Shown one piece after another: positions 1 through 64,000 of a stretch of 64,000 bases of DNA (its first letter is position 1; the number at the start of each line of letters is the position of its first letter). A model generated the notes under the pieces. It saw nothing but the letters and a program-made list of their open reading frames with translations, did no database searches and was not told the DNA's origin. Origin of the DNA: Anaerovibrio lipolyticus LB2005 (GTDB lineage Bacteria > Bacillota > Negativicutes > Selenomonadales > Selenomonadaceae); contig NZ_JHYA01000012.1 in assembly GCF_000621545.1 (NCBI RefSeq), forward strand, positions 1-64,000, written 5' to 3'. The translations under genes and the position numbers were made by a program.

Positions 1-175
1 GTATTAGCATTCCTTTCGAAATGTTGTCCCCATCTGAAGGGCAGGTTGCCTACGCGTTACTCACCCGTTTGCCACTAGGCTAGGAAGAGCAAGCTCCTCT
101 TCACCCCGTTCGACTTGCATGTGTTAAGCACGCCGCCAGCGTTCGTCCTGAGCCAGGATCAAACTCTCCAAAAAA
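1..175 (-). rRNA. rrs: 16S ribosomal RNA, 5' end (partial)
   Basis: The reverse strand begins with the universal 16S 5' sequence (AGAGTTTGATCCTGGCTCAG, then the conserved GGACGAACGCTGGCGGC block). Only the first ~175 nt are present; the gene runs off the left edge of the window. The mature 5' end is placed by analogy about 8 nt before AGAGTTTG. A consensus promoter and a boxA-like leader lie upstream at 394-422 and 336-350. Confidence 0.97.
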
Positions 176-301
176 ATATTTTGAAGAACCTGAATGGCTC
201 TTAAAGTTTCTAGAATTACCTTTTAATAAAGGAATTTCATAGTTTTGCACAAACTATTATGTATGTTTACTGTTTATAAAAACAGTACCATCATCTGGCT
301 T

Positions 302-321
302 GAATCATGTGTGCATGATTC
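302..321 (-). other. Hairpin in the 16S leader
   Basis: A perfect 8-bp inverted repeat (GAATCATG/CATGATTC, 4-nt loop) lies in the transcribed leader between the rrn promoter and the 16S gene. A boxA-like antitermination motif, TTCTTTGAAAACT on the minus strand (336-350), lies just upstream. The layout is typical of firmicute rRNA leaders; the hairpin may belong to the pre-16S processing stem (inference). Confidence 0.55.
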
Positions 322-393
322 TTGTTGCATTGTTTAGTTTTCAAAGAACACTTCGCTTTCTCAGAAGCATTTGCTTCATGAGTCAGCTTACTT

Positions 394-422
394 AGTATAT
401 CTTTTATAATCTCTCTTGTCAA
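394..422 (-). promoter_or_regulatory. rRNA operon promoter
   Basis: The minus strand carries TTGACA (417-422), a 17-bp spacer and TATACT (394-399), a near-perfect housekeeping sigma promoter. It drives the 16S gene. A 6-bp palindrome (GAAGCA/TGCTTC, 364-377) lies just downstream of the predicted start site. No strong terminator is seen between tRNA-Tyr and this promoter, so the tRNA operon may also read through into rrn. Confidence 0.9.
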
Positions 423-473
423 GCACTTTTTTAAAACATTTTATAAAAGTCTTGAAGTTGATTAAAAAGAAAA

Positions 474-558
474 TGGTGGGCAGGGATGGATTCGAACCAT
501 CGTAGCCTACGGCGACGGATTTACAGTCCGTTCCCTTTAACCACTCGGGCACCTACCC
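474..558 (-). tRNA. tRNA-Tyr (GTA)
   Basis: An 85-nt class II tRNA with encoded CCA. The anticodon loop reads CTGTAAA (GTA) and a long variable arm follows, as expected for bacterial tRNA-Tyr. The acceptor stem GGGTAGG pairs with CCTGCCC. It is the last gene of a tRNA cluster leading to the rRNA operon. Confidence 0.95.
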
Positions 559-566
559 AAATAATA

Positions 567-644
567 TGGTGACCCAGGAGGGACTCGAACCCCCGACCCC
601 TTGATTCGTAGTCAAGTACTCTAATCCAGCTGAGCTACTGAGTC
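567..644 (-). tRNA. tRNA-Arg (ACG)
   Basis: Cloverleaf with acceptor GACTCAG/CTGGGTC, anticodon loop CTACGAA (ACG, wobble A normally deaminated to inosine by TadA), T loop TTCGAGT and encoded CCA. An identical gene lies at 34179-34256 under its own promoter. Confidence 0.95.
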
Positions 645-675
645 ATGTTAAAAGGTTTGTTGCTAATCAGTGAAA

Positions 676-752
676 TGGTGGGCCCACCAGGACTTGAACC
701 TGGGACCGACCGGTTATGAGCCGGTTGCTCTAACCAACTGAGCTATAGGCCC
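676..752 (-). tRNA. tRNA with CAT anticodon (Met or Ile2)
   Basis: 77-nt cloverleaf with acceptor GGGCCTA/TGGGCCC, anticodon loop CTCATAA and encoded CCA. The CAT anticodon fits elongator tRNA-Met or tRNA-Ile2, in which TilS converts C34 to lysidine. The 5' acceptor pairs normally, so it is not an initiator. The sequence alone does not settle Met versus Ile2. Confidence 0.9.
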
Positions 753-809
753 TTTATTTACTGATAGAAAATCTCGCACTGATAAACAATGCGAGAATCG
801 CAAACTTTA

Positions 810-885
810 TGGAGCGGAAAACGAGACTCGAACTCGCGACCCCCACCTTGGCAAGGTGATGCTCTACCAACTGAGCTATTTCCGC
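810..885 (-). tRNA. tRNA-Gly (GCC), copy 2 of a tandem pair
   Basis: 76-nt cloverleaf with acceptor GCGGAAA/TTTCCGC, anticodon loop TTGCCAA (GCC) and encoded CCA. It matches the gene at 892-967 base for base, separated by only 6 bp, which points to a recent tandem duplication or strong homogenisation. Confidence 0.96.
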
Positions 886-891
886 ATGATA

Positions 892-967
892 TGGAGCGGA
901 AAACGAGACTCGAACTCGCGACCCCCACCTTGGCAAGGTGATGCTCTACCAACTGAGCTATTTCCGC
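892..967 (-). tRNA. tRNA-Gly (GCC), copy 1 of a tandem pair
   Basis: First gene of the five-tRNA transcript Gly-Gly-CAT-Arg-Tyr. It is identical to the copy at 810-885. The promoter at 1026-1054 and a leader hairpin (981-1019) lie immediately upstream. Confidence 0.96.
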
Positions 968-980
968 ATTTTTATTTGAC

Positions 981-1019
981 TGTCAGCAGCCTCTCGCGCT
1001 AGCGTTTCGCTGACTGACA
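981..1019 (-). other. Leader hairpin of the tRNA operon
   Basis: An imperfect stem (TGTCAG-T-CAGC paired with GCTGCTGACA) starts almost exactly at the transcription start predicted from the promoter at 1026-1054. It may protect the 5' end or mark a processing site for the tRNA precursor (inference). Confidence 0.5.
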
Positions 1020-1025
1020 AAACAT

Positions 1026-1054
1026 ATTCTACTGTTTTGGGACATACTTGTCAA
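1026..1054 (-). promoter_or_regulatory. Promoter of the tRNA-Gly-Gly-CAT-Arg-Tyr operon
   Basis: Minus strand: TTGACA (1049-1054), 17-bp spacer, TAGAAT (1026-1031). It lies 59 bp upstream of the first tRNA-Gly. Confidence 0.88.
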
Positions 1055-1081
1055 CTCTTTTTTTGAAAAAGTTTATTTTTC

Positions 1082-1114
1082 TTGAAAACAAAGGCTCCCG
1101 ACTTGGCGGGAGCC
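1082..1114 (-). terminator. Terminator of tRNA-Thr
   Basis: A GC-rich perfect 8-bp stem (GGCTCCCG/CGGGAGCC, 1091-1114) 11 bp after tRNA-Thr, followed on the minus strand by TTTGTTTTC. Confidence 0.8.
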
Positions 1115-1125
1115 ATCAAAATCAA

Positions 1126-1201
1126 TGGTGCTGACAGCCAGGATCGAACTGGCGACCTTCGGGTTACGAATCCGATGCACTACCAACTGTGCTATGTCAG
1201 C
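1126..1201 (-). tRNA. tRNA-Thr (CGT)
   Basis: 76-nt cloverleaf with acceptor GCTGACA/TGTCAGC, anticodon loop TTCGTAA (CGT) and encoded CCA. The last pair of the anticodon stem (31-39) is an A/C mismatch. It has its own promoter (1213-1241) and terminator. Confidence 0.93.
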
Positions 1202-1212
1202 GATACTATGTA

Positions 1213-1241
1213 ATTATACTCCATGGTCATTGTTGTTTCAA
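1213..1241 (-). promoter_or_regulatory. Promoter of tRNA-Thr
   Basis: Minus strand: TTGAAA (1236-1241), 17-bp spacer, TATAAT (1213-1218). It fits between the stop codon of the upstream gene (1250) and the tRNA. Confidence 0.85.
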
Positions 1242-1249
1242 TCTCTTTA

Positions 1250-2722
1250 TCAGAATTTTTCCAATCTCTTTTTAGTCTGCTCGTTTACCTCAGAGCTTTT
1301 TAGCTTCATCAAGGTATTTTCCATATTCTTTGTGAGCTGGAAATCAGACTTTCTCCACTTATCCACAGTATTCAGAGCAATATTTCTGGTTCCGATCACC
1401 GGGGAATAAAGGCCAGCACAAATGAGCTTTTCGCCCTTGCCTGGCACCGCCTGTAACCCCTGGATAACATAAGAAAGAATGCCATAATCAGCAAATTTCT
1501 CATCATTTCCCATTTCATTCTCAGGACCGGAGGCCATATCCTCCAAAGGAAGTTCATCCTCAAAAAGCTCAATTATCTCATCAACATACTGTTTTTCAGG
1601 CAACAGCAGATCAATCATATCATACTTAGTCTGCCATTCATGGCGCAGAGTATCCATTGCGCGAGCAGCATAATCAAGGCCAAGAGCCTTACCAAGATAG
1701 AAGCCGTCACCACCATCCATGGATGTCTCAACGCAATCAATACACTCCTTGGAATCAAGGATAGAGTTGGCACTCTTTAAAAGATTGGCTTTTTCTGCCA
1801 GATCACTTTTTTCCAGGAAATCCCGAATATCAAAAATATTGCTGTAATCTTCTAAATCCTCTGCAAATTTATCAGCCAATTTTAAATATGCACCTAAAAG
1901 CTCATTAGCCTTCTTGTATTTGTTTAAACCCGGAACTGGATTATCCTCCAAGGAAGCGCCAATCAGTTCACCAGCCAGCTGAAAATCTTCCTTGGCAGCA
2001 TTATTTGCCTCCAATTTGTCCAAGAGCCCACCTCTCTTAATGGCTACAATGGCAGAATACTCCGGCATAATTTCATTTCTCCAGCCCTCCTGCAATAACC
2101 ACTGGGCCATATCATCATTTTCCGGTTTCAGCATACTTACAGCATGAATACGCCCCCAGCCCTTAAGACGCTTCGCCACAGAATAAATCAAGGCATTGCC
2201 ATCCTTAAAGGAGCTTAACAAAAACAGGCAGAACAATGTCAGTTCTTCGGAGGCTGCCAATACTAGCAGAATATCCTTCAGCGCCTGAGTTTCTTCACGA
2301 TCCAAAAGCTCCAGAATAGTAATGGCAAACTTTACGGATTCCACATCCTCGCTCTGTACCAAAAGAGTCATACAAAAGCGTCCCAATGCCTCCGGAGATA
2401 GCTTTTCCGGGTGATCAAACACCCAATCCTGAAGAGCATCCATTACTGGCAGCATCACACCACCATTCTGGAAATGAGTAATAAGTGCATTGGCCGAATC
2501 CTTAAACCGCTCCTGGGAAGCCATTTCCAGCACCAGAGTCAGCGCACTGATATCTGGATTCTTGGTAGGTCCCATATGATAACGCACTGTTCCATCTATG
2601 GCACCATCTGCAAAACGAAGCCCCTGCTCTGGCATCTGACGCAATACAAAATCTTCAGGCAATGTGCCATCAGGCAGCAGCGCTTCCTTAATTCTGTTGT
2701 AAATTGATAAATTCTCTGACAT
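1250..2722 (-). CDS. Unrecognised helical protein (490 aa)
   Basis: A long intact reading frame with normal codon use, but I do not recognise the family. The protein is acidic and cytosolic-looking, with no signal peptide or membrane segment. Much of it consists of alternating amphipathic helices (for example around residues 50-200), suggesting a HEAT-like repeat fold (inference). The start was set at ATG 2722 because AAGGGG lies 8 bp upstream; an ATG eight codons earlier would place this ribosome-binding site inside the gene. Its stop lies 38 bp after the permease start region on the same strand order, so it could be cotranscribed or independent. Confidence 0.75.
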   Translation of the reverse strand: MSENLSIYNRIKEALLPDGTLPEDFVLRQMPEQGLRFADGAIDGTVRYHMGPTKNPDISALTLVLEMASQERFKDSANALITHFQNGGVMLPVMDALQDWVFDHPEKLSPEALGRFCMTLLVQSEDVESVKFAITILELLDREETQALKDILLVLAASEELTLFCLFLLSSFKDGNALIYSVAKRLKGWGRIHAVSMLKPENDDMAQWLLQEGWRNEIMPEYSAIVAIKRGGLLDKLEANNAAKEDFQLAGELIGASLEDNPVPGLNKYKKANELLGAYLKLADKFAEDLEDYSNIFDIRDFLEKSDLAEKANLLKSANSILDSKECIDCVETSMDGGDGFYLGKALGLDYAARAMDTLRHEWQTKYDMIDLLLPEKQYVDEIIELFEDELPLEDMASGPENEMGNDEKFADYGILSYVIQGLQAVPGKGEKLICAGLYSPVIGTRNIALNTVDKWRKSDFQLTKNMENTLMKLKSSEVNEQTKKRLEKF

Positions 2723-2759
2723 CGTATATTCCCCTTGTATACCCATAATATGATTTTAA

Positions 2760-4118
2760 TTATTCCACATTACTCTTGTTATCACGGCTCATCTTAAAGC
2801 GATATCCTGCATAAAGAATACACAGCCAGATAGGAAGGGCAATAACTGCCATCCTCATATCCGGAATCTGTGTCATCATTACGATTAAGCCTACCAAAAA
2901 GGCAAGGCTCACATAATTGGTCAACGGATAAAGAATGGATTTGAATTTGGAATGAACACCATTTTCCTCGCAATACTTTCTGAATTTCATGTGAGTCAAA
3001 GTAATGCATACCCAGTTAATTACTGCAGAAATAACCACCACTGCAAAAAGATACATGAAAATCTGGCTTGGGAAAAGGTAATTCATAACTACAATAATCA
3101 AAGTAATACATGATGATACCAAGGTCCCCACTATTGGCACACCACGGGAAGACAGCTTCATAAACACCTTAGGTGCGTCTCCCTTTTCTGCCAAGCCATA
3201 AAGCATACGGGCATTACTGTAAATAGCAGAATTATAAACTGAAACCGCCGCTGACAATACTACAAAATTCAAAATATGAGCCGCTGCAGGAATCCCCACA
3301 TTGTCAAAAATCTGTACAAACGGTGATGATTCCATACCCACCTGATTCCAAGGCCAGAGGCACATCAGCACAAACATGGTGCCCACATAGAATATCAATA
3401 TTCTCCAGATAACCTGATTAATTGCCTTTGGAATGGAGCGGTCAGGATCCTCCGCCTCACCGGCTGTAATCCCCAAAAGCTCAATTCCACCATAGGAAAA
3501 CATAACCACGACACAGGCCATGGCCAACCCCCAAATGCCATTTGGCATGAAGCCACCATAGTTCCACAAATTACTAATATTGGCAGGATATCCTAATGGA
3601 TTGGTAATAATTAAATATGCTCCCAAAAAAATCATACTGAGAATAGCTACTACTTTTACAAGTGCCATCCAAAATTCAGTTTCGCCGTAAGCACTTACAT
3701 TGACCAGATTAATTGCAGTAATAACAATAAGACAAATAAGTGCCGATAACCACTGGGGCACATCTGGCCACCAGTAATTCACATATATACCAACGGCAGT
3801 AATCTCTGCCATACTTACCATGATATAGCAATACCAATAATTCCATCCTGCCAAAAATCCAGGAAAGCCACCCCAGTATTTAGTGGCATAATAGCTGAAG
3901 GAACCTGCCACTGGCTCATGCACTGACATTTCTCCCAGCATTCGCATAATGAAATAAATAACTATGCCACTAACCAGATATGCCAGCATTACTGACGGTC
4001 CAGTCAGGGCAATAGTTGAGGCTGAACCGTAAAAAAGCCCTGTACCGATAGCACTCCCCAGTGCCATCATTTGCAGGTGCCGGTTCTTCAAACCTCGTTT
4101 AAGATTCTTGCTTTCCAT
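2760..4118 (-). CDS. Amino-acid permease, AAT/APC family
   Basis: A 452-aa cytoplasmic-membrane transporter with about 12 hydrophobic segments. It starts with the family hallmarks RGLKNRHLQMMALGSAIGTG and TGPSVMLAYL, as in the proline, GABA, aromatic and lysine permeases of the AAT subfamily, which import amino acids by proton symport. The substrate cannot be assigned; ProY-like proteins are the closest from memory. The start at 4118 has AGGAG 8 bp upstream; the first ATG of the frame (4157) lacks one. The upstream region (4162-4276) contains a DnaA-box cluster, one box of which overlaps the expected -10 region behind a TTGACA at 4247-4252. Confidence 0.88.
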   Translation of the reverse strand: MESKNLKRGLKNRHLQMMALGSAIGTGLFYGSASTIALTGPSVMLAYLVSGIVIYFIMRMLGEMSVHEPVAGSFSYYATKYWGGFPGFLAGWNYWYCYIMVSMAEITAVGIYVNYWWPDVPQWLSALICLIVITAINLVNVSAYGETEFWMALVKVVAILSMIFLGAYLIITNPLGYPANISNLWNYGGFMPNGIWGLAMACVVVMFSYGGIELLGITAGEAEDPDRSIPKAINQVIWRILIFYVGTMFVLMCLWPWNQVGMESSPFVQIFDNVGIPAAAHILNFVVLSAAVSVYNSAIYSNARMLYGLAEKGDAPKVFMKLSSRGVPIVGTLVSSCITLIIVVMNYLFPSQIFMYLFAVVVISAVINWVCITLTHMKFRKYCEENGVHSKFKSILYPLTNYVSLAFLVGLIVMMTQIPDMRMAVIALPIWLCILYAGYRFKMSRDNKSNVE

Positions 4119-4161
4119 AAACCCAACTCCTAATATTGAACATTTTTCCATAGCCATTTTC

Positions 4162-4276
4162 CTGTGGATATTGTTAATAACTTATTCACAAGATAACCTA
4201 TTTTGTGAATAACTCAGTGGATAACCCTATATTACAGCTATGTTTTTGTCAACTTTTCACTTTTTTCTGTGGATAA
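4162..4276. promoter_or_regulatory. DnaA-box cluster in a divergent intergenic region
   Basis: Five 9-mers match or nearly match the DnaA box TTATNCACA. They are TTATCCACA (4268-4276, minus, perfect), TTATTCACA (4182-4190, plus), TTATTCACA (4204-4212, minus), TTATCCACT (4216-4224, minus) and ATATCCACA (4162-4170, minus). Two of them form a perfect 10-bp inverted repeat (TTATTCACAA/TTGTGAATAA, 11-bp spacer). The surroundings are AT-rich. Possible roles are DnaA titration or DnaA control of the permease promoter. Confidence 0.7.
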
Positions 4277-4384
4277 ATATGTGACAAATGACAATCAGTA
4301 TTATAACATATTTTCAGATTGGAAATAAATAACCTCTTGCTGTATACATCATCATGTGATTTAATTACCTCAGAGGTGACTATC

Positions 4385-4762
4385 ATGGAGGAAAATAACA
4401 ATCAGCAGCTTATCGATATGGCCCATGGCATGCAGGAAGATATAAAAATGAAAATGCTGGAAATGATTCAGCAGGCCGCCAGTCCCTATGACATACTTTA
4501 TGAGGTAGCCAACTTTCTGGAGGATGTTTCTGCCGAAAGGGGCTATGCACAGCATATCATCGACAACATTCACACCGTTTACGGCATTGCCCTTAAGGAG
4601 AAGAAACCTCTGGAGGACGAAATAAAGGATATCGAGGACAGAGCGGATCGCATCCGCAAATCCCTTGAAAGTGGTAAATTCTCCGAAGAGGAAAATGCCA
4701 GAATGGACTTTGCCATTAAGGCACACCAACGAAAAGTTGAACAGTTAAAGGCATTGCTTTAA
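4385..4762 (+). CDS. Small coiled-coil protein of unknown function (125 aa)
   Basis: A charged, Gln/Glu/Lys-rich protein with predicted coiled-coil in its second half (about residues 60-125, heptad-like leucines, KAHQRKVEQLKALL ending). It has no signal peptide or membrane span. The start was chosen at 4385 because GAGGTG precedes it by 7 bp; the longer frame from 4319 has no ribosome-binding site. It is transcribed divergently from the permease across the DnaA-box region and ends at a strong bidirectional terminator. I do not recognise the family. Confidence 0.75.
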   Translation: MEENNNQQLIDMAHGMQEDIKMKMLEMIQQAASPYDILYEVANFLEDVSAERGYAQHIIDNIHTVYGIALKEKKPLEDEIKDIEDRADRIRKSLESGKFSEEENARMDFAIKAHQRKVEQLKALL

Positions 4763-4774
4763 CTTATTAAGCAT

Positions 4775-4807
4775 AAAAAACAGGGACTGTTATGGCCCCT
4801 GTTTTTT
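4775..4807. terminator. Bidirectional terminator
   Basis: An 11-bp perfect stem (AAAAAACAGGG/CCCTGTTTTTT) with an 11-nt loop, A-run on one side and T-run on the other. It lies between convergent genes (plus gene ending 4762, EAL gene ending 4814). Confidence 0.9.
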
Positions 4808-4813
4808 TATACT

Positions 4814-6505
4814 TTAAATAAGCTTTTCAAATTCTTCCACTGTAATCGGCTGAGAGAAAAAGTACCCCTGCACCCAATTGCATCCTATTGATTTAAGGAA
4901 ATTCGCCTGATCCCTTGTTTCAACCCCTTCTGCAATGGTATGGATATTTAAGCTACGGGCCATCTGCACCATAGCACTGAGAATATTGCCACCCCTGCCT
5001 GTCTGGTCCGTACTCCTTAGAAATTCCATATCCAGCTTCAGTATATCAATATGTATATCCTTCAGCATATTCAGTGACGAATATCCACTGCCAAAGTCAT
5101 CCATAAGAATCAGGAATCCCTCACTTTGGAGTTTTTCCGTAACCCCCATAATCATTCTCGGATCATCGGTATATGCTGACTCTGTTATTTCCAGCTCCAA
5201 TAAATACTTAGGGATTTTATACTTCGCGGTAAGTCCTACCAACACATTTACTAGCTCCGGATCATATAAATCTATGCGGGAAACATTTACAGATACAGGC
5301 TTTACATTTTTCCCTTCATCAATCCATCTTCTAAGACACTTACAGGTTTCTTCCCAAATAAAACGGTCCACAGCGTAAACAGAACCATTCTTTTCCAAAA
5401 CCGGGATAAAGGACGATGGCAATACGCAGGAACCATCTGCCTTAATCCAGCGCACTAAAGCCTCAGAGCCCATAATCTGCTCAGTTTCCAAATCATACTT
5501 AGGCTGAAGGAACAGCTTAAACCCTCCATGTTCCAGAGCCGCATCAAATTCATTGACTATTTTCTGTTCCAACAGCATTTGGTCACGCATCTTGTTATCA
5601 TAAACAAAATAAGGGGTTACATGATTGCCCTTTGCCTGATTTAGGGCCATATTAGCACGTTCTATCATTGTCTTTACAGGAATGCTCTTGTCATCCACAT
5701 GATAAAGTCCAAAGGTCAGCACAGTATGGTGAGAGATTTCAAAGCTGTTAGCCACAATCTGCATGGTATAGATGAGCCGCTCTGCTTCCCCTTCTACTGC
5801 CTCAAAGCACATCACAAAATTATCCGCATATAGTCTGGCAGAAAGACACAGCTCCAAATCAATACTTTTTAAAAATCCCGCAATATAATTAAGCAGCTTA
5901 TCCCCCTGCTGCTCACCAAATACCTCATTAATTACCTTAAAGCGTTCAATATTTATACGGAGAATATCAAATGACTTATCCGGATAATCTGTCATCATGT
6001 CTGCTGCCCGACTGCAAAAGGCCTCACGATTCAAAAGCCCCGTGGCGCCATCATAGGATGCCAAAAAATCCAAATCACTCACGGCTCTCTCAGTTAATAC
6101 CTTGTATGTCCTCTCCCTATCATAATCCATAGCCATATTGATGCCATTAATTATAAAACCATCAGGCACCATCCGATACATGGTAGTAACATTTAAAAGC
6201 AGCAGCTTTCGTTGCTGGAGGCTGGTCATAATAACATGTGACTCTATTGAAAGCTGCCCTTCCCTGACAAACTGGCGGCTGCGAATCTTACTGATATTAC
6301 ATGGAGCAAGACGCTCATACTCTCCCTGAAGAAAGCGCTTTACCTCCCAGCTGCCACGAGAGTAATAATGTCCAGAAGGGCTAAAGCCGATAACATTTTC
6401 ATCCAATACGTCCGCTATGGCATCAACAACGCCTTCAGTAAAAAGCCGCTTTATTAATTTTTCTGTCGCTTTTTGAAGATTATCTATCTCTACTCTTAAC
6501 GCCAT
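4814..6505 (-). CDS. Cyclic-di-GMP phosphodiesterase with degenerate GGDEF and intact EAL domain
   Basis: 563 aa, three regions. Residues ~1-135 resemble an NTF2/SnoaL-like sensor domain. Residues ~150-305 are a GGDEF domain whose signature has decayed to YADNF, so diguanylate cyclase activity is unlikely. Residues ~315-563 are an EAL domain with all metal and catalytic residues visible: SEALVRW, VSVNVSR, ELEITES, MDDFGSGYSSL, ILKLD, IAEGVET and QGY. It should hydrolyse c-di-GMP to pGpG in the cytosol, the GGDEF part perhaps acting as a GTP sensor. The ATG at 6505 is preceded by GGGG at 7 bp; a GTG nine codons earlier is the alternative. The promoter is at 6552-6580. Confidence 0.9.
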   Translation of the reverse strand: MALRVEIDNLQKATEKLIKRLFTEGVVDAIADVLDENVIGFSPSGHYYSRGSWEVKRFLQGEYERLAPCNISKIRSRQFVREGQLSIESHVIMTSLQQRKLLLLNVTTMYRMVPDGFIINGINMAMDYDRERTYKVLTERAVSDLDFLASYDGATGLLNREAFCSRAADMMTDYPDKSFDILRINIERFKVINEVFGEQQGDKLLNYIAGFLKSIDLELCLSARLYADNFVMCFEAVEGEAERLIYTMQIVANSFEISHHTVLTFGLYHVDDKSIPVKTMIERANMALNQAKGNHVTPYFVYDNKMRDQMLLEQKIVNEFDAALEHGGFKLFLQPKYDLETEQIMGSEALVRWIKADGSCVLPSSFIPVLEKNGSVYAVDRFIWEETCKCLRRWIDEGKNVKPVSVNVSRIDLYDPELVNVLVGLTAKYKIPKYLLELEITESAYTDDPRMIMGVTEKLQSEGFLILMDDFGSGYSSLNMLKDIHIDILKLDMEFLRSTDQTGRGGNILSAMVQMARSLNIHTIAEGVETRDQANFLKSIGCNWVQGYFFSQPITVEEFEKLI

Positions 6506-6551
6506 ATAGAAACCCCATTTATATAAACGCACAATTCAATCAATAATCTAT

Positions 6552-6580
6552 ATTTTAAAACAAATAAAACTTTTTATCAA
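6552..6580 (-). promoter_or_regulatory. Promoter of the EAL-domain gene
   Basis: Minus strand: TTGATA (6575-6580), 17-bp spacer, TAAAAT (6552-6557), 47 bp upstream of the start codon. Confidence 0.65.
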
Positions 6581-6630
6581 TATTGTATTCTTACAAAGAA
6601 TTATTACGAAAATCAACTGTTTACACAAAT

Positions 6631-6683
6631 AGAAAGCGGGGAATAGTAAAAGCCGTTGTTACCCTTACTAATCCCCGCTTTCT
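6631..6683 (-). terminator. Long hairpin after the 3D-domain gene
   Basis: An inverted repeat of about 18 bp (core GAAAGCGGGGA/TCCCCGCTTTC) with a 14-nt loop, 31 bp downstream of the stop at 6715. The downstream tail on the minus strand is only weakly T-rich (CTATTTG), so it may act as a terminator or an mRNA-stabilising stem. Confidence 0.6.
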
Positions 6684-6714
6684 ATTGCCTCCATTCAGGA
6701 AACAATCTCCGGTT

Positions 6715-7482
6715 TTAGTTCAATATGTACACCTCTACTACACCACGGCCAAAATTTATCGCCTCACGGTAAGTATTCATGCACAAGTCTATTCTATTGC
6801 CTCGGATAGCTCCGCCAGTATCTGCGGCTACTGCCATTCCATAACCTGGAATAAACACGCGACTTCCCAGCGGTATCACATTTGGATCAACAGCGATAAC
6901 TCCATGCTGTGCAACCATGCCAGTAGCAGTTATACCGCTGCCGCCACCGTCACTTGGAATATATGCTGTAGCTTCCATCTTCATATGACTCTTATAAGTC
7001 ATGGACCCCTGTGGGGTATTTACTACATTTACCGGAACAACTGGTACATCAGTTACCTTGATGTGCATACCAGCTACAACGTCTGTATCTCCGGCCTTAT
7101 CAATCTTATATCTGTTACCTACATAACCAAGCTCTATCATAATGTCATCCACAGTGGCATTGGCAGTAATCAATTCTTTCTGCTCGCCCTTGTATTCGAC
7201 AACAACTGGTACAGCTCTTCTGATGTGGATGACCTCGTCACCATTTTCATCAGCAGTTACTTTGTATATATCCTTTTCATTTCTGGTAACACCAGCCTGA
7301 GTAAGGATATTATCCACAACGTGATATGGAGTGCTCAGTTCAATACGCTGACCATCCACTGAAATTGTTACATGTCTGTGAGACACAAAACCTGTTACCA
7401 TTGTCATCACAGCCAGTAAGCCAATGCAAATCAGGAACCGGATATCCCGGATACATCGGACATGGAACTTATCATAATTCAT
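6715..7482 (-). CDS. Secreted 3D-domain (YabE/Rpf-like) cell-wall protein
   Basis: 255 aa. A single N-terminal hydrophobic segment (residues ~15-33) anchors or exports it. Two DUF348 ubiquitin-like repeats follow (~36-140). The C-terminal 3D domain (~170-255) has its three aspartates visible in VDPNVIP, AADTGG and RIDLC. Such proteins, like B. subtilis YabE, are MltA-fold enzymes thought to cleave peptidoglycan. It follows tatD in the order seen in Bacillus (metS-yabD-yabE). It has its own consensus promoter at 7518-7546, and the start is fixed by GGGAGG 7 bp upstream. Confidence 0.88.
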   Translation of the reverse strand: MNYDKFHVRCIRDIRFLICIGLLAVMTMVTGFVSHRHVTISVDGQRIELSTPYHVVDNILTQAGVTRNEKDIYKVTADENGDEVIHIRRAVPVVVEYKGEQKELITANATVDDIMIELGYVGNRYKIDKAGDTDVVAGMHIKVTDVPVVPVNVVNTPQGSMTYKSHMKMEATAYIPSDGGGSGITATGMVAQHGVIAVDPNVIPLGSRVFIPGYGMAVAADTGGAIRGNRIDLCMNTYREAINFGRGVVEVYILN

Positions 7483-7517
7483 TAAATTCCTCCCTTTGTT
7501 TTAAAAACATGTTTGTA

Positions 7518-7546
7518 AGTATATCAGCAAAAAATAGCCTTGTCAA
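7518..7546 (-). promoter_or_regulatory. Promoter of the 3D-domain gene
   Basis: Minus strand: TTGACA (7541-7546), 17-bp spacer, TATACT (7518-7523), 35 bp before the start codon. A near-perfect housekeeping promoter. Confidence 0.85.
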
Positions 7547-7610
7547 ATTTTTAAAAATCACAATCACCACTTTTGGGGTAATATTATACTCCAAATATGA
7601 AAAAAATATG

Positions 7611-7637
7611 AAAAAACGGCTGTAAAATGACAGCCGT
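7611..7637 (-). terminator. Terminator of tatD
   Basis: A perfect 8-bp stem ACGGCTGT/ACAGCCGT (7616-7637) followed on the minus strand by TTTTT, 34 bp after the tatD stop. Confidence 0.9.
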
Positions 7638-7670
7638 CTCCCACATTAGTATATTTTTGCCCTTTTAGAC

Positions 7671-8456
7671 CTATTTCAGCCTTGTGTACAGTGCCTTTGC
7701 ATTAATTGTAGTTTGCCTTGCAACAGTCTGATAATCAATGCCCTTCAATTCAGCCAATTTTTCCGCCACATACCTTACAAAAGCCGGTTCATTTCTCTTT
7801 CCACGCATGGGTGAAGGAGCCATATAAGGGCAGTCAGTTTCCACCAAAATTCTTTCCAGTGGAATTTCTTTTACAATCTCCGGAAGCTTTGCCGCATTTT
7901 TGAAAGTCAAAGGTCCATCTACCCCAATATACCAGTCCATTTTGACCAGCTCTCTGGCTATTTCCAGACTTCCAGAGAAGCAATGCATCACTCCCCGGAT
8001 TCCCTTCCCTTCTTTTTTTAGAATTTCCATGGTATCACCGTGAGCATCACGATTGTGTACACACACTGGTAAATGCAGCTGTCTGGCCAGGTCCAGCTGC
8101 TGAATAAAAATACGTTTTTGCAGAGCTCTTTTGTCCCCATCTTTCTCCCAATAATAATCCAATCCAATCTCGCCAATACATACGACCTTATTATTTTTTG
8201 TCCAAATTGCTAACTTATCAAAATCATCTTTTTGCATTTCAAAGGCTTCCTCGGGGTGAACCCCCACTCCAGCATAGCAAATGTCATACTCCTGAGCCAA
8301 TTGCAAAACGTGCTCAGAGGATTCCATGGTATCCCCCATATTTATGATTCCTCCAACTCCATTCTCTTTTGCGTTGGTAATAATTTTTCCTCTATCCTGG
8401 TCAAATTTTTCACTATTTATGTGTGAATGTGTATCAATTATATAATTTTCCTTCAT
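7671..8456 (-). CDS. tatD: TatD-family metal-dependent DNase
   Basis: 261 aa, a TIM-barrel amidohydrolase-fold hydrolase. All metal ligands are visible: DTHSHI (HxH), CIGEIGLDYYW (Glu), CVHNRDAHGD (His), VMHCFSGS (His) and VETDCPYMAP (Asp). Family members are divalent-metal 3'-5' exonucleases linked to DNA repair. The place after metG matches the B. subtilis metS-yabD order, but the metG hairpin and 168-bp gap suggest separate expression. Confidence 0.95.
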   Translation of the reverse strand: MKENYIIDTHSHINSEKFDQDRGKIITNAKENGVGGIINMGDTMESSEHVLQLAQEYDICYAGVGVHPEEAFEMQKDDFDKLAIWTKNNKVVCIGEIGLDYYWEKDGDKRALQKRIFIQQLDLARQLHLPVCVHNRDAHGDTMEILKKEGKGIRGVMHCFSGSLEIARELVKMDWYIGVDGPLTFKNAAKLPEIVKEIPLERILVETDCPYMAPSPMRGKRNEPAFVRYVAEKLAELKGIDYQTVARQTTINAKALYTRLK

Positions 8457-8585
8457 ATTATATATTCTCCAAATAAACTTAATAATTTAACTCTATATTT
8501 TTTTGCTTTAATTACAACATTTTTTCCGTGTTATTTCCTATTTATATAAGCTCAAAATTTTTAATTAATCCGCACTATATAAATA

Positions 8586-8613
8586 AGGGTTGCCACCAAA
8601 AAGCAGCAACCCT
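8586..8613 (-). terminator. Probable metG terminator
   Basis: A perfect 8-bp stem AGGGTTGC/GCAACCCT 11 bp after the metG stop, followed on the minus strand by the AT-rich tail TTATTTATA. Confidence 0.65.
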
Positions 8614-8624
8614 ATAAAAATTAT

Positions 8625-10571
8625 TTATCGAACAATACTGCCTACAGGCATATCAACAGTAACAACCTCCAGCTCATCGCCCTTGGTTGCAGCAAGAATC
8701 ATTCCCTGGGATTCTACCCCACGGAGCTTGGCAGGCTTTAGATTCATCACGAGAATAACCCTTTTGCCAATAAGTTCACTTATCTCATAATGCTTGGCAA
8801 TACCTGATACCACCTGTCTCTTTTCAGTACCAGTGTCTACGATTAGCTTCAGGAGTTTATCAGCCTTTGGTACTGGCTCTGCCTCAACAATCTCCACCAC
8901 CTGCAGCTTCACCTTGCCAAAATCATCGATGGTAATGAGGCCATCAGCAGGAGCTTCCTGCTTTTTCTCTGCCTTTTCCTTCTTTGACTGCTTTTCCTTT
9001 TTAGGAGCCTGGGCCTGAGCCTTGTCCTCAGCATCAAGCTCAATACGTGGGAACAGCTGCTGAGCCTCACCGATATGCATTCCCGCAGGTGTGCCGCCCC
9101 AAGTCTTAATGTCATCCAGACGTACATCATTGAAGTCACCAGGAATATTCAACTGCTGCCAAACCTTTTCAGCAGTTACAGGCATATACGGAGCAATCAT
9201 TACGCTGATAATACGCATAGACTCAATGAGATTGTACATAACATTGGCCAGCTCCTGCTTTTTGGATTCATCCTTTGCCAGAGCCCATGGAGCTGTCTCA
9301 TCAATATATTTATTGGCTCTGCCGATAAATGCCCATACAGCCTTTACAGCATTGCTGATTTTCATGTCAGCCATGCCTTCTTCAAATGCCTTTACTGCAT
9401 CCATGGCATCACCAATAAGGGACTCATCAATTTCAGACTTGCCCTTTGGAGCCAACACTTCACCATTCTGGAACTTACCCACCATGTTAAGGCTGCGGTG
9501 GAGCAGATTACCCAAATCATTTGCCAAATCAGCATTTATACGCTGTACCAACGCCAACTCGGAGAAATTACCATCCTGTCCCAAATTGATTTCACGGAGC
9601 AGGAAGTAACGGATAGCATCAGGACCGTATTTTTCAATCAGCTCAATAGGGTCAATCACATTGCCCAAGGACTTGGACATTTTTGTGCCGTCCACAACCA
9701 GCCAACCATGGCCATAAATCTGCTTAGGCAATGGTAAATCCAATGCCATAAGGATACAAGGCCAAATAATAGAATGGAAACGGACTATTTCCTTGCCTAC
9801 AAGATGAATATTGGCTGGCCAGAATTTTTCAAATTTCTCCGGATCATCAAGGAAGCCAATAGGTGTCAGGTAATTTGTAAGGGCATCAAACCATACATAA
9901 ATAACGTGCTTCTCATCAATTGGCACAGGAATACCCCAGTCAAAGGATGTACGGGAAATACAAAGATCATCCAGCCCCTGCTTGATAAAATTAATCATCT
10001 CATTACGACGGGATACTGGCTGTATAAAGTCAGGATTATCCTCAATGTGCTTTAAAATCTTATCTGCATATCTGGACATCTTGAAGAAGTAGGCCTCCTC
10101 AGCCACTTCCTTAACAGGGCGTCCGCAATCTGGGCAACAGCCATTTTCATCCAGCTGGAGCTCTGTCCAGAAGCTCTCACATGGAGTACAGTACAGTCCC
10201 TTGTAAGATCCCTTGTAAATATCCCCCTTGGCATAAACACGACGGAATATCTCCTGAACCACCTTCTCATGGCGAGGCTGGGTGGTACGGATAAAATCAT
10301 CATTGGAAATATTCAGCAGCTTCCAGAGATTCTGAAAGCCGGCCACAATTTTATCAGTGTATTCAATAGGCTTAATTCCCTCTGCCTCTGCTTTTTCCTG
10401 GATTTTCTGGCCATGCTCGTCGCTGCCTGTAAGGAAGAACACATCTTCACCGGCCAAACGATGAAAACGTGCCACAGCATCAGCAATGGTGGTGCAATAT
10501 GCGTGACCGATATGAAGCTTTGCACTTGGATAATAAATTGGGGTTGTTATATAAAAACTCTTGTTACTCAC
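8625..10571 (-). CDS. metG: Methionyl-tRNA synthetase
   Basis: 648 aa, class I synthetase that charges tRNA-Met in the cytosol. Domains: Rossmann catalytic core with the HIGH motif (KLHIGHAY, ~20) and the KMSKS loop (TKMSKSLGN, ~300). A zinc knuckle with two Cys pairs (YCTPC ... CCPDCG, ~125-150) is present. An anticodon-binding helical domain follows, then a Lys/Glu-rich linker (~510-535) and a C-terminal EMAP/tRNA-binding domain (~545-648) used for dimerisation. This is the Bacillus MetS architecture. It lies 37 bp after rsmI and ends at a hairpin. Confidence 0.98.
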   Translation of the reverse strand: MSNKSFYITTPIYYPSAKLHIGHAYCTTIADAVARFHRLAGEDVFFLTGSDEHGQKIQEKAEAEGIKPIEYTDKIVAGFQNLWKLLNISNDDFIRTTQPRHEKVVQEIFRRVYAKGDIYKGSYKGLYCTPCESFWTELQLDENGCCPDCGRPVKEVAEEAYFFKMSRYADKILKHIEDNPDFIQPVSRRNEMINFIKQGLDDLCISRTSFDWGIPVPIDEKHVIYVWFDALTNYLTPIGFLDDPEKFEKFWPANIHLVGKEIVRFHSIIWPCILMALDLPLPKQIYGHGWLVVDGTKMSKSLGNVIDPIELIEKYGPDAIRYFLLREINLGQDGNFSELALVQRINADLANDLGNLLHRSLNMVGKFQNGEVLAPKGKSEIDESLIGDAMDAVKAFEEGMADMKISNAVKAVWAFIGRANKYIDETAPWALAKDESKKQELANVMYNLIESMRIISVMIAPYMPVTAEKVWQQLNIPGDFNDVRLDDIKTWGGTPAGMHIGEAQQLFPRIELDAEDKAQAQAPKKEKQSKKEKAEKKQEAPADGLITIDDFGKVKLQVVEIVEAEPVPKADKLLKLIVDTGTEKRQVVSGIAKHYEISELIGKRVILVMNLKPAKLRGVESQGMILAATKGDELEVVTVDMPVGSIVR

Positions 10572-10608
10572 GAAAGAATTCCTCCTAAACTCATATAATA
10601 AATATTAT

Positions 10609-11466
10609 TTATTTCAGCAGTGCCTGATAAACATCACGGCGACTGATACCTAGCTTCTTTGCTGTTTCCCGCATGGCGTCCTTATGTCCCATGCCTTCCG
10701 CCTCCAGCCTGGCCACCATTTCCACTGGTGAAAGCTGTTGTTCCGGCTCAGCTGCAACTTCATTTTCTGCATCAAAGCCTTCTATAATAATGACGAACTC
10801 ACCCTTAGGGTCATGTTCATTATAATATTCTGCCAGTTCCCCCAGCGTTCGTCGATTGAATTCCTCAAAGGTCTTAGTAAGCTCTCTGGCTGTAACAGCC
10901 CTACGCTGAGGACCCAAAGCCTTAATCAAATCACTGAGGGTTCCCTTTAAATGGTGAGGCGCCTCATAAAAAATCAGAGTCTCAGGACTCCGGTTAATAC
11001 GTTCCAACAACTCCCGCCGTTTTTTTCCAGTCCTTGGCAAAAAGCCATAAAAGGTAAAGGCGGTGGTATCAAGGCCGGAGCATATAAGGGCAGACAATGC
11101 GGCATTGGCTCCCGGCAGCGGGCTCACATTAATACCCGCTTCAATAGCCAGCATAGCCAAATGAGCTCCTGGGTCAGAAATCCCTGGCAATCCTGCATCA
11201 CTGATACACACTATGGTATCCCCCGCCAGCATTTTCTCCACCAATTCAGGACCTTTTTCCAGCTTGTTATGTTCATGATAGCTGGTCAAGGGTGTATGGA
11301 TATCAAAGTGGGACAGCAGCTTGCGTGAATGCCGTGTATCCTCAGCGGCAATAAGGTCCGCCTCCCCCAATATCCGCACACTTCTGTAGGTCATATCCTC
11401 CAAATTGCCAATAGGAGTTGCCGACAAGTACAGCATACCTATTTTGTTATTACATTCCTCTGACAT
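10609..11466 (-). CDS. rsmI: 16S rRNA (cytidine-1402-2'-O)-methyltransferase
   Basis: 285 aa, tetrapyrrole-methylase fold. It uses SAM to 2'-O-methylate C1402 of 16S rRNA in the decoding centre. Hallmarks: LYLSATPIGNLEDMTYR near the start, AAEDTRHSRKLL, CISDAGLPGISDPG, SPLPGANAALSAL, FYGFLPRTGKKR and YEAPHHL. It lies between trmN6 and metG as in Bacillus (yabC upstream of metS), although the abrB gene usually between them there is absent. Confidence 0.96.
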   Translation of the reverse strand: MSEECNNKIGMLYLSATPIGNLEDMTYRSVRILGEADLIAAEDTRHSRKLLSHFDIHTPLTSYHEHNKLEKGPELVEKMLAGDTIVCISDAGLPGISDPGAHLAMLAIEAGINVSPLPGANAALSALICSGLDTTAFTFYGFLPRTGKKRRELLERINRSPETLIFYEAPHHLKGTLSDLIKALGPQRRAVTARELTKTFEEFNRRTLGELAEYYNEHDPKGEFVIIIEGFDAENEVAAEPEQQLSPVEMVARLEAEGMGHKDAMRETAKKLGISRRDVYQALLK

Positions 11467-11486
11467 AAATGTGTCATCCCTTTATC

Positions 11487-12260
11487 CTAATCCCTTTTAA
11501 TGTTGTAAATTCGTAATATTTCGTCAGTGTATCCGCCGTCTTCCTTATGAACCATAAGAGGAAGCTCTGCCTTCATGCCTCCCGGCACTGCCCCCACAAT
11601 ACCCTCAATAAGCATAAGATTTGAAGGCTTACCAGGCTTAGGCTGTACTAGCTGCAGCCGCTTCACCTCTATCTGATTTTCGTGCATGGCCACTATGATT
11701 TCCCCTAGCCGCTCCGGCAGATGAACCATGGCAAACTTTCCGCGAAATCTCAAAAGATATCTGGCAGCCTTCACCACATCATCAAGGGTAGCTGTTATCT
11801 CATGCCGTGCTCTGGCCACACCATCCTCAGCACTTAAAGTGCCCTGATTAAGCGGTCGGTATGGCGGATTTGCAATAACACAGTCAAAGGACTCCGGCGG
11901 ATAAAGCTCTCTGATTTTGCGATAGTCCCCTTGACTGACGGTAATCTTGTTCTCCAGATGATTCAGCTTTACATTACGCTGGGCCAGCTCTGCCATGACT
12001 GAATTCAGCTCCACGCCGTGAACCTCCTTAACCTCATCGGCTATTAAAAGAGGCATCACTCCAGTACCAGTACCCAAATCAAATACCCGCCAGTTTTTAT
12101 GGTACTTGGGATAATGAGCAAGGAGCACTGCATCAATAGAAAAACAGAATTCCTTGGTATTTTGGATTATTTTTCTGCCACCCAAAAGCAAATCATCCAG
12201 GCGTTCATCAGGCCCCAGCTCTATTTCCATATCGCCAAGGCCCGTATCATTAAATATCAT
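11487..12260 (-). CDS. trmN6: tRNA1(Val) (adenine-37-N6)-methyltransferase-like protein
   Basis: 257 aa SAM-dependent methyltransferase of the YfiC/YabB family. Motif I is VFDLGTGTGVMPLL (~60-75), motif IV is CVIANPPYRP, the N6-adenine-type NPPY, and a typical DDLLLGGRKIIQN opening is present. It is expected to methylate a tRNA adenine. Its ATG overlaps the end of ricT by 11 bp, indicating translational coupling; AAGGA lies 5 bp upstream. Confidence 0.9.
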   Translation of the reverse strand: MIFNDTGLGDMEIELGPDERLDDLLLGGRKIIQNTKEFCFSIDAVLLAHYPKYHKNWRVFDLGTGTGVMPLLIADEVKEVHGVELNSVMAELAQRNVKLNHLENKITVSQGDYRKIRELYPPESFDCVIANPPYRPLNQGTLSAEDGVARARHEITATLDDVVKAARYLLRFRGKFAMVHLPERLGEIIVAMHENQIEVKRLQLVQPKPGKPSNLMLIEGIVGAVPGGMKAELPLMVHKEDGGYTDEILRIYNIKRD

Positions 12261-13077
12261 CTTCGTCCTTCTCGATTACGTCCTCCCAGGAGGCCACAAT
12301 AGTCTTGCTGTTATCCAGCAGGATGGTGGCCGTACGGCGTTGCTGGTTGAGATTAATAACCTTGCCCTCACCTTCAGCTGTAACCACCTTGCTGCCCTGA
12401 GTTGGTGGCTTAACCTTAACCCGCTTCTGGGACTTGCCACAGTAGCACTCATTTTCATACTTCAAACAGCACATAAGGCGGCCACAAATACCGGAAATTT
12501 TTGTAGGGTTAAGTGACAAATTCTGTTCCTTGGCCATACGTATGGATACAGGCTCAAATTCTCCCAAGAAGGTATGACAGCAAAGGGAACGACCACAGCA
12601 GCCGATACCCCCCATGAGCTTGGCCTCATCCCTTACGCCAATCTGTCGGAGCTCAATACGTGTGCGGAACACTGCAGCCAAATCCTTTACCAGCTCTCTA
12701 AAATCGATACGTCCATCAGCAGTAAAGTAAAAAATTATCTTATTTACATCAAAGGTATACTCCACCTGAACCAGCTTCATAGGTAGGCCATGAGCCCGGA
12801 TTTTCTCCTCGCAAATGCCAAAGGCCTCCTGCTCCTTGTGACCATTGTCAATAACCTTGTTTTTATCTGCTTCAGTGGCCTTGCGAAGCACTTCCTTCAG
12901 AGGCAATACCACATCACTGTCCGGCACCTCCCTTGGTCCGATTACAGCTGTGCCATACTCAACACCTCTGGCAGTTTCCACAATAACATCATCATTTGTT
13001 TCAATTTCCAGCTTGCCTGGACTAAAATAATATATCTTTCCAGCCCGCTTAAAGCGAACACCTACTACTGTCTGCAC
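12250..13077 (-). CDS. ricT: RicT/YaaT, PSP1-domain iron-sulfur protein
   Basis: 275 aa PSP1-domain protein. In Bacillus it joins RicA and RicF in an Fe-S complex that stimulates RNase Y processing of mRNA and affects sporulation and competence. The conserved cysteines appear in GGIGCCGRSLCCHTF and GICGRLMCCLKYENECYCG (~150-200). It follows holB by 1 bp as in B. subtilis (holB-yaaT). The replication regulator gene yabA, which normally follows yaaT there, is missing here; trmN6 overlaps directly instead. Confidence 0.94.
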   Translation of the reverse strand: MQTVVGVRFKRAGKIYYFSPGKLEIETNDDVIVETARGVEYGTAVIGPREVPDSDVVLPLKEVLRKATEADKNKVIDNGHKEQEAFGICEEKIRAHGLPMKLVQVEYTFDVNKIIFYFTADGRIDFRELVKDLAAVFRTRIELRQIGVRDEAKLMGGIGCCGRSLCCHTFLGEFEPVSIRMAKEQNLSLNPTKISGICGRLMCCLKYENECYCGKSQKRVKVKPPTQGSKVVTAEGEGKVINLNQQRRTATILLDNSKTIVASWEDVIEKDEDDI

Positions 13078-13078
13078 C

Positions 13079-14098
13079 TTAATCCTCCAATAATGTTTTA
13101 ACCTTTATAATAAAGCTTTCCACCATCAGCTGTGGATTGACACTGTATCTAAGTCTGCCCTGATACTCCCGCACCAGCTTCAATATAGCAATCAACTGAT
13201 TATGTGTAAGCTGTCCTGTCAACTTGTTTATCCTTGAAATATCTGTCTGATTGTAAAGGGTAACCTCACTGCCGCTATAAAGCACCAGCTGATCCCTAAT
13301 CACCATAGCCAAAAAGCCAAACCACTGCCGCAGCTTAAGTTTGTCCTTCTTTCCCATGTTCCCAAGGCTTTTCCCCTCATTCCACACCTTTTCCATATCC
13401 AGTTCACCAGTAGCACAGGCCTCGAAAAAATCCACCGCTGACCTTTGCAAGGAAGCCCCTTCCTCATCATTAAGAAGCATGGCCTGACGGACACTGCCAT
13501 CTGCAAAGGTGGACAAATAATTAGCCTGATGCAAAGGAATCCCCTGTTTTACCAGTACAGAGCTTATATCCTCAGGACTTAATCCCGCAAATTCCTCCCG
13601 CATACATCGGGAAATGATGGTATCCAGAAGAGCCATTATAGAATTGGTGACCAAAATAAAATAAATCTGCCCTCCAGGCTCCTCGATAGTCTTTAAAAGG
13701 CTATTAGCCGCCGCATCATTCATGGTCTGAACATCATCTATGATAACAGCCCGAACCTTTGACATAATAGGCACTCTGGCAATTTTGCCCTGCATTTCAC
13801 GAATTAAGTTAATCAAAATGGTCCCATTGCCATCTTTTATCTCTGGTTCCACTGTGAAAAAATCAGGATGAGTTCCCGCAATAAGGGCCTTACATGATGG
13901 ACACTCGCCGCAGGCACTGCCATTCACTGGATGATGACATAAAAGAGTGGCTGCCATAGCCTGAGCAGCCATTTTTTTACCTATACCATCTATGCCGCAA
14001 AAAAGCATGGAATGGGGTACCATATCTTCCCTACAAAGGGTTTTCAGACGTTCAATATTTAATTTGTGACCTGTAATATTATCCCAAGAAATATTCAT
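13079..14098 (-). CDS. holB: DNA polymerase III delta' subunit
   Basis: 339 aa AAA+ clamp-loader subunit. The P-loop region reads CGIDGIGKKMAA (~35-45), a zinc-binding cluster CGECPSCK (~63-70) follows, and an Asp-rich Walker-B-like VIIDDVQTM and a sensor SRC motif (IISRCM) are visible. It helps load the beta clamp at replication forks. It overlaps the yaaR stop by one base and is followed immediately by ricT, the Bacillus yaaR-holB-yaaT order. Confidence 0.95.
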   Translation of the reverse strand: MNISWDNITGHKLNIERLKTLCREDMVPHSMLFCGIDGIGKKMAAQAMAATLLCHHPVNGSACGECPSCKALIAGTHPDFFTVEPEIKDGNGTILINLIREMQGKIARVPIMSKVRAVIIDDVQTMNDAAANSLLKTIEEPGGQIYFILVTNSIMALLDTIISRCMREEFAGLSPEDISSVLVKQGIPLHQANYLSTFADGSVRQAMLLNDEEGASLQRSAVDFFEACATGELDMEKVWNEGKSLGNMGKKDKLKLRQWFGFLAMVIRDQLVLYSGSEVTLYNQTDISRINKLTGQLTHNQLIAILKLVREYQGRLRYSVNPQLMVESFIIKVKTLLED

Positions 14099-14544
14099 TA
14101 CATATATAAATCTACCAGCATACCACGAATAGCATCATGACTAGCCACCACATCAAGCTGATCCGACTGGCCCAGACGAATTTTCTCCGCCATGTTTTCC
14201 AGCTCAGTATCAATCTTTCGTACTGTGGTGTACACCTTCTGACGGCCCATGCGGTCCCAACCGGACTGAGTGCTTACATCATACATCTGACTTACCACAG
14301 TCCCCACGAAATTTTTGATGAGGCTGCGATATTCAATAAGCTCATCATAGGTTGGGGTCTTAGTAAGTTTGGCACCCTGCTCATCAATCTGATCAAGAAG
14401 ACGCTGCAGCTGTTCATGGGAAGCACTGCTTCGCTGATCCTCAAACTCAGAGGAAAAATCAGACTCCATGGCATTGGCTTTTCTGTTGGAGCTGCTGCCC
14501 ATGGCAGGCATCGTTCCTCTAGTTCCTAAGCCTTCTATTTTCAT
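14098..14544 (-). CDS. yaaR: YaaR-family (DUF327) protein
   Basis: 148 aa, matching the small YaaR family, whose function is unknown but whose place before holB is conserved in firmicutes. The protein is helical: a low-complexity Ser/Asn-rich N-terminus, then the family core TYDELIEYRSLIKNFVGTVV. The ATG at 14544 was preferred because AGGTGA precedes it by 5 bp; a GTG three codons upstream would overlap this site. Promoter at 14607-14636. Confidence 0.9.
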   Translation of the reverse strand: MKIEGLGTRGTMPAMGSSSNRKANAMESDFSSEFEDQRSSASHEQLQRLLDQIDEQGAKLTKTPTYDELIEYRSLIKNFVGTVVSQMYDVSTQSGWDRMGRQKVYTTVRKIDTELENMAEKIRLGQSDQLDVVASHDAIRGMLVDLYM

Positions 14545-14606
14545 ATTTATCACCTGTTATCCCTAAATGTAGAAAACAACAATTATGAGTACACATACCT
14601 AATACA

Positions 14607-14636
14607 ATTATAGCTTAGTTTCAGGGTGCATGGCAA
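14607..14636 (-). promoter_or_regulatory. Promoter of the yaaR-holB-ricT-trmN6-rsmI-metG cluster
   Basis: Minus strand: TTGCCA (14631-14636), 18-bp spacer, TATAAT (14607-14612), followed by a ~60-bp leader. It partly overlaps the A-run of the serA terminator. Confidence 0.65.
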
Positions 14637-14669
14637 TAAAAAACAGGGGCTAAGTTCCTTAACCCCTGT
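14636..14669 (-). terminator. Terminator of serA
   Basis: Stem ACAGGGG...CCCCTGT, extended by TAA/TTA pairs, followed on the minus strand by TTTTTTA, 20 bp after the serA stop. Confidence 0.88.
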
Positions 14670-14688
14670 AAAAATTCAACTATCATTT

Positions 14689-16269
14689 TTACTTAAACAT
14701 AATCATCTTTGCATCGTATATTTCTTCCATAGAGGTGATGAGCTTAAGTACATCAGCCGGTACTTCGCTGTCCAGGGTAAGAATCATCAGATTTACGTCC
14801 TCCTTGGAGGTGGTGGAAACCTGCATGCCGGAGATATTAACACCAGCTGCACCCATAATAGAACCCACCTGTCCAATAACACCAGGACGGTTATTATGAG
14901 GGCAAAGAAGCAGACAACGACGAGGAGCCACATCCACTCTATTATCATTAATCTGTACAATACGTGCCTTGTCACCAAAGAGAGTACCCTGAATGCTGAC
15001 AGTCTGATTCTTGCCGGCAGTAACAGTAACTGTAACAGTATTGGCAAAACGCTCCGTATTTTTGTTCTTAACCTCGCTGACTTTAATATTGCGTTCCTTT
15101 GCCAAACCAGGAGCATTGACAAAGTTTACCACGTCATCCAACTCAGCACTCAAAATTCCCTTTAAGACAGCGGTTGTAATCATACGGGTGCTTACATCAG
15201 CAATTTCACCATTATATGTAACATCCAGCTTCTTGATGCCGCCCTCTACCAAAGCACGGGCTGCACACCCCAGACGCTCTGCCAAATCGAAATAAGGTGC
15301 AATCACCTGCATTACAGACTTGGATACCGGAGCCATATTAACGGCTGTCATAACCGGATCACCATGAAGAGCTGCTTTAATTCCCTGGGCAACATCCACA
15401 GCCACACCCACCTGAGCCTCAACAGTGGAAGCCCCAAGATGAGGAGTGACAAAGATATTCTTTACACCCAAAAGTGGGTGATCTGCTGGAATTGGTTCAC
15501 TGGTAAAAACATCCACTGCTGCTCCGGCCACCTGACCGTCAAGAACAGCATCCCTAAGGTCTTCCTCAACAATAATGCCACCACGGGCACAGTTAATGAG
15601 GCGAACCCCCTTCTTCATCTTATACATTACCTCTTTATTAATCATTCCACGTGTGGAATCCGTAAGAGGCATGTGCACAGTAATAAAATCGGACTTGGCA
15701 ATGACATCCTCAAAGGTACCTACCTCAATGCCCATATCTTTGGCACGTTCTTCATTTATGTAAGGATCGTAGCCAATAACCTTCATCTCAAAGGCCAGTG
15801 CACGCTTGGCCACACCGCTGCCGATACGTCCCATACCGATAACACCCAAAGTCTTATCCTTAAGCTCCACGCCAGTATACTGCTTGCGATTCCACTCGCC
15901 CTTCTGCAGTGTCTCATTGGCTATTGGAATATTACGGGCCATGGACAGCATCATAGCACATGTATGCTCGGTTGCTGCATTGGTGTTACCACCTGGAGAG
16001 TTAATAACGATAATACCTCTGGCAGTTGCTGCCGGAACATCAATGTTATCCACACCTACACCTGCACGACCTATAATCTTCAGATTGGTTGCCGCATCGA
16101 TAACCTCTGCAGTAACCTTGGAGGCAGAGCGTACAATCAAGGCATCAAACTCCGGAATAATTTGTAAAAGTTCCTCAGCCGGCAGCTTATCCTTAATAAC
16201 ACAGTCAAAATCGTCCTTAAGGATATCGACAGCCATCTGAGATACGCCGTCTGCAATTAATACTTTCAT
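14689..16269 (-). CDS. serA: D-3-phosphoglycerate dehydrogenase
   Basis: 526 aa, the long form of the enzyme that oxidises 3-phosphoglycerate to 3-phosphohydroxypyruvate with NAD, the first step of serine synthesis. Visible motifs: GRAGVGVDNID, the NAD-binding GVIGMGRIGSGVAKR, catalytic Arg in NCARGGIIVEEDL, and the Glu/His region ending in PHLGAST. An ASB domain and a C-terminal ACT domain (~455-526) probably sense serine. AGGAGG lies 6 bp upstream. It is divergent from serC, the next pathway gene. Confidence 0.98.
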   Translation of the reverse strand: MKVLIADGVSQMAVDILKDDFDCVIKDKLPAEELLQIIPEFDALIVRSASKVTAEVIDAATNLKIIGRAGVGVDNIDVPAATARGIIVINSPGGNTNAATEHTCAMMLSMARNIPIANETLQKGEWNRKQYTGVELKDKTLGVIGMGRIGSGVAKRALAFEMKVIGYDPYINEERAKDMGIEVGTFEDVIAKSDFITVHMPLTDSTRGMINKEVMYKMKKGVRLINCARGGIIVEEDLRDAVLDGQVAGAAVDVFTSEPIPADHPLLGVKNIFVTPHLGASTVEAQVGVAVDVAQGIKAALHGDPVMTAVNMAPVSKSVMQVIAPYFDLAERLGCAARALVEGGIKKLDVTYNGEIADVSTRMITTAVLKGILSAELDDVVNFVNAPGLAKERNIKVSEVKNKNTERFANTVTVTVTAGKNQTVSIQGTLFGDKARIVQINDNRVDVAPRRCLLLCPHNNRPGVIGQVGSIMGAAGVNISGMQVSTTSKEDVNLMILTLDSEVPADVLKLITSMEEIYDAKMIMFK

Positions 16270-16400
16270 GGTAAGCCTCCTATAATATTAAGATTGGAAT
16301 TTAATGTTGTTTTCACTATACCTTACATCTTATTTTATTTACACTAAAAAATCAAGTGTATTCTGGAGCAAAACTTTTTGTAACAAAGTTTTAATCTTTC

Positions 16401-16430
16401 TTGACCCTTTTCCAAACTCTGATGTAAAAT
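16401..16430 (+). promoter_or_regulatory. Promoter of serC
   Basis: TTGACC (16401-16406), 18-bp spacer, TAAAAT (16425-16430), 47 bp before the start codon. A weak hairpin AAAACTTT/AAAGTTTT (16369-16392) lies just upstream in the shared serA/serC intergenic region. Confidence 0.65.
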
Positions 16431-16477
16431 TAAAAAATAGACGTTTTAAAAATTCTTACACTTTAGGAGGTTGTCCC

Positions 16478-17569
16478 ATGGAAGCAAATCGTATCTATAA
16501 CTTTAATCCTGGCCCTTCAATGTTACCCTTGGAGGTTTTAAAGGAAGCCCAGGCAGAGTTTTTAAATTTTCAGAATACCGGCATGTCCATATTGGAAATC
16601 AGCCACCGTGCCAAGGCCTATGACGAGGTTCATAATCAGGCCAAGGCAGATATCAAGGATCTGATGGGCTTAGGTGATGACTATGAAGTATTGTTCATCC
16701 AGGGTGGAGCCAGCCTACAGTTCGCCATGATTCCTATGAATTTTGCCACAAAGGAAAAACGTGGTAATTACGTTCAATCCGGCAGCTTCGCTTCCAAGGC
16801 ATTCAAGGAAGCACAGATTTTAGGTGTGGGCTATTCTGCTGCCTCCAGTAAGGATGTAGATTATAAGCACATTCCTACCCAGGATGAGATAAAAATGAGT
16901 GACGATGCAGCTTATCTCCATCTCTGCTACAACAACACCATCTACGGCACTGAGTACCACTATATTCCTGAAACCGGAGATGTACCTTTGATTGCCGATA
17001 TGTCCTCTGACATTCTTTCCCGTCCACTGGACTTTAAAAAGTTCAGCTTCATCTATGCCGGCGTTCAGAAAAATCTTGGACCTGCAGGTGTTGTATTAGT
17101 GGTAGCCAGAAAGTCCATGCTGGAAAAGAGTCCTGAGGCTCTGCCTAGTATGCTGCGCTATGACACCTTCTACAACAAGAACTCACTTTATAACACTCCA
17201 CCAGCTTTCTGCATTTATATGGTGGGAAAGACCGCAAAGTGGATTAAGGCCCAGGGTGGTCTTGAGGCTCTTGCCAAGGTCAACAAGAAAAAGGCAGATC
17301 TGGTATACGGTGTAATCGATAGCAGTGACGGCTTCTACAAGGGCCACGCAGATAAGGACAGCCGCTCCTTTATGAACGTAACCTTCAGACTTCCTAGTGA
17401 AGAGCTGGAGAAAAAATTCGTAGCTGAAGCTCTTGAAAATGGCCTTAGTGGTGTAAAGGGTCACCGCAGCGTAGGTGGTATGCGCACCTCCATCTACAAT
17501 GCCATGCCTTATGAGGGCTGCGAAAAATTGGCAGACTTCATGGAAAAATTCCAGAAAGCAAATAAGTAA
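16478..17569 (+). CDS. serC: Phosphoserine aminotransferase
   Basis: 363 aa PLP-dependent enzyme that transaminates 3-phosphohydroxypyruvate with glutamate to phosphoserine; also used in pyridoxal phosphate synthesis in some bacteria. It opens with the family signature YNFNPGPSMLP. The PLP lysine is in AGVQKNLGPAG (~195), and the C-terminal KGHRSVGGMRTSIYNA binds substrate. The ATG at 16478 has TAGGAGG 7 bp upstream; the frame extends 58 codons further upstream but through the promoter. No serB is in the window. Confidence 0.98.
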   Translation: MEANRIYNFNPGPSMLPLEVLKEAQAEFLNFQNTGMSILEISHRAKAYDEVHNQAKADIKDLMGLGDDYEVLFIQGGASLQFAMIPMNFATKEKRGNYVQSGSFASKAFKEAQILGVGYSAASSKDVDYKHIPTQDEIKMSDDAAYLHLCYNNTIYGTEYHYIPETGDVPLIADMSSDILSRPLDFKKFSFIYAGVQKNLGPAGVVLVVARKSMLEKSPEALPSMLRYDTFYNKNSLYNTPPAFCIYMVGKTAKWIKAQGGLEALAKVNKKKADLVYGVIDSSDGFYKGHADKDSRSFMNVTFRLPSEELEKKFVAEALENGLSGVKGHRSVGGMRTSIYNAMPYEGCEKLADFMEKFQKANK

Positions 17570-17600
17570 TATAAAGACCATATAAAGCTATAACAAAATA

Positions 17601-17639
17601 AGCCAGCTTCCTTCATCATAGCGAAGGTCGCTGGCTTTT
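17601..17639 (+). terminator. Terminator of serC
   Basis: Perfect 7-bp AGCCAGC/GCTGGCT stem with a further CCTTC/GAAGG stem inside, followed by TTTTG. Confidence 0.88.
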
Positions 17640-17660
17640 GTATTATTTAATATGTCTTTA

Positions 17661-19334
17661 TTATTTTTCTGGGCTGATTTTAGCCTCAAAGAGTCTGTTC
17701 CATGGGCAGGATACCCTTATTTTCTTGATAAAATCACTTTTGCTTGCAGGCAGGTTGTCCACAGCAAAGGTATGCATGAGGGAAGTAGCTCTTAGCTCCA
17801 CCTGTGCCTTGTCTGATCCCAACTCAGAATACACGCCGCCCTCCTTAAACCATGAAAGCTGACGGCTTACCATCTGACGAATATTTGCCTGATACAGCCA
17901 ATCATCCAAATAACGAATGGTAAGGAGCTCATCCTTATCCGCCTTTTTCATATCCTTGGCCAGTACGCCCTGAGCCAGGGCATAGCCAATACTGTTGGTT
18001 GGGGTATTCCAACCAGAATAGGACTGGAGCTTATAAAGCATATCCTTATCCCGTAATTCCTCCATAAGAGAATTATCAGAACCATTTACAAAGGAAACGT
18101 CCGCAACCCCCACTGGTTCTCCCCGATTAATGGCCCGCTCCATATAGGAGACAAAGGTTTTCACATCAGGACGAATCTTTTTATTGTTGCTGTACCAGTT
18201 GGCACCCAAATTTGCTCCTGTAGGGTTTGTATTCACCATCAACAGCAAATCCACATTTTTCCCGTTATCCACATATTGGCCGCCCAATAGCTGTACCTGG
18301 GCACGCACCGTGGTATCCACAGGTTCATCTGAATAGGCAGGAATAAGATATTTGCCACTGCCCCAATTGTAATCAGCAGTAACCACTGGCTGCTTTTTCT
18401 CAATTTCATTCACAGCTCTGGTCAAAAGCAGCAGTCCCAGCTCATCAATACCAGCAATGTTCTGTACCGTTTCAGCGCTCTTCTTCTGGGTGTAATCCCT
18501 GAGATGACGTGCCTCCATGTGGGTCTGAGACCAGGCTGCATTATCATCCCTTCCCAAGGCAAGACATTCAAATTTGCCCTTAGCGGCCAAATCTATCAGT
18601 CCTTCATTTACGCGATAGTTCTTGCCACGACGGTTATCCCAATCCCTAAGATAAGCAGAAGGGATGAGCTCCATCAAAAATTCCAGTTCCTTCTTCTCCC
18701 TGGAGGTTAGGCCCTTGGCATCAGCCTTGTCCTTTAGGGCAGTATAGCGGAAAATGTCATAGCCGTAGGCTTTGTAATACTCTGGCTCCTGGGAACCAGA
18801 ATTTTCCCCAGAGGTAGGCGTTCTCATCACAGAAGAAAATACGTAAAGCTTGGCATCATCATGGCGATACTTATAATCGGCAAAATTTGCCACTCGTTCC
18901 TTCAGCTTCCGTTCTGTAATATCGTGCTTTCTGGAGCTGACCAGACTACCGTAGATCATGCTGTCAGCAGAAATTACAATGGCCTTGATTTCAGGATCCA
19001 GCCCCCAAATCTTACCGCCGGTATGAAAACGCTTCTGCTCAAGTTTACTTGGGCTTCTCTTTACTGTTGTATTTTTTTCCAGCCACATCCAAAGATTTTC
19101 TGGGTTCCCCATATTATCCTTATTGCCCAAAAGGTCATCGGGAGGTACTATCACCTCATAACCCAGCTTTCTGACGGTATCAGCCGCCATCTCATCTGAT
19201 ACTGGTCTGTTATCATGTGGAATAAATACGATTTTGCCCTTGGAGGTGCTGTTATTTACCTTCTTGGCTTCCGTAGTGTCTGTTGCCCCAAACAGACATA
19301 TAAGGCATATAAATAACACAAATAATTTTTTCAT
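17661..19334 (-). CDS. Secreted DUF4127-family protein
   Basis: 557 aa with a clear signal peptide (residues 1-23, ending near TTEA). The rest matches the DUF4127 family found in diverse firmicutes: GKIVFIPHDNRPVS, a central LGRDDNAAWSQTHMEARHL and NTNPTGANLG. Function is unknown. The conserved His, Asp and Arg clusters look enzyme-like. The carbohydrate-cluster context known for some members is absent here. It is the last gene of a minus-strand run of envelope and hypothetical genes. Confidence 0.85.
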   Translation of the reverse strand: MKKLFVLFICLICLFGATDTTEAKKVNNSTSKGKIVFIPHDNRPVSDEMAADTVRKLGYEVIVPPDDLLGNKDNMGNPENLWMWLEKNTTVKRSPSKLEQKRFHTGGKIWGLDPEIKAIVISADSMIYGSLVSSRKHDITERKLKERVANFADYKYRHDDAKLYVFSSVMRTPTSGENSGSQEPEYYKAYGYDIFRYTALKDKADAKGLTSREKKELEFLMELIPSAYLRDWDNRRGKNYRVNEGLIDLAAKGKFECLALGRDDNAAWSQTHMEARHLRDYTQKKSAETVQNIAGIDELGLLLLTRAVNEIEKKQPVVTADYNWGSGKYLIPAYSDEPVDTTVRAQVQLLGGQYVDNGKNVDLLLMVNTNPTGANLGANWYSNNKKIRPDVKTFVSYMERAINRGEPVGVADVSFVNGSDNSLMEELRDKDMLYKLQSYSGWNTPTNSIGYALAQGVLAKDMKKADKDELLTIRYLDDWLYQANIRQMVSRQLSWFKEGGVYSELGSDKAQVELRATSLMHTFAVDNLPASKSDFIKKIRVSCPWNRLFEAKISPEK

Positions 19335-19359
19335 ATTCTCTCTACATTAAACACTCTTA

Positions 19360-20031
19360 TCAACGCAAAACATTTAACGCCATTTCCTTAACATCGTCAG
19401 GTACATCCACCTTGGTCTTAACGGTAATATACCCTTCGTGAGGAGTGGCTGACTCGACTCTAAACAAATCCAACAGGCGATGGCCCCTAAGCTCTGTGGT
19501 AGCCAGCTCTGTATTTTCCAGTACTGGCTTTAAATCCACAGTCACCTGATTGCCCTTAATGGTGGTTGGTATATCCTCCACTTCAATCTTGCCAAAGATA
19601 TTCTGTACCATGGACAGAGACATACGTGAAATAAACCACGAGGCCAAACCGTGATCCTTAAGGGCTCTTTCCTTCACCTTGAAGGTGACATGAGAATCAT
19701 CCATATTATGAACCATTTCCTCAATAGTACCGGAAACCTCAATACGTCCCAGTTTTTTGGTATCTGCTTTAATATCTATCTTCCCATTTTCGTGGGAAGC
19801 AACCGTCATAGTTTTTACATTATAGTCGCCGTTGCTCAAACGATGCTCCAAAGCATCATTAATAACAGAATCTGGTACAGAAATACTGCCATTCATAATG
19901 TCCATCAGTGACTGATGACTCCAGGTATGCTGTATCACCTGAACTACCGGGCCATAGTCCTCTATAACTTCCGAAACCTGACCCCAGTCAATATTCTGTG
20001 CAGCTTCTATTATAGCTACAGGTAAATCCAT
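19360..20031 (-). CDS. Unrecognised protein (223 aa)
   Basis: I do not recognise the family. No signal peptide or membrane segment is evident. A helical N-terminus (~1-70) is followed by a beta-rich region with alternating hydrophobic residues (IDIKADTKKLGRIEVSG, VTFKVKERA, KTKVDVP), resembling an all-beta ligand-binding fold (inference). It lies 25 bp from both its neighbours, so it is probably cotranscribed with the DUF2225 gene and the DUF4127 gene. Confidence 0.7.
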   Translation of the reverse strand: MDLPVAIIEAAQNIDWGQVSEVIEDYGPVVQVIQHTWSHQSLMDIMNGSISVPDSVINDALEHRLSNGDYNVKTMTVASHENGKIDIKADTKKLGRIEVSGTIEEMVHNMDDSHVTFKVKERALKDHGLASWFISRMSLSMVQNIFGKIEVEDIPTTIKGNQVTVDLKPVLENTELATTELRGHRLLDLFRVESATPHEGYITVKTKVDVPDDVKEMALNVLR

Positions 20032-20056
20032 TATTGGTCATCCCTTAATTATCAAA

Positions 20057-20770
20057 TTACTTTTTGGCCGATGCTTCCATGGCATTCTGCAGCTCAGCCT
20101 CTTCAGCACGAATGTCCTGCCACAGCTTGCGGGCATCATTATAGAGCTTGTTGTCACTTATCTTAAGCTCTTTGTCATTAATCATTCTGCCCAAATACTG
20201 GGTACAATGCTCCCGATCACCAAGGCGATTAAACATCGTTGCCAAAAGATACATAACCATATTATCAGAGAGGCTCTCAACTGGGAAGCGCTCTGTCATA
20301 AGCGCACGCTCATATAACTGTACAGTCTTTCGTGTCCATTCCATCTCCTGATCCTTAATGCCCATGGTACGGAACACCCAAGCCAAACGCAGTGACAGAC
20401 CAGCAACCCGGGATGCTGGTGCCTGAATAGCCTCAGCACAATAAATAGCCAGCTGATAGGAAGCAATAGCCTCAGGCAGGCCTCTATCTGGAGAAAAGAT
20501 AAACCGCACCCGCCTGTCGTGCAGGAATTTTGCCATTAAATCACGATGTCTTTCAGGCAGCGGCATCAAAAAATGCTTTTCATCTGCAGCAAAGCCGCAA
20601 TGCTCGCACACCCAGATAGTGTAATAATAAGGATTAAAATCCCGATAATGGTTGCAATAATCATCATCTGTACGGGAAATCATCAGTCTGGATTTAACCT
20701 TTACAACTCTTGTTTCCTTGCCGCAGACAGGGCATTTCTTCTCCACCACAAAAGTAAATTCATTTGACAT
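20057..20770 (-). CDS. DUF2225-family zinc-binding protein
   Basis: 237 aa. The N-terminus carries two CxxC pairs (KKCPVCGK and VCEHCGF, ~10-65) forming a zinc ribbon, followed by helical TPR-like segments (~85-225), as in the DUF2225 family of firmicutes and Negativicutes. Function unknown. Three in-frame ATGs are close together; 20770 is preferred because GAGGG lies 9 bp upstream. Confidence 0.8.
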   Translation of the reverse strand: MSNEFTFVVEKKCPVCGKETRVVKVKSRLMISRTDDDYCNHYRDFNPYYYTIWVCEHCGFAADEKHFLMPLPERHRDLMAKFLHDRRVRFIFSPDRGLPEAIASYQLAIYCAEAIQAPASRVAGLSLRLAWVFRTMGIKDQEMEWTRKTVQLYERALMTERFPVESLSDNMVMYLLATMFNRLGDREHCTQYLGRMINDKELKISDNKLYNDARKLWQDIRAEEAELQNAMEASAKK

Positions 20771-20818
20771 ACTCATCATCCCTCATTTGGTCAGTCACAC
20801 AAAACATCCGACTATGTC

Positions 20819-21529
20819 TTACTCATCGTCTTTCTTGACCTTCTTGCTTTTTTCCTTTTTATTATCTTTATTCTGAGCCTCAACAGCTGCCTTAACCTTG
20901 GCAGCATCCTCTTCGTTCAGTTCCTCATTGTCCCGGGAATCAGTAGCCTTGTTTTGAGCCCTGTATTCATCCTGCTCTGCCTGCATTTTGACCAAAAGCT
21001 CATTTTCAGCATTCTTGTTGCTCCGTAGAGCCAGCTTCACCCTATTGCGCATGGCATAATCAATGATTCTGTTGTAAAACATCCGGTCAAAGCTCTTTTC
21101 TGAGAGGGTATCCAGCTTTACGGTGCGGTCAGGTCTATTTCCTGCCAATGCAGTAAAGGTGGAATCAAGGAAATCCTGTTGCTTAAAATAAACAGTCATA
21201 TCCTGAAGATTAATTTCATAATACTCTGCAGCACCTACCAAATCGCTAAATCCCTCCACGGAGTTACCATTCCAGCGGCGCTTAGAAACCACATCGTCAA
21301 TCATAAGATAGTCGTATATTTTTATTACTGGTACGACCAATTTATTGAAATCGATATTTCCCTTATCGTCCTTACCATAGCAAATCTGCTGCATATTAAA
21401 GAAGTAATCGCACCTTGCAGAAGACTGGACCCACTTAAAGATTGATTCATCCATCTGTGGGCTGGCACTAGCCACAGCTGTCCACAAGGTACACAGAATT
21501 GCAAATAAGATAACTACAGACTTTTTCAT
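20819..21529 (-). CDS. Exported protein with Lys/Glu-rich tail (236 aa)
   Basis: A signal peptide (MKKSVVILFAILCTLWTAVASA) precedes a globular domain of unknown family, and the last ~40 residues are a low-complexity Lys/Glu/Asp tail. The ATG at 21529 is used because GGAGG lies 11 bp upstream. It is probably periplasmic in a diderm cell (inference). I do not recognise the family. Confidence 0.72.
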   Translation of the reverse strand: MKKSVVILFAILCTLWTAVASASPQMDESIFKWVQSSARCDYFFNMQQICYGKDDKGNIDFNKLVVPVIKIYDYLMIDDVVSKRRWNGNSVEGFSDLVGAAEYYEINLQDMTVYFKQQDFLDSTFTALAGNRPDRTVKLDTLSEKSFDRMFYNRIIDYAMRNRVKLALRSNKNAENELLVKMQAEQDEYRAQNKATDSRDNEELNEEDAAKVKAAVEAQNKDNKKEKSKKVKKDDE

Positions 21530-21611
21530 AACAAAATATGCCTCCATATATACATCTTCAAAAGTTTACTTTAACTCGTCAAAATGAAAAACTTATGAAA
21601 AAATGCCCCCC

Positions 21612-22553
21612 TTAAACCCTGTCATCCGACGGAGTAAGGGTATCCAGTTCATATGGAGTCTCCTGATATACATAATAGTTAAGCCAGTTGGCAAAAAGCA
21701 GATTGGCCACCGAACGCCATCTTACAATAGGTGGCTTGGTAGGGTCATCATCGGGATAATAATTTAATGGTACATTCACATTTGGCATTCCCGCAGCCAT
21801 ATCCCGGTCATACTCTGCCTTCAAAGACAACGGATCATACTCCGCATGCCCCGTGATAAAGAACTGACGCTTATCCAGATTGGCAATGGCATAAACTCCA
21901 GCCTCCTCGTCGGACTCAGCCATAATGGTCAACTCAGGAATCCGTTCAATATCTTTCTTGCGTACCTCCGTATGACGGGAATGAGGAACATAGAACTCAT
22001 CGTCAAAGCCACGGAAAAGTCGTTCATTCTCCACACAAAGATGATGCTTATATACCCCAAAAATCTTCGGAGCCACATCATATTTTTTTATACCATAATG
22101 ATAATATAACCCGGCCTGGGCTCCCCAGCAAATATGGAAGGTGGAATAGGCGTGGGACTTGCTCCACTCCATGATTTCCGCCACCTCCTCCCAGTAGGCC
22201 ACATCCTCAAATGGCATCTGCTCAACTGGAGCACCGGTTATAATAAATCCATCGTATTTTTTATGACGAACCTCTGCAAAGGTACCATAAAACTCAGTTA
22301 AATAATCCGTTGTGGTATGAGTAGGCAAATAGGACTCGGTATAGATAAAATCCACCTCAACCTGAAGTGGGGTGTTACCCAACAGGCGCAGCAGCTGAGT
22401 CTCCGTCACCTGCTTTATGGGCATAAGATTTAAAATCAATAACTTCAGTGGTCGTATATCCTGACTGTATGCACGGTCAGAATCCATAACGAAAATATTC
22501 TCCCCCTCCAGAATCTTCGTTGCTGGAAGGTTATTCGGTATCTTTATTGGCAC
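21612..22553 (-). CDS. metA: Homoserine O-acetyltransferase (MetA-type)
   Basis: 313 aa, glutamine-amidotransferase-like fold; it activates homoserine for methionine synthesis. The nucleophile is Cys142 in HICWGAQAG, with the His and Glu in VTGH-type [12 protein letters not shown]. The residue that sets acyl-donor choice, position 111, is Glu ([12 protein letters not shown]); in this family Glu111 goes with acetyl-CoA and Gly111, as in E. coli, with succinyl-CoA. It is therefore best called an acetyltransferase despite the metA name. It lies 33 bp after an exported-protein gene. Confidence 0.94.
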
Positions 22554-22586
22554 GAAATCACCTCAAAAACTATTTATGAAAGCCAG

Positions 22587-23459
22587 TTATTCATTGTCCA
22601 AGCTATAACGCTTTACCCAGCTTTCATGCCCGCCCTCATAAACCTTGAGAGCTTTAAGGGCCTTTTCACTGTTGGTACCAGCCTCAATCACATGGTACAT
22701 ACCATCAGTGGTGTTGGTTATATCCTTCCAGCCAGTGGTGGCATTCCAGGTCATAACCCGAATCACTTTTTCCGTATACATTGGAATATTTACGGCCTTT
22801 TTCTGGAAGATGATACTTTCCACTTCGCTGGCAGAAGATTTCTTTTCCTGCCATTCCCAAAAAATAATATTCTGACCCTTCAGACGCATGGTGGATGTAT
22901 CTGCCATACTGTAAACCACACCGCCGCCATTAGGGGCATCCTGCCACAACTGGAGCCAACGATCATCTGCCTTACGGCGCTCATTTTCTCCCTGGCTGAA
23001 AATGCTGTCCACAATATAACAATAGAAATCCTCATCAAACTCCTGGGAATTCATTTCCTTTGGGCGAACTGGGCTGTACACCTTCTCCCACAGCTTATTG
23101 TCATCCTTATCATAAAAGGACTCGTTCAAATAGGCCAGTGTACGGTTCTGGGGATTAACCTCCACCTCAGCCAGACTGTAGGCCAGCTGGCCAGGGTTAA
23201 TATCCTTAATACCGTAATTATTAAGTGTCTCCTGAGCCCCGGCAGGACTGTAGGTGGTCTTGGTCCAGGCACTTATCTGTACCGCAATATTTCCAAAGGA
23301 GCGCAGTACCTGCACCTTACCGGGGGCATAAAACTTACTGTATTTATCATCGGAGGAAATCCAATACCATTCTGCACTATCATTGGCAGCATAACCCACA
23401 GCAAACATCATCATGAGGCTGCACATAAAAACTAAGCTGGCTATGAATCGGCGTATCAT
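22587..23459 (-). CDS. Exported protein of unknown function (290 aa)
   Basis: A signal peptide (residues 1-24, MIRRFIASLVFMCSLMMMFA then YAA) precedes a soluble domain rich in Trp and Tyr. The sequence around residues 28-75 (EWYWISSDDKYSKFYAPGKV) recalls a type of small Negativicutes surface or periplasmic protein, but I cannot name a family. It could form a transcript with metA, 33 bp downstream. Confidence 0.72.
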   Translation of the reverse strand: MIRRFIASLVFMCSLMMMFAVGYAANDSAEWYWISSDDKYSKFYAPGKVQVLRSFGNIAVQISAWTKTTYSPAGAQETLNNYGIKDINPGQLAYSLAEVEVNPQNRTLAYLNESFYDKDDNKLWEKVYSPVRPKEMNSQEFDEDFYCYIVDSIFSQGENERRKADDRWLQLWQDAPNGGGVVYSMADTSTMRLKGQNIIFWEWQEKKSSASEVESIIFQKKAVNIPMYTEKVIRVMTWNATTGWKDITNTTDGMYHVIEAGTNSEKALKALKVYEGGHESWVKRYSLDNE

Positions 23460-23633
23460 AATATATCACTCCTTCATCATCCCCTTAAATTCAAAAACGA
23501 ATAAAGAGATACAAATACTTCAGCAGTATATATTTTATCATAAAATGGTAATTTTTTACAGATAACCAGTGTAACCTTGTGGGATATTCCCGGATATGAT
23601 AAACTTCTTTTCAGTAATATAGGGGGTATAGCC

Positions 23634-24200
23634 ATGAATTATACAAATTTTCAGGTGGGGGAAAAATTTCCGCTGCCTATCCATAATCAGGGGGACGGCG
23701 GACTGTTTCAGATTGATTCCAACGGTGCCATGTTCATTCTGCAGCTGAGCCATACAGATGTAATTGCCACCGAGGCCTTCCGCACCGGGGCCATGGAGCT
23801 GGGACTTTTTGAAGCTGAGGGCATTGTATTCTTCCTCTACAAAATTGACGGCATTTTTAAAGAGGGCTGGGGAGATTCCCCTCTGGGTATCCATCTGCTG
23901 CCACCTGGCATGAAGCCATGCATCGCCGACTTGGATGATCCCGTTATGCACCTTTATCTGGTGGATACAAATTTGCAGATTCTTCTGGCCCAGCGTACCA
24001 TAACCTTGGACCAGCCTTTCCATGAAATGCTCCAGAAAAAGGTTCAGGAGCAACTGGAAAGCTCCATTTCTCCAGGTGCCTTCGTCACCACCCTCCAGCG
24101 GGTGTGGAAAAACCACAGCTCCAAGGACATGAGCGAAAAGGCTCTCATAAAACAGTCCGTGGCACTGAATATTCCAAAGCCACCAACAGCTTTGCATTAA
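23634..24200 (+). CDS. Unrecognised protein (188 aa)
   Basis: A plus-strand gene among minus-strand neighbours. The start at 23634 follows GGGGG by 7 bp. The protein has no signal peptide or membrane span and alternates beta-strand-like and helical segments. It contains a Gly/Pro-rich stretch at ~85-95 (LGIHLLPPGMKPC). Family not recognised. It ends at a strong hairpin terminator that also marks the left edge of the AT-rich island. Confidence 0.72.
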   Translation: MNYTNFQVGEKFPLPIHNQGDGGLFQIDSNGAMFILQLSHTDVIATEAFRTGAMELGLFEAEGIVFFLYKIDGIFKEGWGDSPLGIHLLPPGMKPCIADLDDPVMHLYLVDTNLQILLAQRTITLDQPFHEMLQKKVQEQLESSISPGAFVTTLQRVWKNHSSKDMSEKALIKQSVALNIPKPPTALH

Positions 24201-24216
24201 TCAGCATATATACGTC

Positions 24217-24246
24217 AAAAAGGGACTGCTGCCGCAGTCCCTTTTT
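24217..24246. terminator. Bidirectional terminator
   Basis: Perfect 13-bp stem AAAAAGGGACTGC/GCAGTCCCTTTTT with a 4-nt loop, 16 bp after the plus-strand gene. Confidence 0.92.
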
Positions 24247-24771
24247 CAAAAGCATCTACTATCATTTGCTATTAGTTGTTGTCTGCTATATAGATATAGT
24301 TATCATCGAGCATTTTTTCTACCTAGCTGTTCCTCAATCCACCATTTACTTGACTGTATTCTTCACTAAAAGTTTCTGTCCATAATATTGGCTTATCCGT
24401 CAGCAATAATTTTGCAGACTTTCAATACAAAGTATTCTATTCATTCTTTATCCATATTTATAAAATTGATAGGCTTCTTCCCAAACAAAAAACATCCAGG
24501 TATTTCATCTCTATTACTTGCGAAAATTCTCCAAAGGATATACCACCACAATTTAATAGGTGGTGGGAGATATCATAGTGTTGCGGTTGCTTGCCGACCT
24601 TAGAAAAAGGTGCCTTAGCCCCCATCAGCGTGGTGTAAAAAACAGTTTAGAAGATATCCACAAAGCGGGTGCCCATTTTTAATATCAAATTTATCCCGTC
24701 AAGCGCATTTTATGCTTATTCTGCCGTCACAATGGATATATTGGTTTTTTTGATGTGGTGAATTATTCAAG
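24247..24771. other. AT-rich non-coding stretch at the left edge of the accessory island
   Basis: About 525 bp without a supportable gene. Reading frames on both strands are short and interrupted. The only structure noted is an inverted repeat CCACCAC/GTGGTGG (24543-24566). It probably contains decayed sequence from the island, but no transposase remnant or known element could be recognised. Confidence 0.5.
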
Positions 24772-25176
24772 TTAAATATTTGTATTTTTCTTAGTATGCT
24801 GATTTGCTAGTATATACACTATCATTATTGATAAATATAGTCCTGTTACCATAATATAAGTAGTTAAACAGTACTTATATGATATATCATTGTTAACAAA
24901 GAACCACATAGAGGTCAACAGAATAACAACGAAATAAATAAGCGAAATGCCATACATAGGCAAACCTAATATACATGAATTTTTGATTTTAATTACCATT
25001 TTAGGAACACATATAAGTGAACAATACGAAACATGAACAAACACATATGCGGTCCAAGTGGTATTGCTATTATTATTAGAAAAATCACAAAAAAGAAAGA
25101 AAATGATATTAAAAACAATAATAAAAATCATTTTTAGCAGGAACAACAGTCCTGTACTATATTGCATTTCCTTCAC
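24772..25176 (-). CDS. Four-helix integral membrane protein (134 aa), end of the SPFH operon
   Basis: Four hydrophobic segments (about residues 9-29, 41-58, 70-92 and 104-125) with short loops; AT-rich coding. Its ATG overlaps the SPFH gene stop in ATGA, so the two are translationally coupled. Family not recognised. It could be a membrane partner of the SPFH protein (inference from coupling). Confidence 0.7.
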   Translation of the reverse strand: MKEMQYSTGLLFLLKMIFIIVFNIIFFLFCDFSNNNSNTTWTAYVFVHVSYCSLICVPKMVIKIKNSCILGLPMYGISLIYFVVILLTSMWFFVNNDISYKYCLTTYIMVTGLYLSIMIVYILANQHTKKNTNI

Positions 25177-26267
25177 ATCCTACTTAAGAGTTCTCTTTTT
25201 TTTGCATCATATTCAACTTGGTCGATTAATCCCGCATCAAACATATTTTTTAATGTTTGGAAAACATTTATGACATCATCTTTGTCAATCTTTGATAACT
25301 CTTGTTGTGAATTTCCAATATCGTTACCTCGCAAAAAGGTATTATTGGCCACACTACTCAACATATTACCTGCAGCAATTCCTAACCCTAACTCAGTTCC
25401 AATGGTTCCCATACCTTGATTATTTGCAATATCAGAAAAAACATTTACCATTTGTTGTTTAGTCCAATTGTCACCAAGAATGTCCATAACTTTTTTATCA
25501 CCTTGCGCAACCTTTATTTTTCCTATAGAATCTATCTGCGATTTATCAATTTCATCATATTTATCGTGTGTTACATCTAATGCAGCTATGGAAAATTTAA
25601 CGCATTTTAACCCATATTCAGCAAGCGCCAAATCTATTTTTGGTGTTACCATCTTTCCTATATCATCTATATGAGCATCAATACCAATTAACTCTTGTTC
25701 AAATGAATTCAACACCTTTGATATTAATGTCTTTATTTGGCCTTGAAATTCATTATGGAAATATGCCTCCATATCACTCCAATCATGATACATAACATTA
25801 TTACCAATTAGTTTTTTTAACAACTTTTCAGGATCGTCTACCCTTACTTTATATGATCCTCGAGCTTTTACCTCCGTTCTTATTCCCCATACTTTATCTC
25901 TCACTTGAACTGGTGTATCCGTTCCCCATCTGATTTCCGTGCTATCAGTCTCACGAACAAAATAAACTACACAGTTGAAAATACTTACTCCGCCAGTAAA
26001 AACATTCCGCAATCTACTGATAACTGGATAGTTCTCAGTAGATAAAATATATGTCCCACTATCAAATACTTGCTCAATCTCCCCCCCTTTTACAAAAATT
26101 GCTTTTTCTCCTGGCATCACCACAAGGGTTGAATTAGTATTAAAATCTTCTTCAGGCTGTCGCCATATCAAGAAATTCATAGGAGATGTGTTCTTTATAA
26201 CATCTGCCCAGTTTTTACTACCACCATTATAAGCTACTTCATTTTTATTTTTGGTGAAAAAATTCAC
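25173..26267 (-). CDS. SPFH-domain protein with C-terminal SHOCT (YdjI-like)
   Basis: 364 aa. Residues ~45-260 form an SPFH/Band-7 domain of the 'virion core protein' type, containing LVVMPGEKAIFVKGGEIEQVFDSG. The last ~34 residues form a SHOCT motif (LKNMFDAGLIDQVEYDAKKR), a short oligomerisation module. Bacillus YdjI, of the same type, scaffolds PspA at stressed membranes. The start appears to be GTG with GGGGAG 10 bp upstream. It follows the YidD-like gene by 36 bp and couples to the next gene. Confidence 0.88.
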   Translation of the reverse strand: MNFFTKNKNEVAYNGGSKNWADVIKNTSPMNFLIWRQPEEDFNTNSTLVVMPGEKAIFVKGGEIEQVFDSGTYILSTENYPVISRLRNVFTGGVSIFNCVVYFVRETDSTEIRWGTDTPVQVRDKVWGIRTEVKARGSYKVRVDDPEKLLKKLIGNNVMYHDWSDMEAYFHNEFQGQIKTLISKVLNSFEQELIGIDAHIDDIGKMVTPKIDLALAEYGLKCVKFSIAALDVTHDKYDEIDKSQIDSIGKIKVAQGDKKVMDILGDNWTKQQMVNVFSDIANNQGMGTIGTELGLGIAAGNMLSSVANNTFLRGNDIGNSQQELSKIDKDDVINVFQTLKNMFDAGLIDQVEYDAKKRELLSRM

Positions 26268-26303
26268 AAATTATGCACTCCCCTCATGCTGAGTCTAATT
26301 AAT

Positions 26304-26750
26304 TCAAGGATAATCAATACCTCCCGGTGGCTTGCAACGTCTTAGTCGTCCAATAGCCTTAATGACTCCAATGAAAACTCCATATTTCTTCAGTGCAAGT
26401 ATTGCGTATTCAGAACAACTTGGCGTGTACAGACACCGTAATCTAGTTTCAGAACGTGCATATTTTTGATATATACGAATTAATAAAATTAAAATATTTT
26501 TAAGATATATGATAATTACTAAACTCTGTAAAAAAAAATAAATATATATTGTTTTACACGCAGAATATCCACTTATATCTATTATTTTCTTTATAACTAT
26601 AGAACATAGCGTTGTTACCACAACAATAATAATCGTTAACAGCAATATTTTTTTCCACAAAATAGTTGGTCGAAATAATTTATTTTCTGGTGCATTCAGT
26701 TTGTTTGCTATAGGATTATTTTCATAAACCGGCAACTCATTATCAATCAT
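26304..26750 (-). CDS. YidD-domain protein with an N-terminal membrane extension
   Basis: 148 aa. The C-terminal ~65 residues are a YidD domain: IRIYQKYARSETRLRCLYTP, SCSEYAILALKKYG and RRCKPPGG. YidD helps insert membrane proteins via YidC/SecYEG and is normally only 70-90 aa and located beside rnpA-yidC. This copy adds ~85 residues with two hydrophobic segments (~35-53, 64-84) and sits in a stress-type operon, so it looks like a specialised paralogue. The start at 26750 has AGGTG 7 bp upstream; a longer frame would run into the hairpin at 26774-26813. Confidence 0.85.
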   Translation of the reverse strand: MIDNELPVYENNPIANKLNAPENKLFRPTILWKKILLLTIIIVVVTTLCSIVIKKIIDISGYSACKTIYIYFFLQSLVIIIYLKNILILLIRIYQKYARSETRLRCLYTPSCSEYAILALKKYGVFIGVIKAIGRLRRCKPPGGIDYP

Positions 26751-26773
26751 TTCCAACACCTTTAATGTAATTG

Positions 26774-26813
26774 TTGCAAAGAAGAAGGCAAAACAATGCC
26801 TTCTTCTTTGCAA
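26774..26813. other. Perfect 17-bp intercistronic hairpin
   Basis: TTGCAAAGAAGAAGGCA pairs perfectly with its complement across a 6-nt loop. It lies inside the operon between the genes ending at 26820 and starting at 26750. On the transcribed minus strand it is not followed by a T-run, so it is more likely an attenuator or mRNA-processing stem than a full terminator. On the plus strand a TTTATTTT tail follows. Confidence 0.7.
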
Positions 26814-26819
26814 TTTATT

Positions 26820-27431
26820 TTACCCCTTTTTTTCACGTAATTTCTGTTTCATTGCCTGAATAATATCACGATTGCGATCAGTTAACGATGTATTCATCGC
26901 TACTTTCAATTTATCTCCTGGAACAACCACAAAAAATGTATCATCCTTTATTTTAATTTCACGATCACCCTCATTCACTGTAGTTGTCGATGATTCAGTT
27001 GAGAAAGAAGTAACATCTTTATAAAAGTATTCACTAGTACACTCGTTTGAATCGCCTTGATCTAATTCATAAAAATATCGATATATGAATATTTGCGATG
27101 AACTGAAAAAAATCCATGTTATTTGGTAGATGGAACTTACCCATTCACCATTAGCACAATGATGCACCAATGAGTCTTCACCAAAATCATACCCGTGAAA
27201 AACAACTGGCTCAATTTCATTAGTTTCATCCTCGTCTATACCTAGAGCATCGATAGCCTTTATCTTTATTTCATCGAGATTGCAATGATTTGATACTATT
27301 TTTTTAAATTCATCGTCATTAATATTGCTTGTCATACAACCTGCATCTCGGCAGAAATAATTAATAACATCAATCTGTTCCTTTGTACGACCTACGTATA
27401 AACCTTGTAATTCTTGTTCTGTTAATCCCAT
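26820..27431 (-). CDS. Unrecognised protein, possible PH-like domain (203 aa)
   Basis: No signal peptide or membrane span. The middle (~85-180) alternates beta-strand-like segments (YQITWIFFSSSQIFIYRYFY, then EYFYKDVTSF) and ends in a charged helix, a layout reminiscent of bacterial PH-like domains (low-confidence inference). An N-terminal pair of Cys (YFCRDAGC) is present. The start at 27431 has AAGGAG 9 bp upstream. It lies 18 bp after the zinc-ribbon gene in the same operon. Confidence 0.72.
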   Translation of the reverse strand: MGLTEQELQGLYVGRTKEQIDVINYFCRDAGCMTSNINDDEFKKIVSNHCNLDEIKIKAIDALGIDEDETNEIEPVVFHGYDFGEDSLVHHCANGEWVSSIYQITWIFFSSSQIFIYRYFYELDQGDSNECTSEYFYKDVTSFSTESSTTTVNEGDREIKIKDDTFFVVVPGDKLKVAMNTSLTDRNRDIIQAMKQKLREKKG

Positions 27432-27449
27432 AATAAGCATCTCCTTAAA

Positions 27450-28052
27450 TTATATGTCTAATGTTTTGGGGGCATTTATGTTTAGCATTTCAAAAAGATA
27501 TTGTTTATCCAAATGCGAAAAACCATGCTCCATAGCCACGGCTAAGCACTCACGATAATTAGGCTCGCTTTTAAATCGTTTTCGTTCAAAATAATCATAT
27601 TTGATATACGATAAAAAAAAATAATAAATCCCCTTGCATTTTATTGAAATTGCAGCATTTATATATTGTAACGCCTTATCTATCTCCTCCCTTTTATTAA
27701 CGAAAGCCTTTTTTCCACCCAAAGCACAAACGGCTGCATAAAACGCCGCCTCGTCATCAGTAAAATCATTTTCAAAGGCTCGATGGAAAGCATTCAATGC
27801 CTCTTTGTAAAATCTAAGTTTTAAATAACATATTCCCATCGCCTTATTTAGCCCTGATACATTAGACGAGTTCATTTCTAAAGACTTATACGTTTCAATA
27901 TACTTATTAACTTCTCCAAAAGACATATTCATCACACTATTGTAAGTCGAAATAACTATAGGGCGATGACACCAATCACATTCCTTTTGCGATATTGACA
28001 CACGTGCTCCACAACCAGGACAATTCAACTCGATAACTTTTATATCCGACAC
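27450..28052 (-). CDS. Zinc-ribbon and TPR protein, first gene of the SPFH operon
   Basis: 200 aa. Residues ~10-32 form a zinc ribbon with two CxxC pairs (LNCPGCGA and CDWCHR). Residues ~60-185 are helical and resemble TPR repeats (NKAMGICYLKLRFYKEALNA). Zinc-ribbon proteins accompany SPFH proteins in other membrane-stress operons (YdjG in Bacillus). The start is GTG at 28052, but the strong AAGGAGG (28065-28071) is 12 bp away and ideally spaced for an overlapping six-codon frame (28040-28060). Confidence 0.78.
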   Translation of the reverse strand: MSDIKVIELNCPGCGARVSISQKECDWCHRPIVISTYNSVMNMSFGEVNKYIETYKSLEMNSSNVSGLNKAMGICYLKLRFYKEALNAFHRAFENDFTDDEAAFYAAVCALGGKKAFVNKREEIDKALQYINAAISIKCKGIYYFFLSYIKYDYFERKRFKSEPNYRECLAVAMEHGFSHLDKQYLFEMLNINAPKTLDI

Positions 28053-28060
28053 TGCAGCAT
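28040..28060 (-). other. Possible six-codon leader frame overlapping the operon start
   Basis: ATG CTG CAG TGT CGG ATA TAA lies 4 bp after a perfect AAGGAGG and overlaps the GTG start of the zinc-ribbon gene in another frame. It may feed ribosomes to the GTG by termination-reinitiation, or the GTG may simply be used with long spacing. Confidence 0.4.
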
Positions 28061-28527
28061 AGTACCTCCTTGGAAAAACGCCTTAATAATTTATGCTCAC
28101 GATGTCTCCAACATGAATTCTACACAAATTGAACCTGAATTATTTATAAAAAATATCCAAAACTCGCTAAGTGCTATAAAAAGTGTGATTAGCTAAAATA
28201 TTTCTATCCCCCATAAAGTAAAACATAAAAGGAAGTCTCCTTTCCGTAAAAAATAAAGTTGAAACATGCCTATGCTCGCAGAAAAAAGACTTTCTGTGAA
28301 TATTAGACACCTTGCAACTAAAAAGTAACAATAAATATATCCCCTATATCATGCTAGCACATTTGTCCCCCCCCGCAAGACATTTATCTTATTCGGCACA
28401 TTGTAGACTCGTGCTGTCTTGCGGTTCTGTAGTAACTGCAAAAAAAGCGGTCAAAATGATTTCTCATTCTGACCGCAGTTCTAGATTATATATAAAAAAA
28501 TTTACCAAAAAATAAAATATTCACTTT
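28053..28527. other. Non-coding region upstream of the SPFH operon
   Basis: About 475 bp without a gene. It contains an inverted repeat CCGCAAGACA (28373-28382) / TGTCTTGCGG (28415-28424) with an inner GCAC/GTGC pair, next to an eight-C run, and the toxin-operon terminator at 28441-28476. No convincing promoter was identified. Confidence 0.5.
28441..28476 (-). terminator. Terminator of the dinJ-yafQ operon
   Basis: A 13-bp stem with one mismatch (GCGGTCAAAATGA/TCATTCTGACCGC), followed on the minus strand by a seven-T run, 51 bp after the toxin stop. Confidence 0.88.
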
Positions 28528-28803
28528 TTAAAACAAGTCACTATGAGTGCCAGTCCTGGTCAAAGTCAACGTAATAACATCCTCATCAATACGGTATATT
28601 AACAACCAGTCTGGCAAAATATGACACTCTCGATGCCCGGCCCAATTGCCACTAAGCTCATGATCTTTGTATTTATCGTCCAATTTTTCACTATTGGCCA
28701 ATTTCCTGATGACATCATCCAATAAATTGATATCCAAATGCCGCTTCATAGCCAATTTATAATCCTTCTTAAATTGACCGGTCCAAATTACTTGCTTTTT
28801 CAT
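28528..28803 (-). CDS. yafQ: YafQ-family mRNA-cleaving toxin
   Basis: 91 aa RelE-superfamily ribosome-dependent endoribonuclease. The YafQ active-site residues are all visible: DHEL, CHI, PDW, GTH and the terminal LF. E. coli YafQ cuts mRNA at the ribosome near AAA codons. Its start overlaps the antitoxin stop by 4 bases (ATGA), the usual antitoxin-first arrangement. Confidence 0.93.
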   Translation of the reverse strand: MKKQVIWTGQFKKDYKLAMKRHLDINLLDDVIRKLANSEKLDDKYKDHELSGNWAGHRECHILPDWLLIYRIDEDVITLTLTRTGTHSDLF

Positions 28804-29069
28804 CTTTTCAATTCTGCCAATGCCTCTTCCACATCATACTTTTTAACAGTATTGTCATGGGCTAAACCTTCTGCTTCAACCATAGCCGCAATTGTTTCTT
28901 TATTAGGGCTATTTAATCTCACATCAAAAGGGAAACCGCCCACCCGAATAGACTCACGCAAAAAAACATTTATGGCAGTTGTCAAATTCATCCCCAATTC
29001 ATTATAAACCGCCTCACTCTGGGCTTTCACACTATTATCTATTCGACAGGTAAAGTTCGTTGAAGCCAT
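28800..29069 (-). CDS. dinJ: DinJ/RelB-family antitoxin
   Basis: 89 aa. The N-terminal ribbon-helix-helix (TCRIDNSVKAQSEAVYNELG and LTTAINVFLRES) binds DNA, and the C-terminal part (NTVKKYDVEEALAELKR) should wrap the toxin. The start at 29069 has GGAGGTG 6 bp upstream; a longer frame runs through the promoter. It likely represses its own operon through the palindrome at 29101-29120. Confidence 0.93.
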   Translation of the reverse strand: MASTNFTCRIDNSVKAQSEAVYNELGMNLTTAINVFLRESIRVGGFPFDVRLNSPNKETIAAMVEAEGLAHDNTVKKYDVEEALAELKR

Positions 29070-29100
29070 GAGTAGCACCTCCATATCATGTATCTTTAAT

Positions 29101-29120
29101 TGCATTATACATCTAATGCA
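29101..29120. promoter_or_regulatory. Probable DinJ operator
   Basis: Perfect 7-bp inverted repeat TGCATTA/TAATGCA with a 6-bp spacer that overlaps the -10 element. This position suits autorepression by the ribbon-helix-helix antitoxin. Confidence 0.75.
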
Positions 29121-29132
29121 GTGCATTTTCAA
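29104..29132 (-). promoter_or_regulatory. Promoter of dinJ-yafQ
   Basis: Minus strand: TTGAAA (29127-29132), 17-bp spacer, TATAAT (29104-29109), 34 bp before the start codon. Confidence 0.85.
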
Positions 29133-29159
29133 TGATTAGGCTTTACCCCTGCCCTACAA

Positions 29160-30011
29160 TTACCCTAAATCCACCATGATGCGCTTGCGCTTGTCGAAGG
29201 TTACCCCCTGGGTATAGCCATAGCGTTTTACGTAGTCAATGGCCTCGTCAATGTAGCTGCCGCAGTCCTCCGGCTTGTGGGCATCAGAGCTGGTTATTAT
29301 TGGCAAATCAGCCTTGGCGGCCAGCTTCATAAACTTGTAGTACGGAGTTATTTCCGCAATTGGATAACGGTACACTGTACCCGTATTTACATCCACGCAC
29401 ATATTGGCCTTCTTTAATGCCGCCACTGCCCTTTCCAGATATGGAGTGGCATCAAAGTAAGGAATCATGCGGTAAAGACGGATATTATATGGATGTCCCA
29501 GCACATCATAAAGGCCGCTGGTCACCATGTGCTCAATTTCCTGGGTATAGGCCTCGTAAATATCATCCAAAGTGTGATGGTTCCATTCCGCCATAATTTC
29601 CTCAGAATCATAGGCCCAGCCACGGATAAAGTGAATAGAGCCGATAATGTAATCAAAATTGTACTCCTTTAAAATCTCTGCAACCTGCTCCTGATTCCGG
29701 AAATTGCACACCTCAATTCCGGTCTTGGCATTATAGCCGGCAGACTTTAGCTTTTCCATAAATTCAAAATAGTCATCCAGAGTATGCTTGAACTTATTTG
29801 ACTTCAGCCACTGCTGCTGAAATTTCCCCACAAAGGAATCATCCAAAATCAAATCATCATAATAAAGCTGCTTAAACTCCGGAAAGGTATGGCTATGCTC
29901 GGAGATACCGATTTCATCCAAGCCCCTTTTGGCTGCTGCCTCAAAAAAGCCCTTGGCCCAGTCAACATCATAATCGCCTTTTTCAAAATGCATATGATAG
30001 TCAAATTTCAT
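29160..30011 (-). CDS. PHP-family histidinol-phosphatase-like enzyme
   Basis: 283 aa PHP-domain metal phosphoesterase. Ligand motifs are visible: YHMHFEKGD, ISEHSH, GIEVCN, GSIHF, VLGHPYN and SSDAHK. It is close to HisK/HisJ-type histidinol-phosphate phosphatases, which release histidinol. No other his genes are nearby, so another phosphomonoester substrate is possible. It lies 55 bp after the HAD phosphatase gene on the same strand. Confidence 0.85.
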   Translation of the reverse strand: MKFDYHMHFEKGDYDVDWAKGFFEAAAKRGLDEIGISEHSHTFPEFKQLYYDDLILDDSFVGKFQQQWLKSNKFKHTLDDYFEFMEKLKSAGYNAKTGIEVCNFRNQEQVAEILKEYNFDYIIGSIHFIRGWAYDSEEIMAEWNHHTLDDIYEAYTQEIEHMVTSGLYDVLGHPYNIRLYRMIPYFDATPYLERAVAALKKANMCVDVNTGTVYRYPIAEITPYYKFMKLAAKADLPIITSSDAHKPEDCGSYIDEAIDYVKRYGYTQGVTFDKRKRIMVDLG

Positions 30012-30066
30012 ACACGTTTCTCCTCTACCCCTAAAATACCCAAATATCTATTTATCTAAAACTCTC

Positions 30067-30864
30067 TTAAATCAAACCTTGCTTAATAAATTCCTTTATC
30101 TGATATATAACGCCATGTTCTGCATTACTCTTGGTGGTAAACCTTGCCACTTTTTTCAGCTCAGGATAAGCATTTTCCATGGCGTAGCTGTAATACACCG
30201 ACTGCATCATTTCATAATCGTTCATGTAGTCGCCAAAGGCGGCGCATTCCTTAGGTTTGAAGCCGAATCTTTCCTGAATGTGTTTTATGGCCCAGCCCTT
30301 GTTGATACCTGGATTGAGTATATCCACCCAGTAGTTGCTGCTAAGTGACACCTGCTGCTCCGGCTCAAACTGTGTTAATACCGGCATAAGATTGTGCTCT
30401 GCATCAAGTCCCTCACAATCTGCAAAGGCAATCTTAACAAATTCATCATCCACATCATCAAAGCTATCCACAAAAATACTGTGGGTAAAGAAACGGCGGG
30501 CCTCATGGATATATGGCTCCCATTCCTTTCTGGCATAGGCATTTTTCTTGCCGCAAAGAATGGCAAAGAAATGATGCTTATCCGCTTCGGCGATTACACG
30601 ATGCACCAAATCCATATCAAGGACTGAGGAACAGATCTCCTTTTCCTTGTATATATTAAATGCCCCATTTTCCGCCAGAAACATAAACTCGTTTTTGTAT
30701 TCCCCCATCTGCTCCAAAAGGGCAAAATATTGGCGGCCACTGGAAGGTGCAAATATAACCCCCCGCTTCTTCAGCTCTGCCATAACCTCCGGAAATTCCA
30801 CGGGCAGCTCCCCGTTTTCATCCAACAGGGTACCATCCATGTCCGAAAAAATAATCTTTATCAT
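30067..30864 (-). CDS. Cof-type HAD phosphatase
   Basis: 265 aa. HAD motif I FSDMDGTLLDENG at the start, motif II APSSGR, and motif IV GDYMNDYEMM (usually GDxxND), with the C2-type cap of the Cof/YbiV class that dephosphorylates sugar phosphates or cofactor phosphates. The exact substrate is unknown. The start at 30864 follows AGGTG; an upstream frame (to 30897) lacks a ribosome-binding site. Confidence 0.9.
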   Translation of the reverse strand: MIKIIFSDMDGTLLDENGELPVEFPEVMAELKKRGVIFAPSSGRQYFALLEQMGEYKNEFMFLAENGAFNIYKEKEICSSVLDMDLVHRVIAEADKHHFFAILCGKKNAYARKEWEPYIHEARRFFTHSIFVDSFDDVDDEFVKIAFADCEGLDAEHNLMPVLTQFEPEQQVSLSSNYWVDILNPGINKGWAIKHIQERFGFKPKECAAFGDYMNDYEMMQSVYYSYAMENAYPELKKVARFTTKSNAEHGVIYQIKEFIKQGLI

Positions 30865-30941
30865 AAAATCACCTAGCTCAGATACTGTTTTTGTCAATAT
30901 TAAACTATATTATATCGCAGTTAGTTGATTTTTCCAATAAT

Positions 30942-31160
30942 AAAAAAGGGCGAGGGCTACTTTCTGTAACGTCGGTCATGAGCCTAAAATTTTTTGTTCG
31001 ATTATATAGTGGAAAAAATCATAACTCGCTTCGCCATTACAGTATTAGCCTTGCTTCGCTCAAACAAATGATTTTTCCCACTAAAACTAAGGTACGAACA
31101 AAAGAATTTCTTAACGACTCATGCCCTAATTGTTACAGCCAGCAGCCCCCGCCCTTTTTA
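30942..31160. repeat. Giant-hairpin repeat element, copy A
   Basis: A ~215-bp imperfect palindrome filling the gap between nirJ2 and the HAD gene. Its outer stem is AAAAAGGGCGAGGGCT against AGCCCCCGCCCTTTTT, and inner stems include TGTTCG/CGAACA and AAAAATCAT/ATGATTTTT. The apical loop AACTCGCTTCG...CTTCGCTCAAACA carries a ~20-bp insertion compared with copies B (48954-49137) and C (52676-52862). Confidence 0.85.
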
Positions 31161-31175
31161 ATAAAATATGATAAC

Positions 31176-32168
31176 TTACCCTTTACGTCCATGATACAGA
31201 CACCATGGCTCCTCTGCCATATAGTCACCTTCATGGTAATATGCTGCCCTTGCCCGGCAACCACCGCAGGCTCTCTTGAACTCGCATTCACCGCAGCCCC
31301 CCTTATATTCAAGGGTACGCAAGGTATTCAGCACCTCATTATTCTTCCAAATCTCATCAAATGGAGTCTCCCGTACATCCCCCAGCTCCATGTTAAGGTA
31401 TGCACATGGCTGTACCTTACCCCGTGGGCTGATAATACAATATGCCGTACCTGCCAGACATCCCCGACGGAAGCGGGTCTTTATTCCCATCTGAGCGGCA
31501 ATGCGCATAAACTGCGGAGCACAGGTAGGCTTCAATTCAATATCCACCTCAGTTTGCTTTTTCATAATACGGGTAAGGGTTTCCTCATACTGCTCTGCCC
31601 GCAGGGACTCAGCCTCAATTGTCTTGGCCCGGCCCGTTGGCACAAGGAAGAAGAAATGGTGGGCCACAGCCCCCTCTGCCACAGCGAAATCCGTAATTGC
31701 CTCCAGCTCATGGTTATTCCAGTCCATTACAGTGGTATGAATCTGGAATGGCAGTCCCACAGCGCGGCAGTTTCTCATACCCTGAACGGCACCTTCCCAG
31801 GCCCCTTCAAACTTACGGAACTCATTGTGCTTCTTCTTATCCATGGAATCAAGGGAAATTCCCATGCCCATAGCACCTGCATCCTTTAGCTTCTGAGCCA
31901 TTTCCAGAGTAATCAGAGTACCATTGGTACCAAATACACTGCGAAGTCCGAGAGAGGTAGCATAAGAAACCAGCTCTAAAATATCTGGGCGGATAAGAGG
32001 CTCACCGCCGGAAAATATCATTATCTTAAAGCCTGCTCTGGCAATCTGCTCCAGCAAGGTCTTGGCCTCCTCAGTGGAAAGCTCCTCCTCCGCCTTGCAG
32101 CCCGCCTCGCGGTAGCAGTGGTCACAAAACATATTGCAGGCATTTGTTACGTTCCAGGAAACTATCAT
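31176..32168 (-). CDS. nirJ2: NirJ2/AhbD-type radical SAM-SPASM protein
   Basis: 330 aa. Radical SAM cluster motif CNMFCDHC near residue 11-18, GGEP motif in FSGGEPLIRP, and C-terminal auxiliary-cluster cysteines (CLAGTAYC, CGECEFKRACGGC). It matches the NirJ2 type, related to AhbD, which oxidatively decarboxylates Fe-coproporphyrin III to heme in the siroheme-dependent pathway. It overlaps the nirJ1 stop by one base. No ahbA/B or hem genes are present in the window, so the tetrapyrrole product is uncertain. Confidence 0.85.
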   Translation of the reverse strand: MIVSWNVTNACNMFCDHCYREAGCKAEEELSTEEAKTLLEQIARAGFKIMIFSGGEPLIRPDILELVSYATSLGLRSVFGTNGTLITLEMAQKLKDAGAMGMGISLDSMDKKKHNEFRKFEGAWEGAVQGMRNCRAVGLPFQIHTTVMDWNNHELEAITDFAVAEGAVAHHFFFLVPTGRAKTIEAESLRAEQYEETLTRIMKKQTEVDIELKPTCAPQFMRIAAQMGIKTRFRRGCLAGTAYCIISPRGKVQPCAYLNMELGDVRETPFDEIWKNNEVLNTLRTLEYKGGCGECEFKRACGGCRARAAYYHEGDYMAEEPWCLYHGRKG

Positions 32169-33358
32169 TATTTATTACCTCCGGCAAGGCCAATTTCTTC
32201 ATCAGTAAGATAGCAGGCAGGATCAGACTCCCAAAAATCCCCGGTACGGGCCTCTGCACGGGTTCTGAAATTGCCGTTGCAGTTATCAAGGAACTTACAC
32301 TGGCTGCAGCGTCCCTTTAAGAGATGCTTCCTATCCTTCAGACCTGCCATTATCGGATGACTGGTGTCGGTCCAAATTTCACTGAACTTCTTATCCCGAA
32401 CATTGCCAAAGGTGTGATGCTGGGTAAACTGATCAGGATGGACATAGCCGAATGGATCCACCTCGCCAAAGGCAATACCAGAGCGGTTGCCACCGTTCAT
32501 GGAAATAAATTCCTTTATCTGGGCGGCCAGCTTGTCATCTCCTGCAGACAATGCCTTTAAGTACATATAAACACCATCACAGTGATTATCTACAGTGAGA
32601 ATTTCCTTCTCAAGTCCTCTCTCCTCAAAATCCTTGGTACGACGGATAATAATATCCATAGCCCGACGGGATTCCTCAGGAGTAACATCCTCATCCATCA
32701 TGGCATTGCCACGGCCGGAATAAACGAGATGATAGAAGCATACACGGTTAATATTTTCACGCTCAATAAAGTCGAAAATATTATCCAGCTCCTGAATATT
32801 ATGATGATTAATGGTAAAGCGAAGGCCTACACGTTGGCCTACAGCCACGCAGTTCTGAATGCCCTGCATGGCCTTCTCATAAGCGCCGTCAACGCCCCGA
32901 AACTTGTCATTTACATCCTTTAAACCATCCAGGGAAATACCCACATATCCCACGCCAATATCCTTAATACGCTGGGCCACCTCACGGGTTATAAGGGTAC
33001 CGTTGGTAGAGAGGGTCGGGCGAACTCCCTTCTTCTGGGCATACTCTGCCAACTCAAAAAAATCAGGACGAATCAATGGCTCCCCACCGGAAAAAAGCAG
33101 CACAGGCACCTTGAAGTCAGCCAAATCATCGATAAAGCTCTTGGCCTCCTCAGTGGTAAGCTCATTCTGATACTTCTTGTTGTCGGAGCTCATGTAACAA
33201 TGACGGCATTTTAAATTGCAGGTCTTGGTGGAATTCCACACTACAACAGGCCCCATGCCCTCACCGGCACCATTTTTCTGAGCGTGGGCACTCTTTGTAT
33301 ATCTTAAAGAATCCCCATAATACTCTCTCTTAAACAACAGCTTTGTAACACTAATCAT
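32168..33358 (-). CDS. nirJ1: NirJ1/AhbC-type radical SAM-SPASM protein
   Basis: 396 aa. It starts MISVTKLLF, typical of NirJ1. The radical SAM motif CNLKCRHC, FSGGEPLIRP and C-terminal cysteines (CSQCKFLDNC) are present. Related AhbC removes acetate side chains from 12,18-didecarboxysiroheme. NirJ1 and NirJ2 are paralogues and occur as a pair in firmicutes. The gene lies 48 bp after the TetR regulator on the same strand and probably shares its transcript. Confidence 0.87.
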   Translation of the reverse strand: MISVTKLLFKREYYGDSLRYTKSAHAQKNGAGEGMGPVVVWNSTKTCNLKCRHCYMSSDNKKYQNELTTEEAKSFIDDLADFKVPVLLFSGGEPLIRPDFFELAEYAQKKGVRPTLSTNGTLITREVAQRIKDIGVGYVGISLDGLKDVNDKFRGVDGAYEKAMQGIQNCVAVGQRVGLRFTINHHNIQELDNIFDFIERENINRVCFYHLVYSGRGNAMMDEDVTPEESRRAMDIIIRRTKDFEERGLEKEILTVDNHCDGVYMYLKALSAGDDKLAAQIKEFISMNGGNRSGIAFGEVDPFGYVHPDQFTQHHTFGNVRDKKFSEIWTDTSHPIMAGLKDRKHLLKGRCSQCKFLDNCNGNFRTRAEARTGDFWESDPACYLTDEEIGLAGGNK

Positions 33359-33406
33359 CTTAAAATCACCTAAATATAACCCTATATAAAATAATCACAC
33401 ACAATA

Positions 33407-34057
33407 TTATTCTTTACTGCAGATTCCCGCCAAAAGCAAGGTCAGCTTCATTTCAATGTTCTTCTCAAATGTCACTGGAATATGACTAAAGGCTGCCGCC
33501 TGAAACATGGAATGAAACATTTCCGCCATAATTTCCGGAGAAATATCATTTCTGAACTCCCCACTGGCCTGCCCGGCCTTCAGAAGATCAAGAAACTTTC
33601 CCATAAATTCCGGTGCCGGCATATCAATCTTGTGCCCACCCCGTGGATTTGACTGAGTCATGGCCCCGGTAAAAAGCAAAGGCAAAAGATATCTGTTCTC
33701 TCCCACCAGCCTTGCCGTAAGCATTACCATTTCCTTAAGAATTACCTTATAGCCAGGACTGGTCTTCATCAATCCATGGAGCTCCTCGGACATAGTACCT
33801 GCAAAGCGGTTCAGCAGACTAATGAGAATATCCTCCTTGGAATTAAAATAGTTATAAAAGGTTCCCAGTCCCATATCCGCCGCATTCATAATGTCTGCAA
33901 TGGAGGTAGCCTGAAAGCCCCTTTCACTGAATTGAATCACCGCTGCATTTAATATATCATTACGGGCCTTAATCTTTTTCTGCTCACGACGGCCCAGCTT
34001 TTCGCCACGATTTTCCTGCATCTCTGTATTATCTAACGACTCTGGATGTCCTGCCAT
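33407..34057 (-). CDS. TetR-family transcriptional regulator
   Basis: 216 aa. The N-terminal helix-turn-helix matches TetR: RNDILNAAVIQFSERGFQAT, SIADIMNAADMGLGTFYNYF and NSKEDIL. The C-terminal all-helical part should bind a ligand. It is first in line with nirJ1-nirJ2 and likely controls them and itself through the palindrome at 34073-34091. AAGGAGG lies 7 bp before the ATG. Confidence 0.92.
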   Translation of the reverse strand: MAGHPESLDNTEMQENRGEKLGRREQKKIKARNDILNAAVIQFSERGFQATSIADIMNAADMGLGTFYNYFNSKEDILISLLNRFAGTMSEELHGLMKTSPGYKVILKEMVMLTARLVGENRYLLPLLFTGAMTQSNPRGGHKIDMPAPEFMGKFLDLLKAGQASGEFRNDISPEIMAEMFHSMFQAAAFSHIPVTFEKNIEMKLTLLLAGICSKE

Positions 34058-34072
34058 TACATTACCTCCTTA

Positions 34073-34091
34073 GATTCACAATTAATGAATC
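34073..34091. promoter_or_regulatory. Probable TetR operator
   Basis: Inverted repeat GATTCA/TGAATC with a 7-bp spacer lies 16 bp upstream of the TetR start codon. A second GTGAAT half-site is adjacent (34096-34101). The position suggests autoregulation. Confidence 0.55.
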
Positions 34092-34137
34092 CAATTCACT
34101 TTTTAACAGCTTTCTAAGTATAAGACAAAACAGCACA

Positions 34138-34167
34138 AAATAAAGGCGCAAAGCTAATGCTCTGCGC
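34138..34167 (-). terminator. Terminator of the second tRNA-Arg
   Basis: Stem GCGCAAAGC/GCTCTGCGC (34146-34167, one mismatch, 4-nt loop) followed on the minus strand by CTTTATTTTG, 12 bp after the tRNA. Confidence 0.8.
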
Positions 34168-34178
34168 TTAATATGCAA

Positions 34179-34256
34179 TGGTGACCCAGGAGGGACTCGA
34201 ACCCCCGACCCCTTGATTCGTAGTCAAGTACTCTAATCCAGCTGAGCTACTGAGTC
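34179..34256 (-). tRNA. tRNA-Arg (ACG), second identical copy
   Basis: Identical over all 78 nt to the tRNA-Arg at 567-644. It stands alone between a hypothetical gene and the TetR gene with its own promoter and terminator. Confidence 0.95.
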
Positions 34257-34285
34257 ATGGTCGGTCTTAAATAACCAACACGAGT

Positions 34286-34314
34286 ATATTACCTCAATAT
34301 ATGATATTTGTCAA
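34286..34314 (-). promoter_or_regulatory. Promoter of the second tRNA-Arg
   Basis: Minus strand: TTGACA (34309-34314), 17-bp spacer, TAATAT (34286-34291), 30 bp upstream of the tRNA. Confidence 0.82.
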
Positions 34315-34331
34315 ATATTTTTTTGAGTTTT

Positions 34332-34691
34332 TTAAATCTCAGCTTTCTTCTCACCATCAGAAACCAAGGCTCCACTGAGCTTTACAAACTCCGAATCCGC
34401 ATCGGTACAGGTGAAAATACGCTGATGATCCTTTTGAATGATCTGATTTTCCTCAGCTATACTGATGTCCAGCTGAAGGCGGTTGTTTCTATCCTTACGG
34501 AAGGAATATTCGCCACGGGTACTGAGCCATTCATTAATCATTTCCAGATTCATAAAGGAAGCCTGCTTGTTGTACTCCTTGTATTCATCTGTAGCAGCAG
34601 CCGCTGCCTGTTTCATGTCCGAAAAACTGCCTATCAAAAAGAATTCTGTACTCTTTTCGGTGGTCAGCAGCTTAGTTACAATATAAGCCAT
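34332..34691 (-). CDS. Small hypothetical protein (119 aa)
   Basis: No signal peptide or membrane span. Mixed alpha/beta composition, with an Ala-rich helix near residue 30 and a charged C-terminus. GAGG lies 8 bp before the ATG. It lies 11 bp after the YqeB-like gene and so probably ends that operon. Family not recognised. Confidence 0.72.
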   Translation of the reverse strand: MAYIVTKLLTTEKSTEFFLIGSFSDMKQAAAAATDEYKEYNKQASFMNLEMINEWLSTRGEYSFRKDRNNRLQLDISIAEENQIIQKDHQRIFTCTDADSEFVKLSGALVSDGEKKAEI

Positions 34692-34702
34692 TTTATCATC
34701 CT

Positions 34703-35548
34703 CTATTTATTCTTCCATGGTAACAACCGTGACTTCTTCACATGAGTATGCTCCCATCCCACTATTACCTCCAGAACTGACCCTGATACGCAACGGGTCT
34801 TGGCTGAAATACTCATACAGTTGGCTGGCTTGGTGCTGGGATCAATCTCCGCAATCTTAAGCCCAGTACGCACGGGGCAATTATCGTGAAGCATACCTCT
34901 GAGTACACCGGCAATAGGGGTTCTTATCTCCAATACATGACCACCATCCACATGAAGGCGGCCAATAAGCTCATCCTTGTCGATAATATAAGCTGTAGGA
35001 TGGCCTGCCTCCAGATAACCGTCGCATGGAGAATTAATAGAGTGGGATGCCCTCATAATAGCCCTGGCCTCAGCTATATCCTTCTCCGGCAGTGCAATAC
35101 CATCGTGAAGAATACGCCCCAGATTGTGTCCTCTGGCAGTTTCAATAACACAGGTCACATCCTGACCTGCCACAAATCCAGGACCAATACCAATAGTCAA
35201 CGAGGCCATATCCTTATTGGTGCCAAGATTGCGCTTAGCATAAATAGCATCTACCAGTACCTTTGGCTTAAACACCTTCAGGGATTCCAACCCCGGGTCC
35301 ACCATGATAACCAGCTTGCCTTCTTTAAGCATTTTGCTGGCCTCCTTGGCGTCGTCAGCTTTATAACAGGTAACCCTTTCCACGGTGGTCTCACCGTCAT
35401 AAATAGCCTCAGAAAATACAATATTTCTACGAATGGCCGAAGGATACTGCTGCTCCAGCATCAGCACCTTATAGCCACAGTTATACAGCCGATGGGCAAT
35501 GCCTGTGGCCAGCTCACCGCCGCCCCTGATCATAATAAGTTGTTTCAT
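34703..35548 (-). CDS. yqeB: YqeB/EF2563-family protein of selenium-dependent molybdenum hydroxylases
   Basis: 281 aa. It opens with MKQLIMIRGGGELATGIAHR, a Rossmann-like signature of the EF2563 family, which co-occurs with selenium-dependent molybdenum hydroxylase maturation genes. The conserved middle (NLGTNKDMASLTIGIGPGF, AGQDVTCVIETARGHNLG) is present. No selD, xdh or mocA-type gene is in the window, so it is either an orphan member or the partners are elsewhere. It starts 3 bp after the radical SAM gene's stop. Confidence 0.82.
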   Translation of the reverse strand: MKQLIMIRGGGELATGIAHRLYNCGYKVLMLEQQYPSAIRRNIVFSEAIYDGETTVERVTCYKADDAKEASKMLKEGKLVIMVDPGLESLKVFKPKVLVDAIYAKRNLGTNKDMASLTIGIGPGFVAGQDVTCVIETARGHNLGRILHDGIALPEKDIAEARAIMRASHSINSPCDGYLEAGHPTAYIIDKDELIGRLHVDGGHVLEIRTPIAGVLRGMLHDNCPVRTGLKIAEIDPSTKPANCMSISAKTRCVSGSVLEVIVGWEHTHVKKSRLLPWKNK

Positions 35549-35551
35549 TTC

Positions 35552-36214
35552 TTAGCTGTCCTCATATATACGAACCCGAAGCTTCAGCCCCCGGTCATCA
35601 CAAATCTTCTGGCAAAGATCAATTTCCTGCTGATTTTCCACCTTTTCCACCACGGTCATTACCACATTTGGCACATATTCCTTGCAGTCCACAGCAAATT
35701 TCAGCATGGCATCAAAGGACTCAATACCATACTTGGCACGGGTCAGCTCCAAGTAACGTTCCTTGTTGGAAGCATTCAGGCTGATAGAAACCGTATCCAA
35801 AATTCCCCCGGCAAAATCACCAGCTGTGCTGCGCCCATACATCAAATCAGAAAGGCCGTTGGTATTAAGACGGGTTTTCACTTCAGGATGTGTGTCCTTA
35901 ACATACTTTAAAAGCTCCACCACTGCATCAAGTCGGCAGGTGGGCTCACCAAAGCCGCAGAAAACAATTTCCGATACCATATCCCAAGGTAACTCATCTA
36001 GAAGCGACTTAACCTCAGGGACAGAAGGCTCTTCCTTTAGCCAAAGAGAGCTCTGCTCTGCCATTTCCTTCATATTCCGCAGACAAAAGGTACAGGCACA
36101 ATTACATTTATTTGTGAGATTTACATATATTCCCCGCGTGCCCTCTGGCTGTTCCTTTAAACTGTCGGCCACTTGCAAATATCTGCCGCCGGCATGAGTT
36201 GCATAAACTATCAT
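35552..36214 (-). CDS. TatD-linked radical SAM protein
   Basis: 220 aa, a short radical SAM enzyme of the type often found linked to tatD. The cluster motif CNCACTFC (Cx3Cx2C plus an extra Cys) follows YVNLTNK, and FCGFGEPTCR replaces the usual GGEP. The size covers only the core barrel, with no SPASM extension. Substrate unknown. It sits between pdxK and yqeB with short gaps (22 and 3 bp). GGGGT precedes the ATG. Confidence 0.82.
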   Translation of the reverse strand: MIVYATHAGGRYLQVADSLKEQPEGTRGIYVNLTNKCNCACTFCLRNMKEMAEQSSLWLKEEPSVPEVKSLLDELPWDMVSEIVFCGFGEPTCRLDAVVELLKYVKDTHPEVKTRLNTNGLSDLMYGRSTAGDFAGGILDTVSISLNASNKERYLELTRAKYGIESFDAMLKFAVDCKEYVPNVVMTVVEKVENQQEIDLCQKICDDRGLKLRVRIYEDS

Positions 36215-36236
36215 ACTGCCACCCCGTATATCACAC

Positions 36237-37064
36237 TTATTTTAGCTCAGTCAAAAATTCTTCAAAAGCCAATCCATAATTCCATGGCAAATCCAGCTCA
36301 CATGTGTATTCCAGAACCTTATTAATAAAATCAGCAGCCTTTATTACCGCTTCCTCCAAAGATTCCCCGTTCACAAGACTTCCCGCCACAATAGCAGCAA
36401 AGGCATCGCCGGTGCCGGAGCGGTCATCCCCCACCTTGTCCTTCTTTATAATTCCCTGAACACCATCCTTTTCAAAAAGATAGTTCTTTATGTGGGTATC
36501 ATCACTAAGTCCTGTGATTACCACCTGCTTAGGACCACGTTCAGAAAGAGCCTTAGCCATTTTGGCCAGTTCGTCCTCACTAATTCTGCCGTTTTCCGGA
36601 TATTCCACATCCAACAGCTGGCAAGCCTCTGTGAGATTAGGGGTTACCAAATCGGCCCATTTTAAAAGCCGGCGCATTTCCCGGCACATCTCAGGAGTAT
36701 ATGATGAATAAAGCCGTCCATAGTCCCCCATTACCGGATCCACCATAACCCGGGTATTATCTCCCTTGAAACGATGGATAAAATCCTCCACCAGATTAAT
36801 CTGATCCAGACTTCCCAAAAAGCCAGTGCAGATACCATCAAATTCAATTTTATGCTGGGCCCAGCTGTCCATATAGGGAGTCATGCGCTGGGTATAATCA
36901 TCAATAAAGGGATTTTCGAAGCCAGTATGTACAGATAATATAGCCGTGGGTAACGGACAGGCCTGAATCTTCATGGCGGAAATCAGTGGCAGCTCCACGG
37001 TAACGGAACATCTGCCAAAGCCCGTAATATCATTAACCAACGCAATACGCTTCTGCCTTTTCAT
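36237..37064 (-). CDS. pdxY: Pyridoxamine/pyridoxal kinase
   Basis: 275 aa ribokinase-fold enzyme of B6 salvage that phosphorylates pyridoxal or pyridoxamine with ATP. Signatures: NDITGFGRCSVTVELPLIS at the start, LPTAILSVHTGFE, VDPVMGDYGRLY and the ATP/anion-hole RSGTGDAFAA (~205-215). A start at 37064 with AGAAGG 10 bp upstream is preferred to an ATG seven codons earlier. The symbol pdxY versus pdxK is uncertain. Confidence 0.88.
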   Translation of the reverse strand: MKRQKRIALVNDITGFGRCSVTVELPLISAMKIQACPLPTAILSVHTGFENPFIDDYTQRMTPYMDSWAQHKIEFDGICTGFLGSLDQINLVEDFIHRFKGDNTRVMVDPVMGDYGRLYSSYTPEMCREMRRLLKWADLVTPNLTEACQLLDVEYPENGRISEDELAKMAKALSERGPKQVVITGLSDDTHIKNYLFEKDGVQGIIKKDKVGDDRSGTGDAFAAIVAGSLVNGESLEEAVIKAADFINKVLEYTCELDLPWNYGLAFEEFLTELK

Positions 37065-37099
37065 GCAACATCTACCTTCTATCATCTGTCATACAAAAA

Positions 37100-38314
37100 T
37101 TATTTCACTCGTCTGAGATGCGGCCCAGTTCGTCTTATCAGCTTAGGCTCCCTTCTCAGGGCCTCCCGAATAAGCTCCTTTTCCTTTATCATGGTTGTCT
37201 GTCTGCTGATGTTAACCAGAATTCCTATGGCAAAAAGGGACATAACCAAAGATGTACCACCATAACTGATAAATGGCAATGGTACACCAACAACCGGAAT
37301 CATGCCACTAACCATAATGAGATTGGCCACAGCCTGCCCTCCAATAAGGAGCAATACCCCTACAGCCAGCATCTGACCATACATATCCTGGGCCTGCATG
37401 GCAATAGCTGCCGCATAACGACAAAACAGCATATATACTATCAAAATAGCCAAAACCACAAAAAAGCCCATTTCCTGGCTAAACACCGCAAAGGCAAAGT
37501 CCGTATGGGCCTCCGGCAAATAATCATATTTACTGAGCCCCTGACCAATGCCCATACCAAAAAGACCTCCGGAACCAATGGACATCAGAGACCTTACCGT
37601 CTGATAACCCTGATCCTGGGCATAGGGCCATGGATCATAGGTAACCATTAGACGCTCCAAGCGGTATGGCTGCATGTAAATCATAAAGCCCACCAATATC
37701 AGTCCACCCAAAAGCAACCATTTTAGCTTGCTGAAATGCAGGCCCCCCACCACAAGCATCAATATAGGGATACCCATAACAATACAGGCAGTACCCATAT
37801 CCGGCTCAACATAAACCAGCAGGGCCATGGCCCCCACCACCCCCAGCTGACGATTGAAGAGATTGACCTCCTTGCCCTGTCCATTTCTAAAGGAAATATA
37901 ATAGCCAGCCAGCATAATACTTACCAGCTTGGCAAATTCCGCAGGCTGGAAGGAAAAGCCCGGAAGGGGAATCCAGCGGCGGGCACCATTAACAGGAGCC
38001 GTAAAGAGCAGCACCACTAAAAGGCAAGCCATCAATACAACAGTTACTGGCATTATCAAAGAACGCCATTTGTGGTAATCCACCCTGGCTCCCACATAGC
38101 ATAAAATCAGCCCCAAAATCATGCTGACAGCATGCCTTAGCAAAAATGCATAAGGACTCCCATAGTCCCTTTCAGCCATAACAAAGGTTGAACTGAACAC
38201 ATTAAAAAGTCCTGCAATAAGCAATATTATCACCAGAGTCATAATGGCTTCATGGTTGTTTTTCCATAATTTGACGCCCTGTCTGCGCGGTGTCAGTGGC
38301 TCTACTTTACTCAA
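37100..38314 (-). CDS. ftsW: SEDS-family peptidoglycan polymerase (FtsW/RodA/SpoVE)
   Basis: 404 aa with about ten transmembrane segments. Hallmarks: PGFSFQPAEFAKL, EPDMGTA, YDYLPEAHTDFAFAVFSQE and PFISYGGTS. SEDS proteins polymerise glycan strands from lipid II with a partner class B PBP. It could be FtsW or RodA; the ordinary size and missing mre context do not decide. It starts with TTG overlapping the trmB stop by 4 bases, so it is coupled to trmB. Confidence 0.9.
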   Translation of the reverse strand: MSKVEPLTPRRQGVKLWKNNHEAIMTLVIILLIAGLFNVFSSTFVMAERDYGSPYAFLLRHAVSMILGLILCYVGARVDYHKWRSLIMPVTVVLMACLLVVLLFTAPVNGARRWIPLPGFSFQPAEFAKLVSIMLAGYYISFRNGQGKEVNLFNRQLGVVGAMALLVYVEPDMGTACIVMGIPILMLVVGGLHFSKLKWLLLGGLILVGFMIYMQPYRLERLMVTYDPWPYAQDQGYQTVRSLMSIGSGGLFGMGIGQGLSKYDYLPEAHTDFAFAVFSQEMGFFVVLAILIVYMLFCRYAAAIAMQAQDMYGQMLAVGVLLLIGGQAVANLIMVSGMIPVVGVPLPFISYGGTSLVMSLFAIGILVNISRQTTMIKEKELIREALRREPKLIRRTGPHLRRVK

Positions 38315-38961
38315 AGGAAGGTTACCTCACAACGATTAATTTTTTCACCAAATCCACTAAATTTACGCTCATACTCAGTCATAATATTATCCGGTCTATT
38401 TTCCGCATGAAGGTCAAAGGACACATCATCCACCTGAAGGCCGGCCTCCTCAAACTGCTCCAGTGAGAAATCAAAGAGGGGGCGATTATCTGTCTTAAAC
38501 ACCAGCTTGCCCGGGTGCTTAAGCAGCTTGGAATAGCGCTTCAAAAAGCCCACATGGGTAAGGCGGCGCTTGGCATGTCTTGCCTTTGGCCACGGATCAC
38601 AGAAATTGATGTAGAACTGATCTACCTCGCCTTCAGAAAAAATCGTCTCAATATTATTAATATCAAATACCAGGAGCTTCACATTGGTAATACCCAGCTC
38701 CCGAATTTTTTTTGCAGCCATGTAAAGCACATCCTGCTGTGCCTCAATGCCAATGAAATTTATATCAGGATGACGGAGAGCCATCTGACTTATAAAGTCT
38801 CCCTTGCCGGTACCCAGCTCCACATGAAGGGGAGCCTGACGGTCAAACACCTGAGCCCACTTACCCTTCTGTTCCTCAGAGGCTGGATTATCCTTAGGGA
38901 ACACAAAATCATCAAAATCATGAATAGCCTGGTCAACCCAAGGCTTTCTACGTAAACGCAA
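38311..38961 (-). CDS. trmB: tRNA (guanine-46-N7)-methyltransferase
   Basis: 216 aa SAM-dependent enzyme that makes m7G46 in tRNA variable loops. Motifs: LGTGKGDFI, IGIEAQQDVL and NFCDPWPKARHAKRRLTH, the family's signature. Its last bases overlap the SEDS start. Confidence 0.96.
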   Translation of the reverse strand: MRLRRKPWVDQAIHDFDDFVFPKDNPASEEQKGKWAQVFDRQAPLHVELGTGKGDFISQMALRHPDINFIGIEAQQDVLYMAAKKIRELGITNVKLLVFDINNIETIFSEGEVDQFYINFCDPWPKARHAKRRLTHVGFLKRYSKLLKHPGKLVFKTDNRPLFDFSLEQFEEAGLQVDDVSFDLHAENRPDNIMTEYERKFSGFGEKINRCEVTFL

Positions 38962-38982
38962 ACTTATCGCTCCTATTCAAAA

Positions 38983-40899
38983 TTACTTTTTCTCAAAGCC
39001 ATACTTTTTTAGATAGCGGTACAGGGTAACACGGCTTACGTGAAGGAGATTTGCCATACGGGATACATTGCCCCCCGCGGCCTTCCACGCCTTTACGAAA
39101 ATATCCTTGTCTTCCTTCCACTTGTTATCAGGCTTCACATCACCCATAAGGTTAATGTCCTCAGGTCTGATAACACCATCTGTGGTCTTGAAGAAGGCCA
39201 CCTCCAGCACCCCCTGAAGCTGCTTGATATTCCCCGGCCAATCATAATTGGTAAGGATATTCACAGTTTCCTCCGCAATGGTCTTTTGCGGCATCTGATG
39301 CTGACTGGCCAGCTCATTTACAATATGAACTGCCAAATCCCGTATATCCTCCCGACGGTTTCTCAGGGACGGTATACGAATCACACTTCTCGAAATGATA
39401 TCATATAATTCTCTTGCAAACAAGCCTCTTTCAGTAAGACGCTTCAAATCGCTGTCACATGCCCCCACAATGCGCACATCGATAGAACGGTCCACATCCT
39501 CACCTACACGGTTGGACTGAGAGGTATTGAGGGCTGCTGCCAGCTCTATGGCAATATTTTTAGGCATTTTCTCTATTTCATCAATAAAGAGAGTACCACC
39601 GGAAGCCAGCTCCAATTTACCAGGATGGCTGATTTCCGAATTAAGGGCTACACCAAAGAGCTCCTGTTCCAGAATTTCCGGAGTTGTATCACCACAATGA
39701 ATGGTAATGAGTGGTCCTGCTGCCCGAGGGCTGGCCTGATGAATACCATGGGCCATACGCTGCTTTCCTGTTCCCGCTTCACCCTGAATCAACATGTGAT
39801 GCTTATTTCTGGCGATGCGCAAAGCCTTATCCTTAATGGAACTAAAGTTGGTACCAGCACTTACCAAGGAATTCAGACTGTATTTTGCTGTAAAGCCTGC
39901 CGCATGAGCCACCAAGGTACGCAAATCCTCAATAGGCATGGACACTGCTACTACACTGTGAACAGTTTCATCTCCATTGTAATCCAAAGGCACTACGGTG
40001 GTAATATCCTCATAGGTCTTGGCCTGGGTAATCCAAGTAACCTCTTTATTGTAGGAAGGCACACCTTTAAATCCGCGATATATAGGGGTATGACGGTAAT
40101 TCATTATAACCTCGTTAAGGTTTGTCTTCACCTCATTATTATCCTGAGGCTGGGCGCCAATACCCATAAGACGGCTCATCCCCAGCTTATTGGCATAGGC
40201 CACCTCATCTCCCGCCATAACATGATATACCGCGAAAGGAGTTGCATCCAATATAGCCTCCTGGGCCTTGATGCGGGTAAACTGATGGAGATAAACCTCC
40301 AAGGATTCCTTAATAGTGAGAAGCATGGCAATAATAGCATCCTGAGGCATATCAGTCTGTTCCACCGCCACCAAAGAAATAATATACTGCAGCTCATTAT
40401 CCACAATGATAGGTGCTGAGCAGGCATCGCTTTGCTGGCATTCTGCTGCCCACATCTCAGGGCCAAAGAGCCAGAATGGTGCCCTGTGCTCGTAAGCAAT
40501 ACTAATGGAGGAAGTGCCAACCTCTTCAATGCCAACCCGTACCCCCTCAATTTCACCTGGGGTCATCTGATAAAATGGCATTGAATAGCTCTTTAAAACG
40601 GTGCAGTTTGCATCCAGTATAAGCAGACTGATATTGTATTTCTGGAAGAATTCCCGAACATTGCCACTGATATCCTCCAAATACTTTATAGCGGGGCCAT
40701 GGAGCTTTTGAGCCTCCTTCAGCTCAGCCTCAGAAAGGCGCTTGGCTGTGGACATTTTATCCGCTGGCACCTTTAGGGCAGCACTTTTTTCCCAGGACTT
40801 GGCCACCCAAGGATGTACATTAGGATCTATTTCTCCTGTTTCGATAAATCTATGGTAATATGCTTCCAGCTTTTCACGACTGCGACGTTCTCTAATCAT
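38983..40899 (-). CDS. DhaR-like AAA+ enhancer-binding-type regulator lacking GAFTGA
   Basis: 638 aa. An N-terminal GAF-type sensor (~60-210), a PAS-like region (~220-330) and an AAA+ domain (~340-570) with Walker A GEAGTGKQ and Walker B GGTLFIDEIEKMP. A C-terminal Fis-type helix-turn-helix (NVSRMANLLHVSRVTLYRYL) follows. The GAFTGA loop that contacts sigma-54 is absent: ELFG is followed by VALNSEISHPGKLELA. As in E. coli DhaR, it probably works with housekeeping sigma. The start at 40899 has GGAGAG 10 bp upstream. Target unknown. Confidence 0.88.
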   Translation of the reverse strand: MIRERRSREKLEAYYHRFIETGEIDPNVHPWVAKSWEKSAALKVPADKMSTAKRLSEAELKEAQKLHGPAIKYLEDISGNVREFFQKYNISLLILDANCTVLKSYSMPFYQMTPGEIEGVRVGIEEVGTSSISIAYEHRAPFWLFGPEMWAAECQQSDACSAPIIVDNELQYIISLVAVEQTDMPQDAIIAMLLTIKESLEVYLHQFTRIKAQEAILDATPFAVYHVMAGDEVAYANKLGMSRLMGIGAQPQDNNEVKTNLNEVIMNYRHTPIYRGFKGVPSYNKEVTWITQAKTYEDITTVVPLDYNGDETVHSVVAVSMPIEDLRTLVAHAAGFTAKYSLNSLVSAGTNFSSIKDKALRIARNKHHMLIQGEAGTGKQRMAHGIHQASPRAAGPLITIHCGDTTPEILEQELFGVALNSEISHPGKLELASGGTLFIDEIEKMPKNIAIELAAALNTSQSNRVGEDVDRSIDVRIVGACDSDLKRLTERGLFARELYDIISRSVIRIPSLRNRREDIRDLAVHIVNELASQHQMPQKTIAEETVNILTNYDWPGNIKQLQGVLEVAFFKTTDGVIRPEDINLMGDVKPDNKWKEDKDIFVKAWKAAGGNVSRMANLLHVSRVTLYRYLKKYGFEKK

Positions 40900-40975
40900 A
40901 AAACTTTCACTCTCCAATCTATTATAGTAAGTTAGTTTAAAAGTAAAACGATTCTAAAACTATACATATACACCT

Positions 40976-41004
40976 ATTTTAACATTAGTGATTTTTCTCT
41001 GCAA
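40976..41004 (-). promoter_or_regulatory. Possible promoter of the DhaR-like regulator
   Basis: Minus strand: TTGCAG (40999-41004), 17-bp spacer, TAAAAT (40976-40981), ~77 bp before the start codon. The -35 is weak. Confidence 0.4.
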
Positions 41005-41094
41005 ATTTTCCGACCTAAAAGTTACAATTAAACCTCAATTCTGTCCTATATATTGTAATATTTTGTCTGGCGACTTTTTTCAAGTTGTTAATTA

Positions 41095-41103
41095 TGATAT
41101 AAT
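41095..41103 (+). promoter_or_regulatory. Extended -10 promoter of the small membrane protein gene
   Basis: TGATATAAT (extended -10 TGn followed by TATAAT at 41098-41103), 54 bp before the start codon; the -35 region is only a T-run. Confidence 0.6.
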
Positions 41104-41157
41104 CTCATTGTCTGTACGATAATGTATTAGAATAAAAAGGAGAATGGTGGTTTATAG

Positions 41158-41496
41158 ATGTCTACTCAATATAAGAAAATTCAGAAGAATTTATCCCCAG
41201 CTGCTGATGCAGCAAACAGCAAGTCCAATATGAAGCCAAAGGCTTCCAGGGATTTACTTCTTCTCATCATGATTGCCCTTACCATGTTCGTTATGGCCTT
41301 GGGCTGGCAGACCCTTGATCAGATCGGCGTGGCTATGTACACCTGCCTTATGATTGGTATGGTTGTTGTTTACATTAACCGTCACGGCAACTTCACCGAC
41401 AAAGTTCACAGAATTCTGGTAGGCGTAAGCATGGGTACACTTTTTGCTTCCGTTGGCCTCTTAGGCCTCAGCGTATACATGCAGTATTTTGCATAA
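41158..41496 (+). CDS. Small membrane protein (112 aa)
   Basis: A polar Lys/Asn/Ser-rich N-terminus (~1-32) precedes three hydrophobic helices (~33-50, 55-73, 87-110). It is plus-strand, convergent with the ATP synthase operon. AAGGAG lies within 16 bp upstream, a rather long spacing, and GGTGG is nearer. Family not recognised; not part of the ATP synthase. It ends before a TTCG-loop terminator. Confidence 0.72.
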   Translation: MSTQYKKIQKNLSPAADAANSKSNMKPKASRDLLLLIMIALTMFVMALGWQTLDQIGVAMYTCLMIGMVVVYINRHGNFTDKVHRILVGVSMGTLFASVGLLGLSVYMQYFA

Positions 41497-41507
41497 TAAC
41501 GTCAATT

Positions 41508-41538
41508 CAAAACGGCTTTCTTCGGAGAGCCGTTTTTT
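41508..41538 (+). terminator. Terminator of the small membrane protein gene
   Basis: Stem AAAACGGCTTTC/GAGAGCCGTTTT (one G-T) with a TTCG tetraloop and T-run. Confidence 0.9.
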
Positions 41539-41545
41539 TATACGT

Positions 41546-41578
41546 AAAAAAGACTGGTCCGAAAACCAGTCTTTTTTT
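41546..41578 (-). terminator. Terminator of the ATP synthase operon
   Basis: Perfect 13-bp stem AAAAAAGACTGGT/ACCAGTCTTTTTT, T-rich on both strands, 9 bp after the atpC stop. Confidence 0.92.
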
Positions 41579-41586
41579 CATTTTTA

Positions 41587-42015
41587 TTAAATTTCGCCTT
41601 TGGTTCCCAGAGCCTTAAGACGAGCCAACGCACGCTGCAGTGAAGCCTCAGCACGAAGGAGATTGATATCCTCCCGAGCTGCGCCACCGGCCTTATAAGC
41701 CTCAATACGCTGCTTGGCACGTTCCATGGACTTACGGGCACGATCTGCATCAATGTCCTCAGGAAGCTCTGCCACGGACGCCAGCACAGAAATCTTTTCT
41801 GGCTGAACCTCCATAAAGCCACCGCCTACCGCCACCAGCTTCTCGGTGCCTTCCATTTTCACCCGCATGGCATGAGGCACAAGGCCTGTTACCAACGGAG
41901 CATGATGAGGCAGAATACCAAGCTCACCATCAGTGGAACGGACAATCAGCATATCAATATCAGCAGAATAAACGACCTTATCCGGAGATACAATCTCTAG
42001 CTTTATTGTAGCCAT
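41587..42015 (-). CDS. atpC: ATP synthase F1 subunit epsilon
   Basis: 142 aa. N-terminal beta-sandwich (LEIVSPDKVVYSADIDMLIV, GELGILPHHAPLVTGL) and a C-terminal helical hairpin (DADRARKSMERAKQRIEAY) that can inhibit ATP hydrolysis. Last gene of the atp operon, 3 bp after atpD. Confidence 0.97.
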   Translation of the reverse strand: MATIKLEIVSPDKVVYSADIDMLIVRSTDGELGILPHHAPLVTGLVPHAMRVKMEGTEKLVAVGGGFMEVQPEKISVLASVAELPEDIDADRARKSMERAKQRIEAYKAGGAAREDINLLRAEASLQRALARLKALGTKGEI

Positions 42016-42018
42016 GGA

Positions 42019-43443
<1,425 letters not shown>

Positions 43444-44304
43444 TTATTTAAGTGCCTCAGCACCGCCCACGATCTCTGTGATCTCGCGGGTTATGCCGGC
43501 CTGACGAACTTTATTATAGTGCAAATCAAGTTTTGCGATAAGCTCCTGAGCATTATCCGTAGCGTTACTCATGGCATTCATGCGGGAGCTGAGCTCACTG
43601 GCTGCTGCCTGTAAAAGCGCCGCATAAATGGTGGTAACAAGGTACTGTGGAAGAAGATACCCCAGCACCTCAGCTGCATTAGGCTCATAGATGTATTCTG
43701 AACGAATTTTCTTCTCTTCGCCCTCCTCAGTGGCAAGATTGCCAAAAGGAAGCAGCTTAACAGTTTCAGGAACACAGTTAATTGCAGAAATGAATCTGGT
43801 ATAAACCATGTACACTTCCTCAATTTCACCGGACTTGAAACGCTCAATGATATCCTCAGCTATATCCTTGGCATTTTCGAACTTAGGACGTTCGCTGATG
43901 CCAATATATTCACCGGAAACATCATAGCTACGGTTGGAAAAATAATCTCTTGCTTTACGGCCCACAGTTATAAGCTGAGTATTGCCCTTATCCGCCACCT
44001 GGGCAACGGCCTCCTTGATGGCATTACTGGAATATGCTCCAGCAAGGCCCTTATCGGAAGCGATTACCAGAATAAGGCGCTTCCCCCCCGGATAAACCTC
44101 CAGAAGTGGATGACTGAAATCAGTCACATTTGCGGCAACATCAGATACGACCTGAGCCATTTTATCTGCATAAGGCTTATTGGCAACAGCAGCCTCTTTA
44201 GCCTGACGAAGGCGGGAGGTTGCTACCATGTTCATGGCATTTGTGATTTGCTGTATACTCTTTACGCTCTTGATACGACGGCGTATGTCCTGTAAACTAG
44301 CCAA
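43444..44304 (-). CDS. atpG: ATP synthase F1 subunit gamma
   Basis: 286 aa rotor shaft. N-terminal helix SLQDIRRRIKSVKSIQQITN and C-terminal helix with RMNAMSNATDNA and KVRQAGITREITEIVGG. The central domain contains VIASDKGLAGAYSSN. Full length for the family. Confidence 0.98.
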   Translation of the reverse strand: MASLQDIRRRIKSVKSIQQITNAMNMVATSRLRQAKEAAVANKPYADKMAQVVSDVAANVTDFSHPLLEVYPGGKRLILVIASDKGLAGAYSSNAIKEAVAQVADKGNTQLITVGRKARDYFSNRSYDVSGEYIGISERPKFENAKDIAEDIIERFKSGEIEEVYMVYTRFISAINCVPETVKLLPFGNLATEEGEEKKIRSEYIYEPNAAEVLGYLLPQYLVTTIYAALLQAAASELSSRMNAMSNATDNAQELIAKLDLHYNKVRQAGITREITEIVGGAEALK

Positions 44305-44323
44305 ATAAAATCACCTCGCTGCC

Positions 44324-45841
44324 TTATGCCATTTTGTAGGTTACAGTTTCCTTAAATTCCTCAATAGCCTTGGAAATCTCAGCCTCTAAAGCATCATCCA
44401 GCTTTTTCTGATCTGCAATCTTCTGAAGAACAGCCTCATGCTCGTTGTGCATAAACTTCAAAAGGTCACCCTGGAAGGTAACTACCTTGTCCACTGGAAT
44501 ATCGGTCAAAAAGCCACGAACTGCGGAGAAGATTACTACAACCTGTTCCTCTACAGCCAGTGGAGAATACTGAGCCTGCTTCAAAGTCTCAACCATACGT
44601 GCACCACGATCCAACTGAGCCTTGGTAGCCTTATCCAAATCGGAAGCGAACTGTGCGAATGCAGCCAACTCACGATACTGAGCCAGATCCAGACGCATGG
44701 TACCAGCAACCTGTTTCATAGCCTTAATCTGAGCACTACCACCTACACGGGATACAGACAGACCTACGCTGATGGCAGGACGGATACCAGAATAGAACGC
44801 ATCAGTCTCCAGCATAATCTGACCATCAGTGATGGAGATTACATTGGTAGGAATATATGCAGAAACGTCACCTGCCAGAGTCTCGATAATTGGCAGGGCG
44901 GTAATGGAACCAGCACCTAAATTATCGGAGAGCTTGGCAGCACGCTCCAACAGACGGGAATGTAAGTAGAATACATCACCTGGATATGCCTCACGTCCTG
45001 GTGGACGACGGAGCAGCAGAGACATGGCACGATATGCAGCCGCATGCTTGGTAAGGTCATCATATACACAGAGGCAGTGACCGCCCTTGTACATGAAATA
45101 CTCAGCCATAGCTACGCCGGAGTAAGGAGCCAGATACTGAAGCGGAGCACTATCAGAAGCTGTAGCAACAACTACGATGGTGTATTCCATAGCACCGGCA
45201 TCTTCCAATGTCTTAACTACACGGGCAACGGTGGATGCCTTCTGACCAATTGCCACATATACGCAGATACAGTTCTGGCCCTTCTGGTTCAGAATAGTAT
45301 CTACAGCAATAGCAGTCTTACCAGTACCACGGTCACCGATAATCAGCTCACGCTGACCACGGCCAATTGGTACCAGAGCATCAATTGCCTTTAGACCAGT
45401 CTGGAGTGGCTCATGTACTGACTTTCTGTCAGCGATACCAGGAGCCTTGTACTCTACTGGACGATATTCAGTTGTGTTGATAGGTCCCTTGCCATCAACA
45501 GGGCGGCCCAGTGCATCAACTACACGGCCAACCATGGCTTCGCCTACAGGAACCTGCATGATGGTGCCGGTACGTTTTACCATATCGCCTTCCTTGATGG
45601 CAGTATCGCCACCAAGAATAACTGCACCAACGTTGTCCTGCTCCAGATTAAGAACAAGACCATATATATCGTTACCGAAATCAAGGAGCTCACCGGCCAT
45701 AGCCTTGCTGAGGCCATGAACGTGGGCGATACCATCACCGATTTCGATAACAGTGCCTACATCATCAACATTCAAATCAACATTGTAGTTCTTGATTTGA
45801 TCCTTGATAATGGCTGTTATTTCTTCCGGATTCATTTTCAT
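44324..45841 (-). CDS. atpA: ATP synthase F1 subunit alpha
   Basis: 505 aa non-catalytic nucleotide-binding subunit. P-loop [15 protein letters not shown] (~170-180), the arginine finger in [17 protein letters not shown], and the typical [19 protein letters not shown] start. Two ATGs two codons apart could be used. It lies 22 bp after atpH. Confidence 0.99.
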
Positions 45842-45863
45842 ACTTCGCTGTCACCCCATTTTC

Positions 45864-46406
45864 TCAATTACTTGCCATCAATTCAGCCTTCAGTGCCTGC
45901 AAACGACCGGTTACACTGCCGTCGATGCGTCTGTCACCGATTTTTACAACTACGCCGCCAATGATTCCCTTGTCCTCGTGCATGCGAAGCTGTACCTTTT
46001 TGCCGGTCACCTCTTCCAATTTGCTGCCAAGACTTGCCTTGAGTTCTGACTTCAAATCAAATGCACTGGTTACATCAGCGATTACAATGCCCTGTGCTTT
46101 ATTGGACATTTCCTGATAGCACTCGTTAATGGCTTCCAGCAACACAATACGACGCTTGTCCACCAGAAGCAGCAAAAACTTAAACATCAAGTCAGAAACC
46201 TCACCCTGCAAAAGCTTGGTAATAAGGTCCTTCTTGGCTTGAGGCTGTACCTGCGGGTTGGTCAGGAAGCCCTTAAGATCAGCCTGTGAAAAAAGGTCGT
46301 GGCTCACCTGAGCAAGCTCCTTGCCGTATTTTTCAAGCTGATTTTCCTCTTTGGCAATCTCAAAGATTGCAACCCCGTATTTACGGGCAAGCTGTATATT
46401 TAACAT
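45864..46406 (-). CDS. atpH: ATP synthase F1 subunit delta
   Basis: 180 aa stator subunit joining F1 to the b dimer. The OSCP-type N-terminal six-helix domain (LARKYGVAIFEIAKEENQ) and the C-terminal KIGDRRIDGSVTGRLQAL are diagnostic. Its start overlaps the atpF stop by 7 bp. Confidence 0.96.
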   Translation of the reverse strand: MLNIQLARKYGVAIFEIAKEENQLEKYGKELAQVSHDLFSQADLKGFLTNPQVQPQAKKDLITKLLQGEVSDLMFKFLLLLVDKRRIVLLEAINECYQEMSNKAQGIVIADVTSAFDLKSELKASLGSKLEEVTGKKVQLRMHEDKGIIGGVVVKIGDRRIDGSVTGRLQALKAELMASN

Positions 46407-46903
46407 GGCAAATCACCAATCTTGTCCTTATCGAGCTGGTCGATAAACTCCTTGATAAGTGCTTCATTCTCAGCAGCATCAATATTTTTGGAAACGATTT
46501 TCTCAGCTGCGGCAATGGAAAGTGCAGCAACCTGTCCCTTGAGCTTTTCAACTGCCAGAGCGCGTTCCCTCTGAATTTCCTGCTGGGCAGCATGCTTCAT
46601 CTGATCGATTTCAGCTTTTGTTGTCTGCATGCTGGCCTCATGATCTTCACGAGTGCGCTTTTCTGCCTTGTCAATGATCTCCTGAGCCTTTACACGGGCA
46701 CCTGCCAGCTGTTCCTGATACTGCTTCAGGGTAGCTTCAGCAGCTGCAGCATCGTCGTCAGCCTTCTTAATGCTGCCGGCGATTCTTTCCTCACGCTCTT
46801 TTAACATCTTAACAATAGGCTTGTACGCAAAAATACGGAGAAGAACAACAAGAACCAAGAAGTTCAGCATCTGCGCAATTAATGTTGCGTTAATATCAAT
46901 CAA
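46400..46903 (-). CDS. atpF: ATP synthase F0 subunit b
   Basis: 167 aa peripheral stalk. One N-terminal transmembrane helix (~8-25, AQMLNFLVLVVLLRIFAYKP) is followed by a long charged coiled-coil. 44 bp after atpE. Confidence 0.96.
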   Translation of the reverse strand: MIDINATLIAQMLNFLVLVVLLRIFAYKPIVKMLKEREERIAGSIKKADDDAAAAEATLKQYQEQLAGARVKAQEIIDKAEKRTREDHEASMQTTKAEIDQMKHAAQQEIQRERALAVEKLKGQVAALSIAAAEKIVSKNIDAAENEALIKEFIDQLDKDKIGDLPC

Positions 46904-46947
46904 TTCTATTGCCCCCTCTACTTAATAGCCTCATCGGTAGCGTTAAA

Positions 46948-47199
46948 TTACTTGATGAGTGGATTAGCGTAGAGAATAATCAGGGCAATAACGGTGGCGA
47001 TAATACACATTGCCTCGATCAGACCTACGGAAATCAAGGTGTTAGTGAAGAGTGCGTTCTTTGCCTCTGGCTGACGGGTCAAGCCCTCAATAAACTTACT
47101 GGTTACCAGTGCATCACCTAAAGCTGCACCAACTGCTGCCAAACCCATAATAATACCTACACCGATCATAGCTGCCGCTACCATAACTGAATGTTCCAT
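46948..47199 (-). CDS. atpE: ATP synthase F0 subunit c, with a helix-1 aspartate
   Basis: 83 aa, two transmembrane helices joined by the RQPEAKN loop. The ion-binding carboxylate of helix 2 is Glu62 (GLIEAM). Helix 1 carries a second acid, Asp29 (AALGDALV), where most c subunits have a hydrophobic residue or, in sodium-type rings, Gln. The Ser/Thr after the helix-2 Glu that is typical of sodium sites is Ala here. A start at 47199 with AAGGAGG 8 bp upstream is clear; the frame extends upstream without one. Confidence 0.96.
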   Translation of the reverse strand: MEHSVMVAAAMIGVGIIMGLAAVGAALGDALVTSKFIEGLTRQPEAKNALFTNTLISVGLIEAMCIIATVIALIILYANPLIK

Positions 47200-47270
47200 T
47201 AGATAATCCTCCTTAAAATAAATAACGATTTTTTCTGTTTTCGTCATGATAACATAACGAGAAAACGTTC

Positions 47271-47939
47271 TTACTCCTCACTGTCCTTTACTGCATTGGC
47301 CAAATAAGCCAAGGAAAGGCTGGTGAAGATAAATGCCTGTACTCCGCCGATAAACAAACTGAAAGCCAGCCATGCTACAGATGGTAGAATTGCCCATTTA
47401 GCCAGCATAAGCAAAATAATGATGAGAATCTCACCTGCCAGAATGTTACCAAATAGACGGAAGGCCAGTGTGATTGGCTTGGCTATTTCCTCAATAACGT
47501 TAATGATAACAAAAATTGGGAACGGTTGGAAGAAATGCTTAATATAATGCATTCCCTTCATGTACACGCCCAAAGTGTGTACCATAACGATAATGAAAAG
47601 TGCCAGGCCCAAGGTGGTGTTCAGATCATTTGTCGGCGATGCCATAGTAGGCACCAGACCAAGCCAATTGGCTACAATCAGGAAAAGGAACAATGTTACA
47701 ATCAATGGACAAAGGAATTCTCCCTTTGGCCCAAGACTGGTAAGCGTCTGTTCCCTAAGCCACACGATGAGTCCCTCAACAATGTTCTGGGCACCAGTTG
47801 GTACCATTTTGAGGTTCCTGGTGGCAAGTATAGCTATTAATAAAACAATGGCCATACTTATCCAGGTCATCACCAGTGTCTCCCAATTGAAGGTCAGGCC
47901 GGCAAACTGCACTGTTTCACGAACACCGATTTCATGCAT
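47271..47939 (-). CDS. atpB: ATP synthase F0 subunit a
   Basis: 222 aa, five or six transmembrane segments forming the ion half-channels. The essential arginine is in PITLAFRLFGNILAGE. The N-terminal HEIGVRETVQFAGLTFNWE is typical. Confidence 0.97.
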   Translation of the reverse strand: MHEIGVRETVQFAGLTFNWETLVMTWISMAIVLLIAILATRNLKMVPTGAQNIVEGLIVWLREQTLTSLGPKGEFLCPLIVTLFLFLIVANWLGLVPTMASPTNDLNTTLGLALFIIVMVHTLGVYMKGMHYIKHFFQPFPIFVIINVIEEIAKPITLAFRLFGNILAGEILIIILLMLAKWAILPSVAWLAFSLFIGGVQAFIFTSLSLAYLANAVKDSEE

Positions 47940-48002
47940 AACCTATACCCCCTTCTAATGTATCCGGCCCATGCCGGACACAACATGAGAATTTATATTG
48001 AC

Positions 48003-48380
48003 CTACAGATATCTGCTGTAGTTGTTCTGTATCAGCAAAACCATACCCAGAACATAAACAATGGCAAAGCCTGCAACCACAGCTGCAAACTGTTCCACCG
48101 AAATCTGGATAGCCGTGCCAAATACTGCCAAAAGCAGCACTAATCGTAAAATAAGTCCCATTGCCATAGTACTTTTCGCCTGGGCCACAGTCATATCTGA
48201 ACTGCGCCACAGTCTTCCCAGCATGACACCATACCAGGCAAAGCCCATGAGATAACCGGCTGCCAAGCCACAAAGCAGGACTATCTGCTGATATACCGAA
48301 AGAGAAACCGCCACCATGGCAGTCAACACTCCCAGTATTTTTAACATCTTAATGATGTTAGTCAATATAACTTCCCGCAT
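48003..48380 (-). CDS. atpI: ATP synthase subunit I (AtpI)
   Basis: 125 aa with four hydrophobic segments and the family pattern GLAAGYLMGFAWYGVMLGR and SMAMGLILRL. AtpI assists c-ring assembly. It sits 63 bp before atpB and 171 bp after atpZ, in the usual position. The gap to atpZ contains a three-way-junction-like structure (48469-48546). Confidence 0.85.
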   Translation of the reverse strand: MREVILTNIIKMLKILGVLTAMVAVSLSVYQQIVLLCGLAAGYLMGFAWYGVMLGRLWRSSDMTVAQAKSTMAMGLILRLVLLLAVFGTAIQISVEQFAAVVAGFAIVYVLGMVLLIQNNYSRYL

Positions 48381-48468
48381 ATTCCTCCTCCGACAAGTTT
48401 TATATTTACCCGTCTTCGTTGAATATAGTATTGCTCTGCACCGGAAAATTCCGATACAGAATAATTAT

Positions 48469-48546
48469 AACGCAGTTGTTCATATTTTGCTATAAGCAAA
48501 ATATTCATTATTAGCGTTTCAACACGCTATGAACTTGAACTGCGTT
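48469..48546. other. Predicted three-way junction between atpZ and atpI
   Basis: Outer stem AACGCAGTT/AACTGCGTT (48469-48477, 48538-48546), extended by GTTCAT/ATGAAC. It encloses two hairpins: ATATTTTGC/GCAAAATAT (48482-48504) and TAGCG/CGCTA (48512-48529). All stems are perfect. It lies within the ATP synthase operon leader region. Confidence 0.7.
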
Positions 48547-48551
48547 GTAAC

Positions 48552-48815
48552 CTAAATAATTCCTTTAAGCTGTTTGTAGGTCAGATAAAAGGCAATGGGG
48601 AATCCAAGAACAATTCCCGTCAGCTTTCCACCGTATTCAAGACCCAGAAAATCATCTGCCATAGCCCCCAGAAAAATACAGATTCCTATAACTACAGCAA
48701 AGAAAATACCTACGCCCCCTAAAACACCGAAGGCCTTCAAAGCTTGAGCCAAGCCACTGGCTTCTTTCTCTTTATGCTCATCTCTGTTATTATTCGCCGC
48801 CTTCAAGTGTTTCAC
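48552..48815 (-). CDS. atpZ: AtpZ/AtpI-family ATP synthase accessory protein
   Basis: 87 aa. A charged N-terminus (Lys/Asn/Asp, ~1-22) and two transmembrane helices (~26-48, 62-84) with the conserved GLEYGGKLTGIVLGF motif. AtpZ proteins work with AtpI in ring assembly or divalent-cation transport. It is the first gene of the atp operon. Confidence 0.85.
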   Translation of the reverse strand: MKHLKAANNNRDEHKEKEASGLAQALKAFGVLGGVGIFFAVVIGICIFLGAMADDFLGLEYGGKLTGIVLGFPIAFYLTYKQLKGII

Positions 48816-48953
48816 CTTCCTCTGCCCCTTGAAATATCAACAACACTTGAAATTATAGCAAATATTCCTCCATTGTGAAACAATTCTGTTAAATTTATGA
48901 AAATAATTTCATACTAATGTTTTCATAATTTCTATTTATACTTTTATACAAAT

Positions 48954-49137
48954 GGGCAGGGCTGTTTTCTGTCGCGACGGTCATGGGCCTAAAACTTTTT
49001 GTCCTAATTAAATAGTGAAAAAAATCATAACTCGCTTCGCTCAAACAGATGATTTTTGTCACTAAAATAGATGTGCGGACAAAAGCGTTTCTTAACGACT
49101 CATGACCTAATTGCTCCAGTAAGCACCCCTGTCCTTA
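48954..49137. repeat. Giant-hairpin repeat element, copy B
   Basis: A ~185-bp imperfect palindrome with an uninterrupted 19-nt loop AACTCGCTTCGCTCAAACA (49029-49047) flanked by AAAAATCAT/ATGATTTTT. It aligns with copy A but differs by compensatory changes: TGTCC/GGACA where A has TGTTC/GAACA, and AGTGA/TCACT where A has AGTGG/CCACT. Confidence 0.87.
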
Positions 49138-49348
49138 TGTGCAATAACTGTGGGTGGCATGGAATAAGGACATGAAGCATGCGAAGCTCAAAATGACACC
49201 TCTGTAATAAACTCATCGAAGCCACTGTGATGTGGCGGACGGTTACGAAGTCCGTCCATACCATCTTTAAGCCGATAAATAAATTGATGTGGCACTAGCG
49301 AAGCAAATGAATGGCCTATTCCATGACAGGACCCACATTGTAACAAAT

Positions 49349-49377
49349 AAAAAAAGGACCACGGATAACGCAGTCCT
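49349..49377 (-). terminator. Terminator of wecB
   Basis: Stem AGGAC/GTCCT with a 13-nt interior, followed on the minus strand by a seven-T run, 14 bp after the wecB stop. Confidence 0.65.
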
Positions 49378-49390
49378 CAAATTTATGAAA

Positions 49391-50551
49391 TTATTTTGCC
49401 ACGAAGCGGTCCGGCTTTGCATGTCCCTTTCCATATTTATGGAGGATAGCCTCCACAATACGGCGGGATGCCTGGCCATCACCATAAGGGTTGCATGCCT
49501 CTGCCATACTGTTGTACTCGTTTTTATCAGTCAACAGCTTCTTGGCTTCCTCATATACAACCTTTTCATCAGTACCAATGAGCTTGACAGTACCTGCCTC
49601 CACCGCCTCAGGGCGTTCTGTGGTATCACGGAGTACCAGAACCGGCTTGCCTAAAGCTGGTGCCTCCTCCTGAACTCCACCGGAGTCAGTGAGAATCATA
49701 TAAGCTCTGTGCATAAGGTTGGCAAAAGGCTCATAGTCCAACGGATCAATGAGATAAATCTTATCGTGTCCGCCAAGTTCTTCCTTAACTACCTCACGCA
49801 CCTTCGGATTCTTATGAACAGGGAAGACAATCTCCACATCCTCAAATTCCTCAGTGAGCTGACGCAGAGCCTTGTATACGTTGCGCATTGGTTCACCCAG
49901 ATTCTCACGGCGGTGAGTAGTAACCAAAATTATTCGTTTATTTTTGTAGTCAATATTCTGAAGGGTTTCGTTTTCAAATACAAAATCCTCCCGAACAGTT
50001 TTATGAAGAGCATCAATAACAGTGTTACCTGTAACAAAAATGCCTTCCTTATTGATGGATTCTGCCAAAAGGTTGCTCTCAGAGGTGTTAGTAGGAGCAA
50101 AATGCATATCGGCGATGGAGCCAGTGAGTTTGCGGTTCATTTCCTCTGGGAATGGTGAATACTTGTTGTGAGTTCTCAGACCTGCCTCCACATGGCCAAC
50201 AGCAGTCTGATGATAATATGCAGCCAAAGCCCCGGCAAAGGTGGTGGTGGTATCACCATGCACCAGCACAATATCAGGTTTTTCCTTCTGCAATACCTTA
50301 TCCAGGCCCATCATAGCCCTGGATGTAATATCAAACAATGTCTGGCCAGCAGCCATAATATCCAGATCATAATCTGGTTTAATATGAAAAAGATTTAATA
50401 CCTGATCCAGCATATCACGATGCTGGGCAGTAACAGCCACTACTGGCTTAATCTCCTCAGGATGTTTGGCCAGCTCCAGCACTACAGGAGCCATTTTAAT
50501 TGCCTCCGGACGGGTACCAAACACAGTCATTACTTTAATCCTTTTCCCCAT
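49391..50551 (-). CDS. wecB: UDP-N-acetylglucosamine 2-epimerase (non-hydrolysing)
   Basis: 386 aa. It interconverts UDP-GlcNAc and UDP-ManNAc for cell-surface polysaccharide. Hallmarks: VFGTRPEAIKMAPV, VHGDTTT, GHVEAGLRT, FPEEMNR and DSGGVQEEAPALGKPVLVLRDTTERPE. The ATG at 50551 follows AAGGGG by 6 bp. Next to tagO/wecA, which starts the lipid-linked chain. Confidence 0.97.
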   Translation of the reverse strand: MGKRIKVMTVFGTRPEAIKMAPVVLELAKHPEEIKPVVAVTAQHRDMLDQVLNLFHIKPDYDLDIMAAGQTLFDITSRAMMGLDKVLQKEKPDIVLVHGDTTTTFAGALAAYYHQTAVGHVEAGLRTHNKYSPFPEEMNRKLTGSIADMHFAPTNTSESNLLAESINKEGIFVTGNTVIDALHKTVREDFVFENETLQNIDYKNKRIILVTTHRRENLGEPMRNVYKALRQLTEEFEDVEIVFPVHKNPKVREVVKEELGGHDKIYLIDPLDYEPFANLMHRAYMILTDSGGVQEEAPALGKPVLVLRDTTERPEAVEAGTVKLIGTDEKVVYEEAKKLLTDKNEYNSMAEACNPYGDGQASRRIVEAILHKYGKGHAKPDRFVAK

Positions 50552-50599
50552 CTTAATCCCCTTCCACACATGAGATAACTACGAATATATTATTAAGTA

Positions 50600-51637
50600 T
50601 CAAGGATTCTTCATTCTAAGAATACCAAGTTTTTTGGCACCGAAAAATACCAGCAGTATAACAGCCACTACAATGGCAACAGCAATACCACCGGATACTT
50701 CATTAAGAAGAACAGCACTAAGTCCCAGCATGGCGCTGATAACATACATCAACAGCACAGCCTGACGCTGGTTAAAGCCCATATCCAAAAGGCGATGATG
50801 CAAATGTCCCTTGTCTGGCTTAAAAATTGGAACGCCACCGCGATAACGGCGGATAATGGCAAAGGAGGTGTCAAGAATTGGCACCCCCAAGGCCAAAATA
50901 GGCACAATAAGGGCGATAGTCGCCGCACTCTTAACCGCACCAATTACAGAAATTCCCGCCAACACAAAACCAAGGAGCATACTGCCTGTATCTCCCATAA
51001 AAATCTTTGCCGGGTTAAAATTATACCAAAGGAATCCAATAGCTGCTCCGGCCAATGCTGCTGTAATAATAGTCACCAGCACAAAGGCATTCTGAATAGC
51101 CACCAAAAGTATCGTAATGGAAGCAATAGTGGCCACACCTGCGGCCAAACCATCCAAACCGTCAATAAGATTAACAGTATTGGTCAGACCCACAATCCAA
51201 AAAAGGGTTGCAGGAATGGCAAAGTATTCCAGATAGAAATAATCACCAAAAGGATCCGCTATGAAATCAATCTGCACCCCAAAGGCAACCAGCACTCCCG
51301 CAGCAACAATCTGCCCCAGCAACTTCACCTTAGGGGGAAGATTCTTATAATCGTCCACTAAACCAAGGATAACAATCAGGGTTGCACCAATCAAAAGGCC
51401 AATAACACCTGACTGAACATCCTCAGGCAGCATATCCAACTGTAACGTAGCCAACACACCTGCCATAAAGGCAATATAAATACCTAAGCCTCCAATACGG
51501 GGAATAGGTTTTTTATGTACTTTTCTGGCATCAGGTGCATCCATAGCACCAGTTTTATCTGCAAATAATATAACAGCCGGGGTAATCACCAGTGATACCA
51601 CCAAAGCTATAAGTAATGCCCAAACGAAATTTGGCAT
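50600..51637 (-). CDS. tagO: Undecaprenyl-phosphate GlcNAc-1-phosphate transferase (MraY/WecA family)
   Basis: 345 aa integral membrane enzyme with about ten hydrophobic helices. Catalytic motifs: [39 protein letters not shown] and the C-terminal [10 protein letters not shown]. It loads GlcNAc-1-P on undecaprenyl phosphate to start surface glycans (O-antigen, ECA or teichoic-type polymers). The name wecA is equally possible in a diderm. Confidence 0.93.
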
Positions 51638-51737
51638 AAAAAGTCACCTGCTTTCTTTAGAACATACCAATTTTACTCCACGAAATACGCTCTGTCAACA
51701 AGATTAAAAGCAGGTATAAAGGAAAAAATAGATGGGC

Positions 51738-52196
51738 TTACTTAATATCCTTTGGCTCAACTTCCACCACTGAACCATCAGACTCCAGATAAATTACCTT
51801 ATCCAGCATGGCATTTCTAAGCATGCGCCTGCAGAGAAGACATGGCTTGCCGCTGGCCAGGGTTCCGTCTGCATTATAGCCCACAATATAGGCTGTGGCC
51901 CCCTTCATTTTCTCAGGATCACCATTAATAATGGCATTCTGCTCTGCGTGGACAGCTACACACAACTCATAATTCTGTCCTGGCTTGATCCCCAGGCGTT
52001 GACGCTCACAAAGACCAGTATCAATGCAGTTGGCCTCACCTCTTGGGGCACCGTTATATCCAGTACTGATGATAATTTTATCCTTAACGATAATTGCCCC
52101 GTATTTGCGCCTAAGACAGGTGGAGCGTTTTCCTACTGCCTTGGAAATATCAAGAAAATACTCATTCCATTCCGGTCTCTTTGAAGCATCAGCCAT
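51738..52196 (-). CDS. comEB: dCMP deaminase (ComEB-like)
   Basis: 152 aa zinc enzyme converting dCMP to dUMP for dTTP synthesis. Zinc and catalytic residues: VHAEQNAI (HxE) and GKPCLLCRRM (CxxC). GGGGAG lies 6 bp before the ATG at 52196. The longer upstream frame runs into the yqgF-like gene. Confidence 0.93.
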   Translation of the reverse strand: MADASKRPEWNEYFLDISKAVGKRSTCLRRKYGAIIVKDKIIISTGYNGAPRGEANCIDTGLCERQRLGIKPGQNYELCVAVHAEQNAIINGDPEKMKGATAYIVGYNADGTLASGKPCLLCRRMLRNAMLDKVIYLESDGSVVEVEPKDIK

Positions 52197-52233
52197 TTTT
52201 TTCTCCCCTTCTTTTGTTTTCCCATACTCTTTA

Positions 52234-52653
52234 TTATTTATGTTCGTCCAGAAATCTTCTGGCCAAAATAACCGCCACAAAATCATCCACCGGCTCTGGT
52301 GGCACCTGCATACTTGTAGGTATCAGCCTTCTCCACCCCTTTGGGGGCTTTACCTTCCAATATTCACCACGGGCCAGCTGTGTAGTATAGTACTCATCAA
52401 CCTCCTCCAGTTGGAGCCCCGGGCACTCATTTTTTATACGGACCTGTGCTTCGCCGGAGGTGGTACCATTACCAATTACAAGTATATCAGCTTCATAGTC
52501 TCTCTTCAAATTGCTAATAATATTGGGCAGAGAAGCCGTATCCACCACCCGCTGATAAAGGACAGTACCATCTGTTGACAAAGCGGCTACACCACACTTA
52601 TCCCGCCCCGGGTCAACTGCCAATATACTTTTTCCTGATATTTCCATATTCAA
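52234..52653 (-). CDS. YqgF-like RNase-H-fold protein
   Basis: 139 aa. The N-terminal LAVDPGRDKCGVA and central ILVIGNGTTSGEAQ match the RuvC/YqgF RNase-H fold; canonical YqgF processes the pre-16S 5' end. The C-terminal SMQVPPEPVDDFVAVILA is typical of the short relatives in firmicutes. The start is TTG at 52653 with AGGAG 8 bp upstream; an ATG two codons later has poor spacing. Confidence 0.78.
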   Translation of the reverse strand: MNMEISGKSILAVDPGRDKCGVAALSTDGTVLYQRVVDTASLPNIISNLKRDYEADILVIGNGTTSGEAQVRIKNECPGLQLEEVDEYYTTQLARGEYWKVKPPKGWRRLIPTSMQVPPEPVDDFVAVILARRFLDEHK

Positions 52654-52675
52654 AACAATTACTCCTAATGAAATA

Positions 52676-52862
52676 AAGGTAGAAGCTGTTGTCTTTCGCT
52701 CAGTTTCATCGCTAAAGCTATTTTTTGCATAATAATTAGCAGCAAGAAAAATCCGAACTCGCTTCGCTCAAACAACGGATGTTTTCTCGCTGTGTAAGTA
52801 AGCAAAAAATCGCTTTTTAACGCTCTGAAACTTAATGCTCAAGACAATCAGCCTCTACCTTA
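52676..52862. repeat. Giant-hairpin repeat element, copy C
   Basis: A ~187-bp palindrome filling the gap between the DUF3084 gene and the yqgF-like gene. It has the same 19-nt loop (52756-52774) flanked by ATCCG/CGGAT. The outer stem is AAGGTAGAAGCTG against CAGCCTCTACCTT, and an inner stem is GCTATTTTTTGC against GCAAAAAATCGC. The stem sequence is unrelated to copies A and B. Confidence 0.87.
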
Positions 52863-52894
52863 TACTTATAATTTATAGTTAATTATCATAATGT

Positions 52895-54124
52895 TTAAAA
52901 TGCCCCTATGACACCGGAGGCTATAATCTTCAGTCTTACCCGCAGTGGCCCGAATACCTCACAGGCCCCCTTGGCGTACGCATAAATTGTTGCATTCCCA
53001 CGGGCTGCCCTAAGGTCATTAATGGTATTATAAATTTCTTCACCTTCGATAATACCCACATTACCGGAAATAGGATCAGGCAATACACCCTTTTGGGTAG
53101 CAATGCCGTTAACCTCCTGAAGGAAGCTGGTTATTTCTGCATCCACTTCCTCCTCTTTATTAACGTTGACATGGAGTCTCTTGGTAGCAATCAGCTCACC
53201 GTCATTAAATACCCGCTTATTACGATAAAGCTGCAGCACTGTGCGAACATCCTCACCACGAACTAGATTGCCAATGGATACAATACGCACAATCATATCA
53301 TCCTGACTTTCAGAAATAATCTGGGCTGCCTGTTCATAATCAGACTGCAAAATCCATATCTGCTTTTCTTGCTCCGTAGCCTTATCACCCAAACGATGGG
53401 CAATATTCTCTCTTGCCATATCTGTAAGCACGCTCAGATCATTCATGGTTTCCTCGGTGCTACGACCACACTTAACCACTCCACCGGACAGCACTTCACC
53501 AGCGCGGAAGGTGATATCACCTTCACGCATAATCTGAATGCCTGTAGTCAGATAAGCATTTCTGTCCTCCAGCTGCTTATTATCGTCGGCCAGCTTAGCA
53601 TTATCATCAGCCATTTTGGCATTATCGTCTGCTAATCCTTGATTTTGGGATATCAAATTATTGTTTTCTGCCATCAGCTCAGCCTTGGCTGCCTCCAAGG
53701 CATCATTACCCCTTTGCAGCTCATCTGCCCTCTGCTCCAGCTCACGACGTTGTTCCATAAGCTGATCCAAATCCTTGCGGGTCTGAGCCAATGTTGCATC
53801 AGTCTTGGCCTGCTCTGCTTTGGAATTTTCCAGTTCCTTAGAAGCATAAGCCAGACGGTTTTCCGTTTCCGCCATGGTCTGGCGAAGCTGTTCCATACCG
53901 AAAAGAGCAGTACGAACATTGTCAGAAACAGTGGTCATTACTGCCAAAGTCATGGTAGTAATACTGATACCTGTAAGAATCGTTACCAAAACAGAAGTAT
54001 GCTTCGGTCTAAGCCCAAAAATAGTCAGCTTTTTCTTGCCGACCTTAGACCCTAATCTATCACCTATAAAGGCTATGGCTCCGCCCACTACTACCAGAAC
54101 CACAATCAAAAACAGACCATACAC
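52895..54124 (-). CDS. DUF3084 membrane coiled-coil protein
   Basis: 409 aa. An N-terminal transmembrane helix (MYGLFLIVVLVVVGG with GTG as Met) is followed by DRLGSKVGKKKLTIFGLRPKHT, a second hydrophobic stretch (~45-65) and a long coiled-coil (~80-190). The coiled-coil includes repeated DDNAKM/DDNAKL heptads. The C-terminal DUF3084 domain follows. Function unknown; conserved in diderm firmicutes and cyanobacteria, often near LPS or cell-division genes. The start was moved from a TTG at 54154 to GTG 54124 to match the family. Confidence 0.85.
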   Translation of the reverse strand: MYGLFLIVVLVVVGGAIAFIGDRLGSKVGKKKLTIFGLRPKHTSVLVTILTGISITTMTLAVMTTVSDNVRTALFGMEQLRQTMAETENRLAYASKELENSKAEQAKTDATLAQTRKDLDQLMEQRRELEQRADELQRGNDALEAAKAELMAENNNLISQNQGLADDNAKMADDNAKLADDNKQLEDRNAYLTTGIQIMREGDITFRAGEVLSGGVVKCGRSTEETMNDLSVLTDMARENIAHRLGDKATEQEKQIWILQSDYEQAAQIISESQDDMIVRIVSIGNLVRGEDVRTVLQLYRNKRVFNDGELIATKRLHVNVNKEEEVDAEITSFLQEVNGIATQKGVLPDPISGNVGIIEGEEIYNTINDLRAARGNATIYAYAKGACEVFGPLRVRLKIIASGVIGAF

Positions 54125-54191
54125 GGCGAAGTCACATCCCTTCAAAAAATACAAACAACAGAATCATCATTTAATGACTACATAGTTTTCA

Positions 54192-55283
54192 TCACTTGGA
54201 AGCCCTGTGCATAAGCCAGCCACCTGCAATAAGGCCTACTATATTAGGCAGCCATACAGCTATAATCGGTGGAACAGTTCCCCCCTGGGCAATGGCCCCG
54301 GCCATGGTCATTAAGCTATAGTAAATAAAGATTATTACTATACTTATAACAAAGCCACGAGATGAACTGTTGCGGTTTGGCTGCATGCCCAATGGAACCG
54401 CCACCAAGGTGAAAATCAGGCTGGCCATTGGTATAGTAACACGCTGATAAAGCTCCGTTTCCAGCTTTGCAGTATTAACATACTGGCTTTTCATTATTTT
54501 TATCTGAGCCGTCAGCTCTGCCATGGACATTTCCTCAGGCTTCTTCTGCTCACGGATAATTTCCTTCGGACTTTCATTTACCGGAAGCACTTGGGTATCA
54601 AAATGCATGGTATGGCGGGACTCTCCCTGGGATACATCATAAATAATTCCCTGATGCATGGTCCACTGATTATCCTTCCAATCAGCAAATTCAGCGTTTT
54701 CCACATGACTCAGCTCTCCCTTTTCAAAGGACTGCATAGTTATACCCAGCATCTGATTGGTGGTAGCGTCATACTGACGGGCATAGATAAGATTTTCAAT
54801 ATTGCCGTTCTTTATATCCTTGATAATGATATGCTCCTGAGACTGGGGTGCCAAATTTCCCTTAATCTCATAATTGAGCACATTACTATACGCTTCATTG
54901 GACCATGGCACTATGTATTCACTGAAATAAACAGCAAATACACTTACAAATGCGCCTAAAACAATGGCTGGTGCCGCAATGCGATAAAAGCTGATACCGC
55001 ATGACTTCATGGCTGTTATTTCGCTATTGCCGGACAAACGGCCAATGGTCAACAGGCCGGACAGCAGCATGGACATTGGAAAAGTCCAGATGACAACGCC
55101 TGGAAGACTCAGCACAAAAATCTTGGCCACTGATGCCAGTGAGGCACCATATTCAGTGATATACTGTGCAATTCGGAACAAGGTTCCGGAACCGATAAAT
55201 ACGGCAGAAAATGCACATATACCAAATATAAAGGTCTTAAAAACCTCTTTAAATATGTATTTGTCTAATATTCTAATCTGCAT
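54192..55283 (-). CDS. lptF: LptF/LptG-family LPS export permease
   Basis: 363 aa with the typical six transmembrane helices and a central periplasmic beta domain (~100-270). It is one of the two related permease types that with LptB extract LPS from the inner membrane. Only one such gene is seen; it could be LptF or LptG. It starts at 55283 with GAGGT 6 bp upstream and follows lptB by 13 bp. Confidence 0.9.
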   Translation of the reverse strand: MQIRILDKYIFKEVFKTFIFGICAFSAVFIGSGTLFRIAQYITEYGASLASVAKIFVLSLPGVVIWTFPMSMLLSGLLTIGRLSGNSEITAMKSCGISFYRIAAPAIVLGAFVSVFAVYFSEYIVPWSNEAYSNVLNYEIKGNLAPQSQEHIIIKDIKNGNIENLIYARQYDATTNQMLGITMQSFEKGELSHVENAEFADWKDNQWTMHQGIIYDVSQGESRHTMHFDTQVLPVNESPKEIIREQKKPEEMSMAELTAQIKIMKSQYVNTAKLETELYQRVTIPMASLIFTLVAVPLGMQPNRNSSSRGFVISIVIIFIYYSLMTMAGAIAQGGTVPPIIAVWLPNIVGLIAGGWLMHRASK

Positions 55284-55296
55284 CTTCTTACCTCTA

Positions 55297-56016
55297 TTAT
55301 AATGTGAAATCATTACCAAGATAGAATTTCTTGGCCAGCTCACTGTTTGCAATAGTGTTGCTGTCACCCTCCAGGAGAATCTTACCATTATTAAGGATAT
55401 ATGCCCTGTCAACGATGTGCAGGGTTTCTCTTACATTATGGTCAGTGATGAGAATACCCATTCCACGCTCCTGAAGGTATTTGATAATCCCCTGAATATC
55501 AGCTACTGCCAATGGATCTACACCGGCAAAGGGCTCATCCAACAGAATAAACTGTGGCTCCAATGCCAGACAACGGGCAATCTCCACGCGGCGACGCTCA
55601 CCGCCAGAAAGCTCTGTACCCAATCTGTCAATAACATGAGATACATGGAATTCCTCCAGCAGCTCCTTAACCTTCTTCTGACGGGTAGCCTTATCCTTAA
55701 TGGTGCCCTCCAGAATGGACATAATATTTTCCTCAACGGTCATATTGCGAAAAATTGATGCCTCCTGGGCCAAATAGCTGATTCCCAGACGGGAACGCTT
55801 GTACATTGGCATATCACCAATGGGAAAATCAGATAAAAAGACTTCTCCGAAGGTTGGGCGCTCCAAACCAACAATCATATAGAAAGTGGTGGTTTTACCG
55901 GCACCATTTGGCCCCAGCAAGCCTACGATTTCTCCCGTGCTAACATTAAGGGAAACACCATCCACCACATTTCGTTTTTTAAATGTTTTAACTAAATTTC
56001 TGGCCTCAATATGCAA
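55297..56016 (-). CDS. lptB: LPS export ABC ATPase
   Basis: 239 aa. Walker [13 protein letters not shown], signature [13 protein letters not shown], Walker [14 protein letters not shown], and a switch His in LITDHNVRE. It powers LPS extraction with LptF/G. Sequence highly typical. Confidence 0.97.
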
Positions 56017-56033
56017 CTCAATAGACCTCCCAG

Positions 56034-56726
56034 TTACTTCACAGATGTCTTGCCGTCATCAGCCAAATATACGGTCAGTTTTTTGCTCTTCAGTGTATTG
56101 TTATCCTGAACAGCCCAGGCGTTGCCAGTTATAATAGCCTTGCCCTTTTCCTTGCCCCAATAATCCACCTGGTCGCCACCGGCCTCCATGTTATTCTTGG
56201 GGCTTACCATATATGCATTACCATTACCTACGATGTGATCTTCCTTCATAAATCCGCGAATCAGATCAGCTCTAAAGGTCCCATCCGCTGAAGTGATGCT
56301 GCCACCACTTGGAATCAACACATACTCATCCTTTTGGAAGTATTCCACCTTAGGCCCCATAAAATGCTTGTCAGCCTTGGTGCCGTTTACAGAGCCTACG
56401 GCAATCATGTGGTCAGGACCATCAGTGGTTACCAAATCAGCAGTTACCCGCATGTCTTCCTTTGTGGCCACCACATTGCCCCTTACCTTGCCTTCCTGGG
56501 TCTTGGAATTATACTCTGCATAATTACCTGTAACAGTGGCATTACCCTTGGTCATTACCACATTACCCTTGGCAGAGGCCAGACCACTTGCCATATCATA
56601 TTCTACTTCCTCTGCATCAAGGGTTGCCGGCTCGTTATTATCTGCTGCATAAATAGTGCCTGAAACCGCCATAGTAGCAATACCAGCCATAACAATTGCT
56701 TTTTTTATGTTCAATCTCATTCTCAT
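56034..56726 (-). CDS. lptA: Periplasmic LPS-transport protein, LptA/OstA family
   Basis: 230 aa. A signal peptide (residues ~1-28, ending in TIYAA) precedes an OstA-like beta-jellyroll (repeated [20 protein letters not shown]). It should form the bridge for LPS across the periplasm. AGGAG lies 8 bp upstream. It follows lptC by 11 bp. Confidence 0.92.
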
Positions 56727-56737
56727 AGCTTATTCTC

Positions 56738-57289
56738 CTATTCCTTTTTACCCTTTTCCAGATGGGCTTTTCCAATGGCCTTGAACTTGGTAAAACCGTT
56801 AGTACTCTCTATGCGGTCGCCAGAAGCCTTTATATGTTCCTTTTCGTACTCAATCTTTGCGTCTCCCTTCATGGCCAGCATATCCTTATCGGACAGCCAC
56901 TCCACTTCCTTACAGGAGAACTTTCCGCCATCACTGGATTTTCCTTCAACACCATCGGTAATTTCCAAATGATGATCCTTTTCCTTATATATAGCCTTTG
57001 GAGCCTTCAATTCAACAGTGCGGCCGTCCTCAAAATTATATACAGCCTTCACGTTGATAAGAGAAGCATCCTTGGTATCAATATCCATTTCTATATTTTC
57101 GGCAGTTACTGTCCAAATGATTTTACCATTTTTTTCCTCGCTGATAGTATTGCCATCAAAATTAACTATACGCTGTGATGGAGTGTCTACCACATCAGGT
57201 GGCTCTGGTATGCCGTTCACAGCCCATACAATAAGGCCTACCAACAAAACTGCAAATATACCTGCCAAGGCCTTTCCTTTTTTATTCAT
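56738..57289 (-). CDS. lptC: LPS export protein LptC
   Basis: 183 aa. One N-terminal membrane anchor (GIFAVLLVGLIVWAV) and a periplasmic LptC jellyroll (TVELKAPKAIYKEKDHHLEI). It passes LPS from LptFGB to LptA. Its start overlaps the lpxL stop by 8 bp. Confidence 0.9.
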   Translation of the reverse strand: MNKKGKALAGIFAVLLVGLIVWAVNGIPEPPDVVDTPSQRIVNFDGNTISEEKNGKIIWTVTAENIEMDIDTKDASLINVKAVYNFEDGRTVELKAPKAIYKEKDHHLEITDGVEGKSSDGGKFSCKEVEWLSDKDMLAMKGDAKIEYEKEHIKASGDRIESTNGFTKFKAIGKAHLEKGKKE

Positions 57290-58196
57290 TGTCAGTTACC
57301 TCTGATTTTACTATATGATGCTTATGCACCTGCTGCTCAGGAGCTGTGTTCCAGCGCTTCTGGAACCAAAGCCACTGAGTTGGATTTTCAATAATAATTT
57401 TCTCAAGAATCTTAGTCATTTTATAGGTTAAATCAAACAAATCCTTATCGCTGTCCCCAGTGTCTTCATAACGAAGAACCTCACCAATCACAACCTTGTG
57501 ATGACCATCGGGCTGACGCAATATAAAGGCTGGCAAAATCGGAGAATTAAACTTTTTGGCAAAAACAGCAGCCCCCATGGGAGTTGAAGCCGTCTTGCCC
57601 AAAAATTCAATAAAGGCACCACCAGGACCAGCATCTTGATCTGCCAAAAATCCCAGTATTCTCCCTTTTTTCAGTGCCTTGGCTGCTGCTAAAAGCTCAC
57701 TGGTACCACGGGAAAATATCTCTACGTTAATAGTTGCCCGCAAATCATTTAGGGCGTTTGTATAATCCATGTTAGGCTGCTGCTTGGCAATTGCACTTAC
57801 AGGCATATCATTCATGGTAAAAGCAGCGGACAGCCACTCCCAATTGCCCACATGGCCTGTAAGCACCACAACACCGTGCTTTTCTGCCAAGGCCGCCTCC
57901 ATCCTTTCCAGATGATCAATTTCAATATGCTTTTTAAAATTATCCTTGTTAAGGGCGGGCATATACAGCACTTCAAAGAAATTACGGCCCATATTGATGA
58001 AGGACTCACGAACCAGCCTTTCAGCCTCTTCCTGAGATATTTTTAAAGACTCCCGCATCTGCTTTATCGCCAGATTTCTCTGTTTCTTTATTAACTTGTA
58101 ATACAGAATGCCCAATCCCTTGCCCGCTGCCAACAACCAGCTATAAGGAGTTCTGCAGGACACCCAGCTCAGAAACATAAGAAGCTTGTATACCAT
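57282..58196 (-). CDS. lpxL: Lipid A lauroyl/myristoyl acyltransferase family
   Basis: 304 aa HtrB/MsbB-type membrane-associated acyltransferase. The catalytic HX4E motif is HVGNWE (~103-108), with LADQDAGPGG and the C-terminal PTQWLWFQKRW. It adds a secondary acyl chain to Kdo2-lipid IVA. The acyl length cannot be told. Confidence 0.92.
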   Translation of the reverse strand: MVYKLLMFLSWVSCRTPYSWLLAAGKGLGILYYKLIKKQRNLAIKQMRESLKISQEEAERLVRESFINMGRNFFEVLYMPALNKDNFKKHIEIDHLERMEAALAEKHGVVVLTGHVGNWEWLSAAFTMNDMPVSAIAKQQPNMDYTNALNDLRATINVEIFSRGTSELLAAAKALKKGRILGFLADQDAGPGGAFIEFLGKTASTPMGAAVFAKKFNSPILPAFILRQPDGHHKVVIGEVLRYEDTGDSDKDLFDLTYKMTKILEKIIIENPTQWLWFQKRWNTAPEQQVHKHHIVKSEVTDNE

Positions 58197-58239
58197 AAAA
58201 ATCCAAATCTCCTATCCCTATTACAAAGAATACTTTTAT

Positions 58240-58800
58240 TTACTGTCTTACACCGTCAACTGCTTTTTTCCCAGTAAAAGTGCCCACAAGGGAATCCCAT
58301 TTCCCCTGCTCCTTTAAGATAAACTCAAGGATTTCCCGAACTGCCCCCTTACCACCGGGACATTCAGCCACCACTATGGCCAAATCCTTAACCTCTGCCA
58401 CAGCATCTCCTACGCAACAGCCAAGGCCTGCCTGCTGAATAAGAGGAATATCATTGATATCGTCTCCCACATAGGCAATCTCATCATCCTTGAGGGAGAA
58501 TTTCAACTTAAGCTCTTCATAAGCACCACGCTTATCGACACACCCCTGATAAAGAGCATCAATCTTCAGCTCATTGGCACGCCTGGTCATAATTCTGGAG
58601 CTACGGCCGGTAATTATTGCACTTTTGATATCTCCCTTATGAGCCATGGCAATACCCATACCATCCCGGGCAGAAAAAGCCTTCATGGCTTCTCCTTCAG
58701 GCCCCATATAGATACACCCATCCGTAAGGGTTCCATCCACATCGAAAATAATCAGCTTAATTTTCTTGGCAATTTCAGAAGCACCTTTTTTAGTTTTCAT
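58240..58800 (-). CDS. kdsC: 3-deoxy-manno-octulosonate-8-phosphate phosphatase
   Basis: 186 aa HAD phosphatase. Motif I IFDVDGTLTDG, motif II ITGRSS and motif IV GDDINDIP. It forms Kdo from Kdo-8-P. The start at 58800 lies 2 bp from the kdsD stop; GGGAG is 9 bp upstream. Confidence 0.95.
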   Translation of the reverse strand: MKTKKGASEIAKKIKLIIFDVDGTLTDGCIYMGPEGEAMKAFSARDGMGIAMAHKGDIKSAIITGRSSRIMTRRANELKIDALYQGCVDKRGAYEELKLKFSLKDDEIAYVGDDINDIPLIQQAGLGCCVGDAVAEVKDLAIVVAECPGGKGAVREILEFILKEQGKWDSLVGTFTGKKAVDGVRQ

Positions 58801-58801
58801 A

Positions 58802-59770
58802 TTATACAACTCCCTGACGCAAAAGGTCTGTCAAATGCACAATACCAACTGGTTTATTATCAGCACTCACCACCGGCAAAACCGTAATTGGCCGTGGCTT
58901 ATGCTTTTCCATAATGCTTAAGGCAGATGCCGCCAGCTTCTCTTGAGTAATGGTATGAGGATTCTTGGTCATAAGCTCCTCCACCGGCTCATCTAAAAAC
59001 TGACTGCCCTTGGCCAGACAGCGACGAATATCACCATCTGTTACCAATCCAATAAAATTACCATCATCATCCACCACAGATGTTGCACCAAGTCCCTTGT
59101 CAGTCATCATAAAGAGGGCTTCCTTGGCTGTGGCACTGTAGTGAATAATAGGATTGTCCTCACCACTATGCATAACATTTTCCACAGTTAAAAGCAAACG
59201 GCGTCCCAAGGAACCACCCGGATGAAACAGGGCAAAGTCCTGTTTGGTGAAGTTTCTGGCCTCAAGCAGCGCCACCGTAATGGCATCCCCCATGGCCAAG
59301 GTAGCCGTGGTGCTGGCAGTAGGAGCCAGCCCCAAAGGACAGGCCTCCTTTTCCACACTGACATCAATAAAGAAATCAGCATTTCGCCCCAAAGCAGATT
59401 CCCTACGGCCTGACATGGCGATAATTTTAGCACCAATGCGCTTTACCACCGGCAGAATATTTACCACCTCAGTGCTTTCACCGCTGTTGGAAATAGCTAT
59501 AACCACATCATCAGCTGTAACCATGCCCAAATCGCCATGAAATGCCTCAGCCGGATGCATGAAAAAGGATGGTGTTCCTGTGCTGGCCAAACTGGCAGCA
59601 ATCTTTCTGCCCACATGGCCGGACTTACCCATACCCGTAATAATAACCCTTGCCTTGCACTCCAGTATACACTGAACTGCCTGGACAAATTCTTCATCAA
59701 CATGATCAATCAGCTTCAATACTGAGTCCGCCTCAATACGAAGTGTCTCAATTGCAGAATCCTTAATCAT
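58802..59770 (-). CDS. kdsD: D-arabinose-5-phosphate isomerase
   Basis: 322 aa. SIS domain (GMGKSGHVGRKIAASLASTG, STEVVNILPVVKRIGA) and two C-terminal CBS domains (~205-322). It converts ribulose-5-P to arabinose-5-P, the precursor of Kdo. KpsF/GutQ-type alternative names exist. Between kdsC and kdsA in the Kdo block. Confidence 0.96.
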   Translation of the reverse strand: MIKDSAIETLRIEADSVLKLIDHVDEEFVQAVQCILECKARVIITGMGKSGHVGRKIAASLASTGTPSFFMHPAEAFHGDLGMVTADDVVIAISNSGESTEVVNILPVVKRIGAKIIAMSGRRESALGRNADFFIDVSVEKEACPLGLAPTASTTATLAMGDAITVALLEARNFTKQDFALFHPGGSLGRRLLLTVENVMHSGEDNPIIHYSATAKEALFMMTDKGLGATSVVDDDGNFIGLVTDGDIRRCLAKGSQFLDEPVEELMTKNPHTITQEKLAASALSIMEKHKPRPITVLPVVSADNKPVGIVHLTDLLRQGVV

Positions 59771-59790
59771 TTAATAAAAGCCTCACAAAA

Positions 59791-60615
59791 TTACAACTGT
59801 TTTCTTACAATATCATGAATCGCAATAGCATCCTTCAAGAGCTCCTCCAGCTTGTCCAGATAAATCATATTAGGACCATCGCAGAGAGCCTCCTCCGGAT
59901 TATCATGTACTTCCATGAAAAGAGCATCCACACCTGCACCGACAGCAGCCCGCACCAGATTTGGCACATATTCACGGTTTCCTGCTGAGCAAGTGCCAGC
60001 ACCACCTGGCAGCTGAACGCTATGGGTACCATCAAAAACTACAGGGTAACCAAAGGACCGCATAATTGGGAAAGCTCGCATATCCACAACCAAATTGTTG
60101 TAACCAAAGGTAGCACCGCGCTCTGTCAGCATAATCTGAGAGCAGCCACCCTCATGAAGCTTGTCCACCACATTGCGCATATCTGCTGGGGCCATAAACT
60201 GCCCCTTCTTTACATTAACAACAGCACCGCTTTTGGCTGCAGCATAAAGCAAGTCAGTCTGACGACAGAGGAATGCCGGAATCTGGATTATATCTGCCAC
60301 CTTGGCCACAGGCTTCACCTGCTCCTCGGTGTGAATATCCGTAACGATAGGCACCTGCAGTTCATCCTTAATGTGCTGCAGCATTTCCAGTCCCTTCTTC
60401 AAACCAGGGCCTCTGAAACCGTTAAAGGAAGAACGGTTGGCCTTGTCAAAGGAAGCCTTGAAAACATACGGAATCCCCAGCTTACCACAGATTTCCTTGA
60501 TTGTGCGGCCAATCAGCAGGCAACGGTCCATCTCCTCCAAAACACATGGGCCAGCCAACAGAGCCAGCGGTTTGCCATTACCAATTTCAAAATTACCCAC
60601 CTGAACAGTATTCAT
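59791..60615 (-). CDS. kdsA: Kdo-8-phosphate synthase
   Basis: 274 aa TIM barrel condensing arabinose-5-P with phosphoenolpyruvate. Motifs: [24 protein letters not shown] and [12 protein letters not shown]. The Cys in AGPCV marks the metal-dependent class, as in Aquifex, rather than the Asn of E. coli KdsA. Confidence 0.97.
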
Positions 60616-60635
60616 AATGCTACCACCCTTCTTCC

Positions 60636-61388
60636 TCAGGCATTTTGCCCATTTAAACGCTGTTTATATGCTTTATTTACTGCTTCCAGATCTTCCCTTG
60701 TATCCACTCCAACGAAATGGAAGTCAGTTTTGATAACCTTAATTTTATAACCATTTTCCAAAGCCCGAAGCTGCTCCAGAGATTCAGTAGTTTCCAGAGA
60801 AGTTGGCTCCATCTTGGCATAATTCAGCAGGAAATCCCGCTTATAGGCATATATACCAATGTGCTTATACACAGTTACACCCGTATTCTCCCTTGGATAA
60901 GGCAGAACACTTCTGGAAAAATACAGTGCATAACCATTTTTATCAGTAACAACCTTTACGTTGTTAGGATTTTTTATATCATCTGGATTTGTCATTGGCG
61001 ACTTTACTGTGGCCATCTGCAAATCCGGATCGTCATCAAAGGCTGCTGCCAATTCGTCAATAAGGGCAGGCTCTATCATCGGCTCATCACCCTGAACATT
61101 GATAATAAGCTCTGCCTCGGGGTGGGCTGCTGCCACCTCTGCCAAACGGTCGGTGCCCGTTGGATGGTCCTTGGCTGTCATCATGGCCTTACCACCATTT
61201 TTTACCACAGCATCATATACCCGCTCATCATCTACAGCCGCAATAACACCTGTAAGGCGCTTTGCCTTGGCTGCCTGCTCATAAACTCTGGAAATCATAG
61301 GCTTTCCACATATATCCGCCAAAGGTTTCCCTGGAAGACGGGTAGATGCAAAACGAGCCGGAATAACACAAAGTGTATTCATTGACAT
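60636..61388 (-). CDS. kdsB: CMP-Kdo synthetase
   Basis: 250 aa nucleotidyltransferase. Signature [14 protein letters not shown] at the start, NVQGDEP and [12 protein letters not shown]. It activates Kdo with CTP for transfer to lipid A. Positioned between kdsA and waaA-lpxK. Confidence 0.97.
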
Positions 61389-61403
61389 ATCAGCCTCTCT
61401 TTA

Positions 61404-63899
61404 TCAATTAGACTTATGCTGCCCCAGCTTTTCAGCAATTTTTCTCCGCAGCATCTCTTCAAATTCATCCTTGCCATTCTGAAGTACAACCTCAACAGTG
61501 AGAATAAGTACAGGAATCTGCTTTTCATCAGGCACCGCCGCCAAAAATTCCATTGGCAGCTTAACAGCATCCTTTTCAGTGGTTACAATAGCCTCAGCCC
61601 CCTGACGGACAGCCTGCTCCATGGCATCCACCATTTCCTCCTGGGTGTATTCATGATGGTCTGGGAAACGGAAGCTCTCAATGATTTCCGCACCAGCACT
61701 GGCCACAGTCTGCTCAAAGGAAGCAGGATTACCAATTGCCGAAAGGGCCACCACCTTCTTATCCTTAATGGCAGAAATGGACATTCCCTCACTGGCCACA
61801 TTGCGCTTCCAATCACACAGCTCAATGCAGGACTGAGGATGATGAATACTTTCCACTACAGTAGGATTGCTTCCATACTTGGCAATTTGGTCCCTAATAT
61901 ATTTCTTGAACCCTGGCAGACCTTGGTCCACCTTGGTCATAAGACATACATCTGCACGCTCCAAATGAGTAATAGGCTCACGCAAAGTGCCCCTTGGCAG
62001 TACATGCCCATTACCAAAAAGATTTACGGAGTCAATAAGCACCACATCAAGGTCACGGGCCAGCTTCCAATGCTGGAAGCCATCATCAAGAATTGCCACC
62101 TCAGCACCAAAGTGCTCAATTGCGTACTGACCTGTTTTATAACGATCACGACCAATCAGCACTGGAACCTCCGGCAAATGCTTGGCCAACATATAGGCCT
62201 CATCACCGGCCTGATCAGCCTCCATATAAATATGGTTGCCATCAGATACCAGACCAACCTCTCCCTGCCACTTGGCACGATAGCCCCGGTTAAGAATAAC
62301 TACCTTATAGCCCATATCACGGATATATTTGGCCAAGCGCTGGGCCGTAGGGGTCTTACCAGTACCACCTACAGTAATATTACCCAAGCTGATTACAAAG
62401 CAGCCCAGCTTGTTTGTCTTTAAAATTCCAAACTTATAGCTGTCCAGCTTTAAGTTTACAAGCATACTGTAAACCTTGGAAAGGATAAACAGAATTGCCA
62501 TTACACAACGGGTAAAAAAGCCCTGTGGCTCCTTATTATGGATAATCTGCATGAAATAAGTCTGGAAGTTTTCCAATTTATCAGTGGCCTTGACCTTGTT
62601 CATTTCCACCTTGGTAAGGAGATCGTTAAGAATCACAGCCGTTCTATGGGCTGCACCCTTGTTTTCCTTACAAATGGCCAAGGTTTCTGCTTCCATGCGA
62701 TGGCGCTCCTCATCATCCCTAAAGAGGTGCAGGGCCTCCACCGCCAAATCATCTCCGGACTTAACAGTAATTACAGCATTGCGGTTCTTAAAAAGTAGAT
62801 GAGTATCCTTGAAATTCTGCATATTTTCTCCCACAATAATAGCCTTTCCGTGGGCCGCAGGCTCCAGTATGTTATGACCACCGTGAGGAATCAAGGTACC
62901 ACCAACAAAAATAACATCACCTACGCTGTACATCTTTCCCAGCTCACCAATGGTGTTAAGAATAACCACATCATGATCAGTGGTAAAATTCTCCTGCAGC
63001 TGGGTTCTGGTTACAGCCTTAAAGCAATACTCATCACAAAGGGCCAATATGGCGTTTGTACGAAGAATGGCCCGGGGAGCTATTACCAGCTTTGCCTTAG
63101 GATAAATGCGACGTATTTCATTAAAGGCCTTTAACACATGCTCCTCTTCCCCTTTATGGGTGGAGCCGGCTAAAAATACCCCCTGATTATCCTTAAGCCC
63201 CAGCTCTAGCAGCAAATTACGCTTTTCCTCTGGACTGACATCAGTGTAGGTCTGATCAAACTTGGTATTTCCGGTAACGGTTACCAAATCCGGGTCAGCC
63301 CCCAGTTTTAGAATATTTTCTGCGTCCACATTGGACTGCATGGCAAACACCTTAATGGAGCTGAGGATTTCATCCCAAAGACCCATCATATAGCGATAGC
63401 TTTTGGCACTCTTGTCACTGATACGGCCATTTACCATGAGCACCGGGATATCCAGCTTTTTGCAGGCCCTAAGAAAATTTGGCCACAGCTCCGTTTCCAC
63501 CGGCATAAAAACCCGCGGACGAACTCTATACAAAAGATTGGCCGAGAGCCATGGTAAATCAAAAGGAAAGTGAATTATGCTGTCCGCATCCTTAATGATT
63601 CGGTTAGCCATTTCATAGCCACTGTTTGTAAATACAGATACAAGTATAGGACTCTGAGGAAATTCCTTGTGAAATTCCTTTATAAGTGGGCTGGCCGCCA
63701 CAATCTCACCAACGGAGGCGGCATGAACCCATATACAATTTTTGCGGGCAACCTTATCAAGGGCATGCTTGGGCAAAAATCCCAGCTGTTGTTTGATTCG
63801 TTCCACGAATCCCTTTTCCCGGACGCCCCGTATGCAGAATACCGGTATCATTAGAATGACCACCAGTACACCTACAATATTGTACACTAAATGGAGCAT
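61404..63899 (-). CDS. waaA-lpxK: Fused Kdo transferase-tetraacyldisaccharide 4'-kinase
   Basis: 831 aa, two complete enzymes in one chain. Residues 1-~430 are WaaA/KdtA: N-terminal membrane helix, catalytic Glu in AASVGEIVA (~65), and the GT-B signature GGTLIPHGGHNILEPAA (~333-349). It transfers Kdo to lipid IVA. Residues ~450-831 are LpxK: a membrane segment (~463-482) and the P-loop VGGTGKTP (510-517), plus LDDGFQHWKL and TEKDAVK. LpxK phosphorylates lipid A at the 4' position. The reading frame is continuous across the join with no stop or frameshift. GAGGAG lies about 11 bp upstream. The order of reactions in E. coli is LpxK then WaaA, so the fusion could channel the intermediate. Confidence 0.95.
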   Translation of the reverse strand: MLHLVYNIVGVLVVILMIPVFCIRGVREKGFVERIKQQLGFLPKHALDKVARKNCIWVHAASVGEIVAASPLIKEFHKEFPQSPILVSVFTNSGYEMANRIIKDADSIIHFPFDLPWLSANLLYRVRPRVFMPVETELWPNFLRACKKLDIPVLMVNGRISDKSAKSYRYMMGLWDEILSSIKVFAMQSNVDAENILKLGADPDLVTVTGNTKFDQTYTDVSPEEKRNLLLELGLKDNQGVFLAGSTHKGEEEHVLKAFNEIRRIYPKAKLVIAPRAILRTNAILALCDEYCFKAVTRTQLQENFTTDHDVVILNTIGELGKMYSVGDVIFVGGTLIPHGGHNILEPAAHGKAIIVGENMQNFKDTHLLFKNRNAVITVKSGDDLAVEALHLFRDDEERHRMEAETLAICKENKGAAHRTAVILNDLLTKVEMNKVKATDKLENFQTYFMQIIHNKEPQGFFTRCVMAILFILSKVYSMLVNLKLDSYKFGILKTNKLGCFVISLGNITVGGTGKTPTAQRLAKYIRDMGYKVVILNRGYRAKWQGEVGLVSDGNHIYMEADQAGDEAYMLAKHLPEVPVLIGRDRYKTGQYAIEHFGAEVAILDDGFQHWKLARDLDVVLIDSVNLFGNGHVLPRGTLREPITHLERADVCLMTKVDQGLPGFKKYIRDQIAKYGSNPTVVESIHHPQSCIELCDWKRNVASEGMSISAIKDKKVVALSAIGNPASFEQTVASAGAEIIESFRFPDHHEYTQEEMVDAMEQAVRQGAEAIVTTEKDAVKLPMEFLAAVPDEKQIPVLILTVEVVLQNGKDEFEEMLRRKIAEKLGQHKSN

Positions 63900-63930
63900 A
63901 GAATAGTTTTCTCCTCAAAAATACCAATAG

Positions 63931-64000
63931 TTATGCATTACTGTTGCGGAACTGAATATTGTAAAGATTACTGTAAAGACCATCCTTGGCCAGCAGCTCC
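63931..64000 (-). CDS. msbA: MsbA-like lipid A ABC transporter (C-terminal fragment)
   Basis: Only the last 22 codons are present; the gene runs off the right edge. The frame ends ELLAKDGLYSNLYNIQF then RNSNA and a stop, the usual C-terminus of MsbA/LpxA-type ABC exporters (a 'LLxxxGxYxxLYxxQF' pattern). Position directly before waaA-lpxK supports MsbA, the lipid A flippase. Confidence 0.7.
   Translation of the reverse strand, partial: ELLAKDGLYSNLYNIQFRNSNA

Follow-up and report, generated by a model that had tools for sequence, protein, structure and literature searches.

In this work, we analysed a 64,000-nucleotide stretch of Anaerovibrio lipolyticus LB2005 DNA (contig NZ_JHYA01000012.1; hereafter the window), which holds three giant imperfect palindromes, copies A, B and C, and, at site X, the scar left by a fourth (Table 1). 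By open reading frame (ORF) reading each of the three lies within an intergenic gap, between a stop and the next start, as an earlier note on this DNA had described, and copy A is flanked by A-rich and T-rich edges. The window opens with the end of a 16S rRNA gene followed by six tRNA genes in a row (1–1201). Next to copy B lies a dispersed repeat distinct from the hairpins and about 185 bp long (49140–49350); two further copies of it, with 84% and 80% identity, were located elsewhere in the genome, and the stretch is missing along with copy B in two genomes of the genus, G014 and G013.

Table 1. Features of the hairpin family in the window (A1 and R1, alignment and model of the family, see text; L numbers, individual loci; G numbers, genomes)
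Feature	Positions	Strand	Basis
Copy A, giant hairpin	30940–31155	minus (tip strand)	R1 match 152.1 bits; fold z −8.5
Copy A, enlarged tip of 44 nt with two mini-hairpins	31023–31066	minus	sequence and fold; similar large tip in L016
Copy A, CGTTAAG tag	31110–31116	minus (CTTAACG on plus)	sequence; tag column of alignment A1
Copy A, TAG partner of the tag	30984–30986	reads CTA on plus	sequence; tag column of alignment A1
Copy B, giant hairpin	48945–49136	minus	R1 match 154.1 bits; fold z −4.5
Copy B, tip TGTTTGAGCGAAGCGAGTT	49029–49047	minus	exact match
Copy B, CGTTAAG tag	49091–49097	minus (CTTAACG on plus)	sequence
Copy C, giant hairpin, stem sequence differs	52669–52861	minus	R1 match 165.1 bits; fold z −9.1
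Copy C, tip TGTTTGAGCGAAGCGAGTT	52756–52774	minus	exact match
Copy C, variant tag CGTTAAA	52816–52822	minus	sequence; A1 row L012
Site X, scar of a fourth copy	51727–51737	.	half outer arm AATAGATGGGC left; full copy in G008

Folded as RNA, the minus strands of copies A, B and C reach −94.8, −63.4 and −81.5 kcal/mol, respectively, and 0, 1 and 0 of 200 shuffled sequences fold as well, which bears out the three palindromes proposed in the earlier note at these places. The compensatory stem changes that it had pointed to between A and B are present in the sequence. Its further claim, one fixed loop in all three, holds for two of them: B and C carry the 19-nt loop AACTCGCTTCGCTCAAACA unaltered, while the 44-nt tip of A differs from it by 3 mismatches at the best match.

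The family is much larger than the three members first recognised and occupies about 42 places in the genome (G000). A loop search with up to 1 mismatch provided 22 places, 20 of which were used for alignment A1 and model R1 (L016 and L019, with enlarged tips, were left out). R1 gave 81 matches over both strands of G000, which correspond to 42 places when the better strand is kept; outside these about 42 places, R1 picked up a single fragment of 100 bp and two short matches of low score. The 42 copies span 137–218 nt and, judged by mismatch count, 30 have the simple tip. Most of the readable non-simple tips have an extra mini-hairpin grown inside, which gives a hairpin-in-hairpin look in L081:12163–12368, L083:11851–12056, L082:2505–2710, L089:2700–2904 and others.

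The tip TGTTTGAGCGNAGCGAGTT reads, from its letters, as a putative GC-GNA-GC mini-hairpin with tandem G.A mismatches on its flanks; in DNA, hairpins closed by such a GNA loop have unusual stability. The GCGAAGC tip had been rightly noticed before, and in the 61 simple tips found among 81 copies (42 from G000 and 39 from its relatives) the middle N of GCGNAGC is the most variable base (A 48, T 8, G 4, C 1), the following A being A in 51 and C in 10. Beneath the conserved tip, the folded strand has an internal loop in which CGTTAAG lies opposite TAG. According to the A1 columns, this tag is located internally, not at the element end, and reads CGTTAAG in 9 of 20 copies, CGTT being kept in 12, CGT in 17 and CGTC in 1.

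Constraint in the family is on structure rather than sequence, as the earlier note had argued from three copies, and the 20-copy covariation lies far above both shuffled and slid controls. In A1, both partners have changed in 44 of 71 pairs, and covariation scores 0.429 vs 0.190 in shuffled alignments, none of 500 being as high. Paired cells amount to 84.7% of 1403, compared with 70.9% after shuffling and 42–51% with slid partners, over which A1 has the advantage that its structure was derived from the same 20 sequences. Between orthologous copies compensation is visible, not dominant: 16 copy pairs gave 24 compensated and 13 uncompensated double changes, together with 29 pair-keeping and 48 pair-breaking single ones.

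The better fold is on the tip strand in 79 of the 81 copies from G000 and its relatives (74 of 76 distinct ones), with an average advantage of 14 kcal/mol; the exceptions are L065 and copy B, which folds 1.5 kcal/mol better on the strand opposite the tip strand. When columns with modal G-U are excluded, G-U cells outnumber A-C cells 80 to 44, and by helix the two counts are 16 and 2 (helix 2), 28 and 8 (helix 3), 20 and 6 (helix 4).

Neighbour genes of the 42 copies are tandem in 28 cases, convergent in 13 and divergent in 1, compared with 73, 24 and 19 for control ORF gaps at the same loci (p 0.027 for the divergent class by Fisher's test; genes were called crudely, as longest ORFs, and the control gaps include those holding copies). 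By the same crude calls, a copy edge is located no more than 30 nt from a stop codon in 27 of 42. Runs of four or more T at the right edge occur in 23 of 42, of four or more A at the left edge in 18, and both in 11. There is no leading/lagging bias by GC skew in G000, the tip strand being on the G-rich strand in 21 of 42 copies. Eight of the 42 are in close pairs, and 26 such pairs, judged by eye among the matches listed, comprise 19 head-to-head, 5 head-to-tail and 2 tail-to-tail arrangements.

Within the genus, R1 matches were found in 9 of 16 genomes, including G000, and in 7 there were none. Copy numbers are 42 in G000, 36 in G002, 43 in G006, 39 in G008, 41 in G013, 12 in G014, and 6, 4 and 2 in three others. 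The copy-rich genomes are 94–100% identical to G000 in a WecA-like protein; G014 is 97% identical and yet has few copies.

Orthologous sites differ both in content and in orientation. At site C, G014 has the outer stem only, while at site X a half arm is left in G000, an outer-stem remnant in G014 and the full copy in G008; outer-stem remnants are also present at the L090 site in G013 and the L089 site in G014. Genome G013 has no copy B, its site-C copy is reversed, and at site X the orientation in G008 and G013 is opposite to that in G002 and G006. One site shows a flip most cleanly: there the copies of G000 and G002 align in the same direction with 191 of 198 columns alike, whereas the G008 copy agrees in 185 of 202 as reverse complement and in 124 of 206 directly, with G008 flanks about 97% identical. 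The single orientation relative to neighbour genes described earlier thus holds within the window and not across the family, in which orthologous sites occur in both orientations and half of the G000 copies have the tip strand on the G-rich strand.

A crude script applied to 51 site comparisons returned 32 full-size spans, of which 15 were in the same orientation, 7 inverted, 2 both and 8 unscored (at least three of the latter have the same orientation: two in G011 by model matches, and B in G006 by alignment); the remaining 19 were short spans without the tip. The 7 inverted calls include copy A vs G014, rated by the script alone. Two others of the seven, copy A vs G013 and L098 vs G006, were rejected as flips, as alignment revealed that the site is occupied by another member of the family.

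Precise insertion with target duplication was not seen at the sites compared, where the spacers with and without the element are unlike also outside the hairpin itself. Insertion into terminator loops was rejected, the compared spacers showing no pre-existing short terminator of the same stem; the short hairpins that were found look like deletion remnants. Some orthologous copies are 100% identical although their flanks are several percent apart (L083:17881–18072, L042:1501–1692 and window 52669–52861), with no sharp edge, which indicates that recent recombination also shapes the copies.

Beyond the genus, R1 matches were obtained in 22 of 60 genomes including G000, several of those in other families being partial and weak. 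A further model, R2, was applied to 300 genomes of the class and matched in 46. A pattern scan of genome contigs (GCGTTAAGAA, gap, tip) gave at least 120 stretches, and a core of CGTTAAG, tip and TAG common to at least five phyla: among the matches listed there are many Bacteroidota, with the cultured Bacteroides luti DSM 26991 as one carrier, and Bacillota (Clostridium, Anaerococcus, Peptoniphilus), while Campylobacterota, Pseudomonadota and Thermotogota are represented by metagenome-assembled genomes or single records. For 30 cross-phylum copies, chosen with the core fixed by the pattern and the stems free, 79.2% of stem cells are paired vs 49.3% in shuffled sets and the covariation score is 0.739 vs 0.198, as high in 0 of 500 shuffles; the count of double-change pairs (20) does not discriminate, being matched in 425 of 500. 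The better fold is on the tip strand in 114 of 117 cross-phylum copies, which is partly due to the fixed core. In 103 copies the inner helix is Watson-Crick in 594 of 618 pairs, with 3 G-U and 5 A-C, and the next helix has 86 G-U vs 33 A-C.

An array was found in Bacteroides luti, with 23 matches in stretches of one contig that total about 50 kb (G063:C22; L344–L346). Here the hairpins lie in mixed orientations, and several bracket genes, among them four for AAA/DUF4143 ATPases and a pair of AbiEii type, in a locus that appears capsule-like from its ORFs; their layers are nested (CGTTAAG...CGTTAAG...tip...TAG...TAG). A second small hairpin, GTACTTTT...AAAAGTAC, follows the large one at the outer ends of head-to-head units in other families (L383, L384, L344) and was not seen around the G000 copies inspected. 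Elsewhere, genes beside or between hairpins encode Clp protease, HxlR, DJ-1, CorA, MatE and other ordinary proteins; one DDE transposase lies in L380, and no recurrent enzyme was found among these flanking genes. Plasmids gave no match to the hairpin, phages no DNA similar to the one viral-contig element used as query, and no WecA was found in viral contigs.

A RAYT- or HUH-type partner, suggested in the earlier note, did not emerge. PF01797 (Y1/RAYT) is absent from G000, a draft of 31 contigs, and in a survey of 28 genomes, 14 of them picked for carrying the core, it does not follow the repeat, as it is missing in 9 of 23 R2-positive and present in 4 of 5 R2-negative genomes. The DUF4143/AAA_14 ATPase was considered as partner because of the four such genes between hairpins in B. 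luti, and was rejected: 9 of 41 genomes bear hairpins without a DUF4143 match (G040, G045, G049, G060, G062, G065, G067, G068, G072), several genomes free of hairpin matches have it (e.g. G001, G005, G007, G015), and the G000 matches are not near its hairpin copies.

We consider A, B and C to be copies of a dispersed, non-autonomous palindromic repeat that is REP-like, several times longer and nested, and recognised as a folded single strand, and we give this reading a probability of about 0.58; the mobile element that the earlier note had listed among its candidates is thereby supported as a candidate. The folded strand would be recognised and moved by a trans-acting enzyme not encoded in the element, with selection for recognition holding the tip, the loops and the pairing, while stem letters would drift and be compensated. 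The outer inverted repeat would allow host recombination or template switching to flip or delete the inner part, so that flips and inner deletions may be by-products of palindrome recombination or replication. Single-stranded DNA at replication forks may be a likelier form for recognition than RNA, given the orientation freedom, the patchiness and a core helix in which wobble pairs are scarce, whereas the bias towards wobble in the other helices speaks for RNA. A wider reading, of which we are doubtful, would unite the hairpins of at least five phyla in one superfamily: a folded single-stranded DNA unit with a GNA mini-hairpin cap and nested CGTTAAG...TAG layers, served by a mover other than Y1/HUH, bracketing genes as head-to-head pairs and flipping in place.

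The strong covariation, the excess of G-U over A-C and the 79 of 81 strand preference are also what a structured RNA family would give, i.e. a 3'-UTR or stand-alone transcript that binds a protein, was spread by recombination and is kept for its RNA. This we regard as unlikely, since the orientation of copies towards their genes is reversed in place, the tip strand is on the G-rich strand in 21 of 42, presence is patchy within one genus, and the cross-phylum inner helix has little wobble (3 G-U vs 5 A-C in 103 copies). It is also at odds with Rfam, in which no family was matched: none of the copies reached a gathering score in the window scan, and one copy searched at E up to 10 stayed far below threshold, mostly against microRNA models, its top score being 24.1 bits where 249 is the gathering score. 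A lack of both further copies and significant covariation, or a match to a described repeat or Rfam family, was what the earlier note had named as counting against its proposal; by that rule the proposal stands, as the analysis found further copies, strong covariation and, in the copies, no match at an Rfam gathering score.

If the hairpins were elaborate terminators at gene ends, intrinsic or acting in both directions, this would explain why 27 of 42 copies come to within 30 nt of a stop codon, as well as the A-rich and T-rich edges of copy A and the edge runs (T on the right in 23 of 42, A on the left in 18, both in 11). Many edges, however, have no T-run, a conserved tip and inner loops are not needed for termination, copies flip and vanish between close relatives, and a simple terminator scan of 30000–32000, which seeks short loops only, missed copy A, so that this explanation appears improbable to us. 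We see equally little chance that the palindromes are passive, their arm complementarity arising from template-switch repair between the arms and not from selection. In-place inversion and outer-stem remnants are known replication-slippage products at palindromes and fit such an origin, as does the near-perfect, wobble-free inner helix of the cross-phylum set; if one arm served to repair the other, however, the conserved asymmetric loops and the bias of G-U over A-C should be erased, and both persist, and the cross-phylum conservation of the tip and of CGTTAAG/TAG suggests recognition.

The literature searched (subscription papers and supplements being outside its scope) does not contain the tip sequence, and the matches listed for its shorter fragments look unrelated by title and abstract start; the accessible text of a study on intrastrand-triplex repeats (PMC4666352) and that of a stem-loop survey (PMC2267715) do not describe the tip. 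REP-like palindromes are widespread in bacteria, and for the CGTC-tagged kind a dedicated transposase is not known, according to the accessible part of Di Nocera et al. 2013 (PMC3733652). The present family has many members in several phyla, covaries strongly and has flipped recently between close relatives, so that the strand that is read, the recogniser and the route of flipping are directly testable.

CGTC-tagged REPs, as described in the same accessible part (PMC3733652), are of 20–40 bp, with stems of 8–9 bp, loops of 4–5 and an unpaired CGTC (or TGTC, CCTC) tag at one end, and are found in phyla including Bacteroidetes, Thermotogae and Proteobacteria. Both they and the hairpins presented here occur in these phyla and are palindromes located behind genes, placed in tandem or convergent gaps (41 of 42 here, by crude ORF calls), and for neither is a dedicated transposase known. 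Head-to-head dimers, which predominate among those REPs, make up 19 of 26 close pairs among the matches listed here, with 8 of 42 G000 copies paired. A stem start of two A/T pairs is common to both (A-U in 30 of 30 and 27 of 30 of the cross-phylum cores, where the AA side is preset by the search pattern and the TT side is free), and of the 20 A1 copies, 17 have a tag with CGT, as in those REPs. Unlike them, our hairpins have 137–218 nt, stacked helices, a conserved 19-nt tip and an internal tag, mostly CGTTAAG (9 of 20) and CGTC in only 1 of 20.

REPINs and GTAG REPs with RAYT, as far as the accessible text of two papers goes (PMC3116915, PMC8266576), resemble the family in being non-autonomous inverted doublets with a single-stranded DNA hairpin, and in recognition of the folded single strand with tag and bulge; they differ from it in that A1 has no conserved GTAG foot columns and G000 no PF01797 match. 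MITEs, of about 100–400 bp in the available part of the former paper (PMC3116915), are similar in size, dispersal and lack of autonomy, while here no target duplication was seen at the sites compared, whose spacers differ, and no parent transposase was found in G000, the defining feature being the covarying fold. On the basis of these partly accessible sources, the closest kind is the CGTC-tagged REP, with REPINs second; the family is not filed as a CGTC-tagged REP because its size and the place of its tag lie outside the definition given for that kind (PMC3733652).
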